Positions 1-64,000 of a stretch of 64,000 nucleotides of DNA are shown piece after piece (positions within the stretch are counted from its first letter, which is position 1; each line of letters starts with the position of its first letter). The notes under the pieces were generated by a model, which saw only the letters and a program-made list of their open reading frames with translations, was not told the DNA's origin and did not search any database. Source of the DNA: Dasania sp. GY-MA-18 (GTDB lineage Bacteria; Pseudomonadota; Gammaproteobacteria; Pseudomonadales; Dasaniaceae); NCBI RefSeq assembly GCF_024734385.1, contig NZ_JANHAP010000003.1:248001-312000 (forward strand), written 5' to 3'. A program made the position numbers and the translations under genes.

Positions 1-1606
1 GGTTGGACACATCTTTAAGCTGTGAACTGGCTTGATCAATTTCGGCCACGGAGTGTTCTGAACTTTTGGCAACGTCAGAAATATTAACCACGTTATGGGA
101 TATTTCCTGGGATACGGTTTTTTGTTCGTCAGTGGCGGCGGCGATTTGCGAGTTCATTTCGTTGATCAGCTGTACGGCCTTGGCTATAGCCGTTAATGAC
201 TGGCCAGCTTTGGCGGCGCGCTCCAGCGTGCGGCTCATTTCGTCGGTGCCTTCTGACATAGACTTAACCGCTTCCTGTGCACCACTTTGCAGGCGCTCTA
301 TCATTTGCTGAATTTCCTGCGTGGATTCGGCGGTGCGCTGTGCTAATGAACGTACCTCATCGGCAACAACCGCAAAGCCGCGGCCCTGTTCGCCCGCTCT
401 GGCAGCTTCGATAGCGGCATTAAGTGCTAGTAGGTTAGTTTGTTCGGCAATGCCGCGTATAACGTCTAACACGGTGCCTATGGCAGAGCTGTCGGTTTCA
501 ACACGATTAATCACTTCGCTAGAGGCGTTAATGCGACTGGCTAAGCTGTTAATAGAGTTGATGGTTTCTTCTAATACCGCATTACCATCAATGGTTTCGC
601 GGTTGGCGTCATTGGCGGCGCTGGCAGCTTGTGAGGCGTTGCGGCTAACTTCTTCTATGGCGTGGGTCATTTCAGTGGTAGCGGTGGCGACCTGGTCTGT
701 TTCGCGCGTTTGTACTTTGACGCCTTCACGGGTGATCTCAGTGTTATTAGACAGTGAGTTGGCAAAGTCTTGAATTTGGAAACTGGTGTCACGTACATCC
801 GCCAGTATGCCGCTAAAGCGGTTAACCATGCGCTGGAAGGCTGCTGCTACTTCACCGATTTCATCTTTTTGCTCTATGCTGATTTTAACGGTGAGGTCTT
901 GGTCGGCATCCACCTGCTGGATTAAGGCGCGTAATTCGTTTAGCGGCTTGGAGATAGAGCGGCCCACGATAATGCCGGATACGGTCATCAGCACGGCGGC
1001 AATCAGGCCTAAGGTAATCAATAGATTAAAAGAGTCGTCGTAAATGCTTTGGGCGTTTTGGCGCTCTTGTTTGGCGATATTTAATTGCAACTCGATTAAG
1101 GCGGCAATCTCTGTGGCGATAGGGTCGGTGTATTCGAATAGGTCACCGTTGTAGTCGGTGATCAAGGTGTCACCGTATTCGTCAAAAGCCAAGGTGCTGC
1201 CCATGCTGGCTAATATTTCAGCAGCTTCGTCGATAATGGTGTCGGCGGCACCAAATTTGGAATTGGTAGATTCAACCAGCTTGCGCTCCTCCTCATTAAG
1301 ACGGCTACGGGTATAGCTGGCCCAATTGGTTTTAATCATCTCCTCGCCTTTACGCAGTTCTTTTAAGGCTTCATCAGGGTTTTTCAGGCCATTATCGGCC
1401 TTGTTAATAGCGTTAATAATATCGGTATAACCATCCATAATGGATTTTAGCTGGGTAAGCGGTACTACCCGGTCATCATAGATGCGGCCCACGCCATTAT
1501 TAATAGTTGAGAAAGAGGAGAGTGAAGAGATGACCAATAGAATAATAATGATCAGTGGCACAGCTACCAAAACGGCAAGGCGTTGGCCCACACTAAGTCT
1601 ATTCAT
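1..1606 (-). CDS. Methyl-accepting chemotaxis protein (3' end beyond left edge)
   Basis: Reading from the ATG at 1606 gives 535 residues before the window ends, so only a short C-terminal tail is missing. It is an inner-membrane chemoreceptor that would signal through CheW and CheA. Visible parts: TM1 at about residues 10-31, a roughly 160-residue periplasmic helical region, TM2 at about 192-213, a HAMP segment to about 266, and the cytoplasmic coiled coil. The highly conserved hairpin tip ([21 protein letters not shown]-type, near residues 390-410) is intact and identifies the family. The sensor region resembles a four-helix-bundle ligand domain, but the ligand cannot be read from sequence. 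No other che gene is visible nearby, so it is an orphan receptor here. Confidence 0.95.
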
Positions 1607-1746
1607 GATTAATACCTGTTCTCTTGTAATGCATTGCGCAAATGATTAAGCGATTCCGTGAAAGTAGATGTCGGCCAATGAGCCAATGCCTTTAATGTTT
1701 AATTACTTATAGCGACATTAGGCTAAACATTAGCAGGCACTTGGTC

Positions 1747-2418
1747 TCAACAGTGTAGCTGTTTTACACCATTTTGAGTGGCTAACAATAATATATCCGC
1801 AGGGCGTTGGGCAAATAGGCCGTTAGTAACCACTCCGGTAATTTGATTGATGGCGCTTTCTACCGCCAGGGCGTCGGCAATAGCAAAATTATAGACATCG
1901 AGAATGATATTGCCGTTGTCAGTGCTTACGCCTTGACGGTAGACCGGGTCACCGCCTAACTTCACCAACTCACGTGCAACATGGCTGCGGGCCATGGGGA
2001 TAACCTCTACCGGCAGTGGGAAGCTGCCCAAGGTGTCGACTAACTTGCTTTCGTCGGCGATACAGACAAACTCTTTGGCGCAGGCGGCGACAATTTTTTC
2101 GCGAGTAAGCGCCGCGCCACCACCTTTGATCAGCTGCAGTTGATGATTGCTTTCGTCAGCGCCGTCTATATAAAAGCTGATTTCATCCACGCTGTTTAAA
2201 TCAAATACGGGTATGCCGTGTTGCTTTAAGCGCTGAGCTGAGGCCTCTGAGCTGGCTACGGTGGCATTAACCTCGGCTTTAATTTCAGCTAAGTAATCGA
2301 TGAAGTAGTTAGCGGTGGAGCCAGTACCTATGCCTATCACCGTGTGCTCATCGATGTGGGGCTTTATATAATCCAATGCGGCTTTGGCTACGGCTTGTTT
2401 TAACTCGTCTTGGGTCAT
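1747..2418 (-). CDS. rpiA: Ribose-5-phosphate isomerase A
   Basis: A 223-residue cytosolic enzyme interconverting ribose-5-phosphate and ribulose-5-phosphate in the non-oxidative pentose phosphate pathway. The length is normal for RpiA. Family motifs are present: GIGTGSTA near residues 29-36, DGADE near 85-89 and [11 protein letters not shown] near 98-108, which contribute the phosphate-binding loop and catalytic Asp/Lys/Glu residues. The ATG at 2418 is chosen because it gives the usual MTQDELK-type N-terminus. It is divergent from ilvA, an arrangement also found in Pseudomonas. A good sigma70-like promoter lies just upstream on the minus strand. Confidence 0.97.
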
Positions 2419-2452
2419 GTTGGGGCTCTGTGCTGGTGGTGTGAAGGCCCTA

Positions 2453-2481
2453 ATTATAGAGAGCTGCAGCGCGAATGGAAA
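2453..2481 (-). promoter_or_regulatory. Candidate rpiA promoter
   Basis: On the minus strand a perfect TATAAT (2458-2453) is preceded by TTTCCA (2481-2476), which matches four of six -35 bases, with a 17-bp spacer. Transcription would start near 2446, leaving a leader of about 28 bases before rpiA. Confidence 0.55.
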
Positions 2482-2618
2482 AGATATCTCGGTTTTGAGT
2501 CATTTTTTTATAGGCTAAGGCCCGCCAGACCAGCTTTGTGCTGAATTTTTTTGTGCAAGCGATTACTATGGCAGGCTGACGTCCTCATCACTATTTATTT
2601 CTTGGGAGTTTGCTTGCC

Positions 2619-4142
2619 ATGCCGCAGCGCTATATCAAAAAAATACTCGAAGCCCGTGTCTACGATGTGGCCATAGAGACGCCAATTGATAAAGCTCCCG
2701 CCCTGTCTAAGCGCTTTAATAATGAAATTTTGCTTAAGCGTGAAGATTTACAGCCGGTATTCTCCTTTAAGCTGCGCGGTGCCTACAACAAGATGATGCA
2801 CCTTAGTGAAGAGCAGCTCAGCAAAGGGGTGGTGGCCGCCTCGGCGGGCAACCATGCTCAGGGCTTGTCTATGGCAGCCTTAAAAATGGGGGTGAAGGCC
2901 ACCATAGTGATGCCCAAAACCACCCCGCAAATCAAAGTGGATGCTGTGCGCAGCCGCGGTGCCAAGGTGGTGCTGCACGGTGACACCTTTGATGAGGCCT
3001 CTAAACACGCCTATCAATTGATGGAGCAAAAAGGTCTGGTCTTTGTGCACCCCTATGATGACCCCGAGGTAATTGCCGGCCAAGGCACCATAGGCATGGA
3101 AATTTTACGCCAGCATAACGGCCCGCTAGATGCGGTGTTTGTGCCGGTAGGCGGCGGCGGTTTATTAGCCGGTGTGGCCGCCTATATCAAATACCTGCGC
3201 CCGGATATCAAGGTGATAGGGGTAGAGCCAGAGGATGCAGCTTGTCTTAAGCTGGCCATGGAAAAGGGCAGGCGCGCGGTCTTACCGCAGGTAGGTATTT
3301 TTGCCGACGGTGTGGCAGTGGCACAAATAGGCAAAGAGACCTTTAGGGTGATACGCAAAACCGTGGATGCGGTGATTACCGCCAATACCGATGAAATCTG
3401 CGCAGCCATTAAAGATATCTTCGACGATACCCGCTCCATAGCCGAGCCCGCCGGTGCGCTAGCTTTAGCGGGCCTGAAAAAATATATAGAGCAAAACGGC
3501 TGCCAGGGGCAGACGCTATTGGCCATAGATAGTGGTGCCAATACTAACTTTGACCGTTTGCGTTATATTTCGGAGCGCACGGAAATTGGCGAAAAGCGCG
3601 AGGCTATACTCAGCGTGATTATCCCCGAGCGCCCGGGCAGCTTTAAGCGCTTTTGTAGTGACTTGGGCAAGCGCAATATCACCGAATTTAATTACCGCTA
3701 TGCTTCGCAAAAAGAGGCCAGTATTTTTGTGGGGGTGCAAACCTCGGGGCAGCCGGAGGACAGGGAGGAGCTGGTGCAGGCCTTGGCCGATAAGGGCTAC
3801 CAAGTGACCGACCTCACCGATAATGAAATGGCTAAACTGCATGTGCGTCATATGGTGGGCGGGCATGCGCCTTTTGCCGCGGGAGAAGAGGTGTTGTATC
3901 GCTTTGAGTTTCCCGAGCGCCCCGGTGCTTTGGATAAATTTCTGGCCTGCTTAGGCAGCCGCTGGAATATTTCCATGTTCCACTACCGCAATCATGGTTC
4001 GGCCTATGGCCGGGTGTTAGTGGGTATGCAAGTGCCCAAAAAACAGCGCAAACAGTTAAAGCCCTTCTTTGATAAGCTGGGTTATAACTACACCGATGAA
4101 AGTGATAACTGCGCTTATCAGCAGTTTCTCAGCGCTCAGTAG
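2619..4142 (+). CDS. ilvA: Threonine ammonia-lyase, biosynthetic (IlvA)
   Basis: PLP enzyme converting threonine to 2-oxobutanoate and ammonia, the first committed step of isoleucine synthesis. The ATG at 2619 gives 507 residues. A TTG nine bases upstream is open, but the GGAG at 2605-2608 sits ten bases before the ATG and almost touches the TTG. The N-terminal two thirds is the fold-type II PLP domain, with the PLP lysine in SFKLRGAY (about K51), the serine-rich SAGNHAQG loop and the glycine-rich PVGGGGL phosphate clamp. The C-terminus has two ACT-like regulatory domains starting near the PERPGSF and PERPGAL motifs, as in the isoleucine-inhibited E. coli enzyme. ilvD lies about 23 kb away. 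Confidence 0.97.
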   Translation: MPQRYIKKILEARVYDVAIETPIDKAPALSKRFNNEILLKREDLQPVFSFKLRGAYNKMMHLSEEQLSKGVVAASAGNHAQGLSMAALKMGVKATIVMPKTTPQIKVDAVRSRGAKVVLHGDTFDEASKHAYQLMEQKGLVFVHPYDDPEVIAGQGTIGMEILRQHNGPLDAVFVPVGGGGLLAGVAAYIKYLRPDIKVIGVEPEDAACLKLAMEKGRRAVLPQVGIFADGVAVAQIGKETFRVIRKTVDAVITANTDEICAAIKDIFDDTRSIAEPAGALALAGLKKYIEQNGCQGQTLLAIDSGANTNFDRLRYISERTEIGEKREAILSVIIPERPGSFKRFCSDLGKRNITEFNYRYASQKEASIFVGVQTSGQPEDREELVQALADKGYQVTDLTDNEMAKLHVRHMVGGHAPFAAGEEVLYRFEFPERPGALDKFLACLGSRWNISMFHYRNHGSAYGRVLVGMQVPKKQRKQLKPFFDKLGYNYTDESDNCAYQQFLSAQ

Positions 4143-4173
4143 TATCGGTGTTAGCCGTAAATGTGGAGTTTTT

Positions 4174-4218
4174 AGGGCTTTTTGTGAGTTTTTTTGTTAA
4201 ATAATTACAAAAAGCCCT
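4174..4218 (+). terminator. Stem-loop after ilvA, possible terminator
   Basis: Two 12-base arms, AGGGCTTTTTGT (4174-4185) and ACAAAAAGCCCT (4207-4218), are perfect inverted repeats around a T-rich 21-base loop, 32 bases after the ilvA stop. There is no T-run after the second arm, so an intrinsic terminator is only a guess; it may be an RNA 3'-end stabiliser. Confidence 0.35.
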
Positions 4219-4420
4219 GCAAAAACTGGCGGATTGGCAATTACTCTGCCAGTATTTTGAGCCCAGCTGTAATGCTGCTGTTATTGGTAGCCCCATGTGG
4301 TTTATGGTGGCAGCAGTTAGTTGTAGTAGCTCGGTGGTATAAAAACAATAAAAAACGATGCCCAATGTTTATCGATTGCCCCCATAGCATGATTTTCGAT
4401 AGCCGTATCTTGTTAATCGT

Positions 4421-4498
4421 TTAGGCAAATGCCTAATGCGCGCCAGCTTGTGATGTACTTGTGATGTAGTTAACAGGCGGGCTTGTGAGCCTATCACA
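4421..4498. promoter_or_regulatory. Cluster of palindromes and direct repeats
   Basis: This stretch holds a hairpin or operator-like TTAGGC-AAAT-GCCTAA (4421-4436), a perfect 11-bp tandem duplication CTTGTGATGTA (4447-4457, 4458-4468) and TGTGA-GCCTA-TCACA (4484-4498). The last resembles a CRP/Vfr site, but its spacer is 5 bases instead of the canonical 6. It lies about 100 bases upstream of the small ORF at 4596. The rest of 4143-4595 shows nothing I can name. Confidence 0.35.
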
Positions 4499-4595
4499 GG
4501 AACGAGGATTGGCTTTGCGCCGGTGGGATTTATTCCTTAATGTGCAGGGAGTGGCTAATTGATTGAAAGCCCGAAACAGGGTTTAGGAGAGAACA

Positions 4596-4688
4596 GTGTT
4601 AACCAAAGTTGATTCACTAACGATATTAATGATTGTATTTAGCGTGGGTACCGTACTAACGGGCACCCTGCAGATGTATTTAGCGTAA
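4596..4688 (+). CDS. Probable 30-residue single-pass membrane protein
   Basis: A GTG at 4596 opens 30 codons ending in TAA at 4686-4688. TTAGGAGA at 4584-4591 places a strong GGAG five to seven bases before the start, the best ribosome-binding site in this 555-base gap. The peptide begins with a short polar stretch (MLTKVDS). A roughly 20-residue hydrophobic segment follows (LTILMIVFSVGTVLTGTLQM), enough for one membrane helix, and it ends YLA. I do not recognise it. It lies between the ilvA 3' end and the convergent ygfA, whose stop is 10 bases away. Conservation data would be needed to be certain it is translated. Confidence 0.5.
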   Translation: MLTKVDSLTILMIVFSVGTVLTGTLQMYLA

Positions 4689-4698
4689 GTTTTGTTCG

Positions 4699-5295
4699 CT
4701 AAATAATTAATAACTCTTTATCGGTGGCTACCGCCGATAAAGGGATATCCCAGCTCGCTAGCTCTAGCGTCGCCACTTCCTGACAATGATGTGCCAAACC
4801 CAGTAATTTAGGGTGTTCAGTGCTGCTTGACTGTTGCAGCCAGGCAAAGGTTCGGTCGTAAAAACCACCCCCCATACCCAAGCGGCCGCCGCTGCGGTCA
4901 AAGCCCACCAGCGGCATTAACACCAAATCCAGTGCTGCAACGGGAATATAGTCGGGATGGCTGGGCTCAGGTATGGCATAGCGGTTGAGGGTGAGCTTGT
5001 CACCGGGGCGGTAGCGGCTAAAGCGCAGGCTGTTGTTGGGGCATAGCACGGGTAGGTAGCAGTGCTTGCCTGCGGCCACGGCGTTTTCAAGTATGTATTG
5101 GGGGTCTATCTCGCCATCGTTAGCCAAGTACAGAGCGATATGCTGGGCAGTACGGTAATAAGGGCTATGGCTGATAAGCTCAGCGAGTTGCTGGCTGGCG
5201 AGTTGCTGTTGTTGGCTGCTGAGGTCATTGCGCAGGCTGCGCAAGTGTTGTCGTAGCTGGCGTTTTTGCTGTTCTAATTGTTCTGGGCTACTCAC
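4699..5295 (-). CDS. ygfA: 5-formyltetrahydrofolate cyclo-ligase
   Basis: A 198-residue cytosolic enzyme that uses ATP to convert 5-formyl-THF to 5,10-methenyl-THF, recovering folate lost to a dead-end form. Family features include the N-terminal helical region, the LALYLANDGEIDP-like segment near residue 55, and the glycine-rich signature GRLGMGGGFYDR near residues 138-149, which binds nucleotide and folate. Its position directly downstream of 6S RNA and zapA is the classic ssrS-ygfA arrangement. In E. coli 6S RNA is processed from a transcript continuing into ygfA, and the same layout holds here. Confidence 0.95.
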   Translation of the reverse strand: MSSPEQLEQQKRQLRQHLRSLRNDLSSQQQQLASQQLAELISHSPYYRTAQHIALYLANDGEIDPQYILENAVAAGKHCYLPVLCPNNSLRFSRYRPGDKLTLNRYAIPEPSHPDYIPVAALDLVLMPLVGFDRSGGRLGMGGGFYDRTFAWLQQSSSTEHPKLLGLAHHCQEVATLELASWDIPLSAVATDKELLII

Positions 5296-5357
5296 AGATG
5301 AAACCGGCCTTAGGATTATTATGCTGTTGCTGGGTGGCTAGTTGGTGCGGTTTGAAT

Positions 5358-5538
5358 AGGGCTCTCCCTGTCTACCGCTGGCGGTCTGGCCCTTGAACCC
5401 AGCGGTTCAAGGTGGTGGTTTCTGACTAGTATCGGGCTTTCCGTCAAGCGGACAGGCACGCCAACAAGGCGAGAAACCCCCGGGTATATAAGCATCGGCT
5501 CAGGGGTCTGAACTACCTGGCAAATAGACGAGAGAGCT
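5358..5538 (-). ncRNA. ssrS: 6S RNA
   Basis: 6S RNA mimics an open promoter and sequesters sigma70 RNA polymerase. On the minus strand the conserved words CCCTGAGCCGAT (near 5490) and CCTTGAACC...GGTTCAAGG (near 5400) are present, as in E. coli and Pseudomonas 6S RNA. The ends pair: GCTCTC (5537-5532) with GAGAGC (5366-5361), followed by GTCTA with TAGAC, giving the closing stem. This sets an RNA of about 181 bases. Its place between zapA and ygfA is the usual one. The ends are estimates from pairing and the promoter. Confidence 0.93.
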
Positions 5539-5544
5539 GGGCTA

Positions 5545-5550
5545 ATTATA
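5545..5550 (-). promoter_or_regulatory. -10 box of the 6S RNA promoter
   Basis: A perfect TATAAT on the minus strand (5550-5545) lies six bases before the inferred 6S 5' end at A5538. No good -35 is visible 16-18 bases upstream (TTCTTT is nearest), and that region overlaps the zapA stop. Confidence 0.6.
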
Positions 5551-5575
5551 GAGGGTATTGGCAGAGGAAAGAAGG

Positions 5576-5890
5576 CTAGCCTATATCTAATTGGCGAAAG
5601 CGGTGCAGGGCCTCATCAATTTTATTGCCCAGCTTGTTGATCTGGTCGCTGTTAGCCTTAGAGGCTGCGCCGGTTTGCGGGCCATTTTCCAATAGCTCAT
5701 GGCTGATATTAAGCGCCGCCATTACCGCGATGCGCTCCACGCCCAAGACCTTGCCCGACTTACGTATGCCGGCCATTTTTTGATCTAAATAGGCTGCGGA
5801 TTGCTGCAACGCCTGTTCCTGGCCCTCGGGGCAAGCGATTTGATAATCTTTGCCTAGGATTTTTACAGTCACGGTGCCGTTGCTACTCAT
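5576..5890 (-). CDS. zapA: Cell division protein ZapA
   Basis: ZapA crosslinks FtsZ protofilaments at the division ring. The ATG at 5890 gives 104 residues beginning MSSNGTVTVKILG, aligning with the E. coli start a few residues before the first beta strand. AGAG lies about nine bases upstream. An in-frame ATG at 5914 overlaps the upstream gene's stop (TAATG) and would add eight residues. The N-terminal FtsZ-binding domain contains the family segment VERIAVMAALNISHELL near residues 51-65, followed by a C-terminal coiled coil. It lies immediately downstream of a ZapB-like gene, so the two are probably co-transcribed. Confidence 0.93.
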   Translation of the reverse strand: MSSNGTVTVKILGKDYQIACPEGQEQALQQSAAYLDQKMAGIRKSGKVLGVERIAVMAALNISHELLENGPQTGAASKANSDQINKLGNKIDEALHRFRQLDIG

Positions 5891-5913
5891 GTGTAGGTCT
5901 CTTGCTGGTCGCA

Positions 5914-6123
5914 TTAAGATTCTTGTTCTATGGCTTTTAATTTGGTGATCATGGCTTCAACGCGGTTGCGCGCGATATCCGTTTTTTCTATTAACTGCTC
6001 GCGCTCCTGTTGCCAGTTTCTGGCCTCAGCTTTGAGCTTGCGGTTTTCGCTGTCTAGCTGGCCGCAAAACTCAATCAAGTCTTCAATTTTCTTGCTTAGC
6101 GCTTTCAAATTGTGATCGTCCAT
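5914..6123 (-). CDS. ZapB-like small coiled-coil protein (TIGR02449 type)
   Basis: A 69-residue protein predicted to be almost entirely coiled coil, rich in Glu, Lys, Arg and Leu, with the pattern LIEFCGQLDSEN near residues 16-27. Length, composition and placement directly before zapA match the TIGR02449 family that lies upstream of zapA in Pseudomonas and relatives. By analogy with ZapB it may bridge ZapA to other division or chromosome factors, but that role is inferred from context. Confidence 0.85.
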   Translation of the reverse strand: MDDHNLKALSKKIEDLIEFCGQLDSENRKLKAEARNWQQEREQLIEKTDIARNRVEAMITKLKAIEQES

Positions 6124-6374
6124 TCGCCTAGTCTAATAAAGGTTTAGTCACCGCTTAATATAGTTGCGCAAAGCGGTGGGGTCAATGTAATAAATCTTAA
6201 TAATTTCAATAACCTGCCGAGGGTTTTGAAAAATGTGCGCAAGTTTGCGTTTGCTCACTGTAGGCCAGCTGGGCAGAGGGGTGTCGATTTTGTGGTAGCA
6301 AGGCGCTAAGATGCCGCCATAGCAGTGTGAACTGCATTTTATCCCCGTATTTTTATCTCCACATTGAGTTTTTT

Positions 6375-7019
6375 ATGTCTGAGCTAGCGACACCGAATTT
6401 TGATGACTTAGCCACCGTGTTTTGGCGCCTAGGTTCCATGTTACCCCCCAGTCAATTGCAGGGTTATTTAATGGGCCAGCTGGCGGTGGGGGCAGAGCTG
6501 GCGGAGCCCGAGTGGTTGGAGCAAGCTTGGCGATTGATTGATGGTGTAGAGCCCGGCAGTGATGAAGACAATCAACTCTTAAGCGAATTATTGGCGACTA
6601 CCCAGGCTATCTTTGCCGAAGGCAGCTTAAACGCGCAATTATTATTGCCCGATGATGATATAGAGCTTAGTCAGCGGGTAGAGTGCCTAGGCTTTTGGTG
6701 TCAGGGTTTTCTGACCGGCTTTGCCTTAGCCGGTAAGCAAAAACAAAGTGACCAAGGTCAACAGGCTTACTCTAATGAAGTGTCTGAGGCCTTAAGTGAT
6801 ATGGCAGCCATAGCTCAAATTGGTTTAAGCGAAGAGGATGGCAGCGAGCAAAGCGAAAGCGATTTTTTTGAGGTATTAGAATATGTGCGCCTGGCGGCAA
6901 TGAATATTTACTTTGAGTGCCTGCCCAAACAAGAGCCGCCCGCCGCTGAAGCTGCCCCCAAAACAGAGTCGGCTACCGGCAGCGCGGCGCATTTATTTTC
7001 TAAAAAACAATTACACTAA
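6375..7019 (+). CDS. ygfB: UPF0149 family protein (YgfB)
   Basis: The ATG at 6375 gives 214 residues starting MSELATPNFDDLA. A GTG at 6327 would add 16 residues with no supporting RBS, while TTGAG lies six bases before 6375. The protein is acidic and helical, with the family pattern SQLQGYLMGQLA near residue 26 and the central GFWCQGFLTGFALA near residues 118-131. In Pseudomonas aeruginosa YgfB represses the AlpA-dependent ampDh3 pathway, affecting beta-lactam tolerance; whether that applies here is unknown. It leads a plus-strand operon with pepP 17 bases downstream. The 251 bases upstream (6124-6374) hold the divergent promoters for this operon and the zap genes, with no clear consensus boxes. 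Confidence 0.9.
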   Translation: MSELATPNFDDLATVFWRLGSMLPPSQLQGYLMGQLAVGAELAEPEWLEQAWRLIDGVEPGSDEDNQLLSELLATTQAIFAEGSLNAQLLLPDDDIELSQRVECLGFWCQGFLTGFALAGKQKQSDQGQQAYSNEVSEALSDMAAIAQIGLSEEDGSEQSESDFFEVLEYVRLAAMNIYFECLPKQEPPAAEAAPKTESATGSAAHLFSKKQLH

Positions 7020-7036
7020 TAGTTTGAATAGCCTTC

Positions 7037-8359
7037 ATGACAAAAATATCAAAACAGGAATTTGCTAGGCGCCGTAAAAACTTAATGGCGCAAATGGAAG
7101 CCGATAGTATTGCCATAGTGCCTGCTGCCAAAGAGGTAATCCGCAATCGCGATTGCGAGTATCACTTTCGTCAAGACAGCGATTTTTATTATTTAACCGG
7201 CTTTGCCGAGCCCGATGCGGTGTTGCTATTAATTCCCGGCCGTGAACACGGCGAAACCATAGTCTTTTGCCGTGAACGCGACCCTAAAATGGAATTGTGG
7301 AATGGCTATCGCGCAGGCCCCGAAGGGGTGTGTGCGGATTACGCGGCCGACGATGCTTTTCCGGTTAGCGATATAGATGATATCTTGCCGGGCCTGCTAG
7401 AGGGCCGCGAGCGAGTGTATTACTCCATGGGCCGCCATCAGGATTTTGATAGGCGAGTCATGGGCTGGGTAAACACCATACGCTCAAAAGTCAGATCGGG
7501 CGCGCACCCCCCGGGTGAGTTTTTAGATTTGGATCACCTGCTACACGATTTGCGCCTTTATAAAAGCGCCGCCGAAATACGCATTATGCGCAAGGCGGGT
7601 GAATTATCCGCCCAGGCTCATAAGCGTGCTATGAAAATCTGTAAGCCGGGTTTAATGGAGTATCAATTAGAGGCCGAGATACTGCATGAGTTTGCACGCA
7701 ACGGTGCCCGTTTTCCCGCCTACTCCACCATAGTGGGGGCCGGTAAAAATGGCTGCGTACTGCATTACATAGACAATAACTGCAAAATCAAAGACGGCGA
7801 TTTAATTTTAATCGACGCCGGTTGTGAGCTAGAGCATTACGCCGCCGATATTACTCGCACTTTTCCCGCCAACGGCAAATTCAGCAAAGAGCAAAAAGCC
7901 CTATACAACATAGTGCTAGATGCTCAGCAGCAGGCTATAGCCACGATTAAACCCGGCAACCACTGGAATCAATCCCACGACATTACTGTGCGGGTGATTA
8001 CCCAGGGCTTACTGGATTTAGGTTTATTAAAAGGCAAGTTAGATAAGCTAATCGCCGATGAAGCCTATAAAGATTTTTATATGCACCGCGCCGGTCACTG
8101 GCTGGGTATGGATGTACACGATGTGGGTGATTACAAAGTCGCCGATGAATGGCGGGTGCTGGAAGAGGGTATGGTGATGACCGTAGAGCCTGGTATCTAT
8201 GTCGCCCCCGATAATATGAAGGTCGCAAAAAAATGGCGCGGCATAGGTATACGCATAGAGGACGATATAGTCGTGACCAAAGACGGCTGTGAAAACCTTA
8301 CCGCTGCAGCCCCCAAAACCGTTGCTGAAATAGAAGCCTTTATGTCGGCCGCCCGTTAA
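7037..8359 (+). CDS. pepP: Xaa-Pro aminopeptidase (aminopeptidase P)
   Basis: A 440-residue cytosolic metallopeptidase of family M24B that removes an N-terminal residue preceding proline. The N-terminal domain (about 1-170) includes the FRQDSDFYYLTGF signature. The C-terminal pita-bread domain carries the dinuclear metal ligands: Asp in LIDAG, Asp in ADITRTF, His in HRAGHWLGMDVHD, Glu in TVEPGIY and Glu in RIEDD. Its stop overlaps the ubiH start (TAATG at 8356-8360), indicating translational coupling. The pepP-ubiH-ubiI order matches E. coli and Pseudomonas. Confidence 0.97.
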   Translation: MTKISKQEFARRRKNLMAQMEADSIAIVPAAKEVIRNRDCEYHFRQDSDFYYLTGFAEPDAVLLLIPGREHGETIVFCRERDPKMELWNGYRAGPEGVCADYAADDAFPVSDIDDILPGLLEGRERVYYSMGRHQDFDRRVMGWVNTIRSKVRSGAHPPGEFLDLDHLLHDLRLYKSAAEIRIMRKAGELSAQAHKRAMKICKPGLMEYQLEAEILHEFARNGARFPAYSTIVGAGKNGCVLHYIDNNCKIKDGDLILIDAGCELEHYAADITRTFPANGKFSKEQKALYNIVLDAQQQAIATIKPGNHWNQSHDITVRVITQGLLDLGLLKGKLDKLIADEAYKDFYMHRAGHWLGMDVHDVGDYKVADEWRVLEEGMVMTVEPGIYVAPDNMKVAKKWRGIGIRIEDDIVVTKDGCENLTAAAPKTVAEIEAFMSAAR

Positions 8360-9633
8360 TGACTAGCGCGTTAGACTACGATGTGGTCATCGCAGGTGGT
8401 GGCATGGTGGGTGCAAGCCTAGCGCTGTTATTGCAGCACAGCAGCTTACAAACTGGCCGCTCACCAAAAGTGTTAGTGGTGGAGAGTTATGCGCCAAGCA
8501 GCGCGGCGGCGCAAAATAAGGGTGCGAGTTTTGATGCGCGCTCTACGGCCTTATCTTATGGCAGCCGCATTATTTATCAGCAGCTGGGTCTTTGGCAGCA
8601 ACTTGCTCCCTATGCCACCGCCATAGAGCATATACACGTTTCTGAACGCGCCGCGTTTGCTTCCGCCTTATTACATGCCGCCGATATGCACTGGCCCGCG
8701 TTAGGCTATGTGATAGAAAACCGTGGCCTGGGCGAGGTATTACACGCCGCCTTAGCTGCCAGCGATATAGAGTTGGCCTGCCCAGCTACGGTGGTGCAGG
8801 CGCAGCCTCAGCAGGGAGCCATGGCCATTACCCTCAGTGAAGGTGGCCAGCAGCGGCAGCTGCGCTGTCAGTTATTGGTGGTGGCCGATGGTGCGCAATC
8901 ACAATTGCGCCAGCACTTGGGCATAGCGCACAGCGTACACAGCTACCAGCAGTCGGCGGTGGTGGCCAATGTCGCTTTTGAAAAAAGTCACCGCCAAGTT
9001 GCCTATGAGCGCTTTACCGATCAGGGGCCGCTGGCGCTGCTGCCGCTGGCCGAGCCTAACCGGGCCGCACTGGTGTGGACACAAAGTCCTGAGCAAGCGC
9101 AGCATTTATGCAGCTGCGATGAAGCAGAATTTTTAGCGGCTTTACAGCAGCGCTTTGGTCACCGGCTGGGGCAGTTCACGCAAGTGGGCAGCCGTCAGCA
9201 ATACCCTTTACAGCTGGTCACCAGCACCGAGCAGTTGCGCTCGCAGGTGGTGATTATGGGCAATGCCGCTCATGCTTTACACCCCGTGGCGGGGCAGGGT
9301 TTTAATTTAGCTTTGCGGGATTGCGCGCGTTTAAGCGAGATATTGCTAGCCGCCCACGCTAAGCAGCAAAACTTGGGGGAGCTGGCTGTGCTAAAACAGT
9401 ATCAGCAGGCGCAGCAGTTTGATCAGCATAAAACTACTTTGTTTTCCGATAAGGTGGGGGCGGTTTTTGCGCATCGGGCTAAGCCCTTGATGCTGCTGCG
9501 CAACTTGGGCTTGAGTGCGGTGGATGCTGTGCCCAGCCTGAAACAACAATTTATACGCCACGCCGCAGGCCAGCATTACGGTGCCGCCTTGGGCCTATTG
9601 GCCAGTAACCCCACAGAGGCGCAGCCGCTATGA
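8359..9633 (+). CDS. ubiH: FAD-dependent ubiquinone hydroxylase UbiH
   Basis: A 424-residue flavoprotein monooxygenase that hydroxylates C4 of the ubiquinone ring (2-octaprenyl-6-methoxyphenol step). The N-terminal Rossmann FAD motif GGGMVGASLA (about residues 12-21), the DG motif in VADGAQS and the FAD ribityl motif GNAAHALHPVAGQGFNLALRD (near residue 300) are all present. The first is preceded by the typical YDVVIAG strand. It overlaps pepP upstream by one base and ubiI downstream by ATGA. UbiH and UbiI are paralogues; this assignment follows the conserved order. Confidence 0.93.
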   Translation: MTSALDYDVVIAGGGMVGASLALLLQHSSLQTGRSPKVLVVESYAPSSAAAQNKGASFDARSTALSYGSRIIYQQLGLWQQLAPYATAIEHIHVSERAAFASALLHAADMHWPALGYVIENRGLGEVLHAALAASDIELACPATVVQAQPQQGAMAITLSEGGQQRQLRCQLLVVADGAQSQLRQHLGIAHSVHSYQQSAVVANVAFEKSHRQVAYERFTDQGPLALLPLAEPNRAALVWTQSPEQAQHLCSCDEAEFLAALQQRFGHRLGQFTQVGSRQQYPLQLVTSTEQLRSQVVIMGNAAHALHPVAGQGFNLALRDCARLSEILLAAHAKQQNLGELAVLKQYQQAQQFDQHKTTLFSDKVGAVFAHRAKPLMLLRNLGLSAVDAVPSLKQQFIRHAAGQHYGAALGLLASNPTEAQPL

Positions 9634-10868
9634 GTGCTACCCACAGCGCCAGCCACAGTTTTGACTTGATTATCGTCGGTGCCGGTTTAGCTGGTGCGGC
9701 CCTGGCTTGTGTGGTGGCGCAGGCCAATAAAGAGTTGCGCATAGCCATGGTAGAGGCACAGACCCTGCCCGCAGAGCCCCCCAGCCTGGCGCAAGCCGTG
9801 CAGGGCTTTGACCCCAGAGTGAGTGCACTCACCTTAGCCTCGCAGCAGCTCTTGCAAGGTATAGGTGTATGGCCAGCCATAATCAGCCAGCGCGCCGAGG
9901 CCTATAGCCATATGCAGGTGTGGGATGCCGAAGGCACCGGCAGCGTGAGTTTTGAGGCCGCTGAAGTGAACCAGCCCTGTCTGGGCTATATTGTTGAAAA
10001 TCGCATCACGCTATCGGCGTTGTTAAATACCTTAAAGGGCTTGGCCAATGTGCAGTGCTTTAACCCGGCAAAAGTGGCGGCTTTAGAGAGCGAGCCGCAA
10101 CAGCGCTGTTTGCGTTTGGAAGATGGCCAGCGCCTGAGCGCGCCGCTAATGGTGGCCGCCGATGGTGCCAACTCACTGCTGCGCCAGCAAGCGGGTTTTG
10201 CAGTACGCGAGTGGGATTACCAGCATCGGGCCATAGTCGCCACGGTGCAAACCGAATTGCCCCATCAGCACACCGCCTGGCAGCGTTTTTTACCCCAGGG
10301 GCCTTTGGCTTTTTTACCGCTGGCTGCCGCTGCGGAGGCTGACAGCCATTTTTGTTCTATTGTGTGGTCGGCGGTGCCGGAATATGCCCAGCAGCTTATG
10401 GCCTTGGATGACCAGACCTTTGCTCAGCAGTTAGCTGCAGCCTTTGAGCATAAGCTAGGGGCGGTGCAGGCGCTGTCCCAGCGCTATAGTTTTCCGCTGC
10501 AGCAGCGCCATGCGGTAGATTATATTCAGCCCGGTCTGGCCTTGGTGGGCGATGCCGCACACAGCATACATCCTTTGGCGGGGCAGGGTATTAACTTGGG
10601 CTTTAGCGATGTGGCGGTGCTGGCAGAGGAAATCTTGCGCGCCAGCCAACGAGGGCTAGCATTGGCGGATTACAGCATATTGCAGCGCTACCAGCGCCGC
10701 CGCAAAGCCGATAATCTCAGCATGATGTTGGCTATGGATGGTTTTAAGCGCCTGTTCGCCGAGACCAATATTGCACTGCGTTGGCTGCGCAATACCGGTA
10801 TGAATAGTTTTAACCGCAGCCCTGCGATTAAGCGCAAGATCATGCGCAGTGCCATGGGTTTGAATTAG
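9630..10868 (+). CDS. ubiI: FAD-dependent ubiquinone hydroxylase UbiI/VisC type
   Basis: A 412-residue paralogue of the preceding UbiH, predicted to hydroxylate C5 of the ubiquinone ring. It shows VGAGLAGAALA near residues 16-26, VAADGANSLLR near 171-181 and GDAAHSIHPLAGQGINLG near residue 305, the FAD-binding set for the UbiH/F/I family. UbiI, UbiF or a broad-specificity UbiM-like enzyme cannot be separated by motifs alone; position directly after ubiH favours UbiI. The start overlaps the ubiH stop by four bases. The operon probably ends here, 115 bases before gcvH. Confidence 0.88.
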   Translation: MSATHSASHSFDLIIVGAGLAGAALACVVAQANKELRIAMVEAQTLPAEPPSLAQAVQGFDPRVSALTLASQQLLQGIGVWPAIISQRAEAYSHMQVWDAEGTGSVSFEAAEVNQPCLGYIVENRITLSALLNTLKGLANVQCFNPAKVAALESEPQQRCLRLEDGQRLSAPLMVAADGANSLLRQQAGFAVREWDYQHRAIVATVQTELPHQHTAWQRFLPQGPLAFLPLAAAAEADSHFCSIVWSAVPEYAQQLMALDDQTFAQQLAAAFEHKLGAVQALSQRYSFPLQQRHAVDYIQPGLALVGDAAHSIHPLAGQGINLGFSDVAVLAEEILRASQRGLALADYSILQRYQRRRKADNLSMMLAMDGFKRLFAETNIALRWLRNTGMNSFNRSPAIKRKIMRSAMGLN

Positions 10869-10983
10869 TTTTATCGCCGGTTGGTGCTTGTGTTTCCGCT
10901 GAGCAGCGTTAGAATGCAGGCAAATATTAACAATAGCTTTCACCCCCTTACATTTACCTGGTGACCCATAAGAGGAAAAACCT

Positions 10984-11373
10984 ATGAGCAATACCCCTAG
11001 CGAATTGAAATATGCTCGCAGCCACGAGTGGGCGCGTTTAGAAGAAGATGGCACGGTTACCGTGGGTATTTCTGATTTTGCGCAAGAGTCTTTAGGTGAT
11101 GTAGTGTTTGTAGAAGTGCCAGAGTTGGGTACCAATGTAGCGGCTGGCGATGAAGTGAGTGTGGTTGAATCAGTAAAAGCGGCCTCTGATATCTATGCAC
11201 CTATAGGCGGCGAAGTGATTGCTGTTAACGAAGCTTTAGAAGAAGAGCCAGAAACGGTTAATACTGAGCCTTACGAAGATGGCTGGTTATTTAAGCTGCG
11301 CCCCAGCGACGTTTCCGAGCTGGATAATTTGTTAGATGCTGAGGATTATCAGCAGTTGTGTGAAGACGAATAA
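10984..11373 (+). CDS. gcvH: Glycine cleavage system H protein
   Basis: A 129-residue lipoyl carrier that shuttles the methylamine group between the P, T and L proteins of glycine cleavage. The lipoylated lysine is K65 in [15 protein letters not shown], a near-perfect family motif. The N-terminus (KYARSHEWA) is also typical. AGAGGAAA at 10971-10978 gives a good RBS. Neither gcvT nor gcvP is in the window, so the operon is split here or those genes lie elsewhere. A strong hairpin terminator follows. No glycine riboswitch is recognisable in the 115-base upstream gap. Confidence 0.97.
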
Positions 11374-11394
11374 ATCGCATTAGATTTTACATTC

Positions 11395-11423
11395 AACGCC
11401 CGCTATTGCGGGCGTTGTTGTTT
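11395..11423 (+). terminator. Intrinsic terminator after gcvH
   Basis: A 9-bp perfect stem, AACGCCCGC (11395-11403) and GCGGGCGTT (11408-11416), with a TATT loop, is followed by a T-rich tract. It lies between the convergent gcvH and HDOD genes and could serve both directions. Confidence 0.85.
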
Positions 11424-11435
11424 GTGGCCTGGCCG

Positions 11436-12317
11436 TTATTGGTCGAAGTAGTCGCTGCTCCCCAGGCCCAACTCTAGGCAAGTGGCTTTGATGCCTTCAA
11501 AGTCATAGTGACTTAGGCCTACATAGATTAATAGTGTCTCTTCTATTTGCTGCCATTCAAAGTCCTCGGTTTGATTACCTATGATTTTGTAGTTGCCGCA
11601 TATGTGTTCGGCCATTTTTAAAATAGCTAGCAAATTCTTTTTTTCAATTTTCGGATAATCGGGGTTGGCAAAAATAGCAGCGCAGCTGTGATGATCGGCG
11701 ATAGCTTCGCTGATATAGGCGGGCAGGTTCCAAGACTTGGCAATGTAATAGCCCACTACCGCGTGGTTGGTATTAAGGCTGTGGTTTTCGCTATCAACAA
11801 TACGTTGGTTGTGGCAGCCATAGGATGCCACCATCACCTCTGGGTAGTTATCAAAACGCTGCATCAGTAGGGGGACGCCGCAATTATGAAACAGGCCTAC
11901 AGTATAGGCTTCATCGGGGGACTGTATGCCTAGTTGTTTGGCGATGGTGGTGCAGGCCATGGCAATATCCATGGCGCTGTCCCAAAATTTATTAAGGCTG
12001 CTGACGTGTTCATCACTCAGCTCACTGCGTATGGATAGTGCGTTTACAATGTTAATTACGCTGTTTATGCCCATTAGATTACAGGCCTGTTGTATGGAGC
12101 TGATTTTATTTTTTAGGCCGTAAAACGGGGAGTTAACGGTTTTTAAAATACTGCCAGCTATACCCACATCTTGGCTGATTAGCTCGGCGATACGGTTGAT
12201 ACTGCAGTCGGGTGAGACCTGCTCTCTTTGCAGGTCCACCATAATTTGCGGCTGCGGGGGGATGCTAATGCCCTGTAAAACTTGGCTAACTTGTTCCTGG
12301 GTTAAGCTAATACTCAT
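11436..12317 (-). CDS. HDOD-domain signalling protein
   Basis: The ATG at 12317 gives 293 residues beginning MSISLTQEQ. Longer in-frame starts up to 12440 would add a low-complexity stretch unlike the family. The HDOD domain covers about residues 15-215, with the recognisable IPPQPQIMVDL start, the SILKTVNSPFYGL segment and LFHNCGVPLLMQ. HDOD domains are HD-related but usually lack the catalytic metal ligands and work in regulation, often near chemotaxis or c-di-GMP proteins. The protein stands alone, convergent with gcvH and divergent from rlmI. The exact partner is unknown. Confidence 0.88.
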   Translation of the reverse strand: MSISLTQEQVSQVLQGISIPPQPQIMVDLQREQVSPDCSINRIAELISQDVGIAGSILKTVNSPFYGLKNKISSIQQACNLMGINSVINIVNALSIRSELSDEHVSSLNKFWDSAMDIAMACTTIAKQLGIQSPDEAYTVGLFHNCGVPLLMQRFDNYPEVMVASYGCHNQRIVDSENHSLNTNHAVVGYYIAKSWNLPAYISEAIADHHSCAAIFANPDYPKIEKKNLLAILKMAEHICGNYKIIGNQTEDFEWQQIEETLLIYVGLSHYDFEGIKATCLELGLGSSDYFDQ

Positions 12318-12448
12318 GCTTAGGTGCCTATTTTGGTGCTTGCTTGGGTGTGTATTTGGGTGCTTGTCTAAAGCTACCTGAGCGCTAGGTATAACAGTGT
12401 AGATTAACGCGGTCCAGCTTGCTGTGAGTGAGCTGCACAAATCTCAGG

Positions 12449-12454
12449 TATAAT
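12449..12454 (+). promoter_or_regulatory. -10 box of the probable rlmI promoter
   Basis: A perfect TATAAT lies 50 bases before the rlmI ATG. No convincing -35 element is seen at 16-18 bases upstream. Confidence 0.4.
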
Positions 12455-12503
12455 ACGGCGCCTTTCGATTAGCCTCGCCTTTTTTGTAATTCAGGATATA
12501 GCC

Positions 12504-13706
12504 ATGAGCACCGATTACCCCCTAATACGCTTAAACAATAAAGCTGACCGTCGTTTGCGGGGTGGCCATGTATGGATTTACAGCAATGAGATAGACACCA
12601 AGGCCACGCCTATTAAAGATATAGAGCCGGGCCAGCAGGTGTTAATAGAAAATGCTCAGGGCAAATTGATGGGCTTGGCCTACCTCAATCCGCATAACTT
12701 AATTTGCGGCCGCTTAATCAGCCGCGATGGCAAACATGGTTTAGATAAATCTCTATTAGTGCACCGTATCAATATTGCCCTGAGTTTGCGCCAGGCTATG
12801 AACGACAAACCTTATTATCGTTTGGTTTACGGCGATAGCGATGGCCTGCCCGGCTTGGTGGTGGATAGATTTGGCGAGGTGTTGGTGGTGCAATTGGCCA
12901 CCGCCGGTATGGAGCGGGTGAAAACAGAAATCGTCGAGGCCCTGTGCCAAGTGCTAAAACCCAGCGGCATATTAATTAAAAACGACTCCCGTATACGCAG
13001 CGCCGAAGGCTTGGAAGACTATGTGGAAGTGGCCTACGGCGAGGTGCCCCAGCGGGTATTGATAGAAGAGAACGGCGTGCAGTTTGAAGTGCCGGTATAC
13101 GAGGGTCAAAAGACCGGTTGGTTTTACGATCACCGCGCCAGCCGCGCCAACCTGGCGCACTATGTCAAAGGCAAGCGCGTGCTAGATGTGTTTAGCTACA
13201 TAGGCGGCTGGGGCGTGCAGGCCGCGGCCTTTGGTGCTGAATCGGTAATGTGTGTAGACAGTTCTGAGTTTGCGCTGGACTGTGTGCATCGCAATGCCGA
13301 GTTAAACGGCGTTAGCGATAAGGTAGAAAGCCTGCAGGGTAATGCCTTTGAGGCCATGAAACAATTAGCCTTAGAGGGCGAGCGCTTTGATGTGGTGATT
13401 ATGGATCCACCGGCGTTTATCCCGCGCCGCAAAGATATTAAAAAGGGCGAGCAGGCTTATAGGCGGGTGAATGAGCTGGCTATGCGTTTGCTTAATAAAG
13501 ACGGCATCTTGGTGTCGGCCTCTTGCTCTATGCACTTGGGGCGTGAGGTATTGGTGGATATATTGCGCCAGTCCTCGCGGCATATAGACCGCCAGCTGCA
13601 AATACTGCAGCACTTTGGCCAAACCTATGATCACCCGGTACACCCGGCTATACCCGAAACGGATTATCTAAAGGCTGTGTTTACCCGCTTATTACCCGTT
13701 TCTTAA
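12504..13706 (+). CDS. rlmI: 23S rRNA m5C1962 methyltransferase RlmI
   Basis: A 400-residue SAM-dependent methyltransferase acting on 23S rRNA. It has an N-terminal PUA domain starting NNKADRRLRGGHVWIYSNEI, a beta-barrel linker, and a C-terminal Rossmann methyltransferase with motif I VLDVFSYIGGWGVQAA (near residue 230). MDPPAF follows near residue 300, then SASCSMHL with the presumed catalytic Cys. The length equals the E. coli enzyme (396). It is convergent with the following lipoprotein gene with only four bases between their stops. Confidence 0.94.
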   Translation: MSTDYPLIRLNNKADRRLRGGHVWIYSNEIDTKATPIKDIEPGQQVLIENAQGKLMGLAYLNPHNLICGRLISRDGKHGLDKSLLVHRINIALSLRQAMNDKPYYRLVYGDSDGLPGLVVDRFGEVLVVQLATAGMERVKTEIVEALCQVLKPSGILIKNDSRIRSAEGLEDYVEVAYGEVPQRVLIEENGVQFEVPVYEGQKTGWFYDHRASRANLAHYVKGKRVLDVFSYIGGWGVQAAAFGAESVMCVDSSEFALDCVHRNAELNGVSDKVESLQGNAFEAMKQLALEGERFDVVIMDPPAFIPRRKDIKKGEQAYRRVNELAMRLLNKDGILVSASCSMHLGREVLVDILRQSSRHIDRQLQILQHFGQTYDHPVHPAIPETDYLKAVFTRLLPVS

Positions 13707-13710
13707 CAGG

Positions 13711-14655
13711 CTATTGCTCGTCTTTAAAGCTTAAGGCCAGCATGAGCTCGCCCAGTTGTTGATTTAGGCTGAGGGGGTCGGGGTCTGGTTGTTGCAGTAG
13801 CTGGGCAATGCTGGCGTAGTTGGGGTGGGCCGCGGTGTGTAGGCTGATGCTGGTCAGTACGGCGATGGGCCACTGGCTATCTTGGCTGTAGGGGCTGTGT
13901 TGGCCATTTGCTATAGCGCCTAGTTGCTGCTGCCACAATATGCGTATCTCGGTGGCGGCAGGCAGTTGCTTATGATGGGCCTGCCAATAGGCGTGAGCGC
14001 TTTCTACATCGCTAAGCCACTGCTGTGCTAATAAGGCTAAATAGTCCCGCCGTCTGGGTAGGGCTAGTTGCGTGAGGGCATCTGCGTCGGCGTTGCTATA
14101 GTGGCTGAGCTCGCGGCCCCAAATAAAAAACTCTAATACGCTCAAGCCCAGGGCAGCTTCTTCGTCACTATAGCGCTGGTGCTGTTGTGCTAAGTTGGCG
14201 AGGCTGAGGTGCAGAGTGCTGTCGTTGACTATGCCACTTTGCGGGTAGCCCTCAATACTATCTAAGTAGCCAGCACTAATGTCGTGGCTGTGTAAGCGCT
14301 GCTGTAACTCGATAAGTTCAGGCTGGGCCGGCAGCAAGGCTAGGTAGCTCGCACTGTGGTGCCACTGGCGGTGGCTGGCCAGCCACTGCGCTCGCAATTG
14401 CTGCCAGTGTGAGGTATCGCTGTGTTCTAGGAATTGCTGGCTGCGAGCTAATAAGGCTTGGGCGCTGGCGATGCTCTGGCGCAGCGAGAGCTCGGCTTGC
14501 TGGGCTATGCGATGGTGTAGTTGTGTTACATCTATAGCGGGGGCACTTGCGGCTGGAGGGTTAATGGCGGCGCTGTCGCCGGAGCTATCGGGCTGGCAGC
14601 CTAATAATAGGCTGCACAGGCTTAATAGGGCGATAGTCTTAAGGCGCAGCGCCAT
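13711..14655 (-). CDS. Imelysin-like lipoprotein with altered GxHxxE motif
   Basis: A 314-residue protein with a lipoprotein signal peptide ending LLLGC (lipidated Cys20). Two imelysin/peptidase-M75 landmarks are visible: GYLDSIEGYPQSGIVND at residues 129-145 and GLSVLEFFIWG at 170-180. The second corresponds to the family GxHxxE motif with His replaced by Ser172 and Glu175 kept. Imelysin-like proteins are surface or periplasmic and often linked to iron uptake. A metal-binding role is doubtful given the lost His. The gene is followed by (reading its strand) convergent rlmI and is two bases downstream of a HAD phosphatase gene. Confidence 0.7.
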   Translation of the reverse strand: MALRLKTIALLSLCSLLLGCQPDSSGDSAAINPPAASAPAIDVTQLHHRIAQQAELSLRQSIASAQALLARSQQFLEHSDTSHWQQLRAQWLASHRQWHHSASYLALLPAQPELIELQQRLHSHDISAGYLDSIEGYPQSGIVNDSTLHLSLANLAQQHQRYSDEEAALGLSVLEFFIWGRELSHYSNADADALTQLALPRRRDYLALLAQQWLSDVESAHAYWQAHHKQLPAATEIRILWQQQLGAIANGQHSPYSQDSQWPIAVLTSISLHTAAHPNYASIAQLLQQPDPDPLSLNQQLGELMLALSFKDEQ

Positions 14656-14657
14656 GT

Positions 14658-15314
14658 TTAGCCTCTTAAACTAATACAGGGCCAGCCCTGTGCTTGGGCG
14701 TAGGCGCTGAGGGTCTCGTCGGCATCCACGGCCACCGGGTTATCAACCAGCTTTAGCAGTGGCAGGTCGTTGAGAGAGTCGCTGTAAAAATAACTGCCCG
14801 CCAGGCTGTGGCCATGTTCGGCCATCCAAGCTTCCAAGCGCTTAACCTTGCCCTCTTGAAAACAAGGCGTGCCGGTGACGCGGCCGGTGTACTCGCCGTT
14901 AACCAGTTCGGGTTCGCTGGCCAGTATATGTTCTACCCCCATGCTGTTAGCGATAGGGCCGGTAACAAATAAATTGGTGGCTGTAATAATGAGTAGCTCG
15001 TGGCCTTGCTTGCGGTGTTGCTGCAGTAGGGCGTCAGCTTTGGCTTGCCGCATAGGGGCGATGACCTCGGCCATAAACTGCTGGTGCCACTGGTCTAACT
15101 GAGCCTTGGGGTGGGCTTTTAGCGGCGCTAGAGAAAACTCCAAGTATTCATAAATATTTAAACTGCCATCTTTATATTGTTGGTAAAAGTAATCGTTGCC
15201 TTGCTTGTAGCTGTGGCTATCGACTATACCTTGTTCTACTAAGAACTGGCCCCAGCCGTGGTCGCTATCGCCGTTGAGTAGGGTGTTGTCTAGGTCAAAG
15301 ATGGCCAGTGTCAT
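14658..15314 (-). CDS. HAD-superfamily IB phosphatase
   Basis: A 218-residue cytosolic phosphatase. The ATG at 15314 gives MTLAIFDLDNTLL; a TTG four codons upstream is open but less likely. HAD motif I is FDLDNTLL with nucleophile Asp7 and acid Asp9. Motif II is IITAT, and motif IV is YSDSLNDLPLL near residue 180. A long cap with Tyr- and Phe-rich stretches fits the PSPase-like IB subfamily (TIGR01490). In Pseudomonas the equivalent gene next to rppH-ptsP has been reported to act as a histidinol-phosphate phosphatase; that is a plausible role here but not proven. It is divergent from rppH. Confidence 0.85.
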   Translation of the reverse strand: MTLAIFDLDNTLLNGDSDHGWGQFLVEQGIVDSHSYKQGNDYFYQQYKDGSLNIYEYLEFSLAPLKAHPKAQLDQWHQQFMAEVIAPMRQAKADALLQQHRKQGHELLIITATNLFVTGPIANSMGVEHILASEPELVNGEYTGRVTGTPCFQEGKVKRLEAWMAEHGHSLAGSYFYSDSLNDLPLLKLVDNPVAVDADETLSAYAQAQGWPCISLRG

Positions 15315-15484
15315 GGTGGTATCCAAAATAGGGGTGGAAAAAGCCGCCTAGCATAAAGGGCCGCGGCCTTTTTTGCATCTCGATTGTGATTATTGGCGTA
15401 TTTGTGGAACAATGCTGGGGATGATAAACGGATAAGGTGGTTTTTGCCCGTCCAAATGTGGCAAACAACCATAAGGATGTAGAT

Positions 15485-15970
15485 GTGATTGATGCAGATG
15501 GTTTTCGCGCCAACGTTGGCATAATGCTAGCCAATGGCAAAGGTGAAGTGCTGTGGGCACGCCGCGTTGGCCAAGATGCTTGGCAGTTTCCCCAAGGCGG
15601 CATTAATCAAGGCGAGACCGTAGAGCAGGCGCTATACCGCGAGCTGGGTGAAGAGGTGGGCCTCAGTGCCAATGATGTAGAGATTATGGCCTGTACCCGC
15701 GGCTGGTTGCGTTATCGCTTGCCCGAGCGCTCTATACGCCGCGATAGTAAGCCTTTGTGTATAGGCCAAAAACAAAAATGGTTTTTATTAAAAATGTTGG
15801 CCGATGATGATTCGGTCAGCTTTGATAATGGCTGTAAGCCTGAGTTTGATCACTGGCGTTGGGTGAGTTATTGGTACCCCCTGGGCCAGGTTATCCCCTT
15901 TAAACGCGAAGTGTATAGGCGGGCAATGAAAGAGTTGGCGGTGAAGCATAGCCGTTTAGTATTAGAGTAG
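15485..15970 (+). CDS. rppH: RNA 5'-pyrophosphohydrolase RppH
   Basis: Nudix hydrolase that removes pyrophosphate from triphosphorylated mRNA 5' ends, starting RNase E-dependent decay. The GTG at 15485 is chosen because AAGGA lies eight bases upstream and the protein then begins (M)[11 protein letters not shown], exactly as in E. coli and Pseudomonas RppH; an upstream GTG at 15437 would add 16 unmatched residues. At 161 residues the length is normal. The Nudix box GX5EX7REUXEEXGU is intact as [33 protein letters not shown] and WRWVSYWYP are further RppH signatures. ptsP starts 27 bases after the stop, so the two are likely co-transcribed. Confidence 0.95.
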
Positions 15971-15997
15971 CCCTAGGGCTAAACCCATAGGTAGAGC

Positions 15998-18301
15998 ATG
16001 CTTGAATCACTGCGCATCATAGTACAAGAGTTAAACAGCATACGGGGCTTGCAGCCGGTGCTGGATACGATTGCTACGCGTGTGCGTGATGCGATAGGCA
16101 CCGAAGTTTGCACGGTGTATTTACGCGATCAAAAAACGGATCGCTATATATTTATGGCTACCGAAGGCCTAAACCGTGAGTTTATAGGCAAGGCTTCAGT
16201 AGGCTCCCACGAGGGCTTGGTGGGCCAAGTGGCGCGTAGGGAAGAGCCTATCAACCTGCAAAATGCCATGGCCGATCCCCATTTTATTTGCCTGCCGGGT
16301 ATAGGCGAAGAAGCGTATAGGGGCTTTTTAGGTGTGCCCATTATCCACCAGCGCACCGTGCTGGGGGTGTTGGTGGTGCAGCAAAAAAGCCAGCGCCGCT
16401 TTGATGAAGATGAAGAAGCCTTTTTAGTTACCGTGTCGGCGCAATTGGCCGGGGTGATTGCCCATGCCCAAGTCACCGGCTCTATAGGCCTGTTATCGGA
16501 AGACGAAGATGAAAAGCTGGCGGGCGGCAAGTTTGACGGGGTTAGTGGCTCGGCAGGGGTATGCATAGGTACGGGGGTAGTGGTCACACCTACCGCCGAT
16601 TTATACTCGGTGCCCGATCGTAGCTCCACCAATATAGAGCTGGAACTGAAGTTTTTTAATCAATGTTTACAAGCCGTACGCAAGGATATAGAGGAGCTTA
16701 GCGGCAAGCTGGCCAGCCGTTTAGCCCGAGAAGAGCAGGCTTTATTTGATGTTTATCTCAGTATGCTGGATGACAATGCGCTGCCCTTAGAGGTGTGCCA
16801 GCGCATAGAACAGGGCCAGTGGGCGCAGGGGGCGGTCAGTCAAGTCATACGCGCTCACGTAGACACCTTTGAGAGTATGAATGACCCCTATCTTAAAGAG
16901 CGCGCCACCGATGTTAAAGATTTAGGTAGGCGAGTACTTGCTTACCTGCAGCTTACCGATGATGAAGAGCTGATATACCCTGACCAAACCATTTTAATCG
17001 GCGAAGAGCTCACCGCCTCTATGTTGGCAGAAGTGCCGCCAGAGAAGCTGGCGGGCTTGGTATCAGTGCGCGGTTCGGCCAACTCCCACGTTGCTATCTT
17101 TGCGCGCTCCCTAGGTATACCCACGGTCATGGGGGTGCAGGATTTGCCCTTTACCAAGTTAGAGGGGCGGGAAATTATACTTGATGGCTATAACGGCCAT
17201 GTGCATTACAACCCCAGCGAAGAGTTACATAGCCGCTTTCAGGCCATCATAGAAGAAGAATCACAGCTGATTAAGGGCTTTGAGGTTTTAAAAGACCTAC
17301 CCGGTGAAACCACGGATAAGCATCGCATAGGCCTATGGGTTAATACCGGCCTGATGGCCGATGTGCTGCGCTCTTTGGAGCGGGGCGCTGAAGGGGTGGG
17401 TCTGTACCGCAGCGAGGTGCCGTTTTTACTGCGTGAACGTTTCCCTTCGGAAGAGGAACAACGGGCAATTTACCGCGAGCAGCTAGAGGCCTTTGCACCG
17501 CGCAAGGTCACCATGCGTACCTTGGATGTGGGTGGCGATAAGTCGTTGTCGTACTTTCCTATAGTCGAAGATAACCCCTTTTTAGGCTGGCGCGGTATTC
17601 GCGTCACCCTGGATCACCCGGAAATATTTTTGGTGCAGGTACGGGCCATGTTGAAGGCCAATCAGGGTTTAAACAATCTGCGCATTATGCTGCCTATGAT
17701 TAGCAGCGTGACCGAGCTGGAAGAGGCTTTAGAGCTGCTTTATAGGGCCCACGATGAATTAATCGAAGAGCTGGGCGTGGAGCTGGAGTTGCCGGAAATA
17801 GGGGTGATGATAGAGGTGCCAGCGGCGGTATATCAGGCTAGGGATTTGGCCAAGCGCGTCAGCTTTTTATCGGTGGGTTCTAATGATTTAACCCAGTATT
17901 TATTGGCGGTAGACAGAAATAACTCGCGGGTAGCCTCGATTTTTGATCCTTTTCACCCAGCCATCTTGCAGGCCTTGCAAAAAGTGGCCGAAGACGCTCA
18001 CGCCGAAGGCCAGCAGGTAAGTATTTGCGGTGAGCTGGCGGGTAACCCCTTGGCGTCGCCGCTACTGGTGGCCATGGGCTATGATGTGCTCTCTATGAGT
18101 GCCAGCAACCTGCCTAAAGTTAAATCGGTGGTGCGCAGCTTGAGCTACCAGCAGTGCCAAGACTTGCTGCAGCAGGCTATGCAAATGGATAACTCCCGCG
18201 ATATACGCGAGTTGCTGGAGCAGGTGCTGACCGATGTAGGGGCGCATCGCATGCTCAACCCGGTATTAGATGAGGGTGAAGCTAAGCCTGAGCATGGTTA
18301 G
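15998..18301 (+). CDS. ptsP: Phosphoenolpyruvate-protein phosphotransferase PtsP (EI-Ntr)
   Basis: Enzyme I of the nitrogen-related PTS, which passes phosphate from PEP to NPr (PtsO). Its 767 residues include an N-terminal GAF domain (about 1-160), then the HPr-binding and swivel domains with the phosphorylated histidine H364 in GSANSHVAIFARSLG. The C-terminal TIM barrel carries the PEP-binding motifs MRTLDVGGDK and SVGSNDLTQYLLAVDRN. A Cys in VSICGELAG matches the EI active-site acid. The RppH-PtsP pairing is conserved in gammaproteobacteria. The final 20 bases overlap the convergent TANGO2 gene. Confidence 0.96.
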   Translation: MLESLRIIVQELNSIRGLQPVLDTIATRVRDAIGTEVCTVYLRDQKTDRYIFMATEGLNREFIGKASVGSHEGLVGQVARREEPINLQNAMADPHFICLPGIGEEAYRGFLGVPIIHQRTVLGVLVVQQKSQRRFDEDEEAFLVTVSAQLAGVIAHAQVTGSIGLLSEDEDEKLAGGKFDGVSGSAGVCIGTGVVVTPTADLYSVPDRSSTNIELELKFFNQCLQAVRKDIEELSGKLASRLAREEQALFDVYLSMLDDNALPLEVCQRIEQGQWAQGAVSQVIRAHVDTFESMNDPYLKERATDVKDLGRRVLAYLQLTDDEELIYPDQTILIGEELTASMLAEVPPEKLAGLVSVRGSANSHVAIFARSLGIPTVMGVQDLPFTKLEGREIILDGYNGHVHYNPSEELHSRFQAIIEEESQLIKGFEVLKDLPGETTDKHRIGLWVNTGLMADVLRSLERGAEGVGLYRSEVPFLLRERFPSEEEQRAIYREQLEAFAPRKVTMRTLDVGGDKSLSYFPIVEDNPFLGWRGIRVTLDHPEIFLVQVRAMLKANQGLNNLRIMLPMISSVTELEEALELLYRAHDELIEELGVELELPEIGVMIEVPAAVYQARDLAKRVSFLSVGSNDLTQYLLAVDRNNSRVASIFDPFHPAILQALQKVAEDAHAEGQQVSICGELAGNPLASPLLVAMGYDVLSMSASNLPKVKSVVRSLSYQQCQDLLQQAMQMDNSRDIRELLEQVLTDVGAHRMLNPVLDEGEAKPEHG

Positions 18302-19082
18302 TGGCAGCGTTAGCGCTTATGTGCTGTTCGACTTTATGGCTGGCATGGCCATCCGCCGTATAATTTTGCTCCACAAATTTTATTGCGCCGCTGCGGTGAA
18401 ATAGCACAACGCTGGTGCAGCGGGTACCGTAATCCTCAGACACAATAAAACGGCTGGATAGCAATTGCTCGCGCTCGCGGCTAAGCCCTGTGTTGGGTAA
18501 GTGTTGGGCGGCGGTGTGGCGGTCTTGCATGTCGGCAATGAGGCTGGCGCTATCGAAAGCGCTATCGATAGCGCCGCTAGTTAAGCGCTGCTGCAGGGCG
18601 GCCTTGCTGCTAATGACCTTGGGCCAGGCGCTGTCCAGTGGGCCGTTACTCAGCCCATAAATACCGGGTTTAAGAGTCTGCGGGCTGGCCAGGCGATTGC
18701 TGAAATAGTGCAGTTGCTGCGCATTGCCACAGATAAAATTAAAGCCCGCATAGTCTTGTTGCTGTGCGGCTAGTTGGCTGAGGTATTCGCTGGCAGAGGC
18801 TGAGCCGGATAAAAAATCACGGCTTAGCGCGCCCCTAGAGCGTGCTGCTGTGGTGTATGGGTTTAGGGTTTCGCGATAATTGGTGACGGCGGCAAATTGG
18901 CCTTGCTGGTTGATCCCTAACCAAGTGCCGCCTGCTTGCAGGTCGCGGCCGGCAAAAATCTGCGGCTGCTCCTGCCAGAAATGAGCGCTGGCCGTGGCGC
19001 GGGCATAATACTCATCACGGTTGGCTAGCACGATCAACGGCCAATCTGGGTGTTGCTGTAGGGCGAAGGTAATTAAACACAT
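18282..19082 (-). CDS. NRDE (TANGO2) family protein
   Basis: The ATG at 19082 gives 266 residues and the expected family N-terminus MCLITFAL with NRDE at residues 21-24. An upstream extension to 19313 is open but overlaps the lgt start and does not resemble the family. The Cys2 N-terminus and NRDE motif suggest an Ntn-hydrolase-like fold. Eukaryotic TANGO2 and bacterial relatives have been linked to haem handling, but the biochemical function is not settled. GGTWLGINQQGQFAAVTNYR (near residue 47) and the late GTRCTSVV are further landmarks. It overlaps ptsP tail to tail by 20 bases. Confidence 0.88.
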   Translation of the reverse strand: MCLITFALQQHPDWPLIVLANRDEYYARATASAHFWQEQPQIFAGRDLQAGGTWLGINQQGQFAAVTNYRETLNPYTTAARSRGALSRDFLSGSASASEYLSQLAAQQQDYAGFNFICGNAQQLHYFSNRLASPQTLKPGIYGLSNGPLDSAWPKVISSKAALQQRLTSGAIDSAFDSASLIADMQDRHTAAQHLPNTGLSREREQLLSSRFIVSEDYGTRCTSVVLFHRSGAIKFVEQNYTADGHASHKVEQHISANAATNHAQA

Positions 19083-19109
19083 AAGGCTAAGGCCGGTATA
19101 AAGAAGCCC

Positions 19110-19115
19110 ATTATA
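19110..19115 (-). promoter_or_regulatory. -10 box upstream of the NRDE gene
   Basis: TATAAT on the minus strand (19115-19110) lies 28 bases before the NRDE ATG. The nearest -35-like word is TTGGCC (19140-19135) at a 19-base spacer, which is loose. The gap 19083-19242 also has to contain the divergent lgt promoter, which I cannot place. Confidence 0.35.
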
Positions 19116-19242
19116 GACGCATAAATTATCAATCGGCCAAGGCTTTGGGCATAATGGCTTTTTCAGGCATAGGCCAAGCCACAGCTGTAATATACGCTGT
19201 TTATAAATCGCGAATAAATCTAAATTAGGTAGCTCAACTAGC

Positions 19243-20061
19243 ATGTTACAACACCCGAACTTTGATCCCATTGCTTTGCAGTTGGGGCCTTTATCCATAC
19301 ATTGGTATGGCATTATGTATTTGCTGGGTTTTGCTGCCGCTTGGTGGCTGGCGCAGCGGCGCAGCCAAACCGATTACTCGCCTATAGCCGCCAAACAAGT
19401 TGATGATTTAATTTTTTATTGTGCCTTAGGCGTGGTGTTAGGCGGTCGTTTTGGCTATGTGCTGTTTTATAATTTTGATAAATTTTTAGCCGATCCTATT
19501 TGGCTGATTAAAGTGTGGCAGGGTGGCATGTCTTTTCATGGCGGCTTGTTGGGTGTTTTTACTGCGTTAATTTTATACGCGCGCCATTTAAAAATATCTT
19601 TAGGGGCGCTGTGTGATTTTGTTGCGCCTTTGGTGCCTATAGGTTTGGGCTTGGGGCGCATAGGTAATTTTATAGGGCAAGAGCTCTGGGGGCGGGTTAG
19701 CGATGTGCCTTGGGCCATGGTTTTTACAAGCGATCCTGAGCGCTTGCCGCGTCATCCTTCACAGCTTTATCAATTTATGCTGGAAGGGGTGCTGCTATTT
19801 ATAATTTTATTTTTCTTTTCTGGTAAGCGCAGGCCTGAGTGGTCGGTAGCGGGTTTGTTTTTATTGAGTTACGGCGCGTTTAGGTTTGTGGTGGAGTTTT
19901 TCCGTCAGCCCGATAGCCATATAGGTTTTGATGCCTTTGGTTGGTTAACTCGCGGGCAGGAATTGTCCTTGCCTATGATAGTCGTGGGGGCCGCCATGAT
20001 GTGGTGGGCCTATAGTCGAAATAATATTAGTGCTAACAGTACAGCTAAGCCGTATAAGTAA
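19243..20061 (+). CDS. lgt: Prolipoprotein diacylglyceryl transferase
   Basis: A 272-residue inner-membrane enzyme that transfers diacylglycerol from phosphatidylglycerol to the lipobox Cys of prolipoproteins. About seven hydrophobic segments are visible. The Lgt signature [18 protein letters not shown] near residues 130-147 and the HGGLLG motif near residue 105 include essential His and Arg residues. It feeds the lipoproteins seen here (imelysin-like, FKBP and WD40 proteins). thyA follows 15 bases later and folA after that; lgt-thyA-folA is a common order in gammaproteobacteria. Confidence 0.96.
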
Positions 20062-20076
20062 AGGGTATAGTCAGTA

Positions 20077-20910
20077 ATGAAACAATATTTAGATTTGTTA
20101 AATCATATTTTAGAAAATGGCGAGCAAAAAGGGGATAGAACCGGTACCGGTGTTAAATCAGTATTTGGCTATCAGTTTCGCGTTAACTTGGCGCAAGGCT
20201 TTCCCTTGGTGACGACTAAAAAACTGCATCTGCGCTCTATCATTCATGAGTTGCTGTGGTTTTTAAATGGCGATACCAATATTAAATATTTGCAAGATAA
20301 CGGCGTAACAATTTGGGATGAGTGGGCTGACGAAAATGGTGAGTTGGGCCCCGTCTATGGTAAACAGTGGCGCTCATGGCCTACGCCTGAGGGTGGCCAT
20401 ATTGATCAAATTGCAACAGTGATAGAGCAGTTAAAAAATAATCCCAATAGTCGCCGCATGATAGTGTCGGGTTGGAATGTGGCAGATTTGCCTGATGAGT
20501 CTTTAAGTCCGGTAGAAAATGTTAAGCAGGGTCGTATGGCCTTGGCCACTTGCCATGCTTTTTTTCAGTTCTACGTTGCTAATGGCAAGCTTTCTTGTCA
20601 GTTATACCAAAGAAGTTGCGATACTTTTTTGGGCTTGCCATTTAATATTGCTTCCTATGCTTTGTTAACGCATATGCTGGCCCAGCAATGTGACTTAGAG
20701 GTGGGCGATTTTGTTTGGACGGGCGGTGATGTGCATTTATATAATAATCATATGGAGCAAGCTCAACAACAGTTAAGTCGTGAGCCTTTACCGCTACCTA
20801 CATTAAAAATAAAACGTAAGCCTGCAAGTATTTCTGATTATCACTTTGATGATTTTGAAATTATTAATTATCAAAGCCACCCGGCGATTAAAGCGCCTAT
20901 TTCTATTTAA
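20077..20910 (+). CDS. thyA: Thymidylate synthase
   Basis: A 277-residue enzyme methylating dUMP to dTMP with 5,10-methylene-THF. The catalytic cysteine is C159 in [13 protein letters not shown], followed by [20 protein letters not shown] and [12 protein letters not shown]. Two features differ from E. coli ThyA: an insertion of about 13 residues ([14 protein letters not shown] region, 140-153) just before the active site, seen in other non-enteric proteobacteria, and Thr in place of the usual Pro directly before the catalytic Cys. Everything else needed for activity is intact. It is coupled with folA 17 bases downstream, which regenerates the dihydrofolate produced. Confidence 0.96.
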
Positions 20911-20927
20911 TAAAATGAATAAAAAAG

Positions 20928-21458
20928 ATGAATGATATAGCAATAAAAATTTCTATGATAGTGGCTGTTGCCGAAAACGGTGTGATAGGGCGCAATAATC
21001 AATTGCCCTGGTACTTGCCCGAAGATTTAAAATATTTTAAGCGCGTGACTATGGCCAAGCCTATAGTGATGGGCAGAAAAACTTTTGAGTCTATAGGCAG
21101 GCCGCTGCCTGGGCGCAGCAATATCGTTGTTACCCGTAACACTCATTTTAGTGCTGAAGGCGTAAAAGTCGTCGGTAGTATAGATGAAGCAATTAAGTTG
21201 GCGGACGATATTGCTGTGATCGATGGTGCTAAAGAATTAATGATAATTGGCGGTGCGCAATTGTATGCGGATATTTTGCCAAAAGTAGACCGGCTCTATC
21301 TTACCGAGGTGCATGCGGTGGTAGAGGGCGATGCTTTTTTTCCCGAAATAGACAGAGAAATGTGGCGAGAAGTAGCGCGTGAAAAGTATTTGGCCAGTGG
21401 GCCAAATACCTATGATTACAGCTTTGTAGTGCTGGATCGCTGCAAAAATGACCAGTAG
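20928..21458 (+). CDS. folA: Dihydrofolate reductase
   Basis: A 176-residue NADPH-dependent reductase producing tetrahydrofolate, the target of trimethoprim. The N-terminus ISMIVAVAENGVIGRNNQLPWYLPEDLKYF holds the substrate-binding Met20-loop equivalent and the catalytic acid Asp/Glu pair region. GRKTFESIGRPLPGRSN (near residues 50-66) and IIGGAQLYADIL (near residue 106) form the NADPH site. The ATG at 20928 follows an AAAAAAG stretch rather than a strong RBS. It is the last gene of the lgt-thyA-folA run. Confidence 0.96.
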   Translation: MNDIAIKISMIVAVAENGVIGRNNQLPWYLPEDLKYFKRVTMAKPIVMGRKTFESIGRPLPGRSNIVVTRNTHFSAEGVKVVGSIDEAIKLADDIAVIDGAKELMIIGGAQLYADILPKVDRLYLTEVHAVVEGDAFFPEIDREMWREVAREKYLASGPNTYDYSFVVLDRCKNDQ

Positions 21459-21462
21459 GCAT

Positions 21463-21529
21463 GTGTTACCAAACGTGGCAAAAGTGTTTCCATATTTCTC
21501 TTGGCAAGGTAACACTTCACCCTTTGGTG
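21463..21529. repeat. Inverted repeats downstream of folA
   Basis: GTGTTACC (21463-21470) and GGTAACAC (21508-21515) form a perfect 8-bp inverted repeat with a 37-base loop. A second small palindrome, CACC-CTTT-GGTG (21518-21529), is followed by a T-rich run. Together they may end the folA transcript. The rest of 21530-21703 must contain the promoter of the next operon, but no clear boxes were found. Confidence 0.35.
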
Positions 21530-21703
21530 GTAAATTTTAGAATTTACTGCTGAAAATAGGGAATGAGCGTTGATTATTGAATTCAGATCCTATTAAATGC
21601 GCGCTTGTTCTTGAAATGCAAAGTAGTACGACTACCTTAAATTGATAGGTTAGAAGTTTCTCAAACTGTTTTAATAAACATCCCTGAAGGAAATGCAATC
21701 CCC

Positions 21704-22489
21704 ATGAATATGCATCGATTCAAAACGATCGCGTTTGCCATGACTATGTCAGCTGGCACGCTGCTTGGCGCTTCTGGCGCACAAGCGAACACCGTTGATG
21801 CTGTGATCAAAGTAGGCGAGGCAAAAACTGTCGCCGCCCAACAATCACAGAAGAAAATTGACACATTAGCTGGAGAGACCGACAGCTTGTTACAAGACTA
21901 TAAGACAGTCATGAAGCAAGTAGACGGCCTTAAGGTGTATAACTCACGTCTGGAAAAGCAAATTGCTAACCAGTTAGAGCGCATCGAAGATATCGAAGCC
22001 TCTATCGGTCAAGTAACTGTTATACAGCGTCAGGTAACCCCTCTGGTTATTCGCATGATTGACGGTTTGGAGCAGTTTGTAAAACTTGATATTCCATTCC
22101 ATCAAGAAGAGCGTGCAGCGCGCATTAAGTTCTTGCGCACTAACGTAGACCGCTCTGATTTGGCTGTTTCTGAGAAGTTTCGCCAAGTATTAGAGGCTTA
22201 CAAAATCGAAAATGAGTACGGTCGTAAGATCGATGCTTATAAAGGTAGCGTAGCTATAGACGGTGTTGAGCGTGAAGTTAACTTCTTCCGCGTTGGCCGT
22301 GTAGCCTTGTTATATCAAACAACTGACACTGAAATCTCAGGTGCCTGGGATAAGAAAACAGGTCAATTCGTTCAGTTAGAGAAAAGTGCCTATCGCAGTG
22401 CAATCTTGAAAGGTTTAAAAGTTGCACGTAAAGAAGCCTCTATCGATATCTTGAAATTACCGATTCCTGCTCCGGAGGCCGCTAAATAA
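21704..22489 (+). CDS. DUF3450 periplasmic coiled-coil protein
   Basis: A 261-residue exported protein: residues 1-28 form a signal peptide ending at ASGAQA. Long heptad-rich helices follow (about 40-110) and then a compact C-terminal region (FFRVGRVALLYQTTD near residue 195, AWDKKTGQFVQL near 218). This is the DUF3450 family, found just upstream of TtpC-ExbB-ExbD-TonB2 clusters in marine gammaproteobacteria. It probably forms part of the periplasmic section of that energy-transduction complex, but no biochemical function is established. The stop overlaps the next start (TAATGA). AAGG lies 13 bases before the ATG. Confidence 0.88.
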   Translation: MNMHRFKTIAFAMTMSAGTLLGASGAQANTVDAVIKVGEAKTVAAQQSQKKIDTLAGETDSLLQDYKTVMKQVDGLKVYNSRLEKQIANQLERIEDIEASIGQVTVIQRQVTPLVIRMIDGLEQFVKLDIPFHQEERAARIKFLRTNVDRSDLAVSEKFRQVLEAYKIENEYGRKIDAYKGSVAIDGVEREVNFFRVGRVALLYQTTDTEISGAWDKKTGQFVQLEKSAYRSAILKGLKVARKEASIDILKLPIPAPEAAK

Positions 22490-23874
22490 TGAAAACTCAA
22501 TTATTTAAGTCAGCAATATTTGCTGCGTTGACTATGGCTTCAGCTACTGTAGTAGTTGCACAAGAAGCTAAATCATTAGACCAATTGTTAGGTTTTGTTA
22601 AGCAAGGTCAAATTGACGAAGCTAAAGAAAACAAGCAGCGCGAAGCGGCTTTCCGCAACGCTAAAGCTAAGCAAGGTCAATTATTGAACGAAGCTAAAGC
22701 TATGCGTACCGCTCAAGAGAAGCGTTCTGCACAGCTAGAAGGCGAGTTCGAGAAAAACGAATTGCGCGTAGCTGATAAGCAACGTCAATTAAAAGAGCGT
22801 TTGGGTACTTTGACTGAGTTATTCGGTCACCTAACCTCTACTGCTGGTGACTTACGCGGTAACTTCGGTAGCTCATTAGTAAGCGCCCAGTTCCCTAACC
22901 GTGAAGCTTTCCTAGACGAAATGATTGCTAAGATGAGCGGAGCTGAGAAGCTACCTAGCATCGAAGAAATCGAGCGTTTATGGTTTGAATTACAGCGTGA
23001 AATGACTGAATCTGGTCGTATTGTTGCCTTTGACGCCGAAGTATCTACTCCAGGCGGTGAAAAGTCAGTACGTAAAGTTGTACGTGTTGGTACTTTCAAC
23101 ATGGTGACTGAAGACGGCAAATACTTACAGTATGTGTCTGAAACCGGTGGTTTAAACGAATTAGCACGTCAGCCTTCAGGTCCTGTTGTGGGCTGGGCAA
23201 AAGATTTAGCTAATGCGACTGAAGGCTTCAGCCCATTTGGTGTTGACCCCACAGGTCCTACTGGCGGTACTTTCCTAGCTGCGTTGATCAACTCTCCAAC
23301 TTTGGGTGAGCGCTTTGAGCAAGGTGGCACTATCGGTAAGGCAATTGCAGCTGTAGGTGTGTTCGCAATATTGTTAGCCTTGTGGCGTCTAGTAGTGTTA
23401 ACCGGTGTTAATGCCCGCGTTAGTGCTCAGCTTAAGTCTGATAAAGCCAATACTAACAACCCACTGGGTCGTGTGTTGATGGTTCACGAGCAGAACCCAA
23501 CTATGGATACTGAAACTCTAGAATTGAAGCTTTCTGAAGCGATTCTACGTGAAGTACCTAAGATTGAGTTTGGCTTGAACCTGTTGAAAATCATTGCCGC
23601 GATTGCGCCTCTGATGGGTCTACTAGGTACCGTAACCGGTATGATCATTACCTTCCAAGCTATCACCATCTTCGGTGCTGGTGATCCAAAAGCAATGGCT
23701 GGCGGTATCTCTGGTGCGCTTGTAACGACGGTATTGGGTCTATTAGTAGCGATTCCAACAGTACTACTACACACTGTGACCAGTGGTCAGGCTAAGAAAG
23801 TTATCCAAGTATTGGACGAGCAATCTACAGGCCTAATCGCTGAGCATACTGAGGCTCAACTGGGGAAAGCGTAA
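22489..23874 (+). CDS. ttpC: TtpC-type MotA/TolQ/ExbB proton-channel protein
   Basis: A 461-residue inner-membrane protein with a signal peptide (about 1-24), a periplasmic coiled coil (about 30-115) and a membrane domain with helices near 290-310, 370-390 and 415-435. The segment AAIAPLMGLLGTVTGMIITF (about 372-391) and a late GALVTTVLGLLVAIP are the MotA/TolQ/ExbB signature. The large N-terminal periplasmic extension separates it from plain ExbB and matches TtpC of Vibrio TonB2 systems, which is required for TonB2 function. It lies directly before a second, short ExbB and touches it without a gap. Confidence 0.88.
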   Translation: MKTQLFKSAIFAALTMASATVVVAQEAKSLDQLLGFVKQGQIDEAKENKQREAAFRNAKAKQGQLLNEAKAMRTAQEKRSAQLEGEFEKNELRVADKQRQLKERLGTLTELFGHLTSTAGDLRGNFGSSLVSAQFPNREAFLDEMIAKMSGAEKLPSIEEIERLWFELQREMTESGRIVAFDAEVSTPGGEKSVRKVVRVGTFNMVTEDGKYLQYVSETGGLNELARQPSGPVVGWAKDLANATEGFSPFGVDPTGPTGGTFLAALINSPTLGERFEQGGTIGKAIAAVGVFAILLALWRLVVLTGVNARVSAQLKSDKANTNNPLGRVLMVHEQNPTMDTETLELKLSEAILREVPKIEFGLNLLKIIAAIAPLMGLLGTVTGMIITFQAITIFGAGDPKAMAGGISGALVTTVLGLLVAIPTVLLHTVTSGQAKKVIQVLDEQSTGLIAEHTEAQLGKA

Positions 23875-24402
23875 ATGAACTACCTCTATGACGCACCGGA
23901 TATAATCAGACGGTTCATGGAGTCTGGGGGCGATGTGCTTTGGCTCATCGCTCTACTGACCTTCGTAATGTGGTCACTGGTATTCGAGCGTTTTTGGTAT
24001 TTCCATGGGGCTATGCGCCGCGATGTTGATAATGCAGTAAATGCATGGGAAGCACGCAGCGAACGCAAGTCCTGGAACGCCCACCAGATTCGTCGCCAAT
24101 TAATTTCACAGGTGACTTTAAGAATCAACCAAGGCTTACCAATGATTAAAACATTGGTAGCCATGGCGCCTTTATTAGGTCTGCTAGGCACGGTAACAGG
24201 TATGATAGAAGTATTTAATATCATGGCTGTAACCGGCGGTGGCGACGCTAAATCAATGGCGGGTGGTGTATCGAAAGCGACGATCCCAACTATGGCTGGG
24301 ATGGTAGCCGCGCTATCGGGCGTGTTTGCCAATACTTATGTAACTCGTGTTGCTGAGCGTGAAAGCGAGCTGCTCGAAGACCATCTGACAACTGATCACT
24401 AA
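23875..24402 (+). CDS. exbB: Biopolymer transport protein ExbB (ExbB2)
   Basis: A 175-residue inner-membrane proton-channel subunit with three transmembrane segments (about 17-38, 95-117 and 140-162). VAMAPLLGLLGTVTGMIEVF is the TolQ/ExbB signature, and the helix after it carries the TIPTMAGMVAALSG proton path. It assembles with ExbD and TonB to power outer-membrane transport using the proton gradient. The ATG follows the ttpC stop with no gap (TAAATG), so translation is probably coupled. The short form without an N-terminal extension is typical of TonB2-type clusters. Confidence 0.94.
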   Translation: MNYLYDAPDIIRRFMESGGDVLWLIALLTFVMWSLVFERFWYFHGAMRRDVDNAVNAWEARSERKSWNAHQIRRQLISQVTLRINQGLPMIKTLVAMAPLLGLLGTVTGMIEVFNIMAVTGGGDAKSMAGGVSKATIPTMAGMVAALSGVFANTYVTRVAERESELLEDHLTTDH

Positions 24403-24412
24403 GAGATTCAAC

Positions 24413-24820
24413 ATGCGCAGAAATAATAGAAGAGGCGGTGAAGATAACGCCTCAGAAATTGATTTAACGCCAATGCTGGACGTTGTATTCATCATGCTGA
24501 TTTTCTTCATCGTGACGGCTTCGTTCATTAAAGAAGCAGGCATAGAAGTTAATCGTCCAGAAGCATCGACAGCTAGCAAAAAAGAGAATGTAAATATTCT
24601 TGTTGCGGTAAGTGCTACCAACGAAATATGGATAGACAAGCGTCGTGTAGATAAGCGCTCTGTTCGTTCCGTTATCGAACGTATGCACGCAGAGAACCCG
24701 AAAGGGGCAGTGGTAGTTCAAGCTGATTTAGCTTCAACAACCGAAACTGTAACCTCTGTTATCGATTCTGCTCGCGCTGCGGGTGTATTCGATGTGTCGC
24801 TAGCCACAGAAGATGACTAA
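24413..24820 (+). CDS. exbD: Biopolymer transport protein ExbD
   Basis: A 135-residue single-pass inner-membrane protein with a periplasmic domain. The family signature IDLTPMLDVVFIMLIFFIVTASF covers residues 16-38; Asp23 within it is the protonatable residue essential in ExbD/TolR. The C-terminal domain (60-135) carries the usual beta-alpha fold. It partners the ExbB encoded just upstream and the TonB encoded four bases downstream. Confidence 0.95.
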   Translation: MRRNNRRGGEDNASEIDLTPMLDVVFIMLIFFIVTASFIKEAGIEVNRPEASTASKKENVNILVAVSATNEIWIDKRRVDKRSVRSVIERMHAENPKGAVVVQADLASTTETVTSVIDSARAAGVFDVSLATEDD

Positions 24821-24823
24821 AGT

Positions 24824-25426
24824 ATGAATTACGCACGTTTACTAATTGGCACGGCATTAGGTTTTGTTGTAACAGCAGTCCTATTTGTCATCATGCCAAC
24901 GTTAATCGAAATGGCAGATAAATCGTTGGATGAATCAAAAATCCAACGTATTGCTGACATCACGATGCCCGAAGTAGAGATCGACGTGAACTTGGCTGAA
25001 GTCAAGCCGCCCAAGCCGGCTGACCCTGAAGAGCCGCCACCTGAAATGGATCAACCCGATGTTAGCGATGTGGATATTAGCCCTGATGCGGTTAATATGA
25101 CGCCCACCGCTTCATTAGAGATTGATATAGGTTCAGGCTTTGGTGGTGCTGATGGTGAATATTTGCCGATCTTTAAAGTGGCACCCATGTATCCTCGTAG
25201 AGCGAATAGCCGTGGTATAACCGGTTACTGTATTGTTGAATACACCGTAACAACTACCGGCGCAACAAAAGACGTAGTACCTGTCGATTGTGAACCTGCG
25301 GGCTATTTTGAACGTACTTCTGTGAAAGCAGCATTGAAATTTAAGTACAAGCCGCGTGTATTAGATGGCGAGCCCATCGAAGTACCTGGCGTTCAAAACC
25401 GCTTTATCTACGAGCTTGATCAATAA
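24824..25426 (+). CDS. tonB: TonB2-type energy transducer
   Basis: A 200-residue protein with an N-terminal membrane anchor (about 7-28), a Pro/Glu/Asp-rich periplasmic linker (about 60-95: KPPKPADPEEPPPE and similar) and the C-terminal TonB domain. That domain includes APMYPRRANSRGITGYCIVEYTV and a closing AALKFKYKPRVLDG. TonB delivers energy from ExbB/ExbD to outer-membrane receptors. The short linker and missing Pro-Lys repeat resemble TonB2 rather than E. coli TonB1. No TonB-dependent receptor is encoded in the window. Confidence 0.92.
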   Translation: MNYARLLIGTALGFVVTAVLFVIMPTLIEMADKSLDESKIQRIADITMPEVEIDVNLAEVKPPKPADPEEPPPEMDQPDVSDVDISPDAVNMTPTASLEIDIGSGFGGADGEYLPIFKVAPMYPRRANSRGITGYCIVEYTVTTTGATKDVVPVDCEPAGYFERTSVKAALKFKYKPRVLDGEPIEVPGVQNRFIYELDQ

Positions 25427-25443
25427 CTACGGGTCATTTGATA

Positions 25444-26796
25444 ATGAATGTTTTACAGATGAAAACAATCAAGCGATGGACCTGTGCAGCTGCTATCAGC
25501 ATGCCGGTACTCGCAATTCAAGCCGTACTGCCCAGCGTTGTTGCCCCTCTTTTTAATGATATGGCCATAGGCTCTGCCTATGCTGAAGAAGAAAAAAGTG
25601 GTGATCAGCGTAAAGCGAAGCGTACGCAAGCAATGAACCAGAAGGTTTATAAAAAGCTACAAGAAGTGCAAGAGTTAATTGATGCTAAGGATTATGACGG
25701 CGCGCATCAGCTAATCGCTGAAGTTAAAGGTGGCAGCAAGCCACTTAACGACGCCGAGCTATCAACAACTTTAAACCTTGAAGCTTTTATTTTCTATAAC
25801 CAGGATAAGCTTACGGATGCCATCAAGGCCTATAAGCAAATCATAACCTTAGAAAAAGCACCTGAAGGTACCAAGCTTGCAGCTAGATATAGTGCCGCAC
25901 AAATGTATTTCGCTATAGAAGAATATAGCAAAGGTGTAGAGATGTTGAAGACTTGGTTCAAGGCTTCAGATCCTAATACTATAGGCGCTAACGCTTATGT
26001 GCTATTAGCACAAGGCCAGTACCAAATGAAAGAGTACGACAGTTCTATTAAGAATGTCGACAAAGCTATAGGCATGTACAAAGAGAAAGGCAAGGTACCT
26101 AAAGAAAACTGGTATGGCTTGCAGCGCTTCTTGTACCAAGAGAAGAAAGACTACGATAAAGTTATTAGCATTCTTAAAGAGATGCTAGTTCACTATCCTA
26201 AAAAGCAATACTGGGCGCAGCTTTCAGCCATGTATGGTGAGAAAGAAATGTTAAGTAAGCAGTTAGCTGCTTATGAAACAGCGTATGTACAGAATTTGTT
26301 TGAAAGTGAGCAAGACTTAACGCGTATGGCTTATATCTTCTTAGCCAGCGAAGTACCTTACAAAGCCGCTAAGGTTATGGACAAAGGTATTAAAGCTAAG
26401 CAAATTAAAGCAACTTCCAAAAACTTGGAATTATTAGGTAATGCGTGGCGCGCATCACAGGAGTTAGATAAAGCAATTCCTGTTATGGCTCAAGCTGCTG
26501 AAAAATCTGATAAGGGCGAGCTATGGACGCGTTTAGGTACTTTGTACTTAAATAATGATAGCTTTAAAGAAGCTGCTGAAGCGATTAAAGCAGGTTTGAA
26601 AAAGGGTGGTGTTAAGCGTCCTGATCAAGCTAATTTGGCTTTAGGTATGGCTTACTTCAACATGAAAGATTACAACTCGGCACGCAAAGCTTTTGGCGAA
26701 GCGGGCAAAGACAAGCGCTCTACTGAGACTGCTGGTCAGTGGTTGGATTACATGGAAAAAGAAATAGAGCGTCAAAAGAGTTTGTTAGAAGGTTGA
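25444..26796 (+). CDS. TPR-repeat protein of the TonB2 operon
   Basis: A 450-residue exported protein; the ATG at 25444 is preferred over a TTG at 25438. Residues 1-45 form a long signal peptide ending near GSAYA. The rest is helical, with several tetratricopeptide-like repeats (for example YNQDKLTDAIKAYKQII near 120 and LGTLYLNNDSFKEAAEAIKAGL near 360). It is the last gene before a strong terminator and is probably co-expressed with the Ton genes. TPR proteins follow ttpC-exbB-exbD-tonB2 in other marine gammaproteobacteria and may scaffold the complex; the partner is unknown. Confidence 0.82.
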   Translation: MNVLQMKTIKRWTCAAAISMPVLAIQAVLPSVVAPLFNDMAIGSAYAEEEKSGDQRKAKRTQAMNQKVYKKLQEVQELIDAKDYDGAHQLIAEVKGGSKPLNDAELSTTLNLEAFIFYNQDKLTDAIKAYKQIITLEKAPEGTKLAARYSAAQMYFAIEEYSKGVEMLKTWFKASDPNTIGANAYVLLAQGQYQMKEYDSSIKNVDKAIGMYKEKGKVPKENWYGLQRFLYQEKKDYDKVISILKEMLVHYPKKQYWAQLSAMYGEKEMLSKQLAAYETAYVQNLFESEQDLTRMAYIFLASEVPYKAAKVMDKGIKAKQIKATSKNLELLGNAWRASQELDKAIPVMAQAAEKSDKGELWTRLGTLYLNNDSFKEAAEAIKAGLKKGGVKRPDQANLALGMAYFNMKDYNSARKAFGEAGKDKRSTETAGQWLDYMEKEIERQKSLLEG

Positions 26797-26816
26797 TAAA
26801 TACATTTTGGCGAAAA

Positions 26817-26844
26817 GGCAGCTTTGAGAGCTGCCTTTTTTTTT
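26817..26844 (+). terminator. Strong intrinsic terminator of the TonB2-type operon
   Basis: GGCAGCT (26817-26823) and AGCTGCC (26829-26835) form a perfect 7-bp stem with a TTGAG loop, followed by nine T. Confidence 0.93.
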
Positions 26845-26854
26845 GCCAATTTTT

Positions 26855-26870
26855 AGCTACAAGCTACAAG
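26855..26870 (-). repeat. Heptameric repeat, locus 1 (AGCTACA x2)
   Basis: Two direct copies of AGCTACA followed by AG on the plus strand, in 7-bp phase, just after the operon terminator. The same unit occurs at 51081-51188. Confidence 0.65.
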
Positions 26871-26900
26871 AAATACGTTGTAAGAAGAAAGTTTAAAGAC

Positions 26901-26931
26901 AAAAAAACCAAGCCATAGGCTTGGTTTTTTT
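26901..26931. terminator. Bidirectional terminator between the TPR gene and ilvD
   Basis: An A-run, ACCAAGCC-ATA-GGCTTGGT, and a T-run form a symmetric stem flanked by A7 and T7. It can terminate ilvD on the minus strand and any read-through on the plus strand. Confidence 0.88.
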
Positions 26932-26969
26932 GAAGAGGTTTCGCTAGTTACAGCTGTTGCATAGCAGGC

Positions 26970-28805
26970 TTAATCCAACATAGATAAGTCTCTAACGGCA
27001 CCTTTGTCGGCGCTGGTGGCCAGTAAGGCGTAGGCCTTAAGGGCTGCGCTGACTTTGCGGGGACGCTCTTTGGCAGGCTTCCAGCCTAGGGCGTCTTGCT
27101 CTACTCTGCGAGCGGCTAACTCTTCATCGCTCACTAACACATTGATGCTACGGTTAGGGATGTCGATAAGAATTTTATCGCCGTTACGAACTAGGCCTAT
27201 AGCACCACCTGCGGCGGCTTCTGGCGAGGCGTGGCCTATAGATAGGCCCGAGGTGCCGCCAGAGAATCGGCCATCGGTGAGTAGCGCACAAGCTTTGCCC
27301 AAGCCCTTGGATTTAATGTAAGAGGTGGGGTATAGCATTTCCTGCATGCCGGGGCCGCCTTTAGGGCCTTCATAGCGCACAATAACGATATCGCCGGCTT
27401 TCACCTTATCATCCAAAATATTCTGTACGGCTTCATCTTGTGATTCAGTGACGTGGGCGGTGCCTTCAAAAACCAGTATAGATTCATCAACACCTGCAGT
27501 TTTAACTACGCAGCCGTCTACAGCGATATTGCCTTTTAGTACGGCTAAACCACCTTCTAAGCTAAAGGCGTGATCTATAGAGCGTATACAGCCTCTGGCG
27601 CGATCGGTATCTAAGCTAGGCCAGCGAGTAGACTGGCTAAATGCTGTTTGGGTGGGTATGCCTGCGGGGCCAGCTTTGTAGAAGGTGCGTACCGCCTCGC
27701 TGGGGTTGCGCATAATATCCCACTGCTCCAAGGCCTCGGCCATGGTGGCACTGTGTACCGTTGGTAAGTCAGTGTGTAGTACACCGGCTCTGTCCAGCTC
27801 CCCTAGTATGGCCATAATGCCGCCAGCGCGATGCACATCTTCGATGTGGTATTCCGGGGTGTTGGGGGCAACTTTACACAGCTGCGGTACGGTTTTCGAG
27901 AGGCGGTCTATATCGTCCATGGTGAAGTCGATCTCGGCTTCTTGGGCGATGGCCAGTAAATGCAAGATGGTATTGGTGGAGCCACCCATGCAGATATCTA
28001 AGGTGATGCAGTTTTCGAAGGCTTTAAAATTACCTATGTTTCTCGGTAATACGCTCTCGTCATCTTGTTCATAATAGCGCTTGGCTAGCTCAACAATCAG
28101 GTGGCCACCACGTTTAAATAATTGTTCGCGGTCAGAGTGAGTCGCTACTACGGTGCCGTTGCCGGGTAGGGCCAAGCCTAAAGCTTCAGCTAAGCAGTTC
28201 ATAGAGTTGGCGGTAAACATACCTGAGCAAGAACCGCAGGTAGGGCAGGCGCTGCGCTCGTATTCGGCGACTTTCTCATCGCTGGCGCTGTCATCTACTG
28301 CTATCACCATGGCGTCAACCAGGTCTAGTTTTTGGTCGGCTAGCTTGGTTTTACCGGCTTCCATAGGGCCGCCAGTGACAAAAACTACAGGAATATTGAG
28401 GCGCATGGCTGCCATTAGCATTCCGGGGGTGATCTTATCGCAGTTGGATATGCAGACCAGCGCATCAGCGCAGTGAGCATTAACCATATACTCAACGCTA
28501 TCGGCAATAATATCCCGTGAGGGCAGGCTGTAGAGCATGCCGTCGTGGCCCATGGCGATGCCATCATCCACCGCTATGGTGTTGAATTCTTTGGCAACAC
28601 CGCCAGCCTTCTCAATTTCGCGGGCGACTAACTGACCCATGTCCTTAAGATGTACGTGGCCGGGGACAAATTGGGTAAAGGAGTTAGCAACGGCAATAAT
28701 GGGTTTATGAAAATCGTCGTCTTTCATACCGGTAGCACGCCATAAGGCACGGGCACCGGCCATATTACGGCCACTGGTAGAGGTTTTAGAGCGATATTTC
28801 GGCAT
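26970..28805 (-). CDS. ilvD: Dihydroxy-acid dehydratase
   Basis: A 611-residue Fe-S enzyme that dehydrates 2,3-dihydroxy acids in valine, leucine and isoleucine synthesis. The ATG at 28805 gives the standard N-terminus [20 protein letters not shown]; an upstream ATG would add eight residues. Cluster ligands are in [12 protein letters not shown] and [17 protein letters not shown]. The C-terminal [21 protein letters not shown] motif is also intact. It acts downstream of IlvA (2619-4142) in the same pathway but is not linked to other ilv genes here. Confidence 0.97.
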
Positions 28806-28883
28806 AGCGGGCCTCGAGGTGGTGATCAAAAAAAGAGAGCTATTTTAGCATAGCTCAGGGGGTGGGCTACAGCTTATGGGGTA

Positions 28884-30020
28884 TTAAAAAGCCGCCAGCA
28901 CATCGTTTAAGAAGCGGCGCCCTAAAGCGGTGGTGGCGATGCTGTCGCCGCTGCGTTGTAATAATTGCTTGTGGCTTAAGGTATTGATGGTTGCGGCTAT
29001 AGCTTCAAAATCTAAGCTGGTACGCTGTTGAAATAAAGCAATACTAAAACCCTGGTGCAGGCGCAGGGCGTTCATAATAAATTCTAAGGGTAGTTCTTCG
29101 GCGCTGAGTAGGCGCGAGCCCGCGCTATAGTCGTTTTGTTTACTCAAATAATCAGCGGGGCTGCGAGTTTGCCACTGGCGCTTAATATGCTGTTGGGCTA
29201 ACTGGGTAATTTTGCCATGGGCACCTGCCCCTATGCCCAGGTAGTCACCAAACTGCCAGTAGTTCGTGTTATGCCTAGAGTGTCGGCCCTGTTGGCTAAA
29301 GGCCGAGACTTCGTAATGTTGAAAACCCTGTTGTGCTAACAGGCTCTCACCTGCCTGTTGTATATCGGCTAATTGATCGTCATTGGGGATGATAGGGGGG
29401 GATTTATAAAATGCGGTGTTGGGCTCTATGGTGAGTTGATACCAGGATATATGGGGCGCCCCTAAATCTATCGCCTGTTGTAAGTCTTGCAGTGCCTGCT
29501 CGGCGGTTTGTTTGCTAAGACCGTGCATTAAATCAATATTAAAATTATCAAAGCCTGCAGCTTGTGCCCTTGAAGCAGCTAATAGCGCTTCTTCGCCATC
29601 GTGTATACGGCCCAGGTTTTTTAAATGCTGCTGATTAAAACTTTGTACACCTATAGAAAGACGATTAACACCAGCGGCTCTATAACCGGCAAATTTTTCT
29701 TGTTCAAAAGTGCCGGGGTTGGCCTCTAGGGTAATTTCTATATCGCGGCTAAAGGGTATCCGCTGTTCTACCCCTTGCAGTATCCGTGCTATCGCTTTGG
29801 CCGAAAATAAACTGGGGGTGCCGCCGCCTATAAAAATGGAATGCAAATCGCGGCCTTGTACATAAGCTAATTGAAAATCTAAATCAGCTAACAGTGCGTC
29901 AACATAGCGCTCTTCGGGTAGCGCTTGCTCGCTAGTGTGCGAATTAAAATCACAGTAGGGGCACTTACGTACACACCAAGGTATGTGTATGTATAGAGAT
30001 AGTGGCGGCAGGGTTAGCAT
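28884..30020 (-). CDS. hemW: Radical SAM haem chaperone HemW
   Basis: A 378-residue radical SAM protein. The cluster motif CxxxCxxC is C16, C20 and C23 in PWCVRKCPYCDF, followed by the family segment FIGGGTPSLF and the C-terminal HemW domain. These proteins were formerly called oxygen-independent coproporphyrinogen oxidases, but HemW types bind haem and deliver it instead of oxidising coproporphyrinogen. HNTNYWQFGDYLGIGAGAHG supports the HemW branch. It is 54 bases downstream of ubiD; that gap carries heptameric repeats. Confidence 0.92.
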   Translation of the reverse strand: MLTLPPLSLYIHIPWCVRKCPYCDFNSHTSEQALPEERYVDALLADLDFQLAYVQGRDLHSIFIGGGTPSLFSAKAIARILQGVEQRIPFSRDIEITLEANPGTFEQEKFAGYRAAGVNRLSIGVQSFNQQHLKNLGRIHDGEEALLAASRAQAAGFDNFNIDLMHGLSKQTAEQALQDLQQAIDLGAPHISWYQLTIEPNTAFYKSPPIIPNDDQLADIQQAGESLLAQQGFQHYEVSAFSQQGRHSRHNTNYWQFGDYLGIGAGAHGKITQLAQQHIKRQWQTRSPADYLSKQNDYSAGSRLLSAEELPLEFIMNALRLHQGFSIALFQQRTSLDFEAIAATINTLSHKQLLQRSGDSIATTALGRRFLNDVLAAF

Positions 30021-30027
30021 GGTGGTA

Positions 30028-30055
30028 AGTCGCTAGTGGGTAGTCTCTAGTCGCT
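30028..30055 (+). repeat. Heptameric repeat, locus 2 (hemW-ubiD gap)
   Basis: Four units in perfect 7-bp phase: AGTCGCT, AGTGGGT, AGTCTCT, AGTCGCT. The gap between hemW and ubiD is only 54 bases and is almost filled by it. Confidence 0.75.
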
Positions 30056-30074
30056 AGGGGAAAAGAGATTAGGG

Positions 30075-31538
30075 CTAGAGGCCTAGGGTCTCCCAGAGTT
30101 CATCGACGCGTTGTTTTACTTCGTCACTCATAGCAATGGGTGTACCCCATTCGCGAGTTGTTTCGCCTGGCCATTTGTTGGTGGCATCCATACCTATTTT
30201 TGAGCCTAGGCCTGAAACTGGTGAGGCAAAATCTAAATAGTCTATGGGGGAATCTTCCACAAACATGCAGTCGCGTTTGGGGTCCATGCGCGTGGTCATG
30301 GCCCAGATTACGTCATTCCAGTCGCGGGCATTAACATCGTCGTCGGTGACGATTACAAACTTGGTATACATAAACTGACGCAGGAAAGACCACACGCCCA
30401 TCATCACTCGCTTGGCGTGGCCGGCATATTGTTTCTTCATGGTCACTACCGCTAAGCGGTAAGAGCAGCCTTCGGGGGGTAAATAAAAATCCACAATTTC
30501 TGGAAATTGTTTTTTCAAAATAGGGATAAACACTTCGTTTAAGGCCAGCCCTAAAATAGCAGGCTCATCGGGTGGCCTGCCGGTGTAAGTGCTGTGATAA
30601 ATCGGGTCTTCGCGGTGGGTAATATGGGTCACCGTCATTACTGGAAAACTATCGACCTCATTGTAGTAGCCGGTGTGGTCCCCAAAGGGACCTTCGTCGG
30701 CCATTTCGTCGGGCGCGATATAGCCCTCTAAAATAAACTCGGCGCTGGCGGGTACCTGTAAATCATTGCTAATCGATTTAACCACTTCGGTTTTGCTGCC
30801 GCGTAATAAACCGGCAAAAGCATATTCGCTAAGGCTGTCAGGCACTGGGGTGACGGCACCTAAAATAGTGGCGGGGTCAGCACCTAGGGCGACAGAAACG
30901 GGATAATTTTTACCGGGGTTTTTGGCCTTAAATTCTTGAAAGTCTAAAGCACCGCCGCGATGGGATAGCCAGCGCATAATTAATTTATTTTTGGCGATCA
31001 CCTGCATGCGATAAATGCCTAGGTTTTGGCGTTCTTTTTCAGGGCCGCGGGTGACCACTAAGGGCCAGGTAATCAAGGGGCCGGCATCACCGGGCCAGCA
31101 GGTTTGTATGGGCAGTTCACCCAAGTCCACAGCCTCGCCTTCTTTAACATGGTATTGGCAGGAGGCGTTGCTCAGTTCTTTGGGGGCCATATTTAACACC
31201 TGTTTTAATACAGGCATTTTATCCCAGGCATCTTTTAAGCCCTTGGGTGGGTCAGGTTGGCGCAAATAGGCCAGCAGCTCACCGACTTCACGCAGTTTGC
31301 TAATGCTTTCCTGACCCATGCCCAAGGCGACACGATGCTCGGTGCCAAATAAATTGGCCAGCACTGGGGTGTTAAAACCTTTGGGGTTTTCAAACAAAAT
31401 TGCGGGGCCGCCCTTGCGTAAAACACGGTCGCAGATTTCGGTCATTTCTAAATGAGGGTCTACGGCTTCGCTAATGCGAACCAGCTCGCCTTGTTGTTCT
31501 AGGGAGTTTATAAAGTCGCGAAGATCTTTATATTTCAT
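30075..31538 (-). CDS. ubiD: 3-octaprenyl-4-hydroxybenzoate decarboxylase UbiD
   Basis: A 487-residue prenylated-FMN-dependent decarboxylase removing the carboxyl group from 3-polyprenyl-4-hydroxybenzoate in ubiquinone synthesis. The whole protein matches the UbiD family: NLGIYRMQV near residue 172, [10 protein letters not shown] near 240 and the catalytic E/R/E region around [11 protein letters not shown] (280-290). UbiX, which makes the cofactor, is not in the window. ubiH and ubiI of the same pathway are about 20 kb away. rho lies upstream on the same strand, separated by a repeat-filled gap. Confidence 0.96.
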
Positions 31539-31545
31539 GCGGGAC

Positions 31546-31620
31546 AGTCTCTAGAGGTCGCCAGTCGCCAGTCACTAGATGTAGCACTGGCGACTAGTGA
31601 CTAGCGGCTAGTGACTGTAA
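31546..31620. repeat. Heptameric repeat, locus 3: inverted heptad arrays (ubiD-rho gap)
   Basis: The left part reads AGTCTCT, AGAGGTC, then AGTCGCC, AGTCACT in 7-bp phase. The right part (31586-31620) reads ACTGGCG, ACTAGTG, ACTAGCG, GCTAGTG, which is the same type of unit on the other strand. AGTCGCCAGT (31563-31572) pairs perfectly with ACTGGCGACT (31586-31595), and CAGTCACTAG with CTAGTGACTG (31608-31617) likewise, so the whole could fold into a long hairpin between the rho stop and the ubiD start. Confidence 0.8.
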
Positions 31621-32883
31621 TTATTTACGCTTCATGGACAGGAAGAATTCGTCGTTGGTTTTGGTGTCTTTTAAACGATCTAACAGAAACTCTATGGCGG
31701 GAGTGTCTTCCATGCCGTGTAAGAGTTTGCGCAGTATCCACATGCGCTGTAGCTCTTCTTCACCAGTTAATAGTTCTTCGCGGCGGGTGCCTGAGCGACG
31801 AATATTGATGGCGGGGTAAACACGTTTTTCGGCTATCTTGCGGTCTAGATGCAACTCCATATTGCCGGTGCCTTTAAACTCTTCGTAGATCACCTCGTCC
31901 ATTTTTGAACCGGTGTCTACTAGGGCGGTGGCGATGATAGTCAGGCTGCCGCCCTCTTCTATATTACGCGCGGCACCAAAAAAACGCTTGGGGCGTTCTA
32001 GGGCGTGAGCGTCTACACCGCCGGTTAACACTTTGCCCGATGAAGGGATGATGGTGTTGTAGGCACGGGCTAGGCGGGTAATAGAGTCTAATAAAATTAC
32101 CACGTCTTTTTTGTGTTCTACCAAGCGCTTGGCTTTTTCTATAACCATTTCGGCTACTTGCACATGGCGGGTGGGTGGCTCGTCAAAGGTTGAGGCAACT
32201 ACCTCGGCCTGTAGTACCGAGCGCTGCATGTCGGTGACTTCTTCCGGGCGCTCGTCGATTAACAAGACGATGACATAACACTCGGGATTATTGCGCACTA
32301 TGCTCTGCGCCATGTTTTGCATCATTAAGGTTTTACCCGCCTTGGGTGGTGCCACGATTAAACCGCGCGCGCCTTTACCTATGGGGGCAGTTAAATCGAT
32401 GATGCGGCCGGTTAAATCTTCGGTGGAGCCGTTACCGGCTTCAAGGCGCATGCGTTCGTTGGGGAAGAGGGGGGTAAGGTTTTCAAATAAGACTTTGTTC
32501 TTGGATTTGCCGGGCTCGGTGTAGTTAACGTCGTTAACCTTGAGTAGGGCAAAATAGCGTTCACCGTCTTTAGGGGGGCGTATCTTGCCAGAAATAGTGT
32601 CGCCGGTGCGTAGGTTAAAGCGGCGTATCTGGCTGGGCGATACATAAATATCATCAGGCCCTGCTAAATATGAACAATCTGCTGAACGTAAGAAGCCAAA
32701 GCCATCTTGGAGGATTTCTAATACGCCGTCGCCGTAAATGTCCTCTCCGCTTTTAGCGTGACGCTTTAATATGGAGAAAATAATGTCTTGTTTGCGAGAG
32801 CGGGCGATGTTGTCTAGGCCAATCTCTTTGGCGATATCCAATAGTTCTTGGGTAGGTTTGGTTTTTAGGTCGGTTAAGTTCAT
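31621..32883 (-). CDS. rho: Transcription termination factor Rho
   Basis: A 420-residue hexameric RNA helicase that ends transcription. It contains the N-terminal OB RNA-binding domain, with the GFGFLR motif near residue 62. The Walker A P-loop APPKAGKT follows near residue 178, then [13 protein letters not shown] and the Q/R loops in [22 protein letters not shown]. Length and sequence are close to the E. coli protein (419). The trxA-rho-ubiD order is conserved in Pseudomonas. The 226-base gap upstream (32884-33109) must hold the leader, but I see no specific structure in it. Confidence 0.98.
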
Positions 32884-33047
32884 AAGATTGTATTTGTGAT
32901 GAATGGAATAGAAACATCAAATGATGGACGCGGGCGCGTCATACCTGAATGTTTTGGAGTTTATAATTCTGATTCTTAGATAAGATTGGTGAAATAGCCA
33001 CAGGACATGCAGCTACGTTTCAATCTAACACTGAATTTACAAAGCGT

Positions 33048-33095
33048 CCAGCCCCATTTGCGTTTTTTTATGGTTGGTACGCGGCTAGGGGCTGG
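33048..33095. repeat. Inverted repeat between rho and trxA
   Basis: CCAGCCCC (33048-33055) and GGGGCTGG (33088-33095) are perfect 8-bp arms separated by 32 bases, 15 bases downstream of the trxA stop. The T-run it encloses lies on the wrong strand for trxA, so a terminator role is uncertain. Confidence 0.35.
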
Positions 33096-33109
33096 TGAGC
33101 GGTATAGGC

Positions 33110-33436
33110 TTAGATGGCAGCGTCGATGAACTCAGTCAGTTGAGCTTTAGAGAGCGCCCCTACTTTAGTGGCTTCGGCTGCGCCATTTTTGAAGATGATT
33201 AACGTGGGTATGCCGCGTATACCAAATTTAGGTGCAGTCTCTTTGTTGGCATCAACATCGATTTTGCAGATTTTCAGCTTGCCTGCATAATCACCGGCGA
33301 TTTCTTCTAATACAGGAGCGATCATTTTACAGGGGCCACACCATTCTGCCCAAAAGTCGACAAGTACAGGCAAGTCAGAGTTCAGGACATCGGCCTCAAA
33401 GCTGGCGTCAGTTACGTGGATGATGTTGTCGCTCAT
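33110..33436 (-). CDS. trxA: Thioredoxin 1
   Basis: A 108-residue cytosolic disulphide reductant. The ATG at 33436 gives [18 protein letters not shown], matching E. coli TrxA; an ATG four codons upstream is open but unneeded. The active site is C33-G-P-C36 in [15 protein letters not shown], and the cis-Pro loop is [11 protein letters not shown]. The RBS GGAGA lies eight bases before the start. It is divergent from ppx and upstream of rho, the same order as in Pseudomonas. Confidence 0.98.
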
Positions 33437-33593
33437 GGATATCTCCATTAATAAAAATCAGTTAACAAAATAAGGACTGGTAAAAAAGGAGCTCATCTTA
33501 GCACTGTTACTGTGAATATCGAAACCCAATTAATTGCGCTGATTAGTGCTAGAAAGCAGTAATAATGGGCTAAGTGCTCTAGAATCTATCGTT

Positions 33594-35102
33594 ATGAAAA
33601 ATAATTATACAAACAACGGTGCCTTATTCGCTGCTATCGATATAGGTTCCAATAGCTTTCACATGATTATAGCTAGGTGCCACCAAGGTGAGTTACGGCC
33701 CATAGAGCGCATAGGTGAAAAGGTGCAACTAGCGGCGGGCATGGAGGCTGGGCAATTAAGCCCGGATGCCATGGCGCGTGGCTTGGCTTGTTTGCGGCGT
33801 TTAAGGCAGCGCTTGGATGCCTGGCCACAGTTATCGCTGCGGGCTGTAGCCACCAATGCGGTGCGCGCGGCTAAAAATGCGCGTGAGTTTATAGAGCCCG
33901 CAGAGGCGATTTTAGGCTGCGCCATAGAGACTATAGCCGGCAGGGAAGAAGCGAGATTAGTGTATTTGGGGGTGGCGCATAGTTTGGCTGATGATGCCGA
34001 CAAGCGCTTAGTCATAGACATAGGCGGCGGCAGTACTGAGATAATCGTGGGCGAGCGTTTTCAGCCCCAGCTTACGGAAAGCCTGCATATGGGCTGTGTT
34101 TCCTATTTGCAGTATTTCCCGCAGGGGCAAATCACCCGTGAGGGCTTTCAAGAGGCTTACAATGCCGCCTATAGAGAGGTGCTGAATGTGCGCGGCCAAT
34201 ATCTGGGGCGCTGGCAAAAGTGTATAGGCGCTTCGGGCACCTTGCTGGCCATAGAGCAGGTGCTGATAAAGTATGAGTTTTCTAAAAGTGGTATAGACCA
34301 CGAAAATCTGGTGCCGCTATTAGAGATGCTGCTCACCTTTGAGCATTTAGATGCGGTGTCCTTTCAGGGTTTAAAAGAAGATAGACGGCAAGTGTTTGCC
34401 TCGGGCTTAGCCATCACTATGGCCCTGTTCGATGCCCTGAATATAGAGCGCATGAGCTTGTCGGATGGGGCCCTGAGAGAAGGTGTATTGTACGACCAGC
34501 TGGGCCGTTTAGAGCATGTTGATGTGAGGGAACACAGTGTGCAGGCACTGGAGCGGCGTTACGATGTAGACACCAGCCGCGCTAAGGCTATAGAGGAGTT
34601 TGCCCTTAGTATTTTTGACAAGGTCTCAGAGGGATGGGCGCTGCAAGCCCACCCCGATCGCCGCTTATTAGTGTGGGCGGCGCGGCTGCATGAGATTGGT
34701 TTGGCGGTATCCCATAGTCATTTTCATAAGCATGGCGAGTACCTGATACGCCATGCCGATTTGGCTGGGTTCTCTAGGGGTGAGCAAGAGGGCTTAGCTT
34801 TGTTGGTGCGTGCCCACAGACGTAAATTCCCTGCCAATATATACGCCAAACTGGACTGGCCTGCTGACAGTAAGCGGCGGCTGCGCTGCGTGGCGGTGAT
34901 TTTGCGCTTAACCATACTGCTCAAACACTTGGACCCGGTAGAGGTATTGCCGCAGTTTGAGGTGACGCCGGTGGGAGGTGATGGCCTATTACTGGCTTTC
35001 CCCGAAGGCTGGCTGGCCGACAAGCCGCTTACTGCCGCTGAACTGGCGCAGGAAAGCGACAGCTTAGCGGCTATAGGCTTTGGCCTAAGAGTGCTGGGCT
35101 AG
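33594..35102 (+). CDS. ppx: Exopolyphosphatase
   Basis: The ATG at 33594 gives 502 residues beginning MKNNYTNNG. A GTG at 33546 would add 16 residues, and neither start has a strong RBS. The N-terminal sugar-kinase-like domains show AAIDIGSNSFHMIIA (residues 12-26) and VIDIGGGSTEIIVG (near 137), binding polyphosphate and Mg. The C-terminal half is an HD-like helical domain. The enzyme removes phosphate from polyphosphate ends, or from pppGpp for GppA relatives; the length and motif context favour Ppx. No ppk is in the window. Confidence 0.93.
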   Translation: MKNNYTNNGALFAAIDIGSNSFHMIIARCHQGELRPIERIGEKVQLAAGMEAGQLSPDAMARGLACLRRLRQRLDAWPQLSLRAVATNAVRAAKNAREFIEPAEAILGCAIETIAGREEARLVYLGVAHSLADDADKRLVIDIGGGSTEIIVGERFQPQLTESLHMGCVSYLQYFPQGQITREGFQEAYNAAYREVLNVRGQYLGRWQKCIGASGTLLAIEQVLIKYEFSKSGIDHENLVPLLEMLLTFEHLDAVSFQGLKEDRRQVFASGLAITMALFDALNIERMSLSDGALREGVLYDQLGRLEHVDVREHSVQALERRYDVDTSRAKAIEEFALSIFDKVSEGWALQAHPDRRLLVWAARLHEIGLAVSHSHFHKHGEYLIRHADLAGFSRGEQEGLALLVRAHRRKFPANIYAKLDWPADSKRRLRCVAVILRLTILLKHLDPVEVLPQFEVTPVGGDGLLLAFPEGWLADKPLTAAELAQESDSLAAIGFGLRVLG

Positions 35103-35111
35103 CCTTGTCAG

Positions 35112-37508
35112 CTAGCCAGACGAGAGTAGCTTGGCGCGTTTAAAGGCGCGCGCCAAATCGGCTAGGTTAACGGGCTTGGCTAGATAATCATCCATACCCG
35201 CCTGGCTGACCTCGCGGCGATGCTCCTGCAGTGCGTGGGCGGTTAGCGCCACTATGCGGCAGGGCTCTAGATGATGGGTTGCTTCAAATTTGCGTATGCG
35301 GCGGGCGGCTTCAAAGCCATCCATGATAGGCATGTCGCAATCCATAAAAATGATGTCAAAAGCCTGTTCAGGCTGGCAGATCAGGTCTACCGCTTGCTTG
35401 CCGTTTTCTACAAATACGGGCTCTACCCCAAACTTACTGAGTAAGCCCTTAATGACTATGCGGTTAACGGCATTGTCTTCGGCGGCCAGTACGCGGGTGC
35501 CGGCGATGACGCTGAGCTTGCGGTCAAAACGGCTGTAGTCGTGCATGGCGGGGACTTTACCCAAGCTCTGCGCTAAACACAGTTTAAGCGTAGACGGGGT
35601 AATAGGCTTGCGTATCACTTTATATATATTGAGCTCTTTGAGTTGCTGCTCTGAAATAGCCTCATCACTGGCGGTAACAATAAAGATAGGCGTGTCCTTG
35701 AGTGCAGCTACTGCTCGTATTTGGCTGGCCAATTCTAGGCCGCTAATATCCGGCAAAATCAGGTCTAGCACAATAAAGTCATAGGGTTTGTTATTAGCTG
35801 CGGCCTTGCTAAGCATGTTAACCGCGTCGGCCCCTAAGGCTAGGGTATGGGTGTTCATGCCCCAGCTTAAGCTGTGGTGATACATGACCTCGCAGAAATA
35901 CTCGTTATCTTCCACGATTAGCAGGCGCTTAGCGGTTAGGGCGGTGCTGATAGTAATGTCGTGTGAGGGGGAGTCGGCAACATCGTCGCACAGGCTAAAC
36001 TGAGCGCTAAACCAAAACGTAGAGCCCTGATCCACTGTACTTTCTACGCCTATCTGGCCACCCATCAGCTCGGCCAGTTGTTTGCAAATGGCTAAGCCCA
36101 AACCCGTGCCACCGTATTTGCGGGTGGTGGAGTTGTCGGCCTGATTAAAGGAGTCGAACAGGTGGGGCAGCATTTCTGGGTTAATGCCTATGCCGGTATC
36201 CTTCACCGAAAAACGAATAATGGGGCGGTCTATAGGGCTGTTCTTTTCACGCTGGATTTCTAGAGCTATATGGCCCTCGCGGGTAAACTTAAAGGCATTG
36301 CCCAGTAAGTTAATCAGTATTTGTCGCAACCGCGTAGGATCACCCTTGAGCCGCAACGGCGTGGTGGGGCTAACGCTGCCGATTAAATCCAGGTTGCTTT
36401 TGCTGGCGGTAGCGCCAAACAGCTGGATGCAGTCTTCGGCTAATTCCTCAAGGTTAAAGCTGGTTTGCTCTATGGTCATTTTACCGGCTTCAATTTTGGA
36501 ATAGTCGAGTATGTCGTTAATAATCTCAATTAAGGTTTCACCCGAGCGATAAATAATATCCAGATAATGTTTTTGGGTTTCCGTTAGGTTGGTGTCTTGC
36601 AATAGCTCTACCATGCCTATGACGCCGTTCATGGGGGTGCGTATTTCGTGGCTCATAGTGGCTAAGAATTGGCTTTTTGCTTGGCTGGCAGCCGCCGCTA
36701 TATGGGCTTCGCGTTGCGATTGCAGCTTGGCGTCTTTTTCTTTTAATAAATCGTTTTCTACTCGGCGGCGCTGTTCTATATCTTGCAACAGGGTGTTGCG
36801 CATTTGATTAATGGAGTTCACCACCTTGTCTATCTCATCGGGGGTGGTGCGTAGTTTTTTATCTTTTAATACCAGTGGGTTACCTAGGTCATCGAGGTTG
36901 AGGGTGCTGGTATAGTGGGTGATTTGGTTGAGGTGGCGAATCAGGTAGCGCCGGATGGCTAATAAAATAATCGTGGTTAACACGATAATATCCAAGCTTT
37001 GCATCATGGCGGTAAAGGTCGCCTGCTGCCACAGGCGCTGGTATACCCCGGTGAGCGAAGTGGTGATCTCGATGGTGCCCAGCTGTTGGACTTCGGTGTC
37101 GCTGTCTTGGTACACCAGGGGGTGGGTGGTGACATAGGCATTTTCCGCCAAGCGCTGGTATTCTTCGGTGCTGATATTATCGCGTTGATGCTCACGGGTT
37201 TTGGCGCTGTTGTTCCAGTCGTTCCAGGTAATAGCAACCTTAATCACGTCTTCTACATCTAAAATGCCCTTTACCTGTACGGTGAGCTGCTCTTCATCAA
37301 AACTCCACAGGCTTTTGGCGATACTGGGCAGGGTGCTGATGCGGATTTGATCTATACGTTGTTCAATGTTGCTAAGATCGCTGCGGTAGTTGAGGTAGAT
37401 CTGAAAGCTAATGCCTATGGCCGCTACTATAAGGCCGCAGCCTAAAGTAATAAGTAGTAGCTTGGTGGCTATGGGGTTTTTTAAATTGTTAACGAGGTTT
37501 CTTAGCAT
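35112..37508 (-). CDS. Hybrid sensor histidine kinase with two receiver domains
   Basis: A 798-residue inner-membrane sensor. TM1 is at about 16-38, a periplasmic sensor domain at about 39-165, TM2 at 168-188, then a HAMP-like linker. The HisKA domain has phospho-acceptor H287 in [10 protein letters not shown], and the ATPase domain (about 385-505) has DTGIGI and GGTGLGLAI. Two receivers follow: Asp582 in LDLILP and Asp723 in [10 protein letters not shown], each with the expected acidic pair at the start. No HPt domain is present at the C-terminus, so phosphotransfer needs an external HPt protein. The signal and output partner are unknown; no response regulator sits next to it. The 318-base gap upstream (37509-37826) shows no clear promoter or other named structure. 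Confidence 0.94.
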
Positions 37509-37826
37509 TGGCGGTTCGGTATAGTTTTAGGTTTGCCTGTGATGGCGTTTATAAATCGCGGCTTAGCACTTCACCGAGTGTAGCAGGGATGATTTATTCT
37601 GGTAGTGTTAGTCATTGATTTGACATGATTATTTACTGGCTGCTGGCTGATTTTTGGCAGTTTGAGCTAATGTCAGCAACGGTATTGGCATTGCGCTGGT
37701 ATACTGGCGCTGTTTCGCGGGCTCAGCTTTGAGCAGCAATTGTTAGCGCGGCGCTGTAGTAGCGTTATAGGGTGTAGGGCCGTTAACAACAATTAAATAT
37801 GAGTAAGACAGTAAAAAGGAAACACT

Positions 37827-38480
37827 ATGAAAAAAGTAGCCGTAGTTTTAGCCGGTTGTGGCGTTTATGACGGTAGTGAAATCAATGAGGCAGTATTGAC
37901 CCTGCTTAGCCTAGAGCAAGAAGGCGCTAGCTATCAATGCTATGCCCCGGATGTAGAGCAAATGCATGTGGTTAATCATCTCACTGGCGAGGTAAGTGAG
38001 GGCGAGAGCCGTAATGTATTAGTAGAGGCGGCGCGCATAGCTCGCGGCGAGATTAAGCCTTTAAGCACAGCCAATGCGGCAGACTACGACGCATTAGTGG
38101 TACCCGGCGGTTTTGGCGCAGCAAAAAATTTATCGGACTTTGCGGTTAAAGGTGCAGCGCTAACGGTGCAGGCTGATTTACTTAAGCTGGCGCAGGCCAT
38201 GCGGGCGGCTAATAAGCCGGTAGGCTTAATCTGCATTGCGCCTACTATGTCGGCAGCGATTTTTGGTGAGGGCGTTAAATGCACCATAGGTCACGATGCC
38301 GAAGTGGCAGCCGCTATTACCAGCATGGGCGCTGAGCATGTAGATTGTGGTGTAGAGCACAGCATAGTCGACAGCAAAAACAAATTGGTCACTACCCCGG
38401 CCTATATGTTGGCGGGCTCGGTATTAGAGGCTTATAAAGGCATACATAGCTGTGTCAAAAACGTATTGGCCATGGCCTAA
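37827..38480 (+). CDS. elbB: ElbB family glyoxalase (isoprenoid biosynthesis protein)
   Basis: A 217-residue cytosolic protein of the DJ-1/PfpI-like class I glutamine-amidotransferase fold. The start KKVAVVLAGCGVYDGSEINEA and the nucleophile-elbow GLICIAPTMSA (near residue 135) are typical of ElbB (enhancing lycopene biosynthesis protein 2, also called GlyIII). E. coli ElbB shows weak glyoxalase activity, and its physiological role is uncertain. GGAAA lies 6-10 bases before the start. dbpA follows 19 bases later on the same strand. Confidence 0.92.
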   Translation: MKKVAVVLAGCGVYDGSEINEAVLTLLSLEQEGASYQCYAPDVEQMHVVNHLTGEVSEGESRNVLVEAARIARGEIKPLSTANAADYDALVVPGGFGAAKNLSDFAVKGAALTVQADLLKLAQAMRAANKPVGLICIAPTMSAAIFGEGVKCTIGHDAEVAAAITSMGAEHVDCGVEHSIVDSKNKLVTTPAYMLAGSVLEAYKGIHSCVKNVLAMA

Positions 38481-38499
38481 TTAACGACTGGTGTAAACT

Positions 38500-39891
38500 T
38501 TGAAACATTCCCCCAATGCCGCGCAATTATTCACCAGCTTGAATTTGCCAGAAGCATTAACGCAAAACCTAGCCTCTATGGCTTACCACAACATGACCGA
38601 TATACAGGCGGCGGCGTTGCCGCCCGCCCTAGCAGGGCAGGATTTAATTGCGCAAGCCAAAACTGGCAGTGGTAAAACTGCAGCTTTTGCCATCCCTTTA
38701 TTATTAAAAATTAATCCGCGTGATTTCGGTGCGCAGGCCTTAATACTGTGTCCCACTCGCGAGCTCAGCACGCAGGTAGCGAATGAAATTCGCAAGCTCG
38801 CTCGTTACCAACAAAATATTAAAGTGGTGACCCTATGTGGCGGCCAATCCATAGGCCCGCAAATTGGTTCTTTAGAACATGGTGCGCATATTATTGTGGG
38901 TACGCCGGGGCGTATTAAAGATCACCTGCGTAAAAAAACCTTAGACATTTCACGGGTCAATACCGTGGTATTGGATGAGGCCGATAGAATGCTGGACATG
39001 GGCTTTATGGAAGATTTGCAAGGTATAGTCGCGCAAACTCCCAGCCAGCGTCAGACCTTATTATTTTCCGCCACCTATCCCGACGACATAGAGGCCTTAA
39101 GCCGCCAGTTTCAACAACAGCCACAACGAGTGAGTGTGGAAAGCCATCACGATGATGCAGTGATAGAGCAGCAGTTTTATCTCTGTGAAAAATCGCAGCG
39201 CTTCGAGTCCGTGTATAAATTACTCAACGCCTATGCGCCCGACTCCGCCATATTATTTTGCAACACCAAGCAATATGTGCGCGATGTGTGCAAATATTTA
39301 AATGACAGAGGCGTGAGTGCCGCAGCCCTGCATGGCGATATGGAACAGCGCGATAGAGATCAAGTGTTTGTACAATTTAAACAGCAAAGCTGTCGTTTTT
39401 TAGTAGCCACCGATGTGGCCGCTAGAGGCTTGGATGTAGATGAATTACCTATGGTGATTAATGTCGAGTTACCCCGCGACCCTGCTATTTATGTACATCG
39501 TGTAGGCCGCACTGGCCGCGCTGGTAAAGAGGGCTTCGCCCTAAGCCTATGTGTGGATAGCGAGCGCTATAAACTCGATGCTATAGCCGACTACCAACAA
39601 CGGGAAATAGAGTTCGAAGTAATAGAGCAGGTAGCAGATACACTAGCCGACCTTAGCCCCAGCGTTAGCACCCTGTGCATAGCCGGTGGCCGCAAACAAA
39701 AAGTGCGTCCCGGTGATATTTTAGGAGCGCTAACCGGTGAGGCCGGTATAGACGGTAAGGCGGTAGGTAAAATTAATGTGCTGGATTATGTGGCCTACGT
39801 GGCGGTAGAAAACAAACTAGCAGATAAAGCCTTGGGCCGTTTAATCAACGGTAAAATTAAAGGACGTAAATTTAAAGTTAGAAAATTGTAG
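38500..39891 (+). CDS. dbpA: ATP-dependent RNA helicase DbpA
   Basis: A 463-residue DEAD-box helicase that acts in 50S ribosome assembly, directed to 23S rRNA hairpin 92. It starts at a TTG (38500); no ATG lies before residue 27, and the length before the Q motif then matches E. coli. Motifs: AKTGSGKT (Walker A), PTRELS, DEADRMLDMGF (Walker B), SATYP, HRVGRTGRAG. The C-terminal DbpA RNA-binding domain is present (RKQKVRPGDILGALTGE and LINGKIKGRKFKVRK). These C-terminal features separate it from other DEAD helicases. Confidence 0.93.
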   Translation: MKHSPNAAQLFTSLNLPEALTQNLASMAYHNMTDIQAAALPPALAGQDLIAQAKTGSGKTAAFAIPLLLKINPRDFGAQALILCPTRELSTQVANEIRKLARYQQNIKVVTLCGGQSIGPQIGSLEHGAHIIVGTPGRIKDHLRKKTLDISRVNTVVLDEADRMLDMGFMEDLQGIVAQTPSQRQTLLFSATYPDDIEALSRQFQQQPQRVSVESHHDDAVIEQQFYLCEKSQRFESVYKLLNAYAPDSAILFCNTKQYVRDVCKYLNDRGVSAAALHGDMEQRDRDQVFVQFKQQSCRFLVATDVAARGLDVDELPMVINVELPRDPAIYVHRVGRTGRAGKEGFALSLCVDSERYKLDAIADYQQREIEFEVIEQVADTLADLSPSVSTLCIAGGRKQKVRPGDILGALTGEAGIDGKAVGKINVLDYVAYVAVENKLADKALGRLINGKIKGRKFKVRKL

Positions 39892-39905
39892 CCGGTGTGG
39901 TGTTT

Positions 39906-39940
39906 ATTAAAGGATTAAAGATTAAAGATTAAAGGTTTAA
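39906..39940 (+). repeat. Period-7 tandem repeat ATTAAAG x4
   Basis: Four copies of ATTAAAG (39906-39912, 39914-39920, 39921-39927, 39928-39934) with one inserted base, then GTTTAAA. It lies between the dbpA stop and the next start. The unit differs from the AG-type heptads elsewhere but the period is the same. Confidence 0.7.
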
Positions 39941-39953
39941 AAGTTAACAGCTT

Positions 39954-41099
39954 ATGAGCGATTTAATAGCCGAACATTTTGATCGCAGCCCCGATAGAAA
40001 AAGCAGCGGCGCTATGAAGTGGAATCACTACGATGAAGCTTTATTGCCGCTGTGGGTGGCCGACTCCGATTTTAAATGCGCCCAGCCTATCATTGATGTG
40101 TTGCAGCAAGCGGTAGCTCAAGGTACTTATGGTTATCACTTGCCCAGTCGTTCAGCGAATGCGGCGGTAACAACGTGGTTGCAGCGCAGGCATGGCTGGG
40201 TCATAGAGGATGACTGGCTAGTGTGGTTGCCCGGGGTGGTGTCGGCTTTTAATGTGGCCTGTTGTGCTTACTCTCAGCCCGGTGACAAAGTGCTGGTGCA
40301 GTTGCCTAATTATAAGCCTCTGCGTTTATCCCCAGGCATTAACCAGCGTGAATTAGCGCCTATCGCTACGGTGAATGTGGCCGGGCGCTGGCAATTAGAT
40401 TTGGATGATTTAGAGCGGCAGGCTGCCGATCCGCGCAGCCGTTTATTACTGTTGTGTAATCCCATGAACCCCTGCGGTTCGGTATTAACCGCGGCAGAGT
40501 TGCAACGCATAGCAAGTATTTGTTTAAAGCATAATGTCATCCTGTGCTCAGACGAAATTCATTGCGACTTAATTCTTAATCCTGATGAGCAGCATATACC
40601 CGCTGGCAGTTTGCCCAATATAGGTGAGCAAAGCATCACCATTATGGCGGCCAATAAAACCTTTAATGTGGCGGGTTTAAGTTCGGCCTTTGCCATTATC
40701 CCCGATAAAAAACAGCGACTACGTTTTCAAAAAACGGCTATGGGCATAGTACCCTGGGCCAATTATATGGGGGTGTTGGCTACCGAGGCGGCGTTTACCC
40801 TGTGCGATGATTGGTATCAGGCGCAGCTGAATTATTTACGCGGCAATCGCGATTATTTAGCGCAGCAGTTTGCACAGTTAGCGGGTTTTGAATACCAGCC
40901 AGCGGCGGCGACATTTTTAGCGTGGGTGGATGCCAGTGGTTTGGGGGTGTCGGATGTGCAGGCGTATATGATGGCTAAGGGCTTGGCGCCTTCGCCGGGC
41001 AGCGATTTTGGTTGGGGGCAGTTTACTAGAATTAATTTTGCCTGCCCTAGAAAGCATCTAGAGCAGGCGATAGCGCGCTTACAAAGTAAAAGCGATTAG
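39954..41099 (+). CDS. patB: PatB/MalY-like cystathionine beta-lyase or aminotransferase
   Basis: A 381-residue fold-type I PLP enzyme of the MalY/PatB group. The start follows the family pattern (W-N near residue 24, PLWVADSDF near 33-41). The PLP-lysine motif is [15 protein letters not shown] (near residue 236), with the Asp of CSDEIHCDL upstream. Such enzymes cleave C-S bonds in cystathionine or act as aminotransferases; the exact substrate cannot be read here. It is 62 bases after dbpA and convergent with htpX, overlapping its last four bases. Confidence 0.85.
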
Positions 41100-41986
41100 T
41101 AGGATTGCTGTTGCTGCAACGCCGCAATGCGCTGATCTAAGGGCGGGTGGCTGGCAAACAGTGCGGCAAAGTTCATTTTACCTTCACCACGTATGCCAAA
41201 GGCCACTAATTCGCCGGTCATTTCACTGGGCTGTTCGTACTCGGCTTTTAAGCTGGCCAAGGCACTAATCATGGCAGCGGGGCTAACTAAGTGCGCGCCA
41301 GCTTGGTCGGCTCTAAACTCGCGGCGGCGACTAAACCAAGCCACTACCACCGAGGCTAAAATAGCTAAAACAATTTCGGCAGCAATGGTAGCAACATAAT
41401 AACCTATGCCGTAGCCGCGTTCGTTTTTAAGTAGCACGCGGTCGACAAAGTGACCGATGATGCGAGCAAAGAACATCACAAAGGCGTTGACCACCCCTTG
41501 AATTAACGCCAGCGTAACCATATCACCATTGGCGACGTGGCCTATTTCATGGCCAATAACCGCTTCAACTTCATCGCGGCCCATGCGCTGTAATAAGCCA
41601 GTGGATACCGCTACCAGCGCGTTGTTTTTATTCCAGCCGGTGGCAAAGGCATTGGATTGTGGCGAGTGGAATATACCCACTTCCGGCATACCTATACCGG
41701 CTTTTTTGGCCAGCCTAGCTACGGTGTCGTAAATCCACTTTTCCTCTTGGGTGCGGGGTTGCTCAATAATCTGTACCCGCATAGCGCGCTTGGCCATCCA
41801 CTTGGACAGCAGCAGCGATACCATGGAACCCGCCATACCAAACACCAAGCAGAAAATTAGCAGTGAGTTGAGGTTGAGGTTGCCGTTGGCTTCTAAATAA
41901 TGCCCCACCCCTAAAAGATTAAGGGTAATAGATGCCACCACTATAACGGCTAAGTTGGTGAGTAAAAATAAAGCGATTCTTAGCAT
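41096..41986 (-). CDS. htpX: Membrane protease HtpX
   Basis: A 296-residue inner-membrane zinc metalloprotease (M48B) that, with FtsH, degrades damaged membrane proteins under stress. Zinc ligands are H146 and H150 in HEIGH (motif HExxH), with a third Glu in [11 protein letters not shown] near residue 220. Hydrophobic segments near 4-24, 40-60, 160-180 and 195-215 give the membrane topology. The catalytic domain faces the cytosol in E. coli. The gene ends four bases into the convergent patB-like gene. Confidence 0.95.
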
Positions 41987-42067
41987 GTTTGCTCTCGTCT
42001 AAAAGTTAAGCGCCATAAGGGCGGTTGCAGACTATATGGGTACTAGTAGATGAATTTCAATGTTTAT

Positions 42068-42096
42068 AGTTCCTAGTTCTGGTTGTAGAGGTACTA
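42068..42096 (+). repeat. Heptameric repeat, locus 4 (weak)
   Basis: AGTTCCT and AGTTCTG lie in 7-bp phase (42068-42081), followed by GTTGTAG, AGGTACT and AG up to the fadE stop (42094-42096). Only the first two are good copies. Confidence 0.45.
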
Positions 42097-44535
42097 GCCC
42101 TTAGTAAAAAAATCTTTCTCAAAATCGTCCACCTGTATGGCATCGTCCACGGCTGCCAGCGCTTGAGTATACAGCTCAGCCTCCTCGGTGGAGAGTATCT
42201 CGCCCGCTACCGCTTGTTGCGCCAAGGTGGCCGTGTCGTTAAGCGGGTGTAGTTTGCCTTGTTTGATAGCGGCCTTAATTTTTTTGCTGGCAGCGGCGGC
42301 GGCCAGGGTTAGGGCGAAGGCATTTTCTACGCGGCCCACTGGGTCGTTGGGGTCTTCGTTGCGGTATACCCCTGCTACCAGCCGGTCGCGGCTGACGCTT
42401 TGGCTTAGCAGTATGGCCGCGGCCTGTTTATCTAAACTGTCGCTGGGCAGGGAGTAACAGCGGCCATAGGGGAATAGGGCAAAGCGCAACATGCCGCCCA
42501 AGTATTTAACCGGGTAGTTAGCCAGGGTGGCAAATAAGGCCTGCTGCAATTGGTAGATGCAATACTGCATGGACCAGTGCATTAAGGGCTCATCTTCTGC
42601 CGGGCAGCCATCGTCGTGGTAGCGTTTTAATATGGCCGAGGCTAGGTATAAATAACTTAAGCCATCACCTAATCTCGCCGAGGTGCGCTCTTTAAATTTT
42701 AATTCGCCGCCTAATAAGGCCAGGGTAACGTCGCTAACAAAGGCAAAGTCGGCAGATAAGCGGGTGAGCTGTTTAAAGTAGGGCTTGGTGGCCGCTACGC
42801 TGTTTTTAGGTGTAAACACGAAACGAGCACAGCTTAAACCCAGCCACACACTACGTACTTTTAAACGCAGGGCATGGCCTAGGTGGGCGAACAGAGCCTG
42901 GTCAAAATCCATCAGCCCCAGTTCGGGGTTGTCGTTTTGTATCGCCTGCATCTCTTGCAATAAGTAGGGGTGGCAGCGTATAGAACCCTGGCCAAAAATC
43001 ATCAGGTTGCGAGTGAGTATATTGGCGCCTTCTACGGTGATGCTAATCGGCACCGATTTATAAGCATTGGCTAGATAATTACGCGGCCCGCAAATAATAC
43101 CGCGGCCGCCGTGTATATCCATGGCGTGGTCTACCACGCGGCGCATGGTTTCGGTGTTGTGGTATTTTAATACCGCCGACAGTACCGAGGGCTTCTCTTT
43201 ATTGTCTACAAAGCTGACCGTGAGCACGCGCGCACTATCCATTAAATAGGTGAGTGCGGCTATGGGAGCCAGCGCCTCTTCTACCCCTTCAAAATAACCT
43301 ATGGGGGAATTAAATTGCTCGCGTATGCGGCTGTAGGCGCCGGTGGTTAAACAGGCTAGTTTGCCGGCACCGGTGCTAAGGGCGGGCAATGATACCGAGC
43401 GCCCTACCGATAAGCAGTTCATTAACATAGACCAGCCGCGACCTATGCCGCTACTGCCGCCGATAATGTAATCCAGCGGTATAAACACATCTTCGCCTGA
43501 GGTGGGGCCATTCATAAAAGGGGTTTCTAAAGGCCAGTGACGGTTGCCGGTATTAACACCGGGTAAGTCGGTGGGGATAAGGGCGCAGGTGACTCCCAGC
43601 TCGGGCTCATCGCCCAGTAGGTTGTCGGGGTCATAGGCTTTAAAGGCCAAGCCTAACACTGTAGCTACCGGCGCTAAGGTGATATAGCGCTTGCTCCAAG
43701 TGAGCGATAAACCCAGTACATCGTCTTGCCCCTGCCAGCTGCGCTTGCACACTATGCCTTGGTCAATAATGGCACCAGCATCAGAGCCTGCTTGGGTTGA
43801 GGTCAAGCCAAAGCAGGGGATGTCGTCACCACAGGCCAGCCTAGGCAGATAATGTTGGCGCTGTTCATCGGTGCCGTACACCATTAATAATTCGGCGGGG
43901 CCTAAGGAGTTGGGTACCATCACAGTGACCGCGGCAGTAATGCTGCGGGTAGAGATTTTCATTACCACGGTAGAGTGGGCCAAGGCCGACATGCCTAAGC
44001 CGCCGTAAGATTTGGGTATGATCATGCCCAAAAAGCCCTGCTCTTTAATAAAGGTCCAGACTTCGGCGGGTAAATCTTTATGCTCGTGGGTAATGCGCCA
44101 GTCGTCTAGCATTTGGCACAGCTGCTCGGTGGGGCCGTCTATAAAGGCCTGTTCTTCGCTGCTAAGGCTGGGTTTGGGGGTGTCTAAAAAACTTTGCCAG
44201 TCGGGGTCGCCGCTAAAGAGTTCACCGTCCCAGCCTACTGTGCCGGCCTCCAGGGCTTCGCGTTCGGTGCTGGATAGCTCGGGTAAAATTTTGCCAGCCC
44301 ATAAAAAAACCGGGCGGCTAATAAATTGGCGGCGTAACTGTGGCAGGCCTAAAATAAAAACGGCAGCGGCGGCGATTAGCCACAACATAGCGGCGCCCAG
44401 CCAGCTAGCCTGTGGCCACCATAGGCTGTAGGCCAGTGCGCAGGCAACAAAAAAACCTATCCATAGATAGCGGTTAATACCCCAATAAATGAGGGTTAAG
44501 ATTAAACCTAAAAACAACAGTAGCAATAACATCAA
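42094..44535 (-). CDS. fadE: Acyl-CoA dehydrogenase FadE
   Basis: An 813-residue flavoprotein performing the first step of fatty-acid beta-oxidation, oxidising acyl-CoA to enoyl-CoA. FadE proteins are about 810 residues, longer than ordinary acyl-CoA dehydrogenases. The N-terminal ~75 residues are hydrophobic (two to three membrane segments), as in E. coli FadE. The acyl-CoA dehydrogenase core follows, with GLTSTQAGSDAG near residue 245 and MNGPTSGEDVFIPLDYIIGG near 338. A C-terminal DUF1974 region completes it. ATG at 44535 is the first start. Confidence 0.95.
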   Translation of the reverse strand: MMLLLLLFLGLILTLIYWGINRYLWIGFFVACALAYSLWWPQASWLGAAMLWLIAAAAVFILGLPQLRRQFISRPVFLWAGKILPELSSTEREALEAGTVGWDGELFSGDPDWQSFLDTPKPSLSSEEQAFIDGPTEQLCQMLDDWRITHEHKDLPAEVWTFIKEQGFLGMIIPKSYGGLGMSALAHSTVVMKISTRSITAAVTVMVPNSLGPAELLMVYGTDEQRQHYLPRLACGDDIPCFGLTSTQAGSDAGAIIDQGIVCKRSWQGQDDVLGLSLTWSKRYITLAPVATVLGLAFKAYDPDNLLGDEPELGVTCALIPTDLPGVNTGNRHWPLETPFMNGPTSGEDVFIPLDYIIGGSSGIGRGWSMLMNCLSVGRSVSLPALSTGAGKLACLTTGAYSRIREQFNSPIGYFEGVEEALAPIAALTYLMDSARVLTVSFVDNKEKPSVLSAVLKYHNTETMRRVVDHAMDIHGGRGIICGPRNYLANAYKSVPISITVEGANILTRNLMIFGQGSIRCHPYLLQEMQAIQNDNPELGLMDFDQALFAHLGHALRLKVRSVWLGLSCARFVFTPKNSVAATKPYFKQLTRLSADFAFVSDVTLALLGGELKFKERTSARLGDGLSYLYLASAILKRYHDDGCPAEDEPLMHWSMQYCIYQLQQALFATLANYPVKYLGGMLRFALFPYGRCYSLPSDSLDKQAAAILLSQSVSRDRLVAGVYRNEDPNDPVGRVENAFALTLAAAAASKKIKAAIKQGKLHPLNDTATLAQQAVAGEILSTEEAELYTQALAAVDDAIQVDDFEKDFFTKG

Positions 44536-44604
44536 GCAACTCCCTGCAAGTGTATGTATATATCTCTTATACCTTAGTTGATTTTGGCAATAATAAAATA
44601 AGGA

Positions 44605-45222
44605 TTAGTGGCTAACTTGATTGAAAAACAACAGCAGACTTTCAATGGCGACTGAGGCGATAACATAACCTATAGCTAAAGCAAGCAAGGCCGCGACCAG
44701 GCTAATAATAATAAACAGGCCATCGCGCTCCAGTAAGCCCATGGCCATAATAATAATGGCAATAGCGGGCGGCAGATTGCTAAAAGGCAGCGGTAACATA
44801 ATCACCAGGCATAGCGTAAACACAATAGCGCCTAAGACGTTGAGTGCCGGCGGCTGAGTCAACTGTAGGGCGCGGGGTTTGATATAGGCTTCGATTTTAA
44901 TGATTTGCCCTAAGCATTTTTCACCTATGCGATGAACCATGGCACTATCAATTTGATAGCGTCGAATAAAAACCGGAAAGGCTGGTGTCGTATAACCGGC
45001 TAGCATTTGCAGGCCTATCACTGCCATCGCCAAACCGGAAAAAATCGATACCCCCGGTATTAAGCTAACTGCGGCTAACAGCAGTAATACACCACCAAAA
45101 GAGCGGCGCTGAAATGGCGCCATGAGTGTTTCTATACTGACATTGTCTTCTGGCAGCTCGGCTAAGATACGCGCCAATAGTGCAGAGGTTTGTTCGTTAC
45201 CATTTGTGGTTTTTTTGCTCAT
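44605..45222 (-). CDS. ExoD family membrane protein
   Basis: A 205-residue inner-membrane protein of the ExoD family. An N-terminal cytosolic segment containing LAELPEDNVSIETLM is followed by FQRRSFGGVLLLLAAVSLIPG and several hydrophobic segments. In Sinorhizobium ExoD affects exopolysaccharide production and alkaline tolerance. The general role is not known and no polysaccharide genes are nearby, so a function in exopolysaccharide here is unsupported. It overlaps the upstream GFA gene by four bases, so the two are probably translated together. Confidence 0.8.
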   Translation of the reverse strand: MSKKTTNGNEQTSALLARILAELPEDNVSIETLMAPFQRRSFGGVLLLLAAVSLIPGVSIFSGLAMAVIGLQMLAGYTTPAFPVFIRRYQIDSAMVHRIGEKCLGQIIKIEAYIKPRALQLTQPPALNVLGAIVFTLCLVIMLPLPFSNLPPAIAIIIMAMGLLERDGLFIIISLVAALLALAIGYVIASVAIESLLLFFNQVSH

Positions 45223-45602
45223 AGAGTTTTGCTTTTATGGGCCAGTGTGTGCGCATGTTGCTCCCAGTTTTGACCATCAAAGTTACTAATGTTGATAGAA
45301 ACTGGGCGGGTGTCCAGGCAGTGTACATTGATGTCTATGCCGTCGGGGTTGGAGCGTGGCGTGTAAAAAGGTTTGATGCCGCAGTGGCGACAAAAAGTGT
45401 GTTTGGCTATGCCAGAGTTAAAAGTGTAAGTGCTGAGGTCCTGTTCGCCGCTAAGCAGTTTAAAGCGATTGAGGGGCAGGATTAAATGTAGGTAATTAGA
45501 TTTAGCGCAAATAGAGCAGTTGCAGTAATCCGCTTCTAAATGCTGGTCAGCTTCGATCTCAAAGCGTATAGCCTGGCAGTGACAGCTACCTTGGTAAATC
45601 AT
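45219..45602 (-). CDS. GFA/CENP-V family zinc protein
   Basis: A 127-residue cytosolic protein with the Cys pattern of the GFA family: SCHCQAI (residues 6-12), CNCSIC (near 27-32) and FCRHCGIKPF (near 70-79), which bind two zinc ions. Characterised members act on glutathione-formaldehyde adducts, but many have no known substrate and this one cannot be assigned further. It overlaps exoD (ATGA-type). The start ATG at 45602 follows CAAGGACC, a good RBS. Confidence 0.82.
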   Translation of the reverse strand: MIYQGSCHCQAIRFEIEADQHLEADYCNCSICAKSNYLHLILPLNRFKLLSGEQDLSTYTFNSGIAKHTFCRHCGIKPFYTPRSNPDGIDINVHCLDTRPVSINISNFDGQNWEQHAHTLAHKSKTL

Positions 45603-45675
45603 AGGGGGTCCTTGTAATATTCTCGCCGCTTTGTTGTTGGCTTATGGAGTATAGATCACAACCGGGTAGCCAGGC

Positions 45676-46338
45676 TTAGTGGCCTGTTTTACTCGCGTAG
45701 CTGTGATAGCTAAGTGCTAGGCAAAAGCAAATCAGTGCGGGTATTAACAATGCTAAAAATTGATAATGCGCATAGGCGACGGCGCCCAGTGTGCCACCAC
45801 TGATAAAACCGCTAACAATTAATAAAAATAATATGGCCTTTCTTTTATCAAAGCCGCCCCCTTTGATTGCGCTGCCTATCATAATGCCCAAGTCGGTAAA
45901 GATGCCGGTAACATGTGTGGTTCTTACTACCGCACCGCTATAGGTAGTGGCGAGCGCGTTTTGTAAGCCGCAAGCTGATGAGGCTAGGTAGTGGCCGTAA
46001 TACGAGCCTTGTCGTAATAACAGTAGTGCGGTCAGTAATAGGCAGCCCTCTATAAATAATAAAGTGCCATAGTGGCGCCCCAGTTTTAATGAGTTACCAG
46101 AAAGTAATAGTCCGGATAGTACGGCGCCTAATAAAAAACTTAGTAGCACCGCTAGCAGATGAAATACATCGCTTAGTGAACCATTAATCAGACCTGCACC
46201 CACTAAGGTGGCGGTGCCGGATAAATGTGAAATCGCTTGGTGTTTAAACCCCAGCAAACCCACGGCGTTGACCCAGCCGGCAGTGAGCGCGAGCACGAAA
46301 GCGCCGTATTCCACCCACTTAGGTAATTTAGAAATCAC
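45676..46338 (-). CDS. DUF1275 (YoaK) membrane protein
   Basis: A 220-residue inner-membrane protein with about six hydrophobic segments. The family features are ALTAGWVNAVGLLGF near residue 20, SHLSGTATLVG near 36 and ALATTYSGAVVRTTHVTGIFTDLG near 130, typical of DUF1275/YoaK. The function is unknown, and the flanking genes do not form a clear operon with it. Confidence 0.85.
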   Translation of the reverse strand: MISKLPKWVEYGAFVLALTAGWVNAVGLLGFKHQAISHLSGTATLVGAGLINGSLSDVFHLLAVLLSFLLGAVLSGLLLSGNSLKLGRHYGTLLFIEGCLLLTALLLLRQGSYYGHYLASSACGLQNALATTYSGAVVRTTHVTGIFTDLGIMIGSAIKGGGFDKRKAILFLLIVSGFISGGTLGAVAYAHYQFLALLIPALICFCLALSYHSYASKTGH

Positions 46339-46443
46339 ATTTAACCCTGCTAAGTAAAAAATATTAACACTGCATTAAAGGGCAACTACTATAGCATTAG
46401 TGCTGTGTTTTAAGCTATGTGCTGTTATAGGGGCGAGGGTTGG

Positions 46444-46463
46444 ACTCCGGCTTGCGCCGGAGT
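46444..46463. repeat. REP-like palindrome
   Basis: ACTCCGGC (46444-46451) and GCCGGAGT (46456-46463) form an 8-bp perfect stem with a TTGC loop, flanked by GG and GACA. This form (CACTCCGGC-GCAAGC-CCGGAGT type) matches short REP-like elements spread by REP-associated transposases in many proteobacteria. No transposase is in the window. It is immediately before the heptad run at 46475. Confidence 0.6.
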
Positions 46464-46474
46464 GACAATCATTA

Positions 46475-46502
46475 AGGAACTAGGAACTAGGAACTAGGAA
46501 CT
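46475..46502 (-). repeat. Heptameric repeat, locus 5 (AGGAACT x4, into yheS)
   Basis: Four perfect copies of AGGAACT on the plus strand (AGTTCCT on the minus). The yheS stop codon (46496-46494) and its last two Ser codons lie inside the array, so the repeat has extended into the gene's end. Confidence 0.85.
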
Positions 46503-48404
46503 AGAAATCGTCTCCAGTTCATCATTAAGCTCAAACCATTGTTCTTCTGCTTGCTCGTGAGCCAGTTTCAGCTCGCCTTGCTCTTTGAGTAAACGCTGCA
46601 AGTTTGCCTTGTTGTCGTCCTCGTATAGGCTGCTGTCGGCCAGCGACTCTTCTATGCGGCTGAGTTTGGTTTCTAATTGCGCCATATTTTTTTCAATATT
46701 TTTAATGGCGTTGGTAATAGGCGCTAGCTTTTTGCGTTGTTCGGCAGCTTGTTGTCTTTGTTCTTTTTTATTACTGGCGCTGTTATCAGTTTCGCTGGCT
46801 TTGCTGGTGTTTTTGTTTTCGCTATTGGCGATTTTACGCTGTTCCATAATCCAGCGGCTATAGGCGTCTAGGTCGTCGTCAAAAGCTTGCGCTTTACCAT
46901 TGGCGACTAATAAAAACTGGTCTACGGTGTTACGCAATAAATGTCTGTCGTGAGAGATCACCACTACTGCGCCTTCAAAACCTTGCAAGGCAACGGTGAG
47001 GGCATGGCACATTTCTAAATCTAAATGGTTGGTAGGCTCGTCCAATAATAATAAATTGGGTTTTTGCCATACCACTATGGCCAAGGCCAGGCGTGCTTTT
47101 TCGCCACCGGAGAAATGCCGTATGGGTTCTACCGCCATGTCGCCGTGAAAATTAAAACCCCCTAAAAAATTGCGTATCTCTTGCTCGCGGGCCTTGGGGG
47201 CTAGCCTTTGCAAGTGCAGGGCCGGGCTGGCATCTAAATCCAGGGCCTCTAGCTGGTGCTGGCTAAAATAGCCCAGCGCCAAATGCTCACCCTGGGTGCG
47301 CTCGCCCTGTAACAGCGTCAGCTCTGTGGCCAAGGTTTTAATTAAAGTGGATTTACCGGCACCGTTGGCGCCCAGCAAACCTATGCGGCTGCCGGGGTGT
47401 ATGCTGAGGTTGAGCTGGTCGATAATTATGCTGTCGCCGTAGCCCAGCTGGCCGTGGCTAATATTGAGTAACGGATCGGAAAATCGCTCGGGCTTGGGAA
47501 AGCTAAAATCAAAGGGCGAGTCTATATGCGCAGGAGCGATTGCTTCCATGCGCGATAATTCTTTTAAGCGGCTTTGCGCCTGTTTCGCTTTGGTAGCCTT
47601 GGCACGAAAGCGGCGCACAAAATCATTTATTTCGCTGATGCGCTGTTGTTGTTTTTGATAATTAATTTGTTGCTGGGCCAGCCGTTCGGCGCGCTGGCGC
47701 TCAAAAGCGGAGTAGTTGCCAGTATAGGTGGTGAGCTGCTGGTGCTCTATGTGGACTATGCCGTCACATACGCTGTCTATAAAGTCGCGGTCGTGAGAAA
47801 TTAATAGCAGGCTGCCATCGTAGTTTTGCAGCCATTGTTCCAGCCACAGCTCAGCATCTAAGTCTAAGTGGTTGGTGGGTTCGTCCAACAATAATAAATC
47901 AGAGGGGCTCATTAGGGCTTGGGCCAAGTTGAGGCGTATGCGCCAACCGCCGGAAAAACTATTGGCCGGTTTTTGAGTGTCGCTAATGCTAAAGCCCAGC
48001 CCCAGCAGTAATTGTTCGGCTCGCACTTTGGCGTTGTAGCCGTCTATATTATCCAGCTGTTCGTGCAGGCTGGCGATAAGCTGGTGTTGCTCATTGCGCT
48101 CGGCTAGTTGCAGCTCATGCTCTATGCGGCGCAGCTCGCTGTCGCCATCAATAATATAGTCTAGCGCTGGGCGTTGGCTGGTGGCGACTTCCTGCGCCAT
48201 ATGCGCTATACGCCACTGCTTGGGTATGGCAACGCTGCCGCTATCGCTGCTGAGTTGGCCTAAAATAAGTTGGAACAGGCTGGATTTGCCACTGCCGTTA
48301 CCGCCAATTAAGGCGTTTTTGTGACCAGTGTGAAATACCGCACTAGCCTGCTCTAGCAATATCTTGCTGCCGCGTTGTAAGCTTACTGAATCGAGTTTTA
48401 TCAT
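46494..48404 (-). CDS. yheS: ABC-F ATPase YheS
   Basis: The ATG at 48404 gives 636 residues (E. coli YheS has 637). An upstream start at 48473 would add 23 unmatched residues. Two ABC domains are visible: Walker A GGNGSGKSS and GANGAGKST, signatures FSGGWRIRL and FSGGEKARL, and Walker B LLLLDEPTNHLD twice. The linker AKATKAKQAQSRLKEL and a C-terminal coiled coil fit ABC-F proteins, which act on ribosomes to influence stalled translation. There are no membrane segments, so it is not a transporter. Its last residues are encoded in a heptad repeat. It is divergent from the TIGR02444 gene. Confidence 0.95.
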   Translation of the reverse strand: MIKLDSVSLQRGSKILLEQASAVFHTGHKNALIGGNGSGKSSLFQLILGQLSSDSGSVAIPKQWRIAHMAQEVATSQRPALDYIIDGDSELRRIEHELQLAERNEQHQLIASLHEQLDNIDGYNAKVRAEQLLLGLGFSISDTQKPANSFSGGWRIRLNLAQALMSPSDLLLLDEPTNHLDLDAELWLEQWLQNYDGSLLLISHDRDFIDSVCDGIVHIEHQQLTTYTGNYSAFERQRAERLAQQQINYQKQQQRISEINDFVRRFRAKATKAKQAQSRLKELSRMEAIAPAHIDSPFDFSFPKPERFSDPLLNISHGQLGYGDSIIIDQLNLSIHPGSRIGLLGANGAGKSTLIKTLATELTLLQGERTQGEHLALGYFSQHQLEALDLDASPALHLQRLAPKAREQEIRNFLGGFNFHGDMAVEPIRHFSGGEKARLALAIVVWQKPNLLLLDEPTNHLDLEMCHALTVALQGFEGAVVVISHDRHLLRNTVDQFLLVANGKAQAFDDDLDAYSRWIMEQRKIANSENKNTSKASETDNSASNKKEQRQQAAEQRKKLAPITNAIKNIEKNMAQLETKLSRIEESLADSSLYEDDNKANLQRLLKEQGELKLAHEQAEEQWFELNDELETISSS

Positions 48405-48462
48405 GGCGGCGAAGTATACCTTGCCTGTTGCGACTAGAGTAATGAAATCACAAGGATGATGT

Positions 48463-48972
48463 ATGGATAACAACCCTTTTTGGCAGTATTCATTAACAGT
48501 GTATAGACGGCCAGCTGTAGCTGAGCTGTGCCTGCAATTACAGGATGATTATGGCGTGGATATCAATATGTTGCTCTGTGCGGCGTGGTTAGCCTCTATA
48601 GGTCAGCCGCTAACTGCAAGCCTGCTGCAAACCCTGCAAACAGAGTCTGAACAGTGGCAGCAACAATGCGTGCAACCCCTGCGAGAGGCGCGGCGTTTTT
48701 TAAAACATAATAGTAGTGCAGATATTTACCAACAGGCTAAGGCCTTAGAGTTGCAAGCCGAAGCGGTACAGCAGCAGCGTTTGTATTTGCATGTGCGGCA
48801 ACTGCCCTTGGCCGCCGCACAACAGGATTTATTGCCCGCTAATGTAGCAGCCTATTTAAGTGGCTGCGTGGCAGACAAAACAGTCTTAGACCAAATCGTG
48901 CAGCAATTTACAGGCCTGCTTAGCCAGCATGAAGTAACAGCTGTGAATACGGCAGCAAACCAGCGCGTCTAA
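48463..48972 (+). CDS. TIGR02444 family protein
   Basis: A 169-residue cytosolic protein with no recognised catalytic motif. The start (NPFWQYSLTVYRRPAVAELCLQLQDDYGVDINMLL) matches the TIGR02444 family, which is adjacent to the ABC-F gene in Pseudomonas and elsewhere. It is Gln-rich and helical. Its function is unknown. The RBS AAGGA lies 9-13 bases upstream of the ATG. Confidence 0.82.
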   Translation: MDNNPFWQYSLTVYRRPAVAELCLQLQDDYGVDINMLLCAAWLASIGQPLTASLLQTLQTESEQWQQQCVQPLREARRFLKHNSSADIYQQAKALELQAEAVQQQRLYLHVRQLPLAAAQQDLLPANVAAYLSGCVADKTVLDQIVQQFTGLLSQHEVTAVNTAANQRV

Positions 48973-48984
48973 TTGAGTTATGCG

Positions 48985-49007
48985 CCAGCACTTGCTGCTG
49001 GGTTTTA
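48985..49007 (+). terminator. Possible terminator between TIGR02444 and AlgP-like genes
   Basis: CCAGCA (48985-48990) and TGCTGG (48996-49001) form a 6-bp stem with a CTTGC loop followed by GTTTTAT. It lies between convergent genes. Confidence 0.45.
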
Positions 49008-49021
49008 TCGTTACAGCTCAG

Positions 49022-49933
49022 TTAAAAATCAAATAAGCTTTTAATCACCGGGGAGTCATCCTCGGTTTTTTTCTCTTTAGGCTTTTTTTCTACCGGCTTG
49101 GGCTGGGGAGTAGCTATAGGCTTAGGGGCGGCAGGCTGTTGTGTATTCGCCGTGGCGCTAGGTTGCGGGCTAGGCTGAGAACTAGCTTGAGAACTAGCTT
49201 GAGAGCTGGGTAGTTCTGTCGGTATTTCCGCTTGTTTAGGCGTGGCTATTGCTGCTGGGGCTGTAGCTTCGGGCTTGGCGATAGCGCTGGCTGCCGGCGC
49301 GGCTTTGGCAGCAGGCTGTTTAGTATCAGCTTTTTTAGCCGTGGCCTTTTTCGGGCGGGTGGGTTTAGCCTTAGCGGGCTTGGGCGCTTTGGCTTTAGTC
49401 GTTGTGGTTTTAGTTGCCTTAGCTTTAGGCTTGGCGGCTGCAGCTTTACTGGCGGCTTTACTTTTAGCGGCCTTAGCGGCGGTTTTAGGCTTAGCTTTGG
49501 CAGTAGGTTTAGCTTTAGCTGCAGGCTTTTTCTTGGCGGCAGGTTTGGCCTTGCTGGCAGAGCTTTGCTTAATAGCAGCCGCTAAGGCTTTGGCGTGAGC
49601 GATATCGTTTTTCGTGGCGGCCAGGCTGGCTTTATCATCGCTAGCGGTTTGTTGGCAGCGGCTCACGAGTTTTTTAGCGGCAGCAACAGCGCTCTTGCTA
49701 GCTGCTTTTTGCTTAGCGGTGCTGGCTGCTTTTTGCTTCTTCATAGCGGCAGCTAGCTGAGTTTTGGCTTTGTTAAGCGCAGCAGCTGACTTTTTAGCGG
49801 TAGTGGTTTGTTGTTTTAAGAGTGCCGCGCGCGCTTTGCTAAGTTGGGTTTGGGCTTTAGCGAGTTGTTTTTCAAGCTCGGCAACGCTCAGGGCCGAGGC
49901 TTTGCTGGGCGTCTTTTTTGCTTTACTTGCCAT
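49022..49933 (-). CDS. algP: AlgP-like histone H1-like Lys/Ala/Pro-rich protein
   Basis: A 303-residue very basic, low-complexity protein. An N-terminal helical region (about 10-125) is Lys/Ala/Gln-rich, and then the bulk (about 125-215) is made of KPAAK, KPTAK and AAKPK-type motifs, as in AlgP/H1-like proteins. It ends in an acidic tail PVIKSLFDF. AlgP of Pseudomonas binds DNA and affects alginate expression, but the protein is not always regulatory. Between about 235 and 250 the SSQA unit repeats (12-bp DNA repeat). Long plus-strand reading frames inside this gene are a composition artefact. It is located as in Pseudomonas, next to an FKBP gene. Confidence 0.85.
   Translation of the reverse strand: MASKAKKTPSKASALSVAELEKQLAKAQTQLSKARAALLKQQTTTAKKSAAALNKAKTQLAAAMKKQKAASTAKQKAASKSAVAAAKKLVSRCQQTASDDKASLAATKNDIAHAKALAAAIKQSSASKAKPAAKKKPAAKAKPTAKAKPKTAAKAAKSKAASKAAAAKPKAKATKTTTTKAKAPKPAKAKPTRPKKATAKKADTKQPAAKAAPAASAIAKPEATAPAAIATPKQAEIPTELPSSQASSQASSQPSPQPSATANTQQPAAPKPIATPQPKPVEKKPKEKKTEDDSPVIKSLFDF
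49179..49202 (-). repeat. 12-bp tandem repeat within algP-like gene
   Basis: GAACTAGCTTGA is present twice in tandem, followed by a partial third copy, on the plus strand. It encodes the repeated SSQA residues. Such in-frame repeats can change length by slippage. Confidence 0.7.
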
Positions 49934-49971
49934 GGTGTTAATCCCTTTTGATTATTATTGGCATAGATTGC

Positions 49972-50001
49972 TTTATACGATAAATATCAACTACTTATCA
50001 A
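49972..50001 (-). promoter_or_regulatory. Candidate algP-like promoter
   Basis: On the minus strand TTGATA (50001-49996) and TATAAA (49977-49972) are separated by 18 bases, 39 bases before the ATG at 49933. The remainder of 49934-50277 is AT-rich and I found nothing else in it. Confidence 0.45.
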
Positions 50002-50277
50002 TGGTATAGTACAAAATTTCGACAAGCGACAGTATAGCCTTTAATTTCAGCCTTGTAGCAGGTCAGCCTATAGCTGGGGTGTGAGTGATTTTTTTCAAGC
50101 TTGGCGCTAAAACTAGGGCCGTGTACTATAGGGCTTTGCAACGCTGTTTGCTTGGGCTGGCCTAATTTATAGCAGCCCGGCTGCTGTGCAGGGAACTTAC
50201 GAAGTTGTTCACAGACTTATAGCACTAGCAATGACTACAATAACAATCTTTATTTTAAAGCCTTAAAAGGAATATCA

Positions 50278-51000
50278 ATGAAACGCAATTTACTGGTTGC
50301 TGCAGCAATAACTGCAGCATTGGCGGGCTGTAACCAACAAGCCGCAGATAAAACGGTTAAGTTAGATGACTCAGCCAAGCGGGTGAGCTACGGCATGGGC
50401 ATAGGCCTGGGTGAGCGTATTGCACAGGAGAGCATAGAAGTTGATGCCGATGCGTTTGCGCTAGGCATGAAGCATGCGCTAGAAGGCAGCGAGCGTTTAA
50501 TGACGCAAGAAGAAGTCATGGCTGAAATGCAGACCTTCCAGCAGCAGCAAATGGAAAAACAGCAAGCCGCGCAAGCTGCCATTGCTGACCAGAATCAACA
50601 AGCTGGCGAGGCTTTCTTAGCAGAAAATGCCACTAAAGAGGGTGTCGTTACCTTGGATAGCGGCCTGCAGTACTCAGTGATTACTGAAGGCAGCGGTGCC
50701 AAGCCCAGTGAGACCGATACCGTAGAGGTTCATTACCGCGGTACTTTAATCGACGGCACTGAGTTTGATAGTTCTTATAAGCGCAACTCTACCGTTAGCT
50801 TCCCCGTCAATGGCGTGATTGCCGGTTGGACCGAAGCCCTGCAGCTAATGCCTGTGGGCTCTAAGTGGAACCTGTATATCCCCTCTGACCTAGCCTACGG
50901 CCCCGGCGGCACAGGCGGCCCTATAGGCCCCAATGCAACATTAATCTTTGAAGTGGAGTTGGTGTCGATTAAGGATGACTCAGCGGAAGCTGAAGGCTAA
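50278..51000 (+). CDS. FKBP-type peptidyl-prolyl isomerase, lipoprotein
   Basis: A 240-residue envelope chaperone of the Mip/FkpA type. Residues 1-18 form a lipoprotein signal ending LAGC, so Cys18 is probably lipidated. A dimerisation helix region follows (about 35-115), then the FKBP domain (about 130-230). That domain has VEVHYRGTLIDGTEFDSSY and the proline-binding pocket residues in GVIAGWTEALQLMPVGSKW and IPSDLAYGPGG. It catalyses proline isomerisation during periplasmic or outer-membrane protein folding. The RBS AAAAGGA lies seven bases before the ATG. A strong terminator follows. Confidence 0.93.
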   Translation: MKRNLLVAAAITAALAGCNQQAADKTVKLDDSAKRVSYGMGIGLGERIAQESIEVDADAFALGMKHALEGSERLMTQEEVMAEMQTFQQQQMEKQQAAQAAIADQNQQAGEAFLAENATKEGVVTLDSGLQYSVITEGSGAKPSETDTVEVHYRGTLIDGTEFDSSYKRNSTVSFPVNGVIAGWTEALQLMPVGSKWNLYIPSDLAYGPGGTGGPIGPNATLIFEVELVSIKDDSAEAEG

Positions 51001-51005
51001 GTCAT

Positions 51006-51033
51006 AGTCGCTAGTTCCTAGACTATAGTCTCT
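51006..51033 (+). repeat. Heptameric repeat, locus 6 (after the FKBP gene)
   Basis: Four units in strict phase: AGTCGCT, AGTTCCT, AGACTAT, AGTCTCT. The array begins six bases after the FKBP stop and ends a few bases before its terminator. Confidence 0.8.
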
Positions 51034-51040
51034 AGTAAAA

Positions 51041-51075
51041 AAGGCCTACCCAAATAAAGGGTAGGCCTTTTTTTT
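51041..51075 (+). terminator. Intrinsic terminator after the FKBP gene
   Basis: AGGCCTACCC (51042-51051) and GGGTAGGCCT (51059-51068) form a 10-bp stem with an AAATAAA loop, flanked by an A-run and a T-run. It could work on both strands. Confidence 0.93.
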
Positions 51076-51080
51076 ATGTT

Positions 51081-51110
51081 AGCTGTAAGTGACAAGCTAC
51101 AAGTGGCAAG
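51081..51110 (+). repeat. Heptameric repeat, locus 7
   Basis: AGCTGTA, AGTGACA, AGCTACA and AGTGGCA followed by AG, with no break in the 7-bp phase. It faces locus 8 in the opposite orientation about 48 bases away. Confidence 0.8.
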
Positions 51111-51158
51111 ATTAAAACACTAAGCCCTTGGTTAAGCCTGATGGTCCCAGCTAGGCTA

Positions 51159-51188
51159 CTTGTAGCTTGTAGCTTGTAGCTTGTAGCT
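51159..51188 (-). repeat. Heptameric repeat, locus 8 (CTTGTAG x4)
   Basis: Four perfect copies of CTTGTAG (AGCTACA on the minus strand), ending nine bases before the WD40 gene's stop. The arms of loci 7 and 8 share AGCTACAAG/CTTGTAGCT and could base-pair. Confidence 0.85.
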
Positions 51189-51196
51189 AAAGCGCG

Positions 51197-52228
51197 TCAG
51201 CGCTTTAAAACAAGACTAAAGCCATTGGAGGCCAGTGCTAGGTATTTACCGCTGGTGGCGCTAAACCCTACTGCCACGATGCTGGCGCTGGTGGGTTTAA
51301 CTGGGTCGCGTTTGGGTACGGTCCAGCTGGCCAGGGGTTTGAGTGTGTTGACGTCCCATAGCTGTACTTTTCTATCAGAGCTGCCGGTAAGTAATTGCTT
51401 ACCATCGCTGGAAAAACTGGCTGCTGTAAAGGCTTGGCCGCGACGCAGGCTGCTGGCGCGCAGCGGTAGCTCGCCTAGTAGCTTGCCGCTGCGGGTGTCC
51501 CACAGTGCGGCCTTGTCGTATTTGGCTACGGTAAAGGCTTTATCGCCAGCGGGGCTTAGGGCCACGGTTACGACTTCGTCGGCGTGGGTCCAGGTAAATA
51601 AGGCTTGGCCGTTACTAACATCCCAGAGTTTGGCGTCGTTATCATCTGAGCCGGTAAGGGCCATTTTGCCGTCGTCACTGAGGGCGACGGCGGTGACTCT
51701 ATTACGGTGGTAAAAGCTGCGTTTAATACCGCCGCGCTTAACATCAAATAAAACGGCGCTGTCGTCGTGTAGGCCTAAAAAGGCAAAGTTACCATTGTTG
51801 GTGAGGGCGATGTCGTGTACTTGGCTGGGGGCTGTCCAAAAGGTTAGCGCTTGGCCGTTTTGGGTAGACCATAGCACCATGGTTTGGTGGTCGGCGGTGA
51901 GGGCAAAGTCGCCCTCCGGTGAGAAACCGCTAGCAATAATGTTGCTGTACTCGCCCTGTTTGTGATTCCAGTTAAACAGCCGTTCGTTTTGGCTGCTGCG
52001 CCACAGGCTGCCACCGTGGTGTATGGAGCCTATCACGCTGAGTTTACCATCCTGGCTAATGGCGCCGCTGTACAGGCCCTTAACCGCGACTTCTACGCTG
52101 TGCTCAGGGGTTTTGCTGTTATCACAGGCGCTGAGCAGTAGGGCCGCTAATAGTAGCGCGCTAAGTTTGACGGGGGTTATATAAGATTGCAGCATTCGTG
52201 GGCTACGACTGCTGTGCAGTACTGGCAT
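51197..52228 (-). CDS. WD40-repeat lipoprotein
   Basis: A 343-residue envelope protein with a lipoprotein signal ending LLSAC (about residue 35). The first ATG (52228) is preferred because GGCGAG lies about 8-13 bases upstream; the alternative ATG 11 codons later has no RBS. Five to seven WD40-like repeats are visible, e.g. DDGKMALTGSDDNDAKLWDV near 187-206 and SDGKQLLTGSSDRKVQLWDV near 275-294, predicted to fold into a beta propeller. Such proteins usually form protein-protein contacts. No specific role can be assigned. Heptad repeats follow its stop. Confidence 0.82.
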   Translation of the reverse strand: MPVLHSSRSPRMLQSYITPVKLSALLLAALLLSACDNSKTPEHSVEVAVKGLYSGAISQDGKLSVIGSIHHGGSLWRSSQNERLFNWNHKQGEYSNIIASGFSPEGDFALTADHQTMVLWSTQNGQALTFWTAPSQVHDIALTNNGNFAFLGLHDDSAVLFDVKRGGIKRSFYHRNRVTAVALSDDGKMALTGSDDNDAKLWDVSNGQALFTWTHADEVVTVALSPAGDKAFTVAKYDKAALWDTRSGKLLGELPLRASSLRRGQAFTAASFSSDGKQLLTGSSDRKVQLWDVNTLKPLASWTVPKRDPVKPTSASIVAVGFSATSGKYLALASNGFSLVLKR

Positions 52229-52356
52229 TGGCCGTTCTCGCCTTGGTCATAGTTTTACGCCATCTCTGGCAGTGGCACCAGAGCATGGCAATAAGAGTTA
52301 AGCCTTTATATCGGCAGGCTGAGCTGATTCGCTAGGGTGTTTTTTTACCCGGCCGT

Positions 52357-52827
52357 TTAGGCTTCGCTGGCAACCACGGCCTTGTGAGCGTTGTGCATCA
52401 CATCGATTAAGCGGTCTTCTATTTCAAAGCGCAGCTCTAGCGTTTCGCCCAGTTTAGAAAGTTTAGTCGACAAATCATTGAGTGGGGTGCTGGGGTCAGT
52501 TTCGGCGTATTGGTCGTGAAACTCCATCGCTATAGAGGTGTTTTCGTTTAGCTCGGGTAGCAGGCCTTGGGCGATGTTGGCGCTGCCGTCTTTAAACTCT
52601 TCGGCCTCGCGCAGTAACTGGTAATACACTTCAAAGTGGCCGGCACAAACATAGTCTACTAATAATTGGCAAAAGTTCTGCAGGCGTTTATGCAGCTGTT
52701 CGGCGCTTTTGTGATCTTCACCGGCGGCGCAAAACTCAACAATGAGTTTTTGGCGCTCTTCTAACCAGCGCTCTATCATATCGTTAACGCCGCTCCAGCG
52801 CTCTTCTATGGTGCATGTGTCTAGCAT
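52357..52827 (-). CDS. rsd: Anti-sigma70 factor Rsd/AlgQ
   Basis: A 156-residue cytosolic helical protein that binds sigma70 region 4. The family pattern is LDTCTIEERWSGVNDMIERWLEERQKLI at the N-terminus and LCQLLVDYVCAGHFEVYYQL near residue 55. In E. coli Rsd frees core RNA polymerase for alternative sigma factors; AlgQ in Pseudomonas also regulates alginate. With 6S RNA encoded about 47 kb away, two sigma70-directed regulators lie in this window. The 128-base gap to the WD40 start has no visible structure. Confidence 0.9.
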   Translation of the reverse strand: MLDTCTIEERWSGVNDMIERWLEERQKLIVEFCAAGEDHKSAEQLHKRLQNFCQLLVDYVCAGHFEVYYQLLREAEEFKDGSANIAQGLLPELNENTSIAMEFHDQYAETDPSTPLNDLSTKLSKLGETLELRFEIEDRLIDVMHNAHKAVVASEA

Positions 52828-52983
52828 AGTAAGTCCCCTAATACCTAACTGCTTGATGGGAGGTGCTTCCCTACGTCAGTAGCCAATATTAACTGTAACT
52901 GCGTATTCTTGTTATAAGCATGCTTGCTGTTGAATATAAGTGAGCCGGACCTGGCTGGCAAGGCATACTTGCCCTGGCCGTGC

Positions 52984-53712
52984 TTATTTCAAGCAGCTTA
53001 CCACTATGGGTATAACAATGGCGCTAAAACTGCCGGTTAAGCATAGCGCTAAGCTGGCAAAGGCACCGGCCTTGCTGTTGCGCTCAAAGGCTAACACGGT
53101 GGCGGTACCGTGCGCAGTAATACCTAAGCAAAAGCCCCAAATCCTATCATCGTGTATGCGCAGCCAGCGCAAAATCAGCGGCCCAAAGCATAGCCCGGTG
53201 ACGGCGGTGACCATCACGCCGCCTGCCGCTAAAGCGGTATGGCCGCCAATCAGTTCGCTGACGTTCATCGCAATGGGAGTGGTGAGTGATTTGGTCGATA
53301 GCGATAATAAAGTTTCGTTGCTGGCCCCCATGGCATAGGCCAGGCCTACGGCTGAAAGGGCAGCAAAGCTAGCACCAAACACCAGAGTGATGGCTATGGG
53401 GGCAAATAGCTGGCGTATGTATTTGGCGTTTTGATACAGCGGTATGGCCAGTGCTACGGTGGTGGGGCCTAGTAATAGGGTGAGTATATAGCTGCTCTCA
53501 AAGTACTGCTGGTAGCTAATCCCTAGTAGTTTAATCAACAGGGCGATAACAGCCGCGCAAACTATGGTGGGGTGCAGTAGTGCAAAGCGCTGGCTGCGCA
53601 GGTATAGCTGCTGGCTAAGTTGAAAGCAGATGAGGGTGAGGCTAATGGCAAACAGTGGGCTGTAAATAAAGTCGTTATACCAAGCACTGCTGGGGCTTAA
53701 CAAATCACTCAT
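52984..53712 (-). CDS. lrgB: LrgB-family murein hydrolase regulator / membrane protein
   Basis: A 242-residue inner-membrane protein with about six hydrophobic segments. Features include PTIVCAAVIALL near residue 47, LLGPTTVALAIPLYQNAKYIRQ near 80-101 and GGHTALAAGGVMVTAVTG near 154-171, matching LrgB/CidB (YohK). These proteins form membrane channels linked to autolysis control or metabolite export. The start ATG overlaps the end of lrgA by eight bases, typical for this gene pair. Confidence 0.88.
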   Translation of the reverse strand: MSDLLSPSSAWYNDFIYSPLFAISLTLICFQLSQQLYLRSQRFALLHPTIVCAAVIALLIKLLGISYQQYFESSYILTLLLGPTTVALAIPLYQNAKYIRQLFAPIAITLVFGASFAALSAVGLAYAMGASNETLLSLSTKSLTTPIAMNVSELIGGHTALAAGGVMVTAVTGLCFGPLILRWLRIHDDRIWGFCLGITAHGTATVLAFERNSKAGAFASLALCLTGSFSAIVIPIVVSCLK

Positions 53713-54046
53713 GCATTTTTACCAGCCGTTTCATTAACAGGGCGTTAAAAATGAGTGACAGCACTGTGCCTGCAACCAGCGACACGGCTATAGCCAACCA
53801 CTGTGACATAATTTGGGCGCTTAAAAAAAACAGGCCAGTGGTAGCCGGCACAAATAATAAGGTCATCAGGCCAATCAGCGATTGGCTGGCGTTTTGTAAG
53901 GATTTAGCAACGCCGCCGCGCAGGCACAGCGCGGCAAACAATAGCAGCATACCTATCACCGGGCCTGGCAGAGCGACTTGGGTGTAACTGCGGATTAACT
54001 CACCTAAGCATTGAAAAAATAATAAAATGCTAAGCCCTTTAATCAT
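53705..54046 (-). CDS. lrgA: LrgA/CidA-family holin-like protein
   Basis: A 113-residue inner-membrane protein with four hydrophobic segments, matching LrgA/CidA (YohJ). The ATG at 54046 gives MIKGLSILLFFQCLGELIRSY; upstream in-frame ATGs to 54151 add unmatched residues. Motifs: ALPGPVIGMLLLFAAL near 25-40 and the LLFVPATTGLF segment. It overlaps the dsbB stop (ATGA), so dsbB-lrgA-lrgB are probably translationally coupled in that order. Confidence 0.88.
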   Translation of the reverse strand: MIKGLSILLFFQCLGELIRSYTQVALPGPVIGMLLLFAALCLRGGVAKSLQNASQSLIGLMTLLFVPATTGLFFLSAQIMSQWLAIAVSLVAGTVLSLIFNALLMKRLVKMHE

Positions 54047-54537
54047 GCGGCTGAAGGCTGCTTGCGTAAGAGTTGCCACAGGGCTAGGCCGAAAAAGCCA
54101 ACAAACCAGGCCAACGACCACTCGGCCATGCTCAGGCCTATAAATGACCAATCCACTTCCGCGCAGTTGCCATCACCCAGTACTAGCATTTTTAAGGCTT
54201 CGGCAAAGGGGAAGGTTTCCAGCATGTACTCTAAGCTGGGTCCGCAGGCGGGCACTAACTCGGGGGGCAGATGCTGCATCCATACTTGGCGGCCAGCGGC
54301 GGCGAGGCCACCTAGGCTGGCCAATAGGATAAGCGCGCTGTAAATTTTGTAGCGTTGATTGTCGATAATAGCGATAAGCGCAAATGCGCCAATTAAGCAG
54401 TAGGCTATGCGCTGTGTCATGCATAGTGGGCAGGGGATTAGGCCCATGACATATTGGCTATAAAGTCCATAGCCCATCAGGCCGATAACAGAGACTAGAA
54501 AAAAAATATTGATATGACGTGGGCTGCTGGCAATCAT
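54043..54537 (-). CDS. dsbB: Disulphide bond formation protein DsbB
   Basis: A 164-residue inner-membrane enzyme that reoxidises DsbA and passes electrons to ubiquinone. Four transmembrane segments are visible. The first active-site pair is C36-P-L-C39 and the second is C98 with C125 in the second periplasmic loop. The spacing and length match the DsbB family. It is followed by overlapping lrgA and lrgB, an unusual neighbourhood, and by rsd. The divergent FliL-like gene starts 122 bases away. No dsbA is in the window. Confidence 0.94.
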   Translation of the reverse strand: MIASSPRHINIFFLVSVIGLMGYGLYSQYVMGLIPCPLCMTQRIAYCLIGAFALIAIIDNQRYKIYSALILLASLGGLAAAGRQVWMQHLPPELVPACGPSLEYMLETFPFAEALKMLVLGDGNCAEVDWSFIGLSMAEWSLAWFVGFFGLALWQLLRKQPSAA

Positions 54538-54659
54538 TAATGAGTTCCTCTATGTGGTCTGCTACATTAGGGCAAATGAGCTTTTTGCTCAAGGCTAAAG
54601 TGGCGTTGTAGGCGCTCAGCGCATATCATGTGCCGCATCACTAAAGATAGGGAATAATC

Positions 54660-55094
54660 ATGCAAGCTATGTTCAAGCTGCTTACTGTATTGTTGATTTT
54701 ATTATGTGGCTCTGTGGCATTTGGCCAAGAGGAGGAAGCTGCCGAAGGCGATGAGGCGGCACCGACTACCGCTTATTTTGCATTAAAGCCAGCCTTTGTG
54801 GTGAACTACGGTGGTGTAGGGCGCTTACGTTATTTAAAAACGGCGATTACCTTGCGGGTGAAAACCGGTGGCGGGGCAAACGGCATGGCACAGGTGCGTC
54901 ATCATTTACCTTACATCCGCCACACTTTAGTCATGTTGTTGTCGCAGCAAACGGATGAGCAAATGTCTTCTATGGAAGGGCGTGAGTTATTACGCCAGTC
55001 GGCTTTGGCGGCGGTGCGTGAACTGTTGATAGAGGAAGAAGGTGAAGAGTTTATTGTCGATTTATTATTCGACTCTTTTATTGTTCAGCGCTAA
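54660..55094 (+). CDS. FliL-like exported protein
   Basis: A 144-residue protein with an N-terminal signal or anchor (about 1-22, ending VAFGQ) and an acidic linker. A FliL-like domain follows: FALKPAFVVNYGGVGRLRYLKTAITLRV near residues 40-67 and a C-terminal LLFDSFIVQR. FliL supports flagellar stators, but this copy stands outside any flagellar operon, so it may be a FliL paralogue with another envelope role. The ATG at 54660 has AGGGAA seven to twelve bases upstream. Its last 30 bases overlap the convergent acpH. Confidence 0.8.
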   Translation: MQAMFKLLTVLLILLCGSVAFGQEEEAAEGDEAAPTTAYFALKPAFVVNYGGVGRLRYLKTAITLRVKTGGGANGMAQVRHHLPYIRHTLVMLLSQQTDEQMSSMEGRELLRQSALAAVRELLIEEEGEEFIVDLLFDSFIVQR

Positions 55095-55679
55095 GTCTTC
55101 ACCCATGGTTAATTTTTCGGCGCTAGCAAACTGCTGTAGCTGTGGGTAAAACTCAGTAAAAGCCTGTGCCATATATTGATAGTGTTGAGGCAGTATCTGA
55201 TCAGCTTCGGCCAGCGGATTAGCCACGCGCAGGCGTCGCCCTATGCTGGCGATGACTTCAAGTATAAAGTCCCATTCCTGGTAATGATTAAGCAAATCAT
55301 GTTTGGCTATGCGCTGGGCATGAGCTTGTGCCGTTGCTGGCCAGCGGGTGTTATCGAGTAAAGAATAAACTTCGGCGTTGAACTGTGGCAGGGCTTGCGG
55401 GTGAAATTGCTGCCAGTGCTGGCTGAGAAAATGATCAAAGGCTACATCCAGCATAATGCCGCTAAAACGCCGAAACTTTTTGGGGAAGCGAGCCTGGCAG
55501 GCCCGCACTAATGGATGGCTGTCAGTATAGGCATCTATGCGGCGATGCAGCTGTATACCCTGCTCCCACTCGCTAGGGTATACGCCTTTTAAGGGGCCTT
55601 TAACGACATCCCCCAATAATGCACCTATCATCAAACCCTGTTTGCCGTGGCTTAAATGAAAGTGGGCAAGATAGTTCAT
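55065..55679 (-). CDS. acpH: Acyl carrier protein phosphodiesterase
   Basis: A 204-residue enzyme that removes the phosphopantetheine arm from holo-ACP. The start MNYLAHFHLSHGKQGLMIGALLGDVVKG matches AcpH; LHRRIDAYTDSHPLV near 44-58 and LDVAFDHFLSQHW near 77-89 carry metal-binding residues of this HD-like family. The coding end overlaps the FliL-like gene tail to tail by 30 bases. gshA ends 18 bases upstream on the same strand. Confidence 0.9.
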   Translation of the reverse strand: MNYLAHFHLSHGKQGLMIGALLGDVVKGPLKGVYPSEWEQGIQLHRRIDAYTDSHPLVRACQARFPKKFRRFSGIMLDVAFDHFLSQHWQQFHPQALPQFNAEVYSLLDNTRWPATAQAHAQRIAKHDLLNHYQEWDFILEVIASIGRRLRVANPLAEADQILPQHYQYMAQAFTEFYPQLQQFASAEKLTMGEDLALNNKRVE

Positions 55680-55697
55680 GGTGCAGGGGCAGCGTTA

Positions 55698-57284
55698 TTA
55701 TAGCTGCTGATACTGTTGGTAGAAATTGGCCAGGTACTGATCGAAATCTATATTACATTCGCTTTCTATGGCTTGGCGACGCTGGTTAGATTCTTTAGCT
55801 GCACTTTGAAAGGCATCCATTAGCTCGCGGCTGACTGCAGCCTGGGTAAAGTTGGCGTAGTGTTGCTGTGATTGCGCCAGCGCAAATTCAAAATAGCTTT
55901 GTTGGTTTTGTTGCATGTCCGCTAAAATTTTAGCCGATGGCGTGAGCGCTGGGTTGTGCAGTTTTTCTAATTGTTGTTGGCATACGCGTTGGTAATTATC
56001 GCCGCCGTGTAACTGGTCCAAATGTTTGGCCATGGCTGTCATGCCTTGTAATAATTCTTCGGCCCAGTCGGTCATGGCAATATTGCCCGAGCGTTGTTGC
56101 AGCTGTAGCCCGGGTTGGCGGCCGTGGTTTACTACCGCTTTAAAATTTGCGTCTATGCGGGCTCTATCGTCGGCATCGCATTTAGGGCTGTCATCGAACA
56201 GGCAAAATAATAATAAACAGTCGATAAAGCGAATTTGATCTTTGTCTATGCCCAGCGGTAAATAGGGGTTTACGTCTATGCTGCGTACTTCTATGTATTC
56301 AACACCGCGTTGCTGTAGAGCACCTAGGGGAATCTCCCCTGATTTAGTGACGCGCTTGGGGCGTATGGTGCTATAAAATTCATTTTCAATTTGTAATAAG
56401 GCGGTGGATAACTGTTGATACTGGCCGTCTTTTTTAATGCCGATTTTTTGGTAGTCGGGGTGCTCGGTCACTATCGCTTGCTTGAGCGTTTCTATGTAAT
56501 TGGCAATCGTGTTGTAGCAAATCGCTAAGCCATTTTGAGCATTGCTTTGGTAGCCGAAGTCGCCCATACGCAAAGCGGTAGCATGGGGTAGGTAGAGAGT
56601 GCTTTCGTCCAGCGCTTGCAAATTATGTTGCTGACCCTGTAAAAAACATTTGCTTACCGCGGGGGAGGCGCCATAGAGATAGGGCAGCAGCCAGGAGATG
56701 CGGCGGAAGTTGCGAATTAAATGAAAGTAACTTTCGGTTTTATAGTCTTGCAGTGATAGCGCCTGTAACTCGGCTGTGCTTTGCTGTTGCAAATGTGGCC
56801 ACAAAGCTTCGGGTAGTGAGAAGTTGTAATGTATGCCCGAAATGGTTTGCATGGCTCTGCCATAGCGATTGCCTAAGCCTATACGGTAGGTGGTTTTCAT
56901 TTCTGCAACATTGGAGCTGCCATAGCGGGCCACCGGTATCTGCTCATCAGCAGGTAGTTGGCAGGGCATACTGGCGGTCCATAGCAGCTCATTGTCCAGC
57001 TGTGAGTACACGTAGGTATGCACTTCATCCAATGAGGCTAAAGCCCCATCAATAGTAGGGAATACTGGGGTGATTAATTCTAATAAGGCTTCAGAAAAGT
57101 CGGTGGTGATTCTGGGGTGAGTCAGTGCCGAGCCCAGGCTTTGGGGGTGGTCGGTTTGGGCTAACAGGCCGCTAGTATCGGTGCGTAAGCTCTCTTTTTC
57201 TATGCCGCGTTGCAGCTCTTTTAAATACTGGAAGGCGTCGGTTTGGCTAAGTTGTTGTATGCGCTGGGTGGCTAACTCTGGCAA
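55698..57284 (-). CDS. gshA: Glutamate-cysteine ligase
   Basis: A 528-residue cytosolic ATP-dependent ligase that makes gamma-glutamylcysteine, the first step to glutathione. It follows the proteobacterial GshA type: GIEKESLRTD near residue 27-36, HPRITTDFSEALLELITP near 56-73 and ISGIHYNFSLP near 148-158. It is the normal length (E. coli 518). acpH follows 18 bases downstream on the same strand. The 140 bases upstream to the PilZ stop contain no clear regulatory element. Confidence 0.96.
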   Translation of the reverse strand: MPELATQRIQQLSQTDAFQYLKELQRGIEKESLRTDTSGLLAQTDHPQSLGSALTHPRITTDFSEALLELITPVFPTIDGALASLDEVHTYVYSQLDNELLWTASMPCQLPADEQIPVARYGSSNVAEMKTTYRIGLGNRYGRAMQTISGIHYNFSLPEALWPHLQQQSTAELQALSLQDYKTESYFHLIRNFRRISWLLPYLYGASPAVSKCFLQGQQHNLQALDESTLYLPHATALRMGDFGYQSNAQNGLAICYNTIANYIETLKQAIVTEHPDYQKIGIKKDGQYQQLSTALLQIENEFYSTIRPKRVTKSGEIPLGALQQRGVEYIEVRSIDVNPYLPLGIDKDQIRFIDCLLLFCLFDDSPKCDADDRARIDANFKAVVNHGRQPGLQLQQRSGNIAMTDWAEELLQGMTAMAKHLDQLHGGDNYQRVCQQQLEKLHNPALTPSAKILADMQQNQQSYFEFALAQSQQHYANFTQAAVSRELMDAFQSAAKESNQRRQAIESECNIDFDQYLANFYQQYQQL

Positions 57285-57424
57285 GGTCTTACTCCGTTGC
57301 CTTTCGACGGCTGGCGGTGGTCTGTAGCGTTGCGAAAGGAAAATTGATGATTGTGCGCAGTGTAATGATGCCGTTAGCGCTATACAAGCGCGTACGGGCT
57401 TTTTTTGCCTAGGCTGGCAGGGGG

Positions 57425-57787
57425 CTAGGCGTTATCCTCGGGCTGTAGCCGCTGGGCAATTAATTGTTTCCATTGGATAATATCGGTGTCTTCGGCGTCG
57501 TAAATCGCAAAGCCTATATTAAAGTCCTGCCCCTGAGGCACCACCCACTTAACTTCACCTATCAGCTGCATGGGCGCTTGCTGGTCGTTAAATTCGGCGA
57601 ATAGGCGCAGTATGCTGCCTAACTCCGGTTTTTCATCCATTTGAAATTGCAGGCCGTTAGCGGAGATATCCAAGCTGTTACAGATCACCACTTTGGTGCC
57701 GCCAAATGAGCCGCTGCTATAGGTTTCTACAAAAATGGTGGCTTGCTCGCTGACTCGGCTTTCGCTGCGTTTCTCATTATTATTCAT
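57425..57787 (-). CDS. PilZ-domain protein
   Basis: The ATG at 57787 gives 120 residues beginning MNNNEKRSESRVSEQATIFVE; longer in-frame starts overlap the upstream gene. RxxxR is seen as RSESR near the start and D/NxSxxG as LDISANGLQF near 47-56, which together bind c-di-GMP in PilZ domains. The domain fills most of the protein. It starts 10 bases downstream of the DUF1631 gene, so it probably belongs to that transcript. The effector target is unknown. Confidence 0.85.
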   Translation of the reverse strand: MNNNEKRSESRVSEQATIFVETYSSGSFGGTKVVICNSLDISANGLQFQMDEKPELGSILRLFAEFNDQQAPMQLIGEVKWVVPQGQDFNIGFAIYDAEDTDIIQWKQLIAQRLQPEDNA

Positions 57788-57797
57788 CGCTGGTGCC

Positions 57798-59519
57798 TTA
57801 TTTACGGTTACGTATGCTGTTGACAACTTTTGATAGGGCATCTTCAAAGTGGTCGCCATTATCCAGAATTTCAGCTTGCTTGGTAGCTAGCTGCGCGATT
57901 AACTCTTGTTTTAAAACTTCGCAATCTTTAATGCCCTGCTGGTTTACAAAAATATAATTGCTGGCTTGCTTGGTAATGGCCGCAAGCTTGCACTCGCGTG
58001 CTTGGCCATTGCGATAAAAGCGTACTCGGCCGCCAGTGTTAAGTTTGTGTAATAGTAGGCTGTATTTTTGTTGCTCGTTGAAGGAAAGCTCGGGCTGGCG
58101 TACGGCCGCCAGACGCTCTTGTTGGCGCTGTTTTTGTTGGGCTAAAGCCTGGGCTTCGGCCAGCGCTTTTTTCTGGTCGGCTAAACGTTGTTGTACTTGC
58201 GCCTGTTGTTGCTTTTTCTTTTCGTTTGCTAGTGCTAGGTTTTTTTGCAGTGCCTGTTGTTGAGCGCTGAGTAGTTTTTCTAACAATATGGAGGCGGTTT
58301 GCATAATACGGCACTGATGCGGTAGTGCAGTAATACTATTGTTAGAGAGTTTGTAAGCCATTTCTTCATAGCTGTATTGGCAGGCTTTTACCCCTAGGTA
58401 ATTGCTGAACAATAGTTGTTGGCTGTCACTGAGTTTTAATAATAATTTAATCGCCTGTACTTGCCCGTCTACTTTATGGCTAAGCCAAAGTTGTGGCTTT
58501 AGTTGGTTCACTTTTTTTAATAAGTTGCCGCTAATTTTGGTGTGGCTGTCATTGAGTGGATTATTGTCTAGTAGCACGCAGGGGCTGCGCTCTATAGCTT
58601 CGCCTTTTAATATGCGCAGGTGTTGGCTTTCTATAGTAGCCAATGTTGATGCGAGTTTGTCGGGTTGGTGTTTAAGGCTGGCTAAATTTTCGGCCAGCTC
58701 TTCCTGTAAATGCCCTATCACTCTATAGATACGCTGCTGGGTGTCGTTATCTTCTGGGTCGTAGGGTTTAAAAGTCCAGATAAAGGTTTCGGTAAGTTTT
58801 TTTAAACGGTGAAACTCGGCCTGCATATTTTCGCTGTTAATCAGCAGCAAGATAATGGATTCGTGCCAGCTATTTTGTAAAAAATCTTGTATACAGCTAG
58901 GTAGTAGCTGTTGCTCCATTTTCTCATTAATAATGCGGGTGGCCATTTGTTGGCTGCGTTTGGCTTTTAAGGCACCGCTTTCGGCGGCGATAACGCGCTG
59001 CTCTAATTTGCTAATGCGGGCATCGTGTTGCTCAAAAAACACCTTGAGGCTGTTGTGCTGATAGTCCAGCTTGTCTTGCTGCCAGTTGGTTATTAGCTTG
59101 GCAATGGCTTGCTGTAATTGCTGTAAAAAACGTTGACTGGCTCTGTTGTCATTGGCATACCAGCCTATACAGTGTTGTTGTATATTGGCTAGCAAGTCTA
59201 TAAAGGGGTGTGGCTGCCAAGCCCACTTTGCGTTGTTTAATTGTAAGTCTGCCATGATGAGCAGTAGTGGGTTTAGTGCCTGCTGTATTTCGCCAGCTAA
59301 CTTATGGCCTAGGCAGTAGTTGCTGAATAATTGCTCGCAAAAGCGCAGCTGTGCGTAGTGCTCTTGGCTCAGGCTTTCTAAGGGGTCTAGCTGTTGCTCT
59401 AGAGTGGGTAGTAATTGTTTGCTGTCTAGATGGTCTATTTTACGCAGTAGCGCCAGTAGCTGAGCGAGGTTTAACTGGCTGGGTTTTTGCTCGGCTTGCG
59501 GGTAACAAAAATTGAGCAA
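57798..59519 (-). CDS. DUF1631-like protein, start uncertain
   Basis: A 573-residue cytosolic protein from a TTG at 59519, with no RBS there. The sequence stays open another 35 codons upstream to a stop at 59627-59625, and that stretch reads like protein (TPASESLAISTTSSHFETLDALIQ) but has no ATG, GTG or TTG. Features: helical Gln-rich regions, WHESIILLLINSEN near residue 220, a coiled coil near 430-490 and a C-terminus ending HFEDALSKVVNSIRNRK. The overall form resembles DUF1631 proteins, sometimes found with PilZ genes. I infer the family with moderate confidence; its function is unknown. Confidence 0.65.
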   Translation of the reverse strand: MLNFCYPQAEQKPSQLNLAQLLALLRKIDHLDSKQLLPTLEQQLDPLESLSQEHYAQLRFCEQLFSNYCLGHKLAGEIQQALNPLLLIMADLQLNNAKWAWQPHPFIDLLANIQQHCIGWYANDNRASQRFLQQLQQAIAKLITNWQQDKLDYQHNSLKVFFEQHDARISKLEQRVIAAESGALKAKRSQQMATRIINEKMEQQLLPSCIQDFLQNSWHESIILLLINSENMQAEFHRLKKLTETFIWTFKPYDPEDNDTQQRIYRVIGHLQEELAENLASLKHQPDKLASTLATIESQHLRILKGEAIERSPCVLLDNNPLNDSHTKISGNLLKKVNQLKPQLWLSHKVDGQVQAIKLLLKLSDSQQLLFSNYLGVKACQYSYEEMAYKLSNNSITALPHQCRIMQTASILLEKLLSAQQQALQKNLALANEKKKQQQAQVQQRLADQKKALAEAQALAQQKQRQQERLAAVRQPELSFNEQQKYSLLLHKLNTGGRVRFYRNGQARECKLAAITKQASNYIFVNQQGIKDCEVLKQELIAQLATKQAEILDNGDHFEDALSKVVNSIRNRK

Positions 59520-59697
59520 GCTAGAGAAAGCGCCATTGTCATTTTGAATTAGCGCATCTAAGGTTTCGAAGTGGCTGCTGGTAGTACTGATGGCTAGGCT
59601 CTCGCTTGCTGGTGTAGGCGGTGGTTAGTTGTGTTGGCTGGGTAGCACTTAGTCATAACGGCTAAGTATATAGTAAAAAATTGATTTGGCTGAGGGC

Positions 59698-60165
59698 TTA
59701 GCCGCTGCTTTTTAAAGGGCTAATTAAAGCTTGGTGTTCGGCGGCTGCGAGGTTTTTGAGATCGTGCAGGGCCAAGTCAACTTTTTCAAAGGCCTGGCGC
59801 AGAGCCGGGTCTTTTTTGAGTATGAGGTTGTTGCCTAAAATTTGATTGATATAGCTAATGGCGCGTTCGGTTTTTTGTTGGTAGTCGTTATAGCTATCGG
59901 GCTTGTTGGCGGGCAACTGTTCTTCTACCAAGGTGTGGCGGCCGTTGATAATTTGTTGCTGCATGGCCGGTAATCTAAAGGCGCTTAAAAAAGCTTGTAT
60001 ATCATTGCGTAGGCCGGCGGTGTTAACCCCCATGGGCTCAACGGGGTTGTCATTCCAGCACTCTATTGCGCCGTTGCTGCTGTAATACACTTCATGCACT
60101 TGGTAGACCTGCTCATTATTGAGCGGGTCGGTTTTTTTGATGATGCGATAGTTCCAGCTAGTCAT
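59698..60165 (-). CDS. Conserved hypothetical protein
   Basis: A 155-residue soluble protein without signal peptide or known motif. The N-terminus (WNYRIIKKTDP...YQVHEVYYSSNGAIECWNDNPVEPMG) resembles small conserved proteins of proteobacteria with the pattern WNYR-HEVYY-W-P. The C-terminal half is helical. I cannot assign a function. It sits between the DUF1631 gene (178 bases) and moaA (154 bases) on the same strand; both gaps look empty. Confidence 0.7.
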   Translation of the reverse strand: MTSWNYRIIKKTDPLNNEQVYQVHEVYYSSNGAIECWNDNPVEPMGVNTAGLRNDIQAFLSAFRLPAMQQQIINGRHTLVEEQLPANKPDSYNDYQQKTERAISYINQILGNNLILKKDPALRQAFEKVDLALHDLKNLAAAEHQALISPLKSSG

Positions 60166-60319
60166 GAGCGAACCAACAGGCCTGTTAGAGTTATTGGAGT
60201 GACTGCGTGTTATGGGCCATGTGCCGCCTATGATAGAAGCGGCGTGTTTGTCTAGGCAAGTCTTTTTAATAATGAGGGCTAAAAGGCTGTGGTTTTGTTA
60301 TGGCGGTCACAGATTGCGG

Positions 60320-61333
60320 CTAGCCGCCGGTCATATTCATAAAGCGTAGGATTTGGGGGCTGTCGTCTAGCTCAAAATGATGGCGCTCGGGTTTTAAGTC
60401 CATAGCCGCGATGATGGTTTGTTTTAAGGCGGCTTTGTCGCCACCGTTGCGGATAATGGCGCGCAAGTCTACCGAGTGTTCGTTACCTAGGCAGAGCAAT
60501 AAGCGGCCTTCGGCAGTAACCCGCACGCGGTTACATAAATGGCAAAAGTTATGGCTGTGCGGTGAGATAAAGCCCACCCGCGTATGGCTATTGGCCAGTG
60601 CATAATAGCGTGAGGGGCCGCCGGTGTGTTCGTCTATGGGGCTAAGCGTATGTTGCTGGCTTAGTTGCTGCTGTATTTCATCACTGGAATAGAAGCTGAG
60701 CTGGCGATTGTGTTCGTCTATTAAGCCCAGCGGCATCTCTTCTATAAAGGCGATGTCTATGCCTTTGTCACAGGCGAAATTCACCAAGTCTAAGACTTCG
60801 TGCTCGTTGCGGCCTTTTAATATCACCGCATTGATTTTGATGCGCTCAAAACCTGCCGCTATGGCGCTGTCTATGCCTTTAAGTACTTGCTGTAAGTCGC
60901 CAGTGCGGGTGAGCTGCTTAAAGCGCTGGGGGTCTAGGCTGTCCAGGCTAATATTAATGCGCTTTACGCCTTTGGCTTTGAGTTCACCGGCATATTTTTG
61001 TAGCTGTGAGCCATTGGTGGTGAGGGTAAGCTCATCTAAACTGGCGATGCCGCCTATATGTTCTATTAGCGATAAAATATTTTTGCGCACCAAGGGCTCG
61101 CCGCCGGTGAGGCGTATGCGCTTGACCCCTAACTCAGTAAAGGCATCTGCCACTAAGGCTAGCTCTTCTAAGCTCAGTACCTGCTGCCTCGGCACGAAAG
61201 TCATGTCTTCGGCCATGCAGTAAACGCAGCGAAAATCACAGCGGTCAGTGACGGAGATGCGTACATAGTCCACGTGGCGACCAAATTTGTCGACCAGGGT
61301 GTGGCTGGGTAGAGCTGAGCTAGGCGTATTCAT
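60320..61333 (-). CDS. moaA: GTP 3',8-cyclase MoaA
   Basis: A 337-residue radical SAM enzyme converting GTP to 3',8-cH2GTP in molybdenum cofactor synthesis. The N-terminal cluster motif is C32xxxC36xxC39 in [14 protein letters not shown]. The C-terminal cluster is in [23 protein letters not shown]. The last residues are the essential GG of the MoaA tail. No other moa or moe genes are in the window, and there is no recognisable Moco riboswitch in the 59-base upstream gap. Confidence 0.96.
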
Positions 61334-61392
61334 AGCGTCAATGGTACCCTTGCGGCCTAATAAAACAAATAAGCACGGTCAGGCATAATCAA

Positions 61393-62784
61393 ATGGTAGT
61401 TATACGTAACGCCCTACTTTATCTAGGGCCCTTATTAGCGCTAACGCTTTACGGGGCTTTAATTGCACTGGAATTTAATAGCCAAATTGCTATCACAGCG
61501 GCGGTGGGCCTGCTCTGTGTGCTGTGGTGGATTTTTGAACCCATACCCATACCGGTGACGTCACTGCTGCCTCTGGCCCTGTTTCAGCTCACCGGCGTAT
61601 TGGATAAAAACCAAGTGGCGCAGGCCTATGGCAGCCCTTTAATTCTATTGCTGCTGGGGGGCTTTATGCTATCCAAAGCCATGGAGAGCAGTGGCGCTCA
61701 CCGGCGCATGGCCCTGGCTATGGTGAGGCTATGCGGTGGCGGTTCCAGCCGCCAGTTGTTGCTGGGGTTTATGCTGGCCTCGGCGGCATTAAGTATGTGG
61801 ATATCCAATACCGCCACCACCTTAATGTTGTTGCCGGTGGCAATCGCGGTATTGGAAAAGTCTGAGGATAAACAGCTGGCGCTGCCGTTAATGTTGGGGG
61901 TGGCCTATGCCGCCAGCATAGGGGGCATAGGCACCCCTATAGGTACGCCGCCTAATCTGGTGTTTATGCAGGTCTATGAACAGAGCACCGGTGAGGTGAT
62001 TACCTTTAGCCAGTGGATGGGCTGGGGCTTGCCGGTGGTGCTGTGCATGATACCGCTGGCGGCTTGGTGGCTGGGTCGCTCGCTGCACTATAAAGAGGGC
62101 TTTCATATAGAGGCTGTGGGCCAGTGGTCGGTGGCAGAGCGGCGGGTACTCACTATTTTTGCGCTTACGGCATTGGCCTGGATCACCCGGCAAGAACCTT
62201 TTGGTGGCTGGAGCCATTGGCTGAATATGCCTGAGGCCAATGATGCCTCGGTAGCTTTATTGGCCGTGGCTTTGATGTTTATTGTGCCCGGAGCTAACAA
62301 TGCGCAGGGTGAGCCGCAGCGGCTGCTGGATTGGCCTACGGCCTGCAGTATTCCTTGGGGGGTGTTGCTGCTGTTTGGTGGTGGTATCTGTTTGGCCAAA
62401 GCCTTTTCAGTGTCTGGCTTAAGTGGCCTGTTAGGTGACAACTTGGCGGGCTTGGCTTACTGGCCTGTGTGGTTAATGGTGATAGCCATTAGTTTGGGGG
62501 TGACCTTTTTAACGGAGTGTACCAGTAATACTGCCAGCACTGTTTTGCTGATGCCGGTATTAGCCGCTGCAGGTTTGGCTGCCGGTATCGATATTAAATT
62601 ATTAATGGTGCCCGCCGCCATGAGCGCCAGTTGCGCCTTTATGTTGCCGGTGGCTACGGCCCCTAACAGCATTGTGTATGGCAGCGGCTATGTCACAACT
62701 AGGCAAATGGTGCGCGAAGGGGTGGTGTTAAACATCATGGGCGCGGTAATTATAAGCACGGTTTGTTATTGCTTGTTAATCTAA
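61393..62784 (+). CDS. SLC13/DASS family anion or dicarboxylate transporter
   Basis: A 463-residue inner-membrane carrier with 11-12 hydrophobic segments. The two SNT signatures of the divalent anion:Na+ symporter family are present as ISNTATTLMLLP near residue 138 and TSNTASTVLLMP near 378, each on a re-entrant hairpin; these bind Na+ and substrate carboxylates. GGIGTPIGTPPN lies near residue 178. The substrate (succinate, other dicarboxylates or sulfate) cannot be read from the sequence. It is divergent from moaA. Confidence 0.9.
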   Translation: MVVIRNALLYLGPLLALTLYGALIALEFNSQIAITAAVGLLCVLWWIFEPIPIPVTSLLPLALFQLTGVLDKNQVAQAYGSPLILLLLGGFMLSKAMESSGAHRRMALAMVRLCGGGSSRQLLLGFMLASAALSMWISNTATTLMLLPVAIAVLEKSEDKQLALPLMLGVAYAASIGGIGTPIGTPPNLVFMQVYEQSTGEVITFSQWMGWGLPVVLCMIPLAAWWLGRSLHYKEGFHIEAVGQWSVAERRVLTIFALTALAWITRQEPFGGWSHWLNMPEANDASVALLAVALMFIVPGANNAQGEPQRLLDWPTACSIPWGVLLLFGGGICLAKAFSVSGLSGLLGDNLAGLAYWPVWLMVIAISLGVTFLTECTSNTASTVLLMPVLAAAGLAAGIDIKLLMVPAAMSASCAFMLPVATAPNSIVYGSGYVTTRQMVREGVVLNIMGAVIISTVCYCLLI

Positions 62785-62801
62785 GGAAGGCCTTATTTTT
62801 T
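62782..62801 (+). terminator. Weak terminator after the SLC13 gene
   Basis: TAAGG (62782-62786) and CCTTA (62791-62795) form a 5-bp stem with AAGG loop, then six T. It includes the stop codon. Confidence 0.35.
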
Positions 62802-62864
62802 AAATCGTCGTGGGCGCATATGCGCTAGGCTTAAGCTAATGGAAGCGAGATAAATGGAGTAATC

Positions 62865-64000
62865 GTGATTTTATCGCAGCTGAAAGTATTAATAGCCGAA
62901 GACGATCTATTCTCACAGCAGCTATTGGTAGGGCTTACTAAGGATATAGGTGTTAGCGATATCCATACCGCCAGTTCTGGCACTCAAGTGTTAGCAAAAA
63001 TTGATAGTGAGCTTAATCCCGATATTTTGCTGTGTGATTTACAGATGCCAGGGGGCGACGGCATAGATCTGTTGCGTTCACTGGGTGAACGGAAATTTAA
63101 CGGTGAGATCATTATTATTAGCGGCTGCGATAAGCGTATTATTAAAGCCGCTTGCAGCACCGCTTTAAATCACCATTTGAATTTAACCGGCAGCATAGAA
63201 AAGCCGGTAGATGCCAATAAGTTGCAGCGTTTACTGCGCTATTGTGGCGGCGCAAAACCGCCTAGGCCGGTAATAGATGCGGGCCTGGTTTTTACTAGAG
63301 AAGAGATCAGTGGCGCAATACGCAGTGGCCACATCCTGCCCTATTTTCAAGCTCAGGTAGATATACACAGCGGGGCATTAATCGGTGTTGAGTGTTTAGC
63401 CCGCTGGCAACACCCAGCTAGAGGTCTATTACAGCCCGCCGATTTTTTACGGCAGGTGGCTGAGTTTGATTTACTAGAACCTTTTAATGAGTTGATGTTT
63501 ACTTCAGCCTTAAAAGATTACAAGGCGTTGTGTCAGCAGCATGAGGTTCCTTATTTGGCTTTTAATATGCCCCCCGAAAGCCTGCACCATAGTAATGTGG
63601 CGGCTAAATATCAGCAGTGGGTAAAGTCAGCGGGCTTAGAGCCTAGTAATATAGTGATAGAGGTGCTGGAAAGTGATTACCATGCGGGCCATGAATTGCC
63701 CGTGGTGGTGTTAAATCATTTTCGGCTTAAGGGCTTTGGTTTATCGGTAGATGACTTTGGCACAGGCTATTCCAGCTTAGACCGGGTGAGTAAAATCCCA
63801 GTTACCGGTATAAAAATTGATAGGCGTTTTGTTACAGAGGCGCATCAAGATGAAGTGGCACAGGCGGTAATACGCAATACGGTACACTTGGCCAAAGAGC
63901 TTAATATCCCCGCCTTGGCAGAAGGCGTAGAAACCAAAGCCGAATGGGATTTAATGCGGGAGCTGGGTTGTGATGCCATACAGGGCTTTGTTGTGGCCAG
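62865..64000 (+). CDS. REC-EAL c-di-GMP phosphodiesterase (3' end beyond right edge)
   Basis: It starts at GTG 62865 with GGAG at 62855-62858, and 378 codons are in the window. The N-terminus is a receiver domain with the acidic pair E12-D13-D14 and phospho-acceptor D58 in LCDLQMPGGDG. An EAL domain follows from about residue 150. The signature loop reads ECL (E176) instead of EAL. Other catalytic residues are kept: Asn in FNMP, Glu in VIEVLES, the DDFGTGYSS pair, Lys in IKID, Glu in EGVE and Gln in QGF. It should hydrolyse c-di-GMP under phosphorylation control; the cognate kinase is unknown. Confidence 0.93.
   Translation, partial: MILSQLKVLIAEDDLFSQQLLVGLTKDIGVSDIHTASSGTQVLAKIDSELNPDILLCDLQMPGGDGIDLLRSLGERKFNGEIIIISGCDKRIIKAACSTALNHHLNLTGSIEKPVDANKLQRLLRYCGGAKPPRPVIDAGLVFTREEISGAIRSGHILPYFQAQVDIHSGALIGVECLARWQHPARGLLQPADFLRQVAEFDLLEPFNELMFTSALKDYKALCQQHEVPYLAFNMPPESLHHSNVAAKYQQWVKSAGLEPSNIVIEVLESDYHAGHELPVVVLNHFRLKGFGLSVDDFGTGYSSLDRVSKIPVTGIKIDRRFVTEAHQDEVAQAVIRNTVHLAKELNIPALAEGVETKAEWDLMRELGCDAIQGFVVA

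Follow-up and report, generated by a model that had tools for sequence, protein, structure and literature searches.

The operon described here encodes a TonB2-like module of the Ttp type without a receptor gene, which probably powers receptors encoded elsewhere and in which TtpB and TtpC are predicted to form a parallel, in-register rod above the ring of the motor. The operon is an ordinary member of the Ttp/TonB2 kind, a type already known from marine bacteria.

The window, i.e. the whole stretch of 64,000 nucleotides that was analyzed (contig C15, positions 248001 to 312000), contains six closely packed genes read in the order ttpB (DUF3450), ttpC, exbB, exbD, tonB, and ttpD (TPR), all on the + strand. 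Successive genes are separated by a 1-base overlap and by 0, 10, 3, and 17 bases, and the hairpin following ttpD has a folding energy of -23.8 kcal/mol (z score established with 200 shuffles), although it was absent from the output of a consensus terminator scanner. The coordinates, spacing, and hairpin agree with the preliminary description of co-directional genes ending in a strong terminator, as do the gene order and Pfam families with its assignment to TtpC-type TonB energy modules. TtpB matched PF11932 with 278 bits (cut-off of 32.6), and the ExbB, ExbD, and TonB C-terminal domains were all above the Pfam cut-off. The MotA_ExbB and ExbD domains are common to this operon and to the ExbB-ExbD-TonB and TolQ-TolR systems of model bacteria, which to our knowledge are devoid of TtpB, TtpC, and TtpD. 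An alternative TTG start codon is present for ttpD at position 25438. The upstream region contains a sigma-70-like match (9/12) at positions 21516 to 21543, sites of that grade being found 5 times between positions 21400 and 26960 versus 8.8 times in shuffled sequences. Based on inspection of the translations, the flanking genes resemble folA and ilvD, those upstream resembling thyA and folA.

Table 1. Coordinates of the operon, its flanking signals, and predicted structural elements (positions in the window).
Feature	Positions	Strand	Evidence
Promoter region, intergenic, 5' of the operon	21459-21703	+	Fur and sigma-70 scans
ttpB, DUF3450 protein, 261 aa	21704-22489	+	PF11932, E 6e-83; signal-like N-terminus by eye
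Long helix of TtpB, residues 30-103, predicted to pair with TtpC in a parallel coiled coil	21791-22012	+	Model and couplings
ttpC, ExbB/MotA family, N-terminal half DUF3450-like and probably periplasmic, 461 aa	22489-23874	+	MotA_ExbB, 1.7e-28
Long helix of TtpC, residues 32-128, predicted to pair with TtpB in a coiled coil	22582-22872	+	Model and couplings
TtpC five-stranded domain, predicted periplasmic, residues 178-224, counterpart of TtpB 176-225	23020-23160	+	Models and couplings 191-186 and 216-218
exbB, short form, 175 aa	23875-24402	+	MotA_ExbB, 2.6e-23
exbD, 135 aa	24413-24820	+	ExbD PF02472, 1.5e-28
tonB, 200 aa	24824-25426	+	TonB_C PF03544, 5e-13
ttpD, TPR protein, 450 aa from ATG	25444-26796	+	TPR_2, 6e-13; signal-like N-terminus by eye
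Intrinsic terminator, hairpin and T run	26807-26849	+	Fold z -5.9

The exact six-gene order was found in 109 of 164 DUF3450-anchored chains, including that of the window, many of the remaining chains being interrupted by contig ends, and was shared by 58 of the 80 named relatives, the two sets including some of the same genomes. The arrangement is not due to chance. Extension of the search to a third order provided a single genome and no additional information. The Vibrio vulnificus TonB2 system (TtpB2-TtpC2-ExbB2-ExbD2-TonB2-TtpD2), likened here by gene set, comprises the same six genes, with the DUF3450 gene first and the TPR gene last (PMC6957404). The V. vulnificus TonB3 system encodes the same six proteins, but its operon starts with a receptor gene, which is present neither in TonB2 nor in the window (PMC6957404). 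The gene set is also that of the TonB2 and TonB3 clusters of Teredinibacter turnerae (PMC10734418). In contrast to these two clusters, the window genome contains a single full DUF3450 copy, and a second cluster of the Ttp kind was accordingly not found in it. The genome does contain a cluster similar to the T. turnerae TonB1 cluster, which comprises two tonB genes and exbD but lacks exbB (PMC10734418). Barnes et al. (2019) named TtpB and TtpD and found both to be essential for TonB2-mediated iron transport in V. vulnificus (PMC6957404). The statement of the preliminary description that the roles of the DUF3450 and TPR proteins are not established is therefore out of date, although the mode of action of both proteins is left open by these authors in the available text.

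The window contains none of the 53 Plug matches detected genome-wide, which correspond to about 52 receptors. The best 19-mer upstream from the operon contained 11 of the 19 consensus bases of the Fur box, as expected by chance (P = 0.79), and matches of at least 15/19 were detected upstream in only 4 of 201 relatives. Both searches bear out the preliminary description, in which neither a receptor nor a Fur-like site had been recognized. Linkage to a receptor is not constant among relatives, since one was recognized in the fetched flank of at least 15 of 160 loci and at least 4 of 80 named relatives, these counts being lower bounds because the receptor HMM was built from nine receptors of the window's own genome and unlike receptors may escape it. 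Receptor-linked operons were scattered over the TtpC tree rather than grouped in a single clade, and two were recognized in the clade of the window (58 sequences, support of 0.985). The small number of flanking receptors, the large number in the genome, their absence from the window, and the lack of an above-chance Fur box together fit the earlier suggestion of a general energiser for receptors encoded elsewhere.

The Tol system and gliding are also powered by ExbB-family proteins. The lack of a linked receptor and a weak YbgF-like match of TtpD could likewise suggest that the module drives an envelope process other than receptor uptake, such as Tol-like constriction or motility, although MamA scored better than YbgF (2.5e-10 and 3.4e-7, respectively, both NCBIfam matches being below the cut-off). 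We consider this very improbable. The operon encodes a TonB_C domain, and a separate ExbB-ExbD pair with a TonB_C-bearing frame on another contig (C9, 8.9-10.7 kb) may be TolQRA. Among 293 genomes of the same order, a Plug match was present in all 183 genomes with a full DUF3450, and all nine genomes without Plug were among the 110 lacking an above-cut-off DUF3450 (P = 1.2e-4, uncorrected for relatedness; only presence or absence was used since at most 15 candidates per genome were scored). The genetics of V. vulnificus and T. turnerae also argue against such a process (PMC6957404; PMC10734418).

A dedicated iron-siderophore energiser, regulated by Fur like the Vibrio TonB2 system, appears unlikely. 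V. vulnificus TonB2, with its identical gene set, serves siderophores and is iron-regulated, a putative Fur box being described for it (PMC6957404). The window operon differs from it by the lack of an above-chance Fur-like site, such sites are rare among its relatives, and the number of receptors in its own genome also speaks against such a dedicated role. In T. turnerae, TonB2 serves the use of both iron and cellulose, and the clusters are not clearly iron-regulated according to the available text (PMC10734418). For the latter reason, the Fur box and iron regulation are best viewed as a Vibrio trait rather than as a defining property of these modules.

Comparison of sequence profiles shows that TtpB is homologous to the N-terminal, presumably periplasmic half of TtpC. 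Using broad alignments, hhalign returned a probability of 96.6 (E 4.9e-10) for the whole sequences, 95.0 for the mature parts, and 91.4 for the C-terminal halves, versus 3.4 and 1.0 for controls against TtpD. The relationship was poorly supported by narrower alignments (probabilities of 42.5 and 0.6) and by a 35-sequence profile compared to a single TtpC sequence (4.8). TtpC of the window matched DUF3450 (PF11932) below the cut-off of 32.6 bits (22.9 bits, E 6.1e-5), whereas a few TtpC-like frames of relatives exceeded it. The AlphaFold2 model of TtpB (pLDDT of 82.5; low pTM of 0.54) consists of a long N-terminal coil and a five-stranded C-terminal domain. In the single-chain model of TtpC (pLDDT of 81.0; low pTM of 0.44), the corresponding elements are predicted in the same order and at nearly identical residue numbers. 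Comparison of the TtpB model to the PDB with Foldseek provided no match at E ≤0.001 among 667 (best of 0.058), and no known fold is therefore claimed for TtpB; two PDB sequence matches of this protein (E of 0.01 and 0.88) were rejected as relatives. TolQ and ExbB are relatives of known structure for the C-terminal part of TtpC. The ExbB of Serratia marcescens, studied with the TonB paralogue HasB, likewise combines ExbB with a long periplasmic extension (PMC9008036), from which TtpC is set apart, by description, since its addition is DUF3450-like and has a free paralogue, TtpB.

Covariation points to a contact between TtpB and TtpC. Operons were retained if at least four of their genes had a plausible length; repeated TtpB tails among short loci were left out, as were alignment columns with at least 25% gaps and rows with at least 30% gaps. 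In-register pairs accounted for 8 of the 10 strongest couplings with 208 TtpB-TtpC pairs and for 7 of 10 with 265 operons (0.51 expected), versus at most 1 of 10 in each of 20 shuffled pairings. The strongest couplings of the 265 operons were consistent with one heptad frame, and the parallel band was stronger than the best antiparallel band. When the heptad contact set, whose frame was taken from the pooled top pairs ahead of this analysis, was slid along the proteins, offset 0 ranked first of 121 with all data (z scores of 7.7 to 7.9 for four settings), with the window's own order (4.5 to 4.7), and with other orders (6.4 to 6.7). For this split, the own order comprised all named loci except those whose titles mentioned Alteromonas or one of its relatives, Pseudoalteromonas, Opacimonas, or Pleionea; several of the titles were no more precise than Gammaproteobacteria. 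In the other-order subset, 2 of the top 10 (p = 0.09) and 5 of the top 20 couplings (p = 0.003) were in register. Charges were swapped across relatives at TtpB/TtpC positions 84/79 and 77/72; in the window, the residues are K/M at 77/72 and I/K at 94/97. The pair 48-52 depends on rare variants and is mostly S/E. In TtpC residues 38 to 65, all six other frames are more hydrophobic than the proposed one. The span lengths of TtpB residues 30 to 113 and TtpC residues 30 to 138 were identical in 254 and 238 of 265 sequences, respectively, and the covariation of coil lengths (Spearman 0.15, p = 0.013) is barely informative because these are almost fixed.

The in-register couplings might be artefactual, reflecting common ancestry or selection acting in parallel on homologues that each self-associate, TtpB and TtpC never touching. 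The sequences are indeed related, and the in-register excess was not significant in a class sample of 73 sequences or with 85 sequences of less than 45% identity. Mutual information with APC, which alone is weak evidence of register, detected 0 of 10, 2 of 20, and 4 of 40 top pairs in register, and 13 in the top 80 (4.1 expected). The highest coupling had a Z of 12.1 with the real pairing, but one shuffled pairing reached 10.9, so that coupling strength by itself proves nothing and the evidence resides in the pattern of positions. We judge an artefact to be quite unlikely. Relatedness is the same at the slid offsets, which nevertheless lack the signal; offset 0 is common to two separate sets of lineages; the charge swaps occur at heptad e-g' positions; and the TtpC ExbB domain and ExbB, a homologous pair encoded by the same operons, displayed no in-register excess (1 of 10, 0.72 expected).

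Couplings of other pairs provide hints on the ring. The ExbB-ExbD positive control had a maximum of only 8.8, but its pairs were clustered at ExbD residues 22 and 28 (26 versus 5 after shuffling). The ExbB domain of TtpC coupled with the same ExbD residues (404-22, 372-28, and 367-22), hinting at a mixed TtpC/ExbB ring. TtpB residues 243 to 252 coupled with TtpC residues 397 to 416, near a predicted periplasmic loop (Z of 9.5 and 8.7), and the C-terminal end of TtpB may thus be located at the ring. Maxima of 6.7 to 8.7 and no evident pattern were obtained for ExbD-TonB, ExbB-TonB, TonB-TtpD, TtpB-ExbB, TtpB-ExbD, TtpB-TonB, and TtpB-TtpD, TonB-TtpD not standing out among them. The single PDB sequence match of TtpD (E 0.0054) was a designed TPR protein. 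The TonB of the window contains two cysteines, which were dropped from consideration because each occurs in just 30% of relatives.

Proton flow through an ExbB-family ring is established as the driving force of TonB in these families. In the mechanism that we favor, the ring would consist of ExbB and TtpC, with ExbD inside, and would drive TonB onto outer membrane receptors. TtpB, a secreted-looking relative of the periplasmic half of TtpC according to the profile comparison, would pair with it in a parallel, in-register coiled coil, as strongly suggested by covariation, the strand domains also touching. The pair would thereby form a periplasmic rod of fixed length above the ring, which might hold or guide TonB or ExbD toward receptors. 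TtpD is probably a TPR scaffold acting on TonB or on the rod, and may be loosely comparable to YbgF/CpoB of the Tol system, considering its weak match and the function of the latter. A more elaborate version, possible but doubtful, is a shafted Ton motor: TtpB and TtpC zipped into a shaft of at most ~12 nm (the length of 84 residues in an entirely helical state) on the mixed ring would provide a cage or ruler around TonB, reaching approximately to the peptidoglycan layer, at its generally accepted distance, and the TonB cluster of the genome that lacks exbB would make use of the same motor.

Textbook knowledge of TonB is largely derived from the three-protein system of E. coli. The operon kind and the essential role of TtpB2 and TtpD2 were already known; the homology between TtpB and TtpC and the prediction of an in-register rod are new. 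In Vibrio, TtpC2, TonB2, and TtpD2 are exchangeable between species but TtpB2 is not, for a reason left open in the available text (PMC6957404). The putative TtpB-TtpC rod offers a possible explanation for this specificity, with named residues. If the prediction is correct, a periplasmic rod can be an integral part of ExbB-type motors.

The operon ttpB-ttpC-exbB-exbD-tonB-ttpD consists of six + strand genes that fill their interval, with Pfam hits, all above cut-off, to DUF3450, MotA_ExbB (461 aa), MotA_ExbB (175 aa), ExbD, TonB_C, and TPR in gene order. Successive genes are joined by a 1-base overlap and by spacers of 0, 10, 3, and 17 bases, and a terminator-like hairpin follows, in agreement with the preliminary description of six closely spaced genes in one direction ending at a strong terminator. 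Translations inspected by eye revealed lgt-, thyA-, and folA-like genes 5' of the operon and an ilvD-like gene on the opposite strand 3' of it. The window corresponds to C15:248001-312000 in a genome of 3.8 Mb.

Features of the operon, its products, and related loci in the same genome (G000)
Feature	Position	Remark
Six-gene operon	21704-26796	+ strand
Hairpin and T run, terminator-like	26807-26849	z -5.9 in folding against shuffles
TonB-TonB-ExbD cluster	G000:C9:236619-239224 (locus L112:4620-7225)	own genome
Plug domain across two frames	G000:C17:7366-7679	broken receptor gene or assembly error
TtpB, predicted elements	helix 30-103; helices to 174; strands 176-225; helix 227-250	five strands
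TtpC, predicted elements	helix 32-128; helices to 174; strands 178-224; helix 233-242	five strands; membrane part follows
TtpB-TtpC coil pairs	94a-94a', 94a-97d', 48d-52a', 77e-72g', 84e-79g', 77e-76d'	residue and heptad position

The same six genes form the TonB2 system of Vibrio vulnificus, and the operon is a true member of this already known kind. According to Barnes et al. (2019; PMC6957404), who introduced the names TtpB (DUF3450 protein) and TtpD (TPR protein), both proteins are essential for TonB2-dependent iron transport; the earlier view that their roles are not established is thus outdated. The same study states that TtpB2 cannot be replaced by homologues from other species, whereas TtpD2 can, as can TtpC2 and TonB2 according to earlier work. 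It remarks on a leucine zipper motif in TtpB2 and leaves the species specificity unexplained. What is new here is a testable structural prediction for the two unexplained coiled parts of the operon.

On sequence evidence, TtpB and TtpC are homologous. The DUF3450 profile matched residues 11-214 of TtpC weakly (E 6e-5), and its cut-off was passed by a few frames adjacent to TtpB in relatives (genomes G210, G744, G672, G660, and others). Profile-profile comparison of 203 TtpB with 206 TtpC sequences gave a probability of 96.6 (E 4.9e-10); restricting the comparison to the mature parts gave 95.0, and to the coil-free C-terminal halves 91.4, against 3.4 and 1.0 for TtpD as control. The signal was weak with narrower alignments (42.5 and 0.6), and a 35-sequence profile against a single sequence gave 4.8. 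AlphaFold2 models of TtpB (pLDDT 82.5, pTM 0.54) and TtpC (pLDDT 81.0, pTM 0.44), compared by order of elements rather than by superposition, contained the same elements at nearly equal residue numbers (Table). The TtpB model had no match at E 0.001 or better among PDB structures. A divergent DUF3450 group (loci L094, L095, and others) matched only from profile positions 79-97 onward, its N-terminal coil not matching the family profile; the adjoining TtpC has 389 or 452 aa, and TtpD was not recognised. In a 2025 study of how MotAB evolved (PMC12505986), DUF3450 is named as one of the additions at the N-terminus of ExbB-type proteins. The portion of the literature surveyed on DUF3450, TtpB/TtpD, TtpC, and coiled coils, including few subscription papers, contained no statement of TtpB-TtpC homology or contact.

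Covariation indicates that TtpB and TtpC probably zip together. For Gaussian direct coupling, TtpB was concatenated with residues 25-280 of TtpC. In the set of 208 pairs, eight of the ten strongest inter-protein couplings had an offset of at most 6 (0.51 expected), and offset windows outside -13 to 13 each held at most one of these ten. With 265 pairs, 7/10 were in register, against at most 1/10 in each of 20 partner shuffles; the ExbB domain of TtpC against ExbB, likewise paralogues encoded together in these operons, served as negative control and remained at chance (1/10 and 1/20). A single heptad frame at zero offset accommodates the coil pairs, with a positions at 73, 80, 87, and 94 in both proteins. 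Charges are swapped across relatives at 84/79 (weighted counts E/R 55, D/R 8, and E/K 5 versus R/E 7) and at 77/72 (K/E 46 and R/E 17 versus E/R 6 and E/K 4), and pair 48-52 is mostly S/E, its signal stemming from rare variants. The window proteins have E/R at 84/79, K/M at 77/72, and I/K at 94/97. The chosen frame had the highest a/d hydrophobicity in TtpB (1.45, next 0.06) and TtpC (-0.13, next -0.56), although it was the least hydrophobic of all frames at TtpC residues 38-65. The coil span has one fixed length in 254/265 TtpB and 238/265 TtpC sequences.

The contact set defined by this frame was scored at 121 offsets. Equal residue numbering ranked first in four settings with all data (z 7.7-7.9), with the window's own order plus most named relatives (N 125, z 4.5-4.7), and with other orders (N 140, z 6.4-6.7), the subset tests being partly non-blind as the frame was read from pooled top pairs. 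It ranked 15th to 92nd under five shuffles, and antiparallel bands scored lower than parallel ones. Against this, the top ranks by mutual information were unconvincing for an in-register signal, and the class-only sample was too small to support one. Shuffled pairing produced a single pair of up to Z 10.9; the strength of single pairs is therefore insufficient, and only the pattern of positions counts. The strand domains may also be in contact, to judge from pairs 191-186 and 216-218. At three loci (L066, L080, L082), the operon is directly followed by a second TtpB-TtpC-ExbD set, and in one TtpB copy of each such pair the coil spans 53-57 residues rather than 84.

DUF3450 passed the cut-off in 87/369 genomes sampled from the class and 183/293 from the order. 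The exact six-gene order occurred in 109 of 164 DUF3450-anchored chains (160 loci and the window), many of the others being truncated at contig ends or carrying a second ExbD. Of 80 named relatives, 71 had the complete gene set, 58 of them in exactly this order; tandem ExbD genes were seen at L267, L274, L275, L279, L280, L285, L286, L289, and L310, several of them Halieaceae-like. The nearest named TtpB relatives carry record titles such as Spongiibacteraceae and Halieaceae, records very close to the window being possibly missing.

A linked receptor is the exception among these operons, since one was recognised in the fetched flanks at only 15/160 loci and in 4/80 named relatives, dispersed across the TtpC tree; the window's TtpC clade (58 sequences, support 0.985) included two. 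The genome, with one full DUF3450 copy, has 53 Plug matches, two being halves of one gene (Table), hence about 52 receptors. None lies in the window, and the preliminary description had likewise recognised none. Plug matches were lacking in 9/293 genomes and in none of the 183 with full DUF3450 (P 1.2e-4, relatedness ignored). The best Fur box upstream of the operon (11/19, P 0.79) was not above chance, in line with the preliminary description, and matches of at least 15/19 occurred at just 4/201 operons. One of the relatives, L057 (G198), has a near-perfect box (18/19) upstream of TtpB, unlike the window, and regulation may differ among relatives. The rare linkage, the receptor number, the co-occurrence of DUF3450 and Plug, and the Fur search together favour the general energiser for receptors encoded elsewhere, proposed initially, over an iron-only energiser. 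A similar case is Teredinibacter turnerae, for which a 2023 study (PMC10734418) reports homologous clusters with no clear iron regulation, tonB1b and tonB2 both serving siderophore uptake and growth on cellulose.

The TonB-TonB-ExbD cluster of the genome resembles the TonB1a/TonB1b/ExbD1 cluster of T. turnerae. Its products are two TonB proteins of 490 and 204 aa and an ExbD sharing 56% identity with the window's ExbD. The N-terminal part of the 490-aa protein contains, by eye, an HExxH stretch, which we take to be typical of M56/BlaR1-like peptidases. No ExbB was recognised in the 14 kb fetched, and the cluster may rely on the ExbB and TtpC encoded in the window's operon.

TtpB and TtpC, whose N-termini appear signal-like by eye, are presumably periplasmic. 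TtpB would lie parallel alongside the TtpC coil, and the resulting rod would stand on a ring of TtpC and ExbB, a mixed ring being proposed because ExbD residues 22 and 28 show couplings to each of them. As a guess, the rod might guide TonB or set a distance, and TtpD might be a scaffold. Although it must still account for the exchangeable TtpC2, a cognate TtpB-TtpC rod would explain simply why TtpB2 is species-specific in Vibrio.
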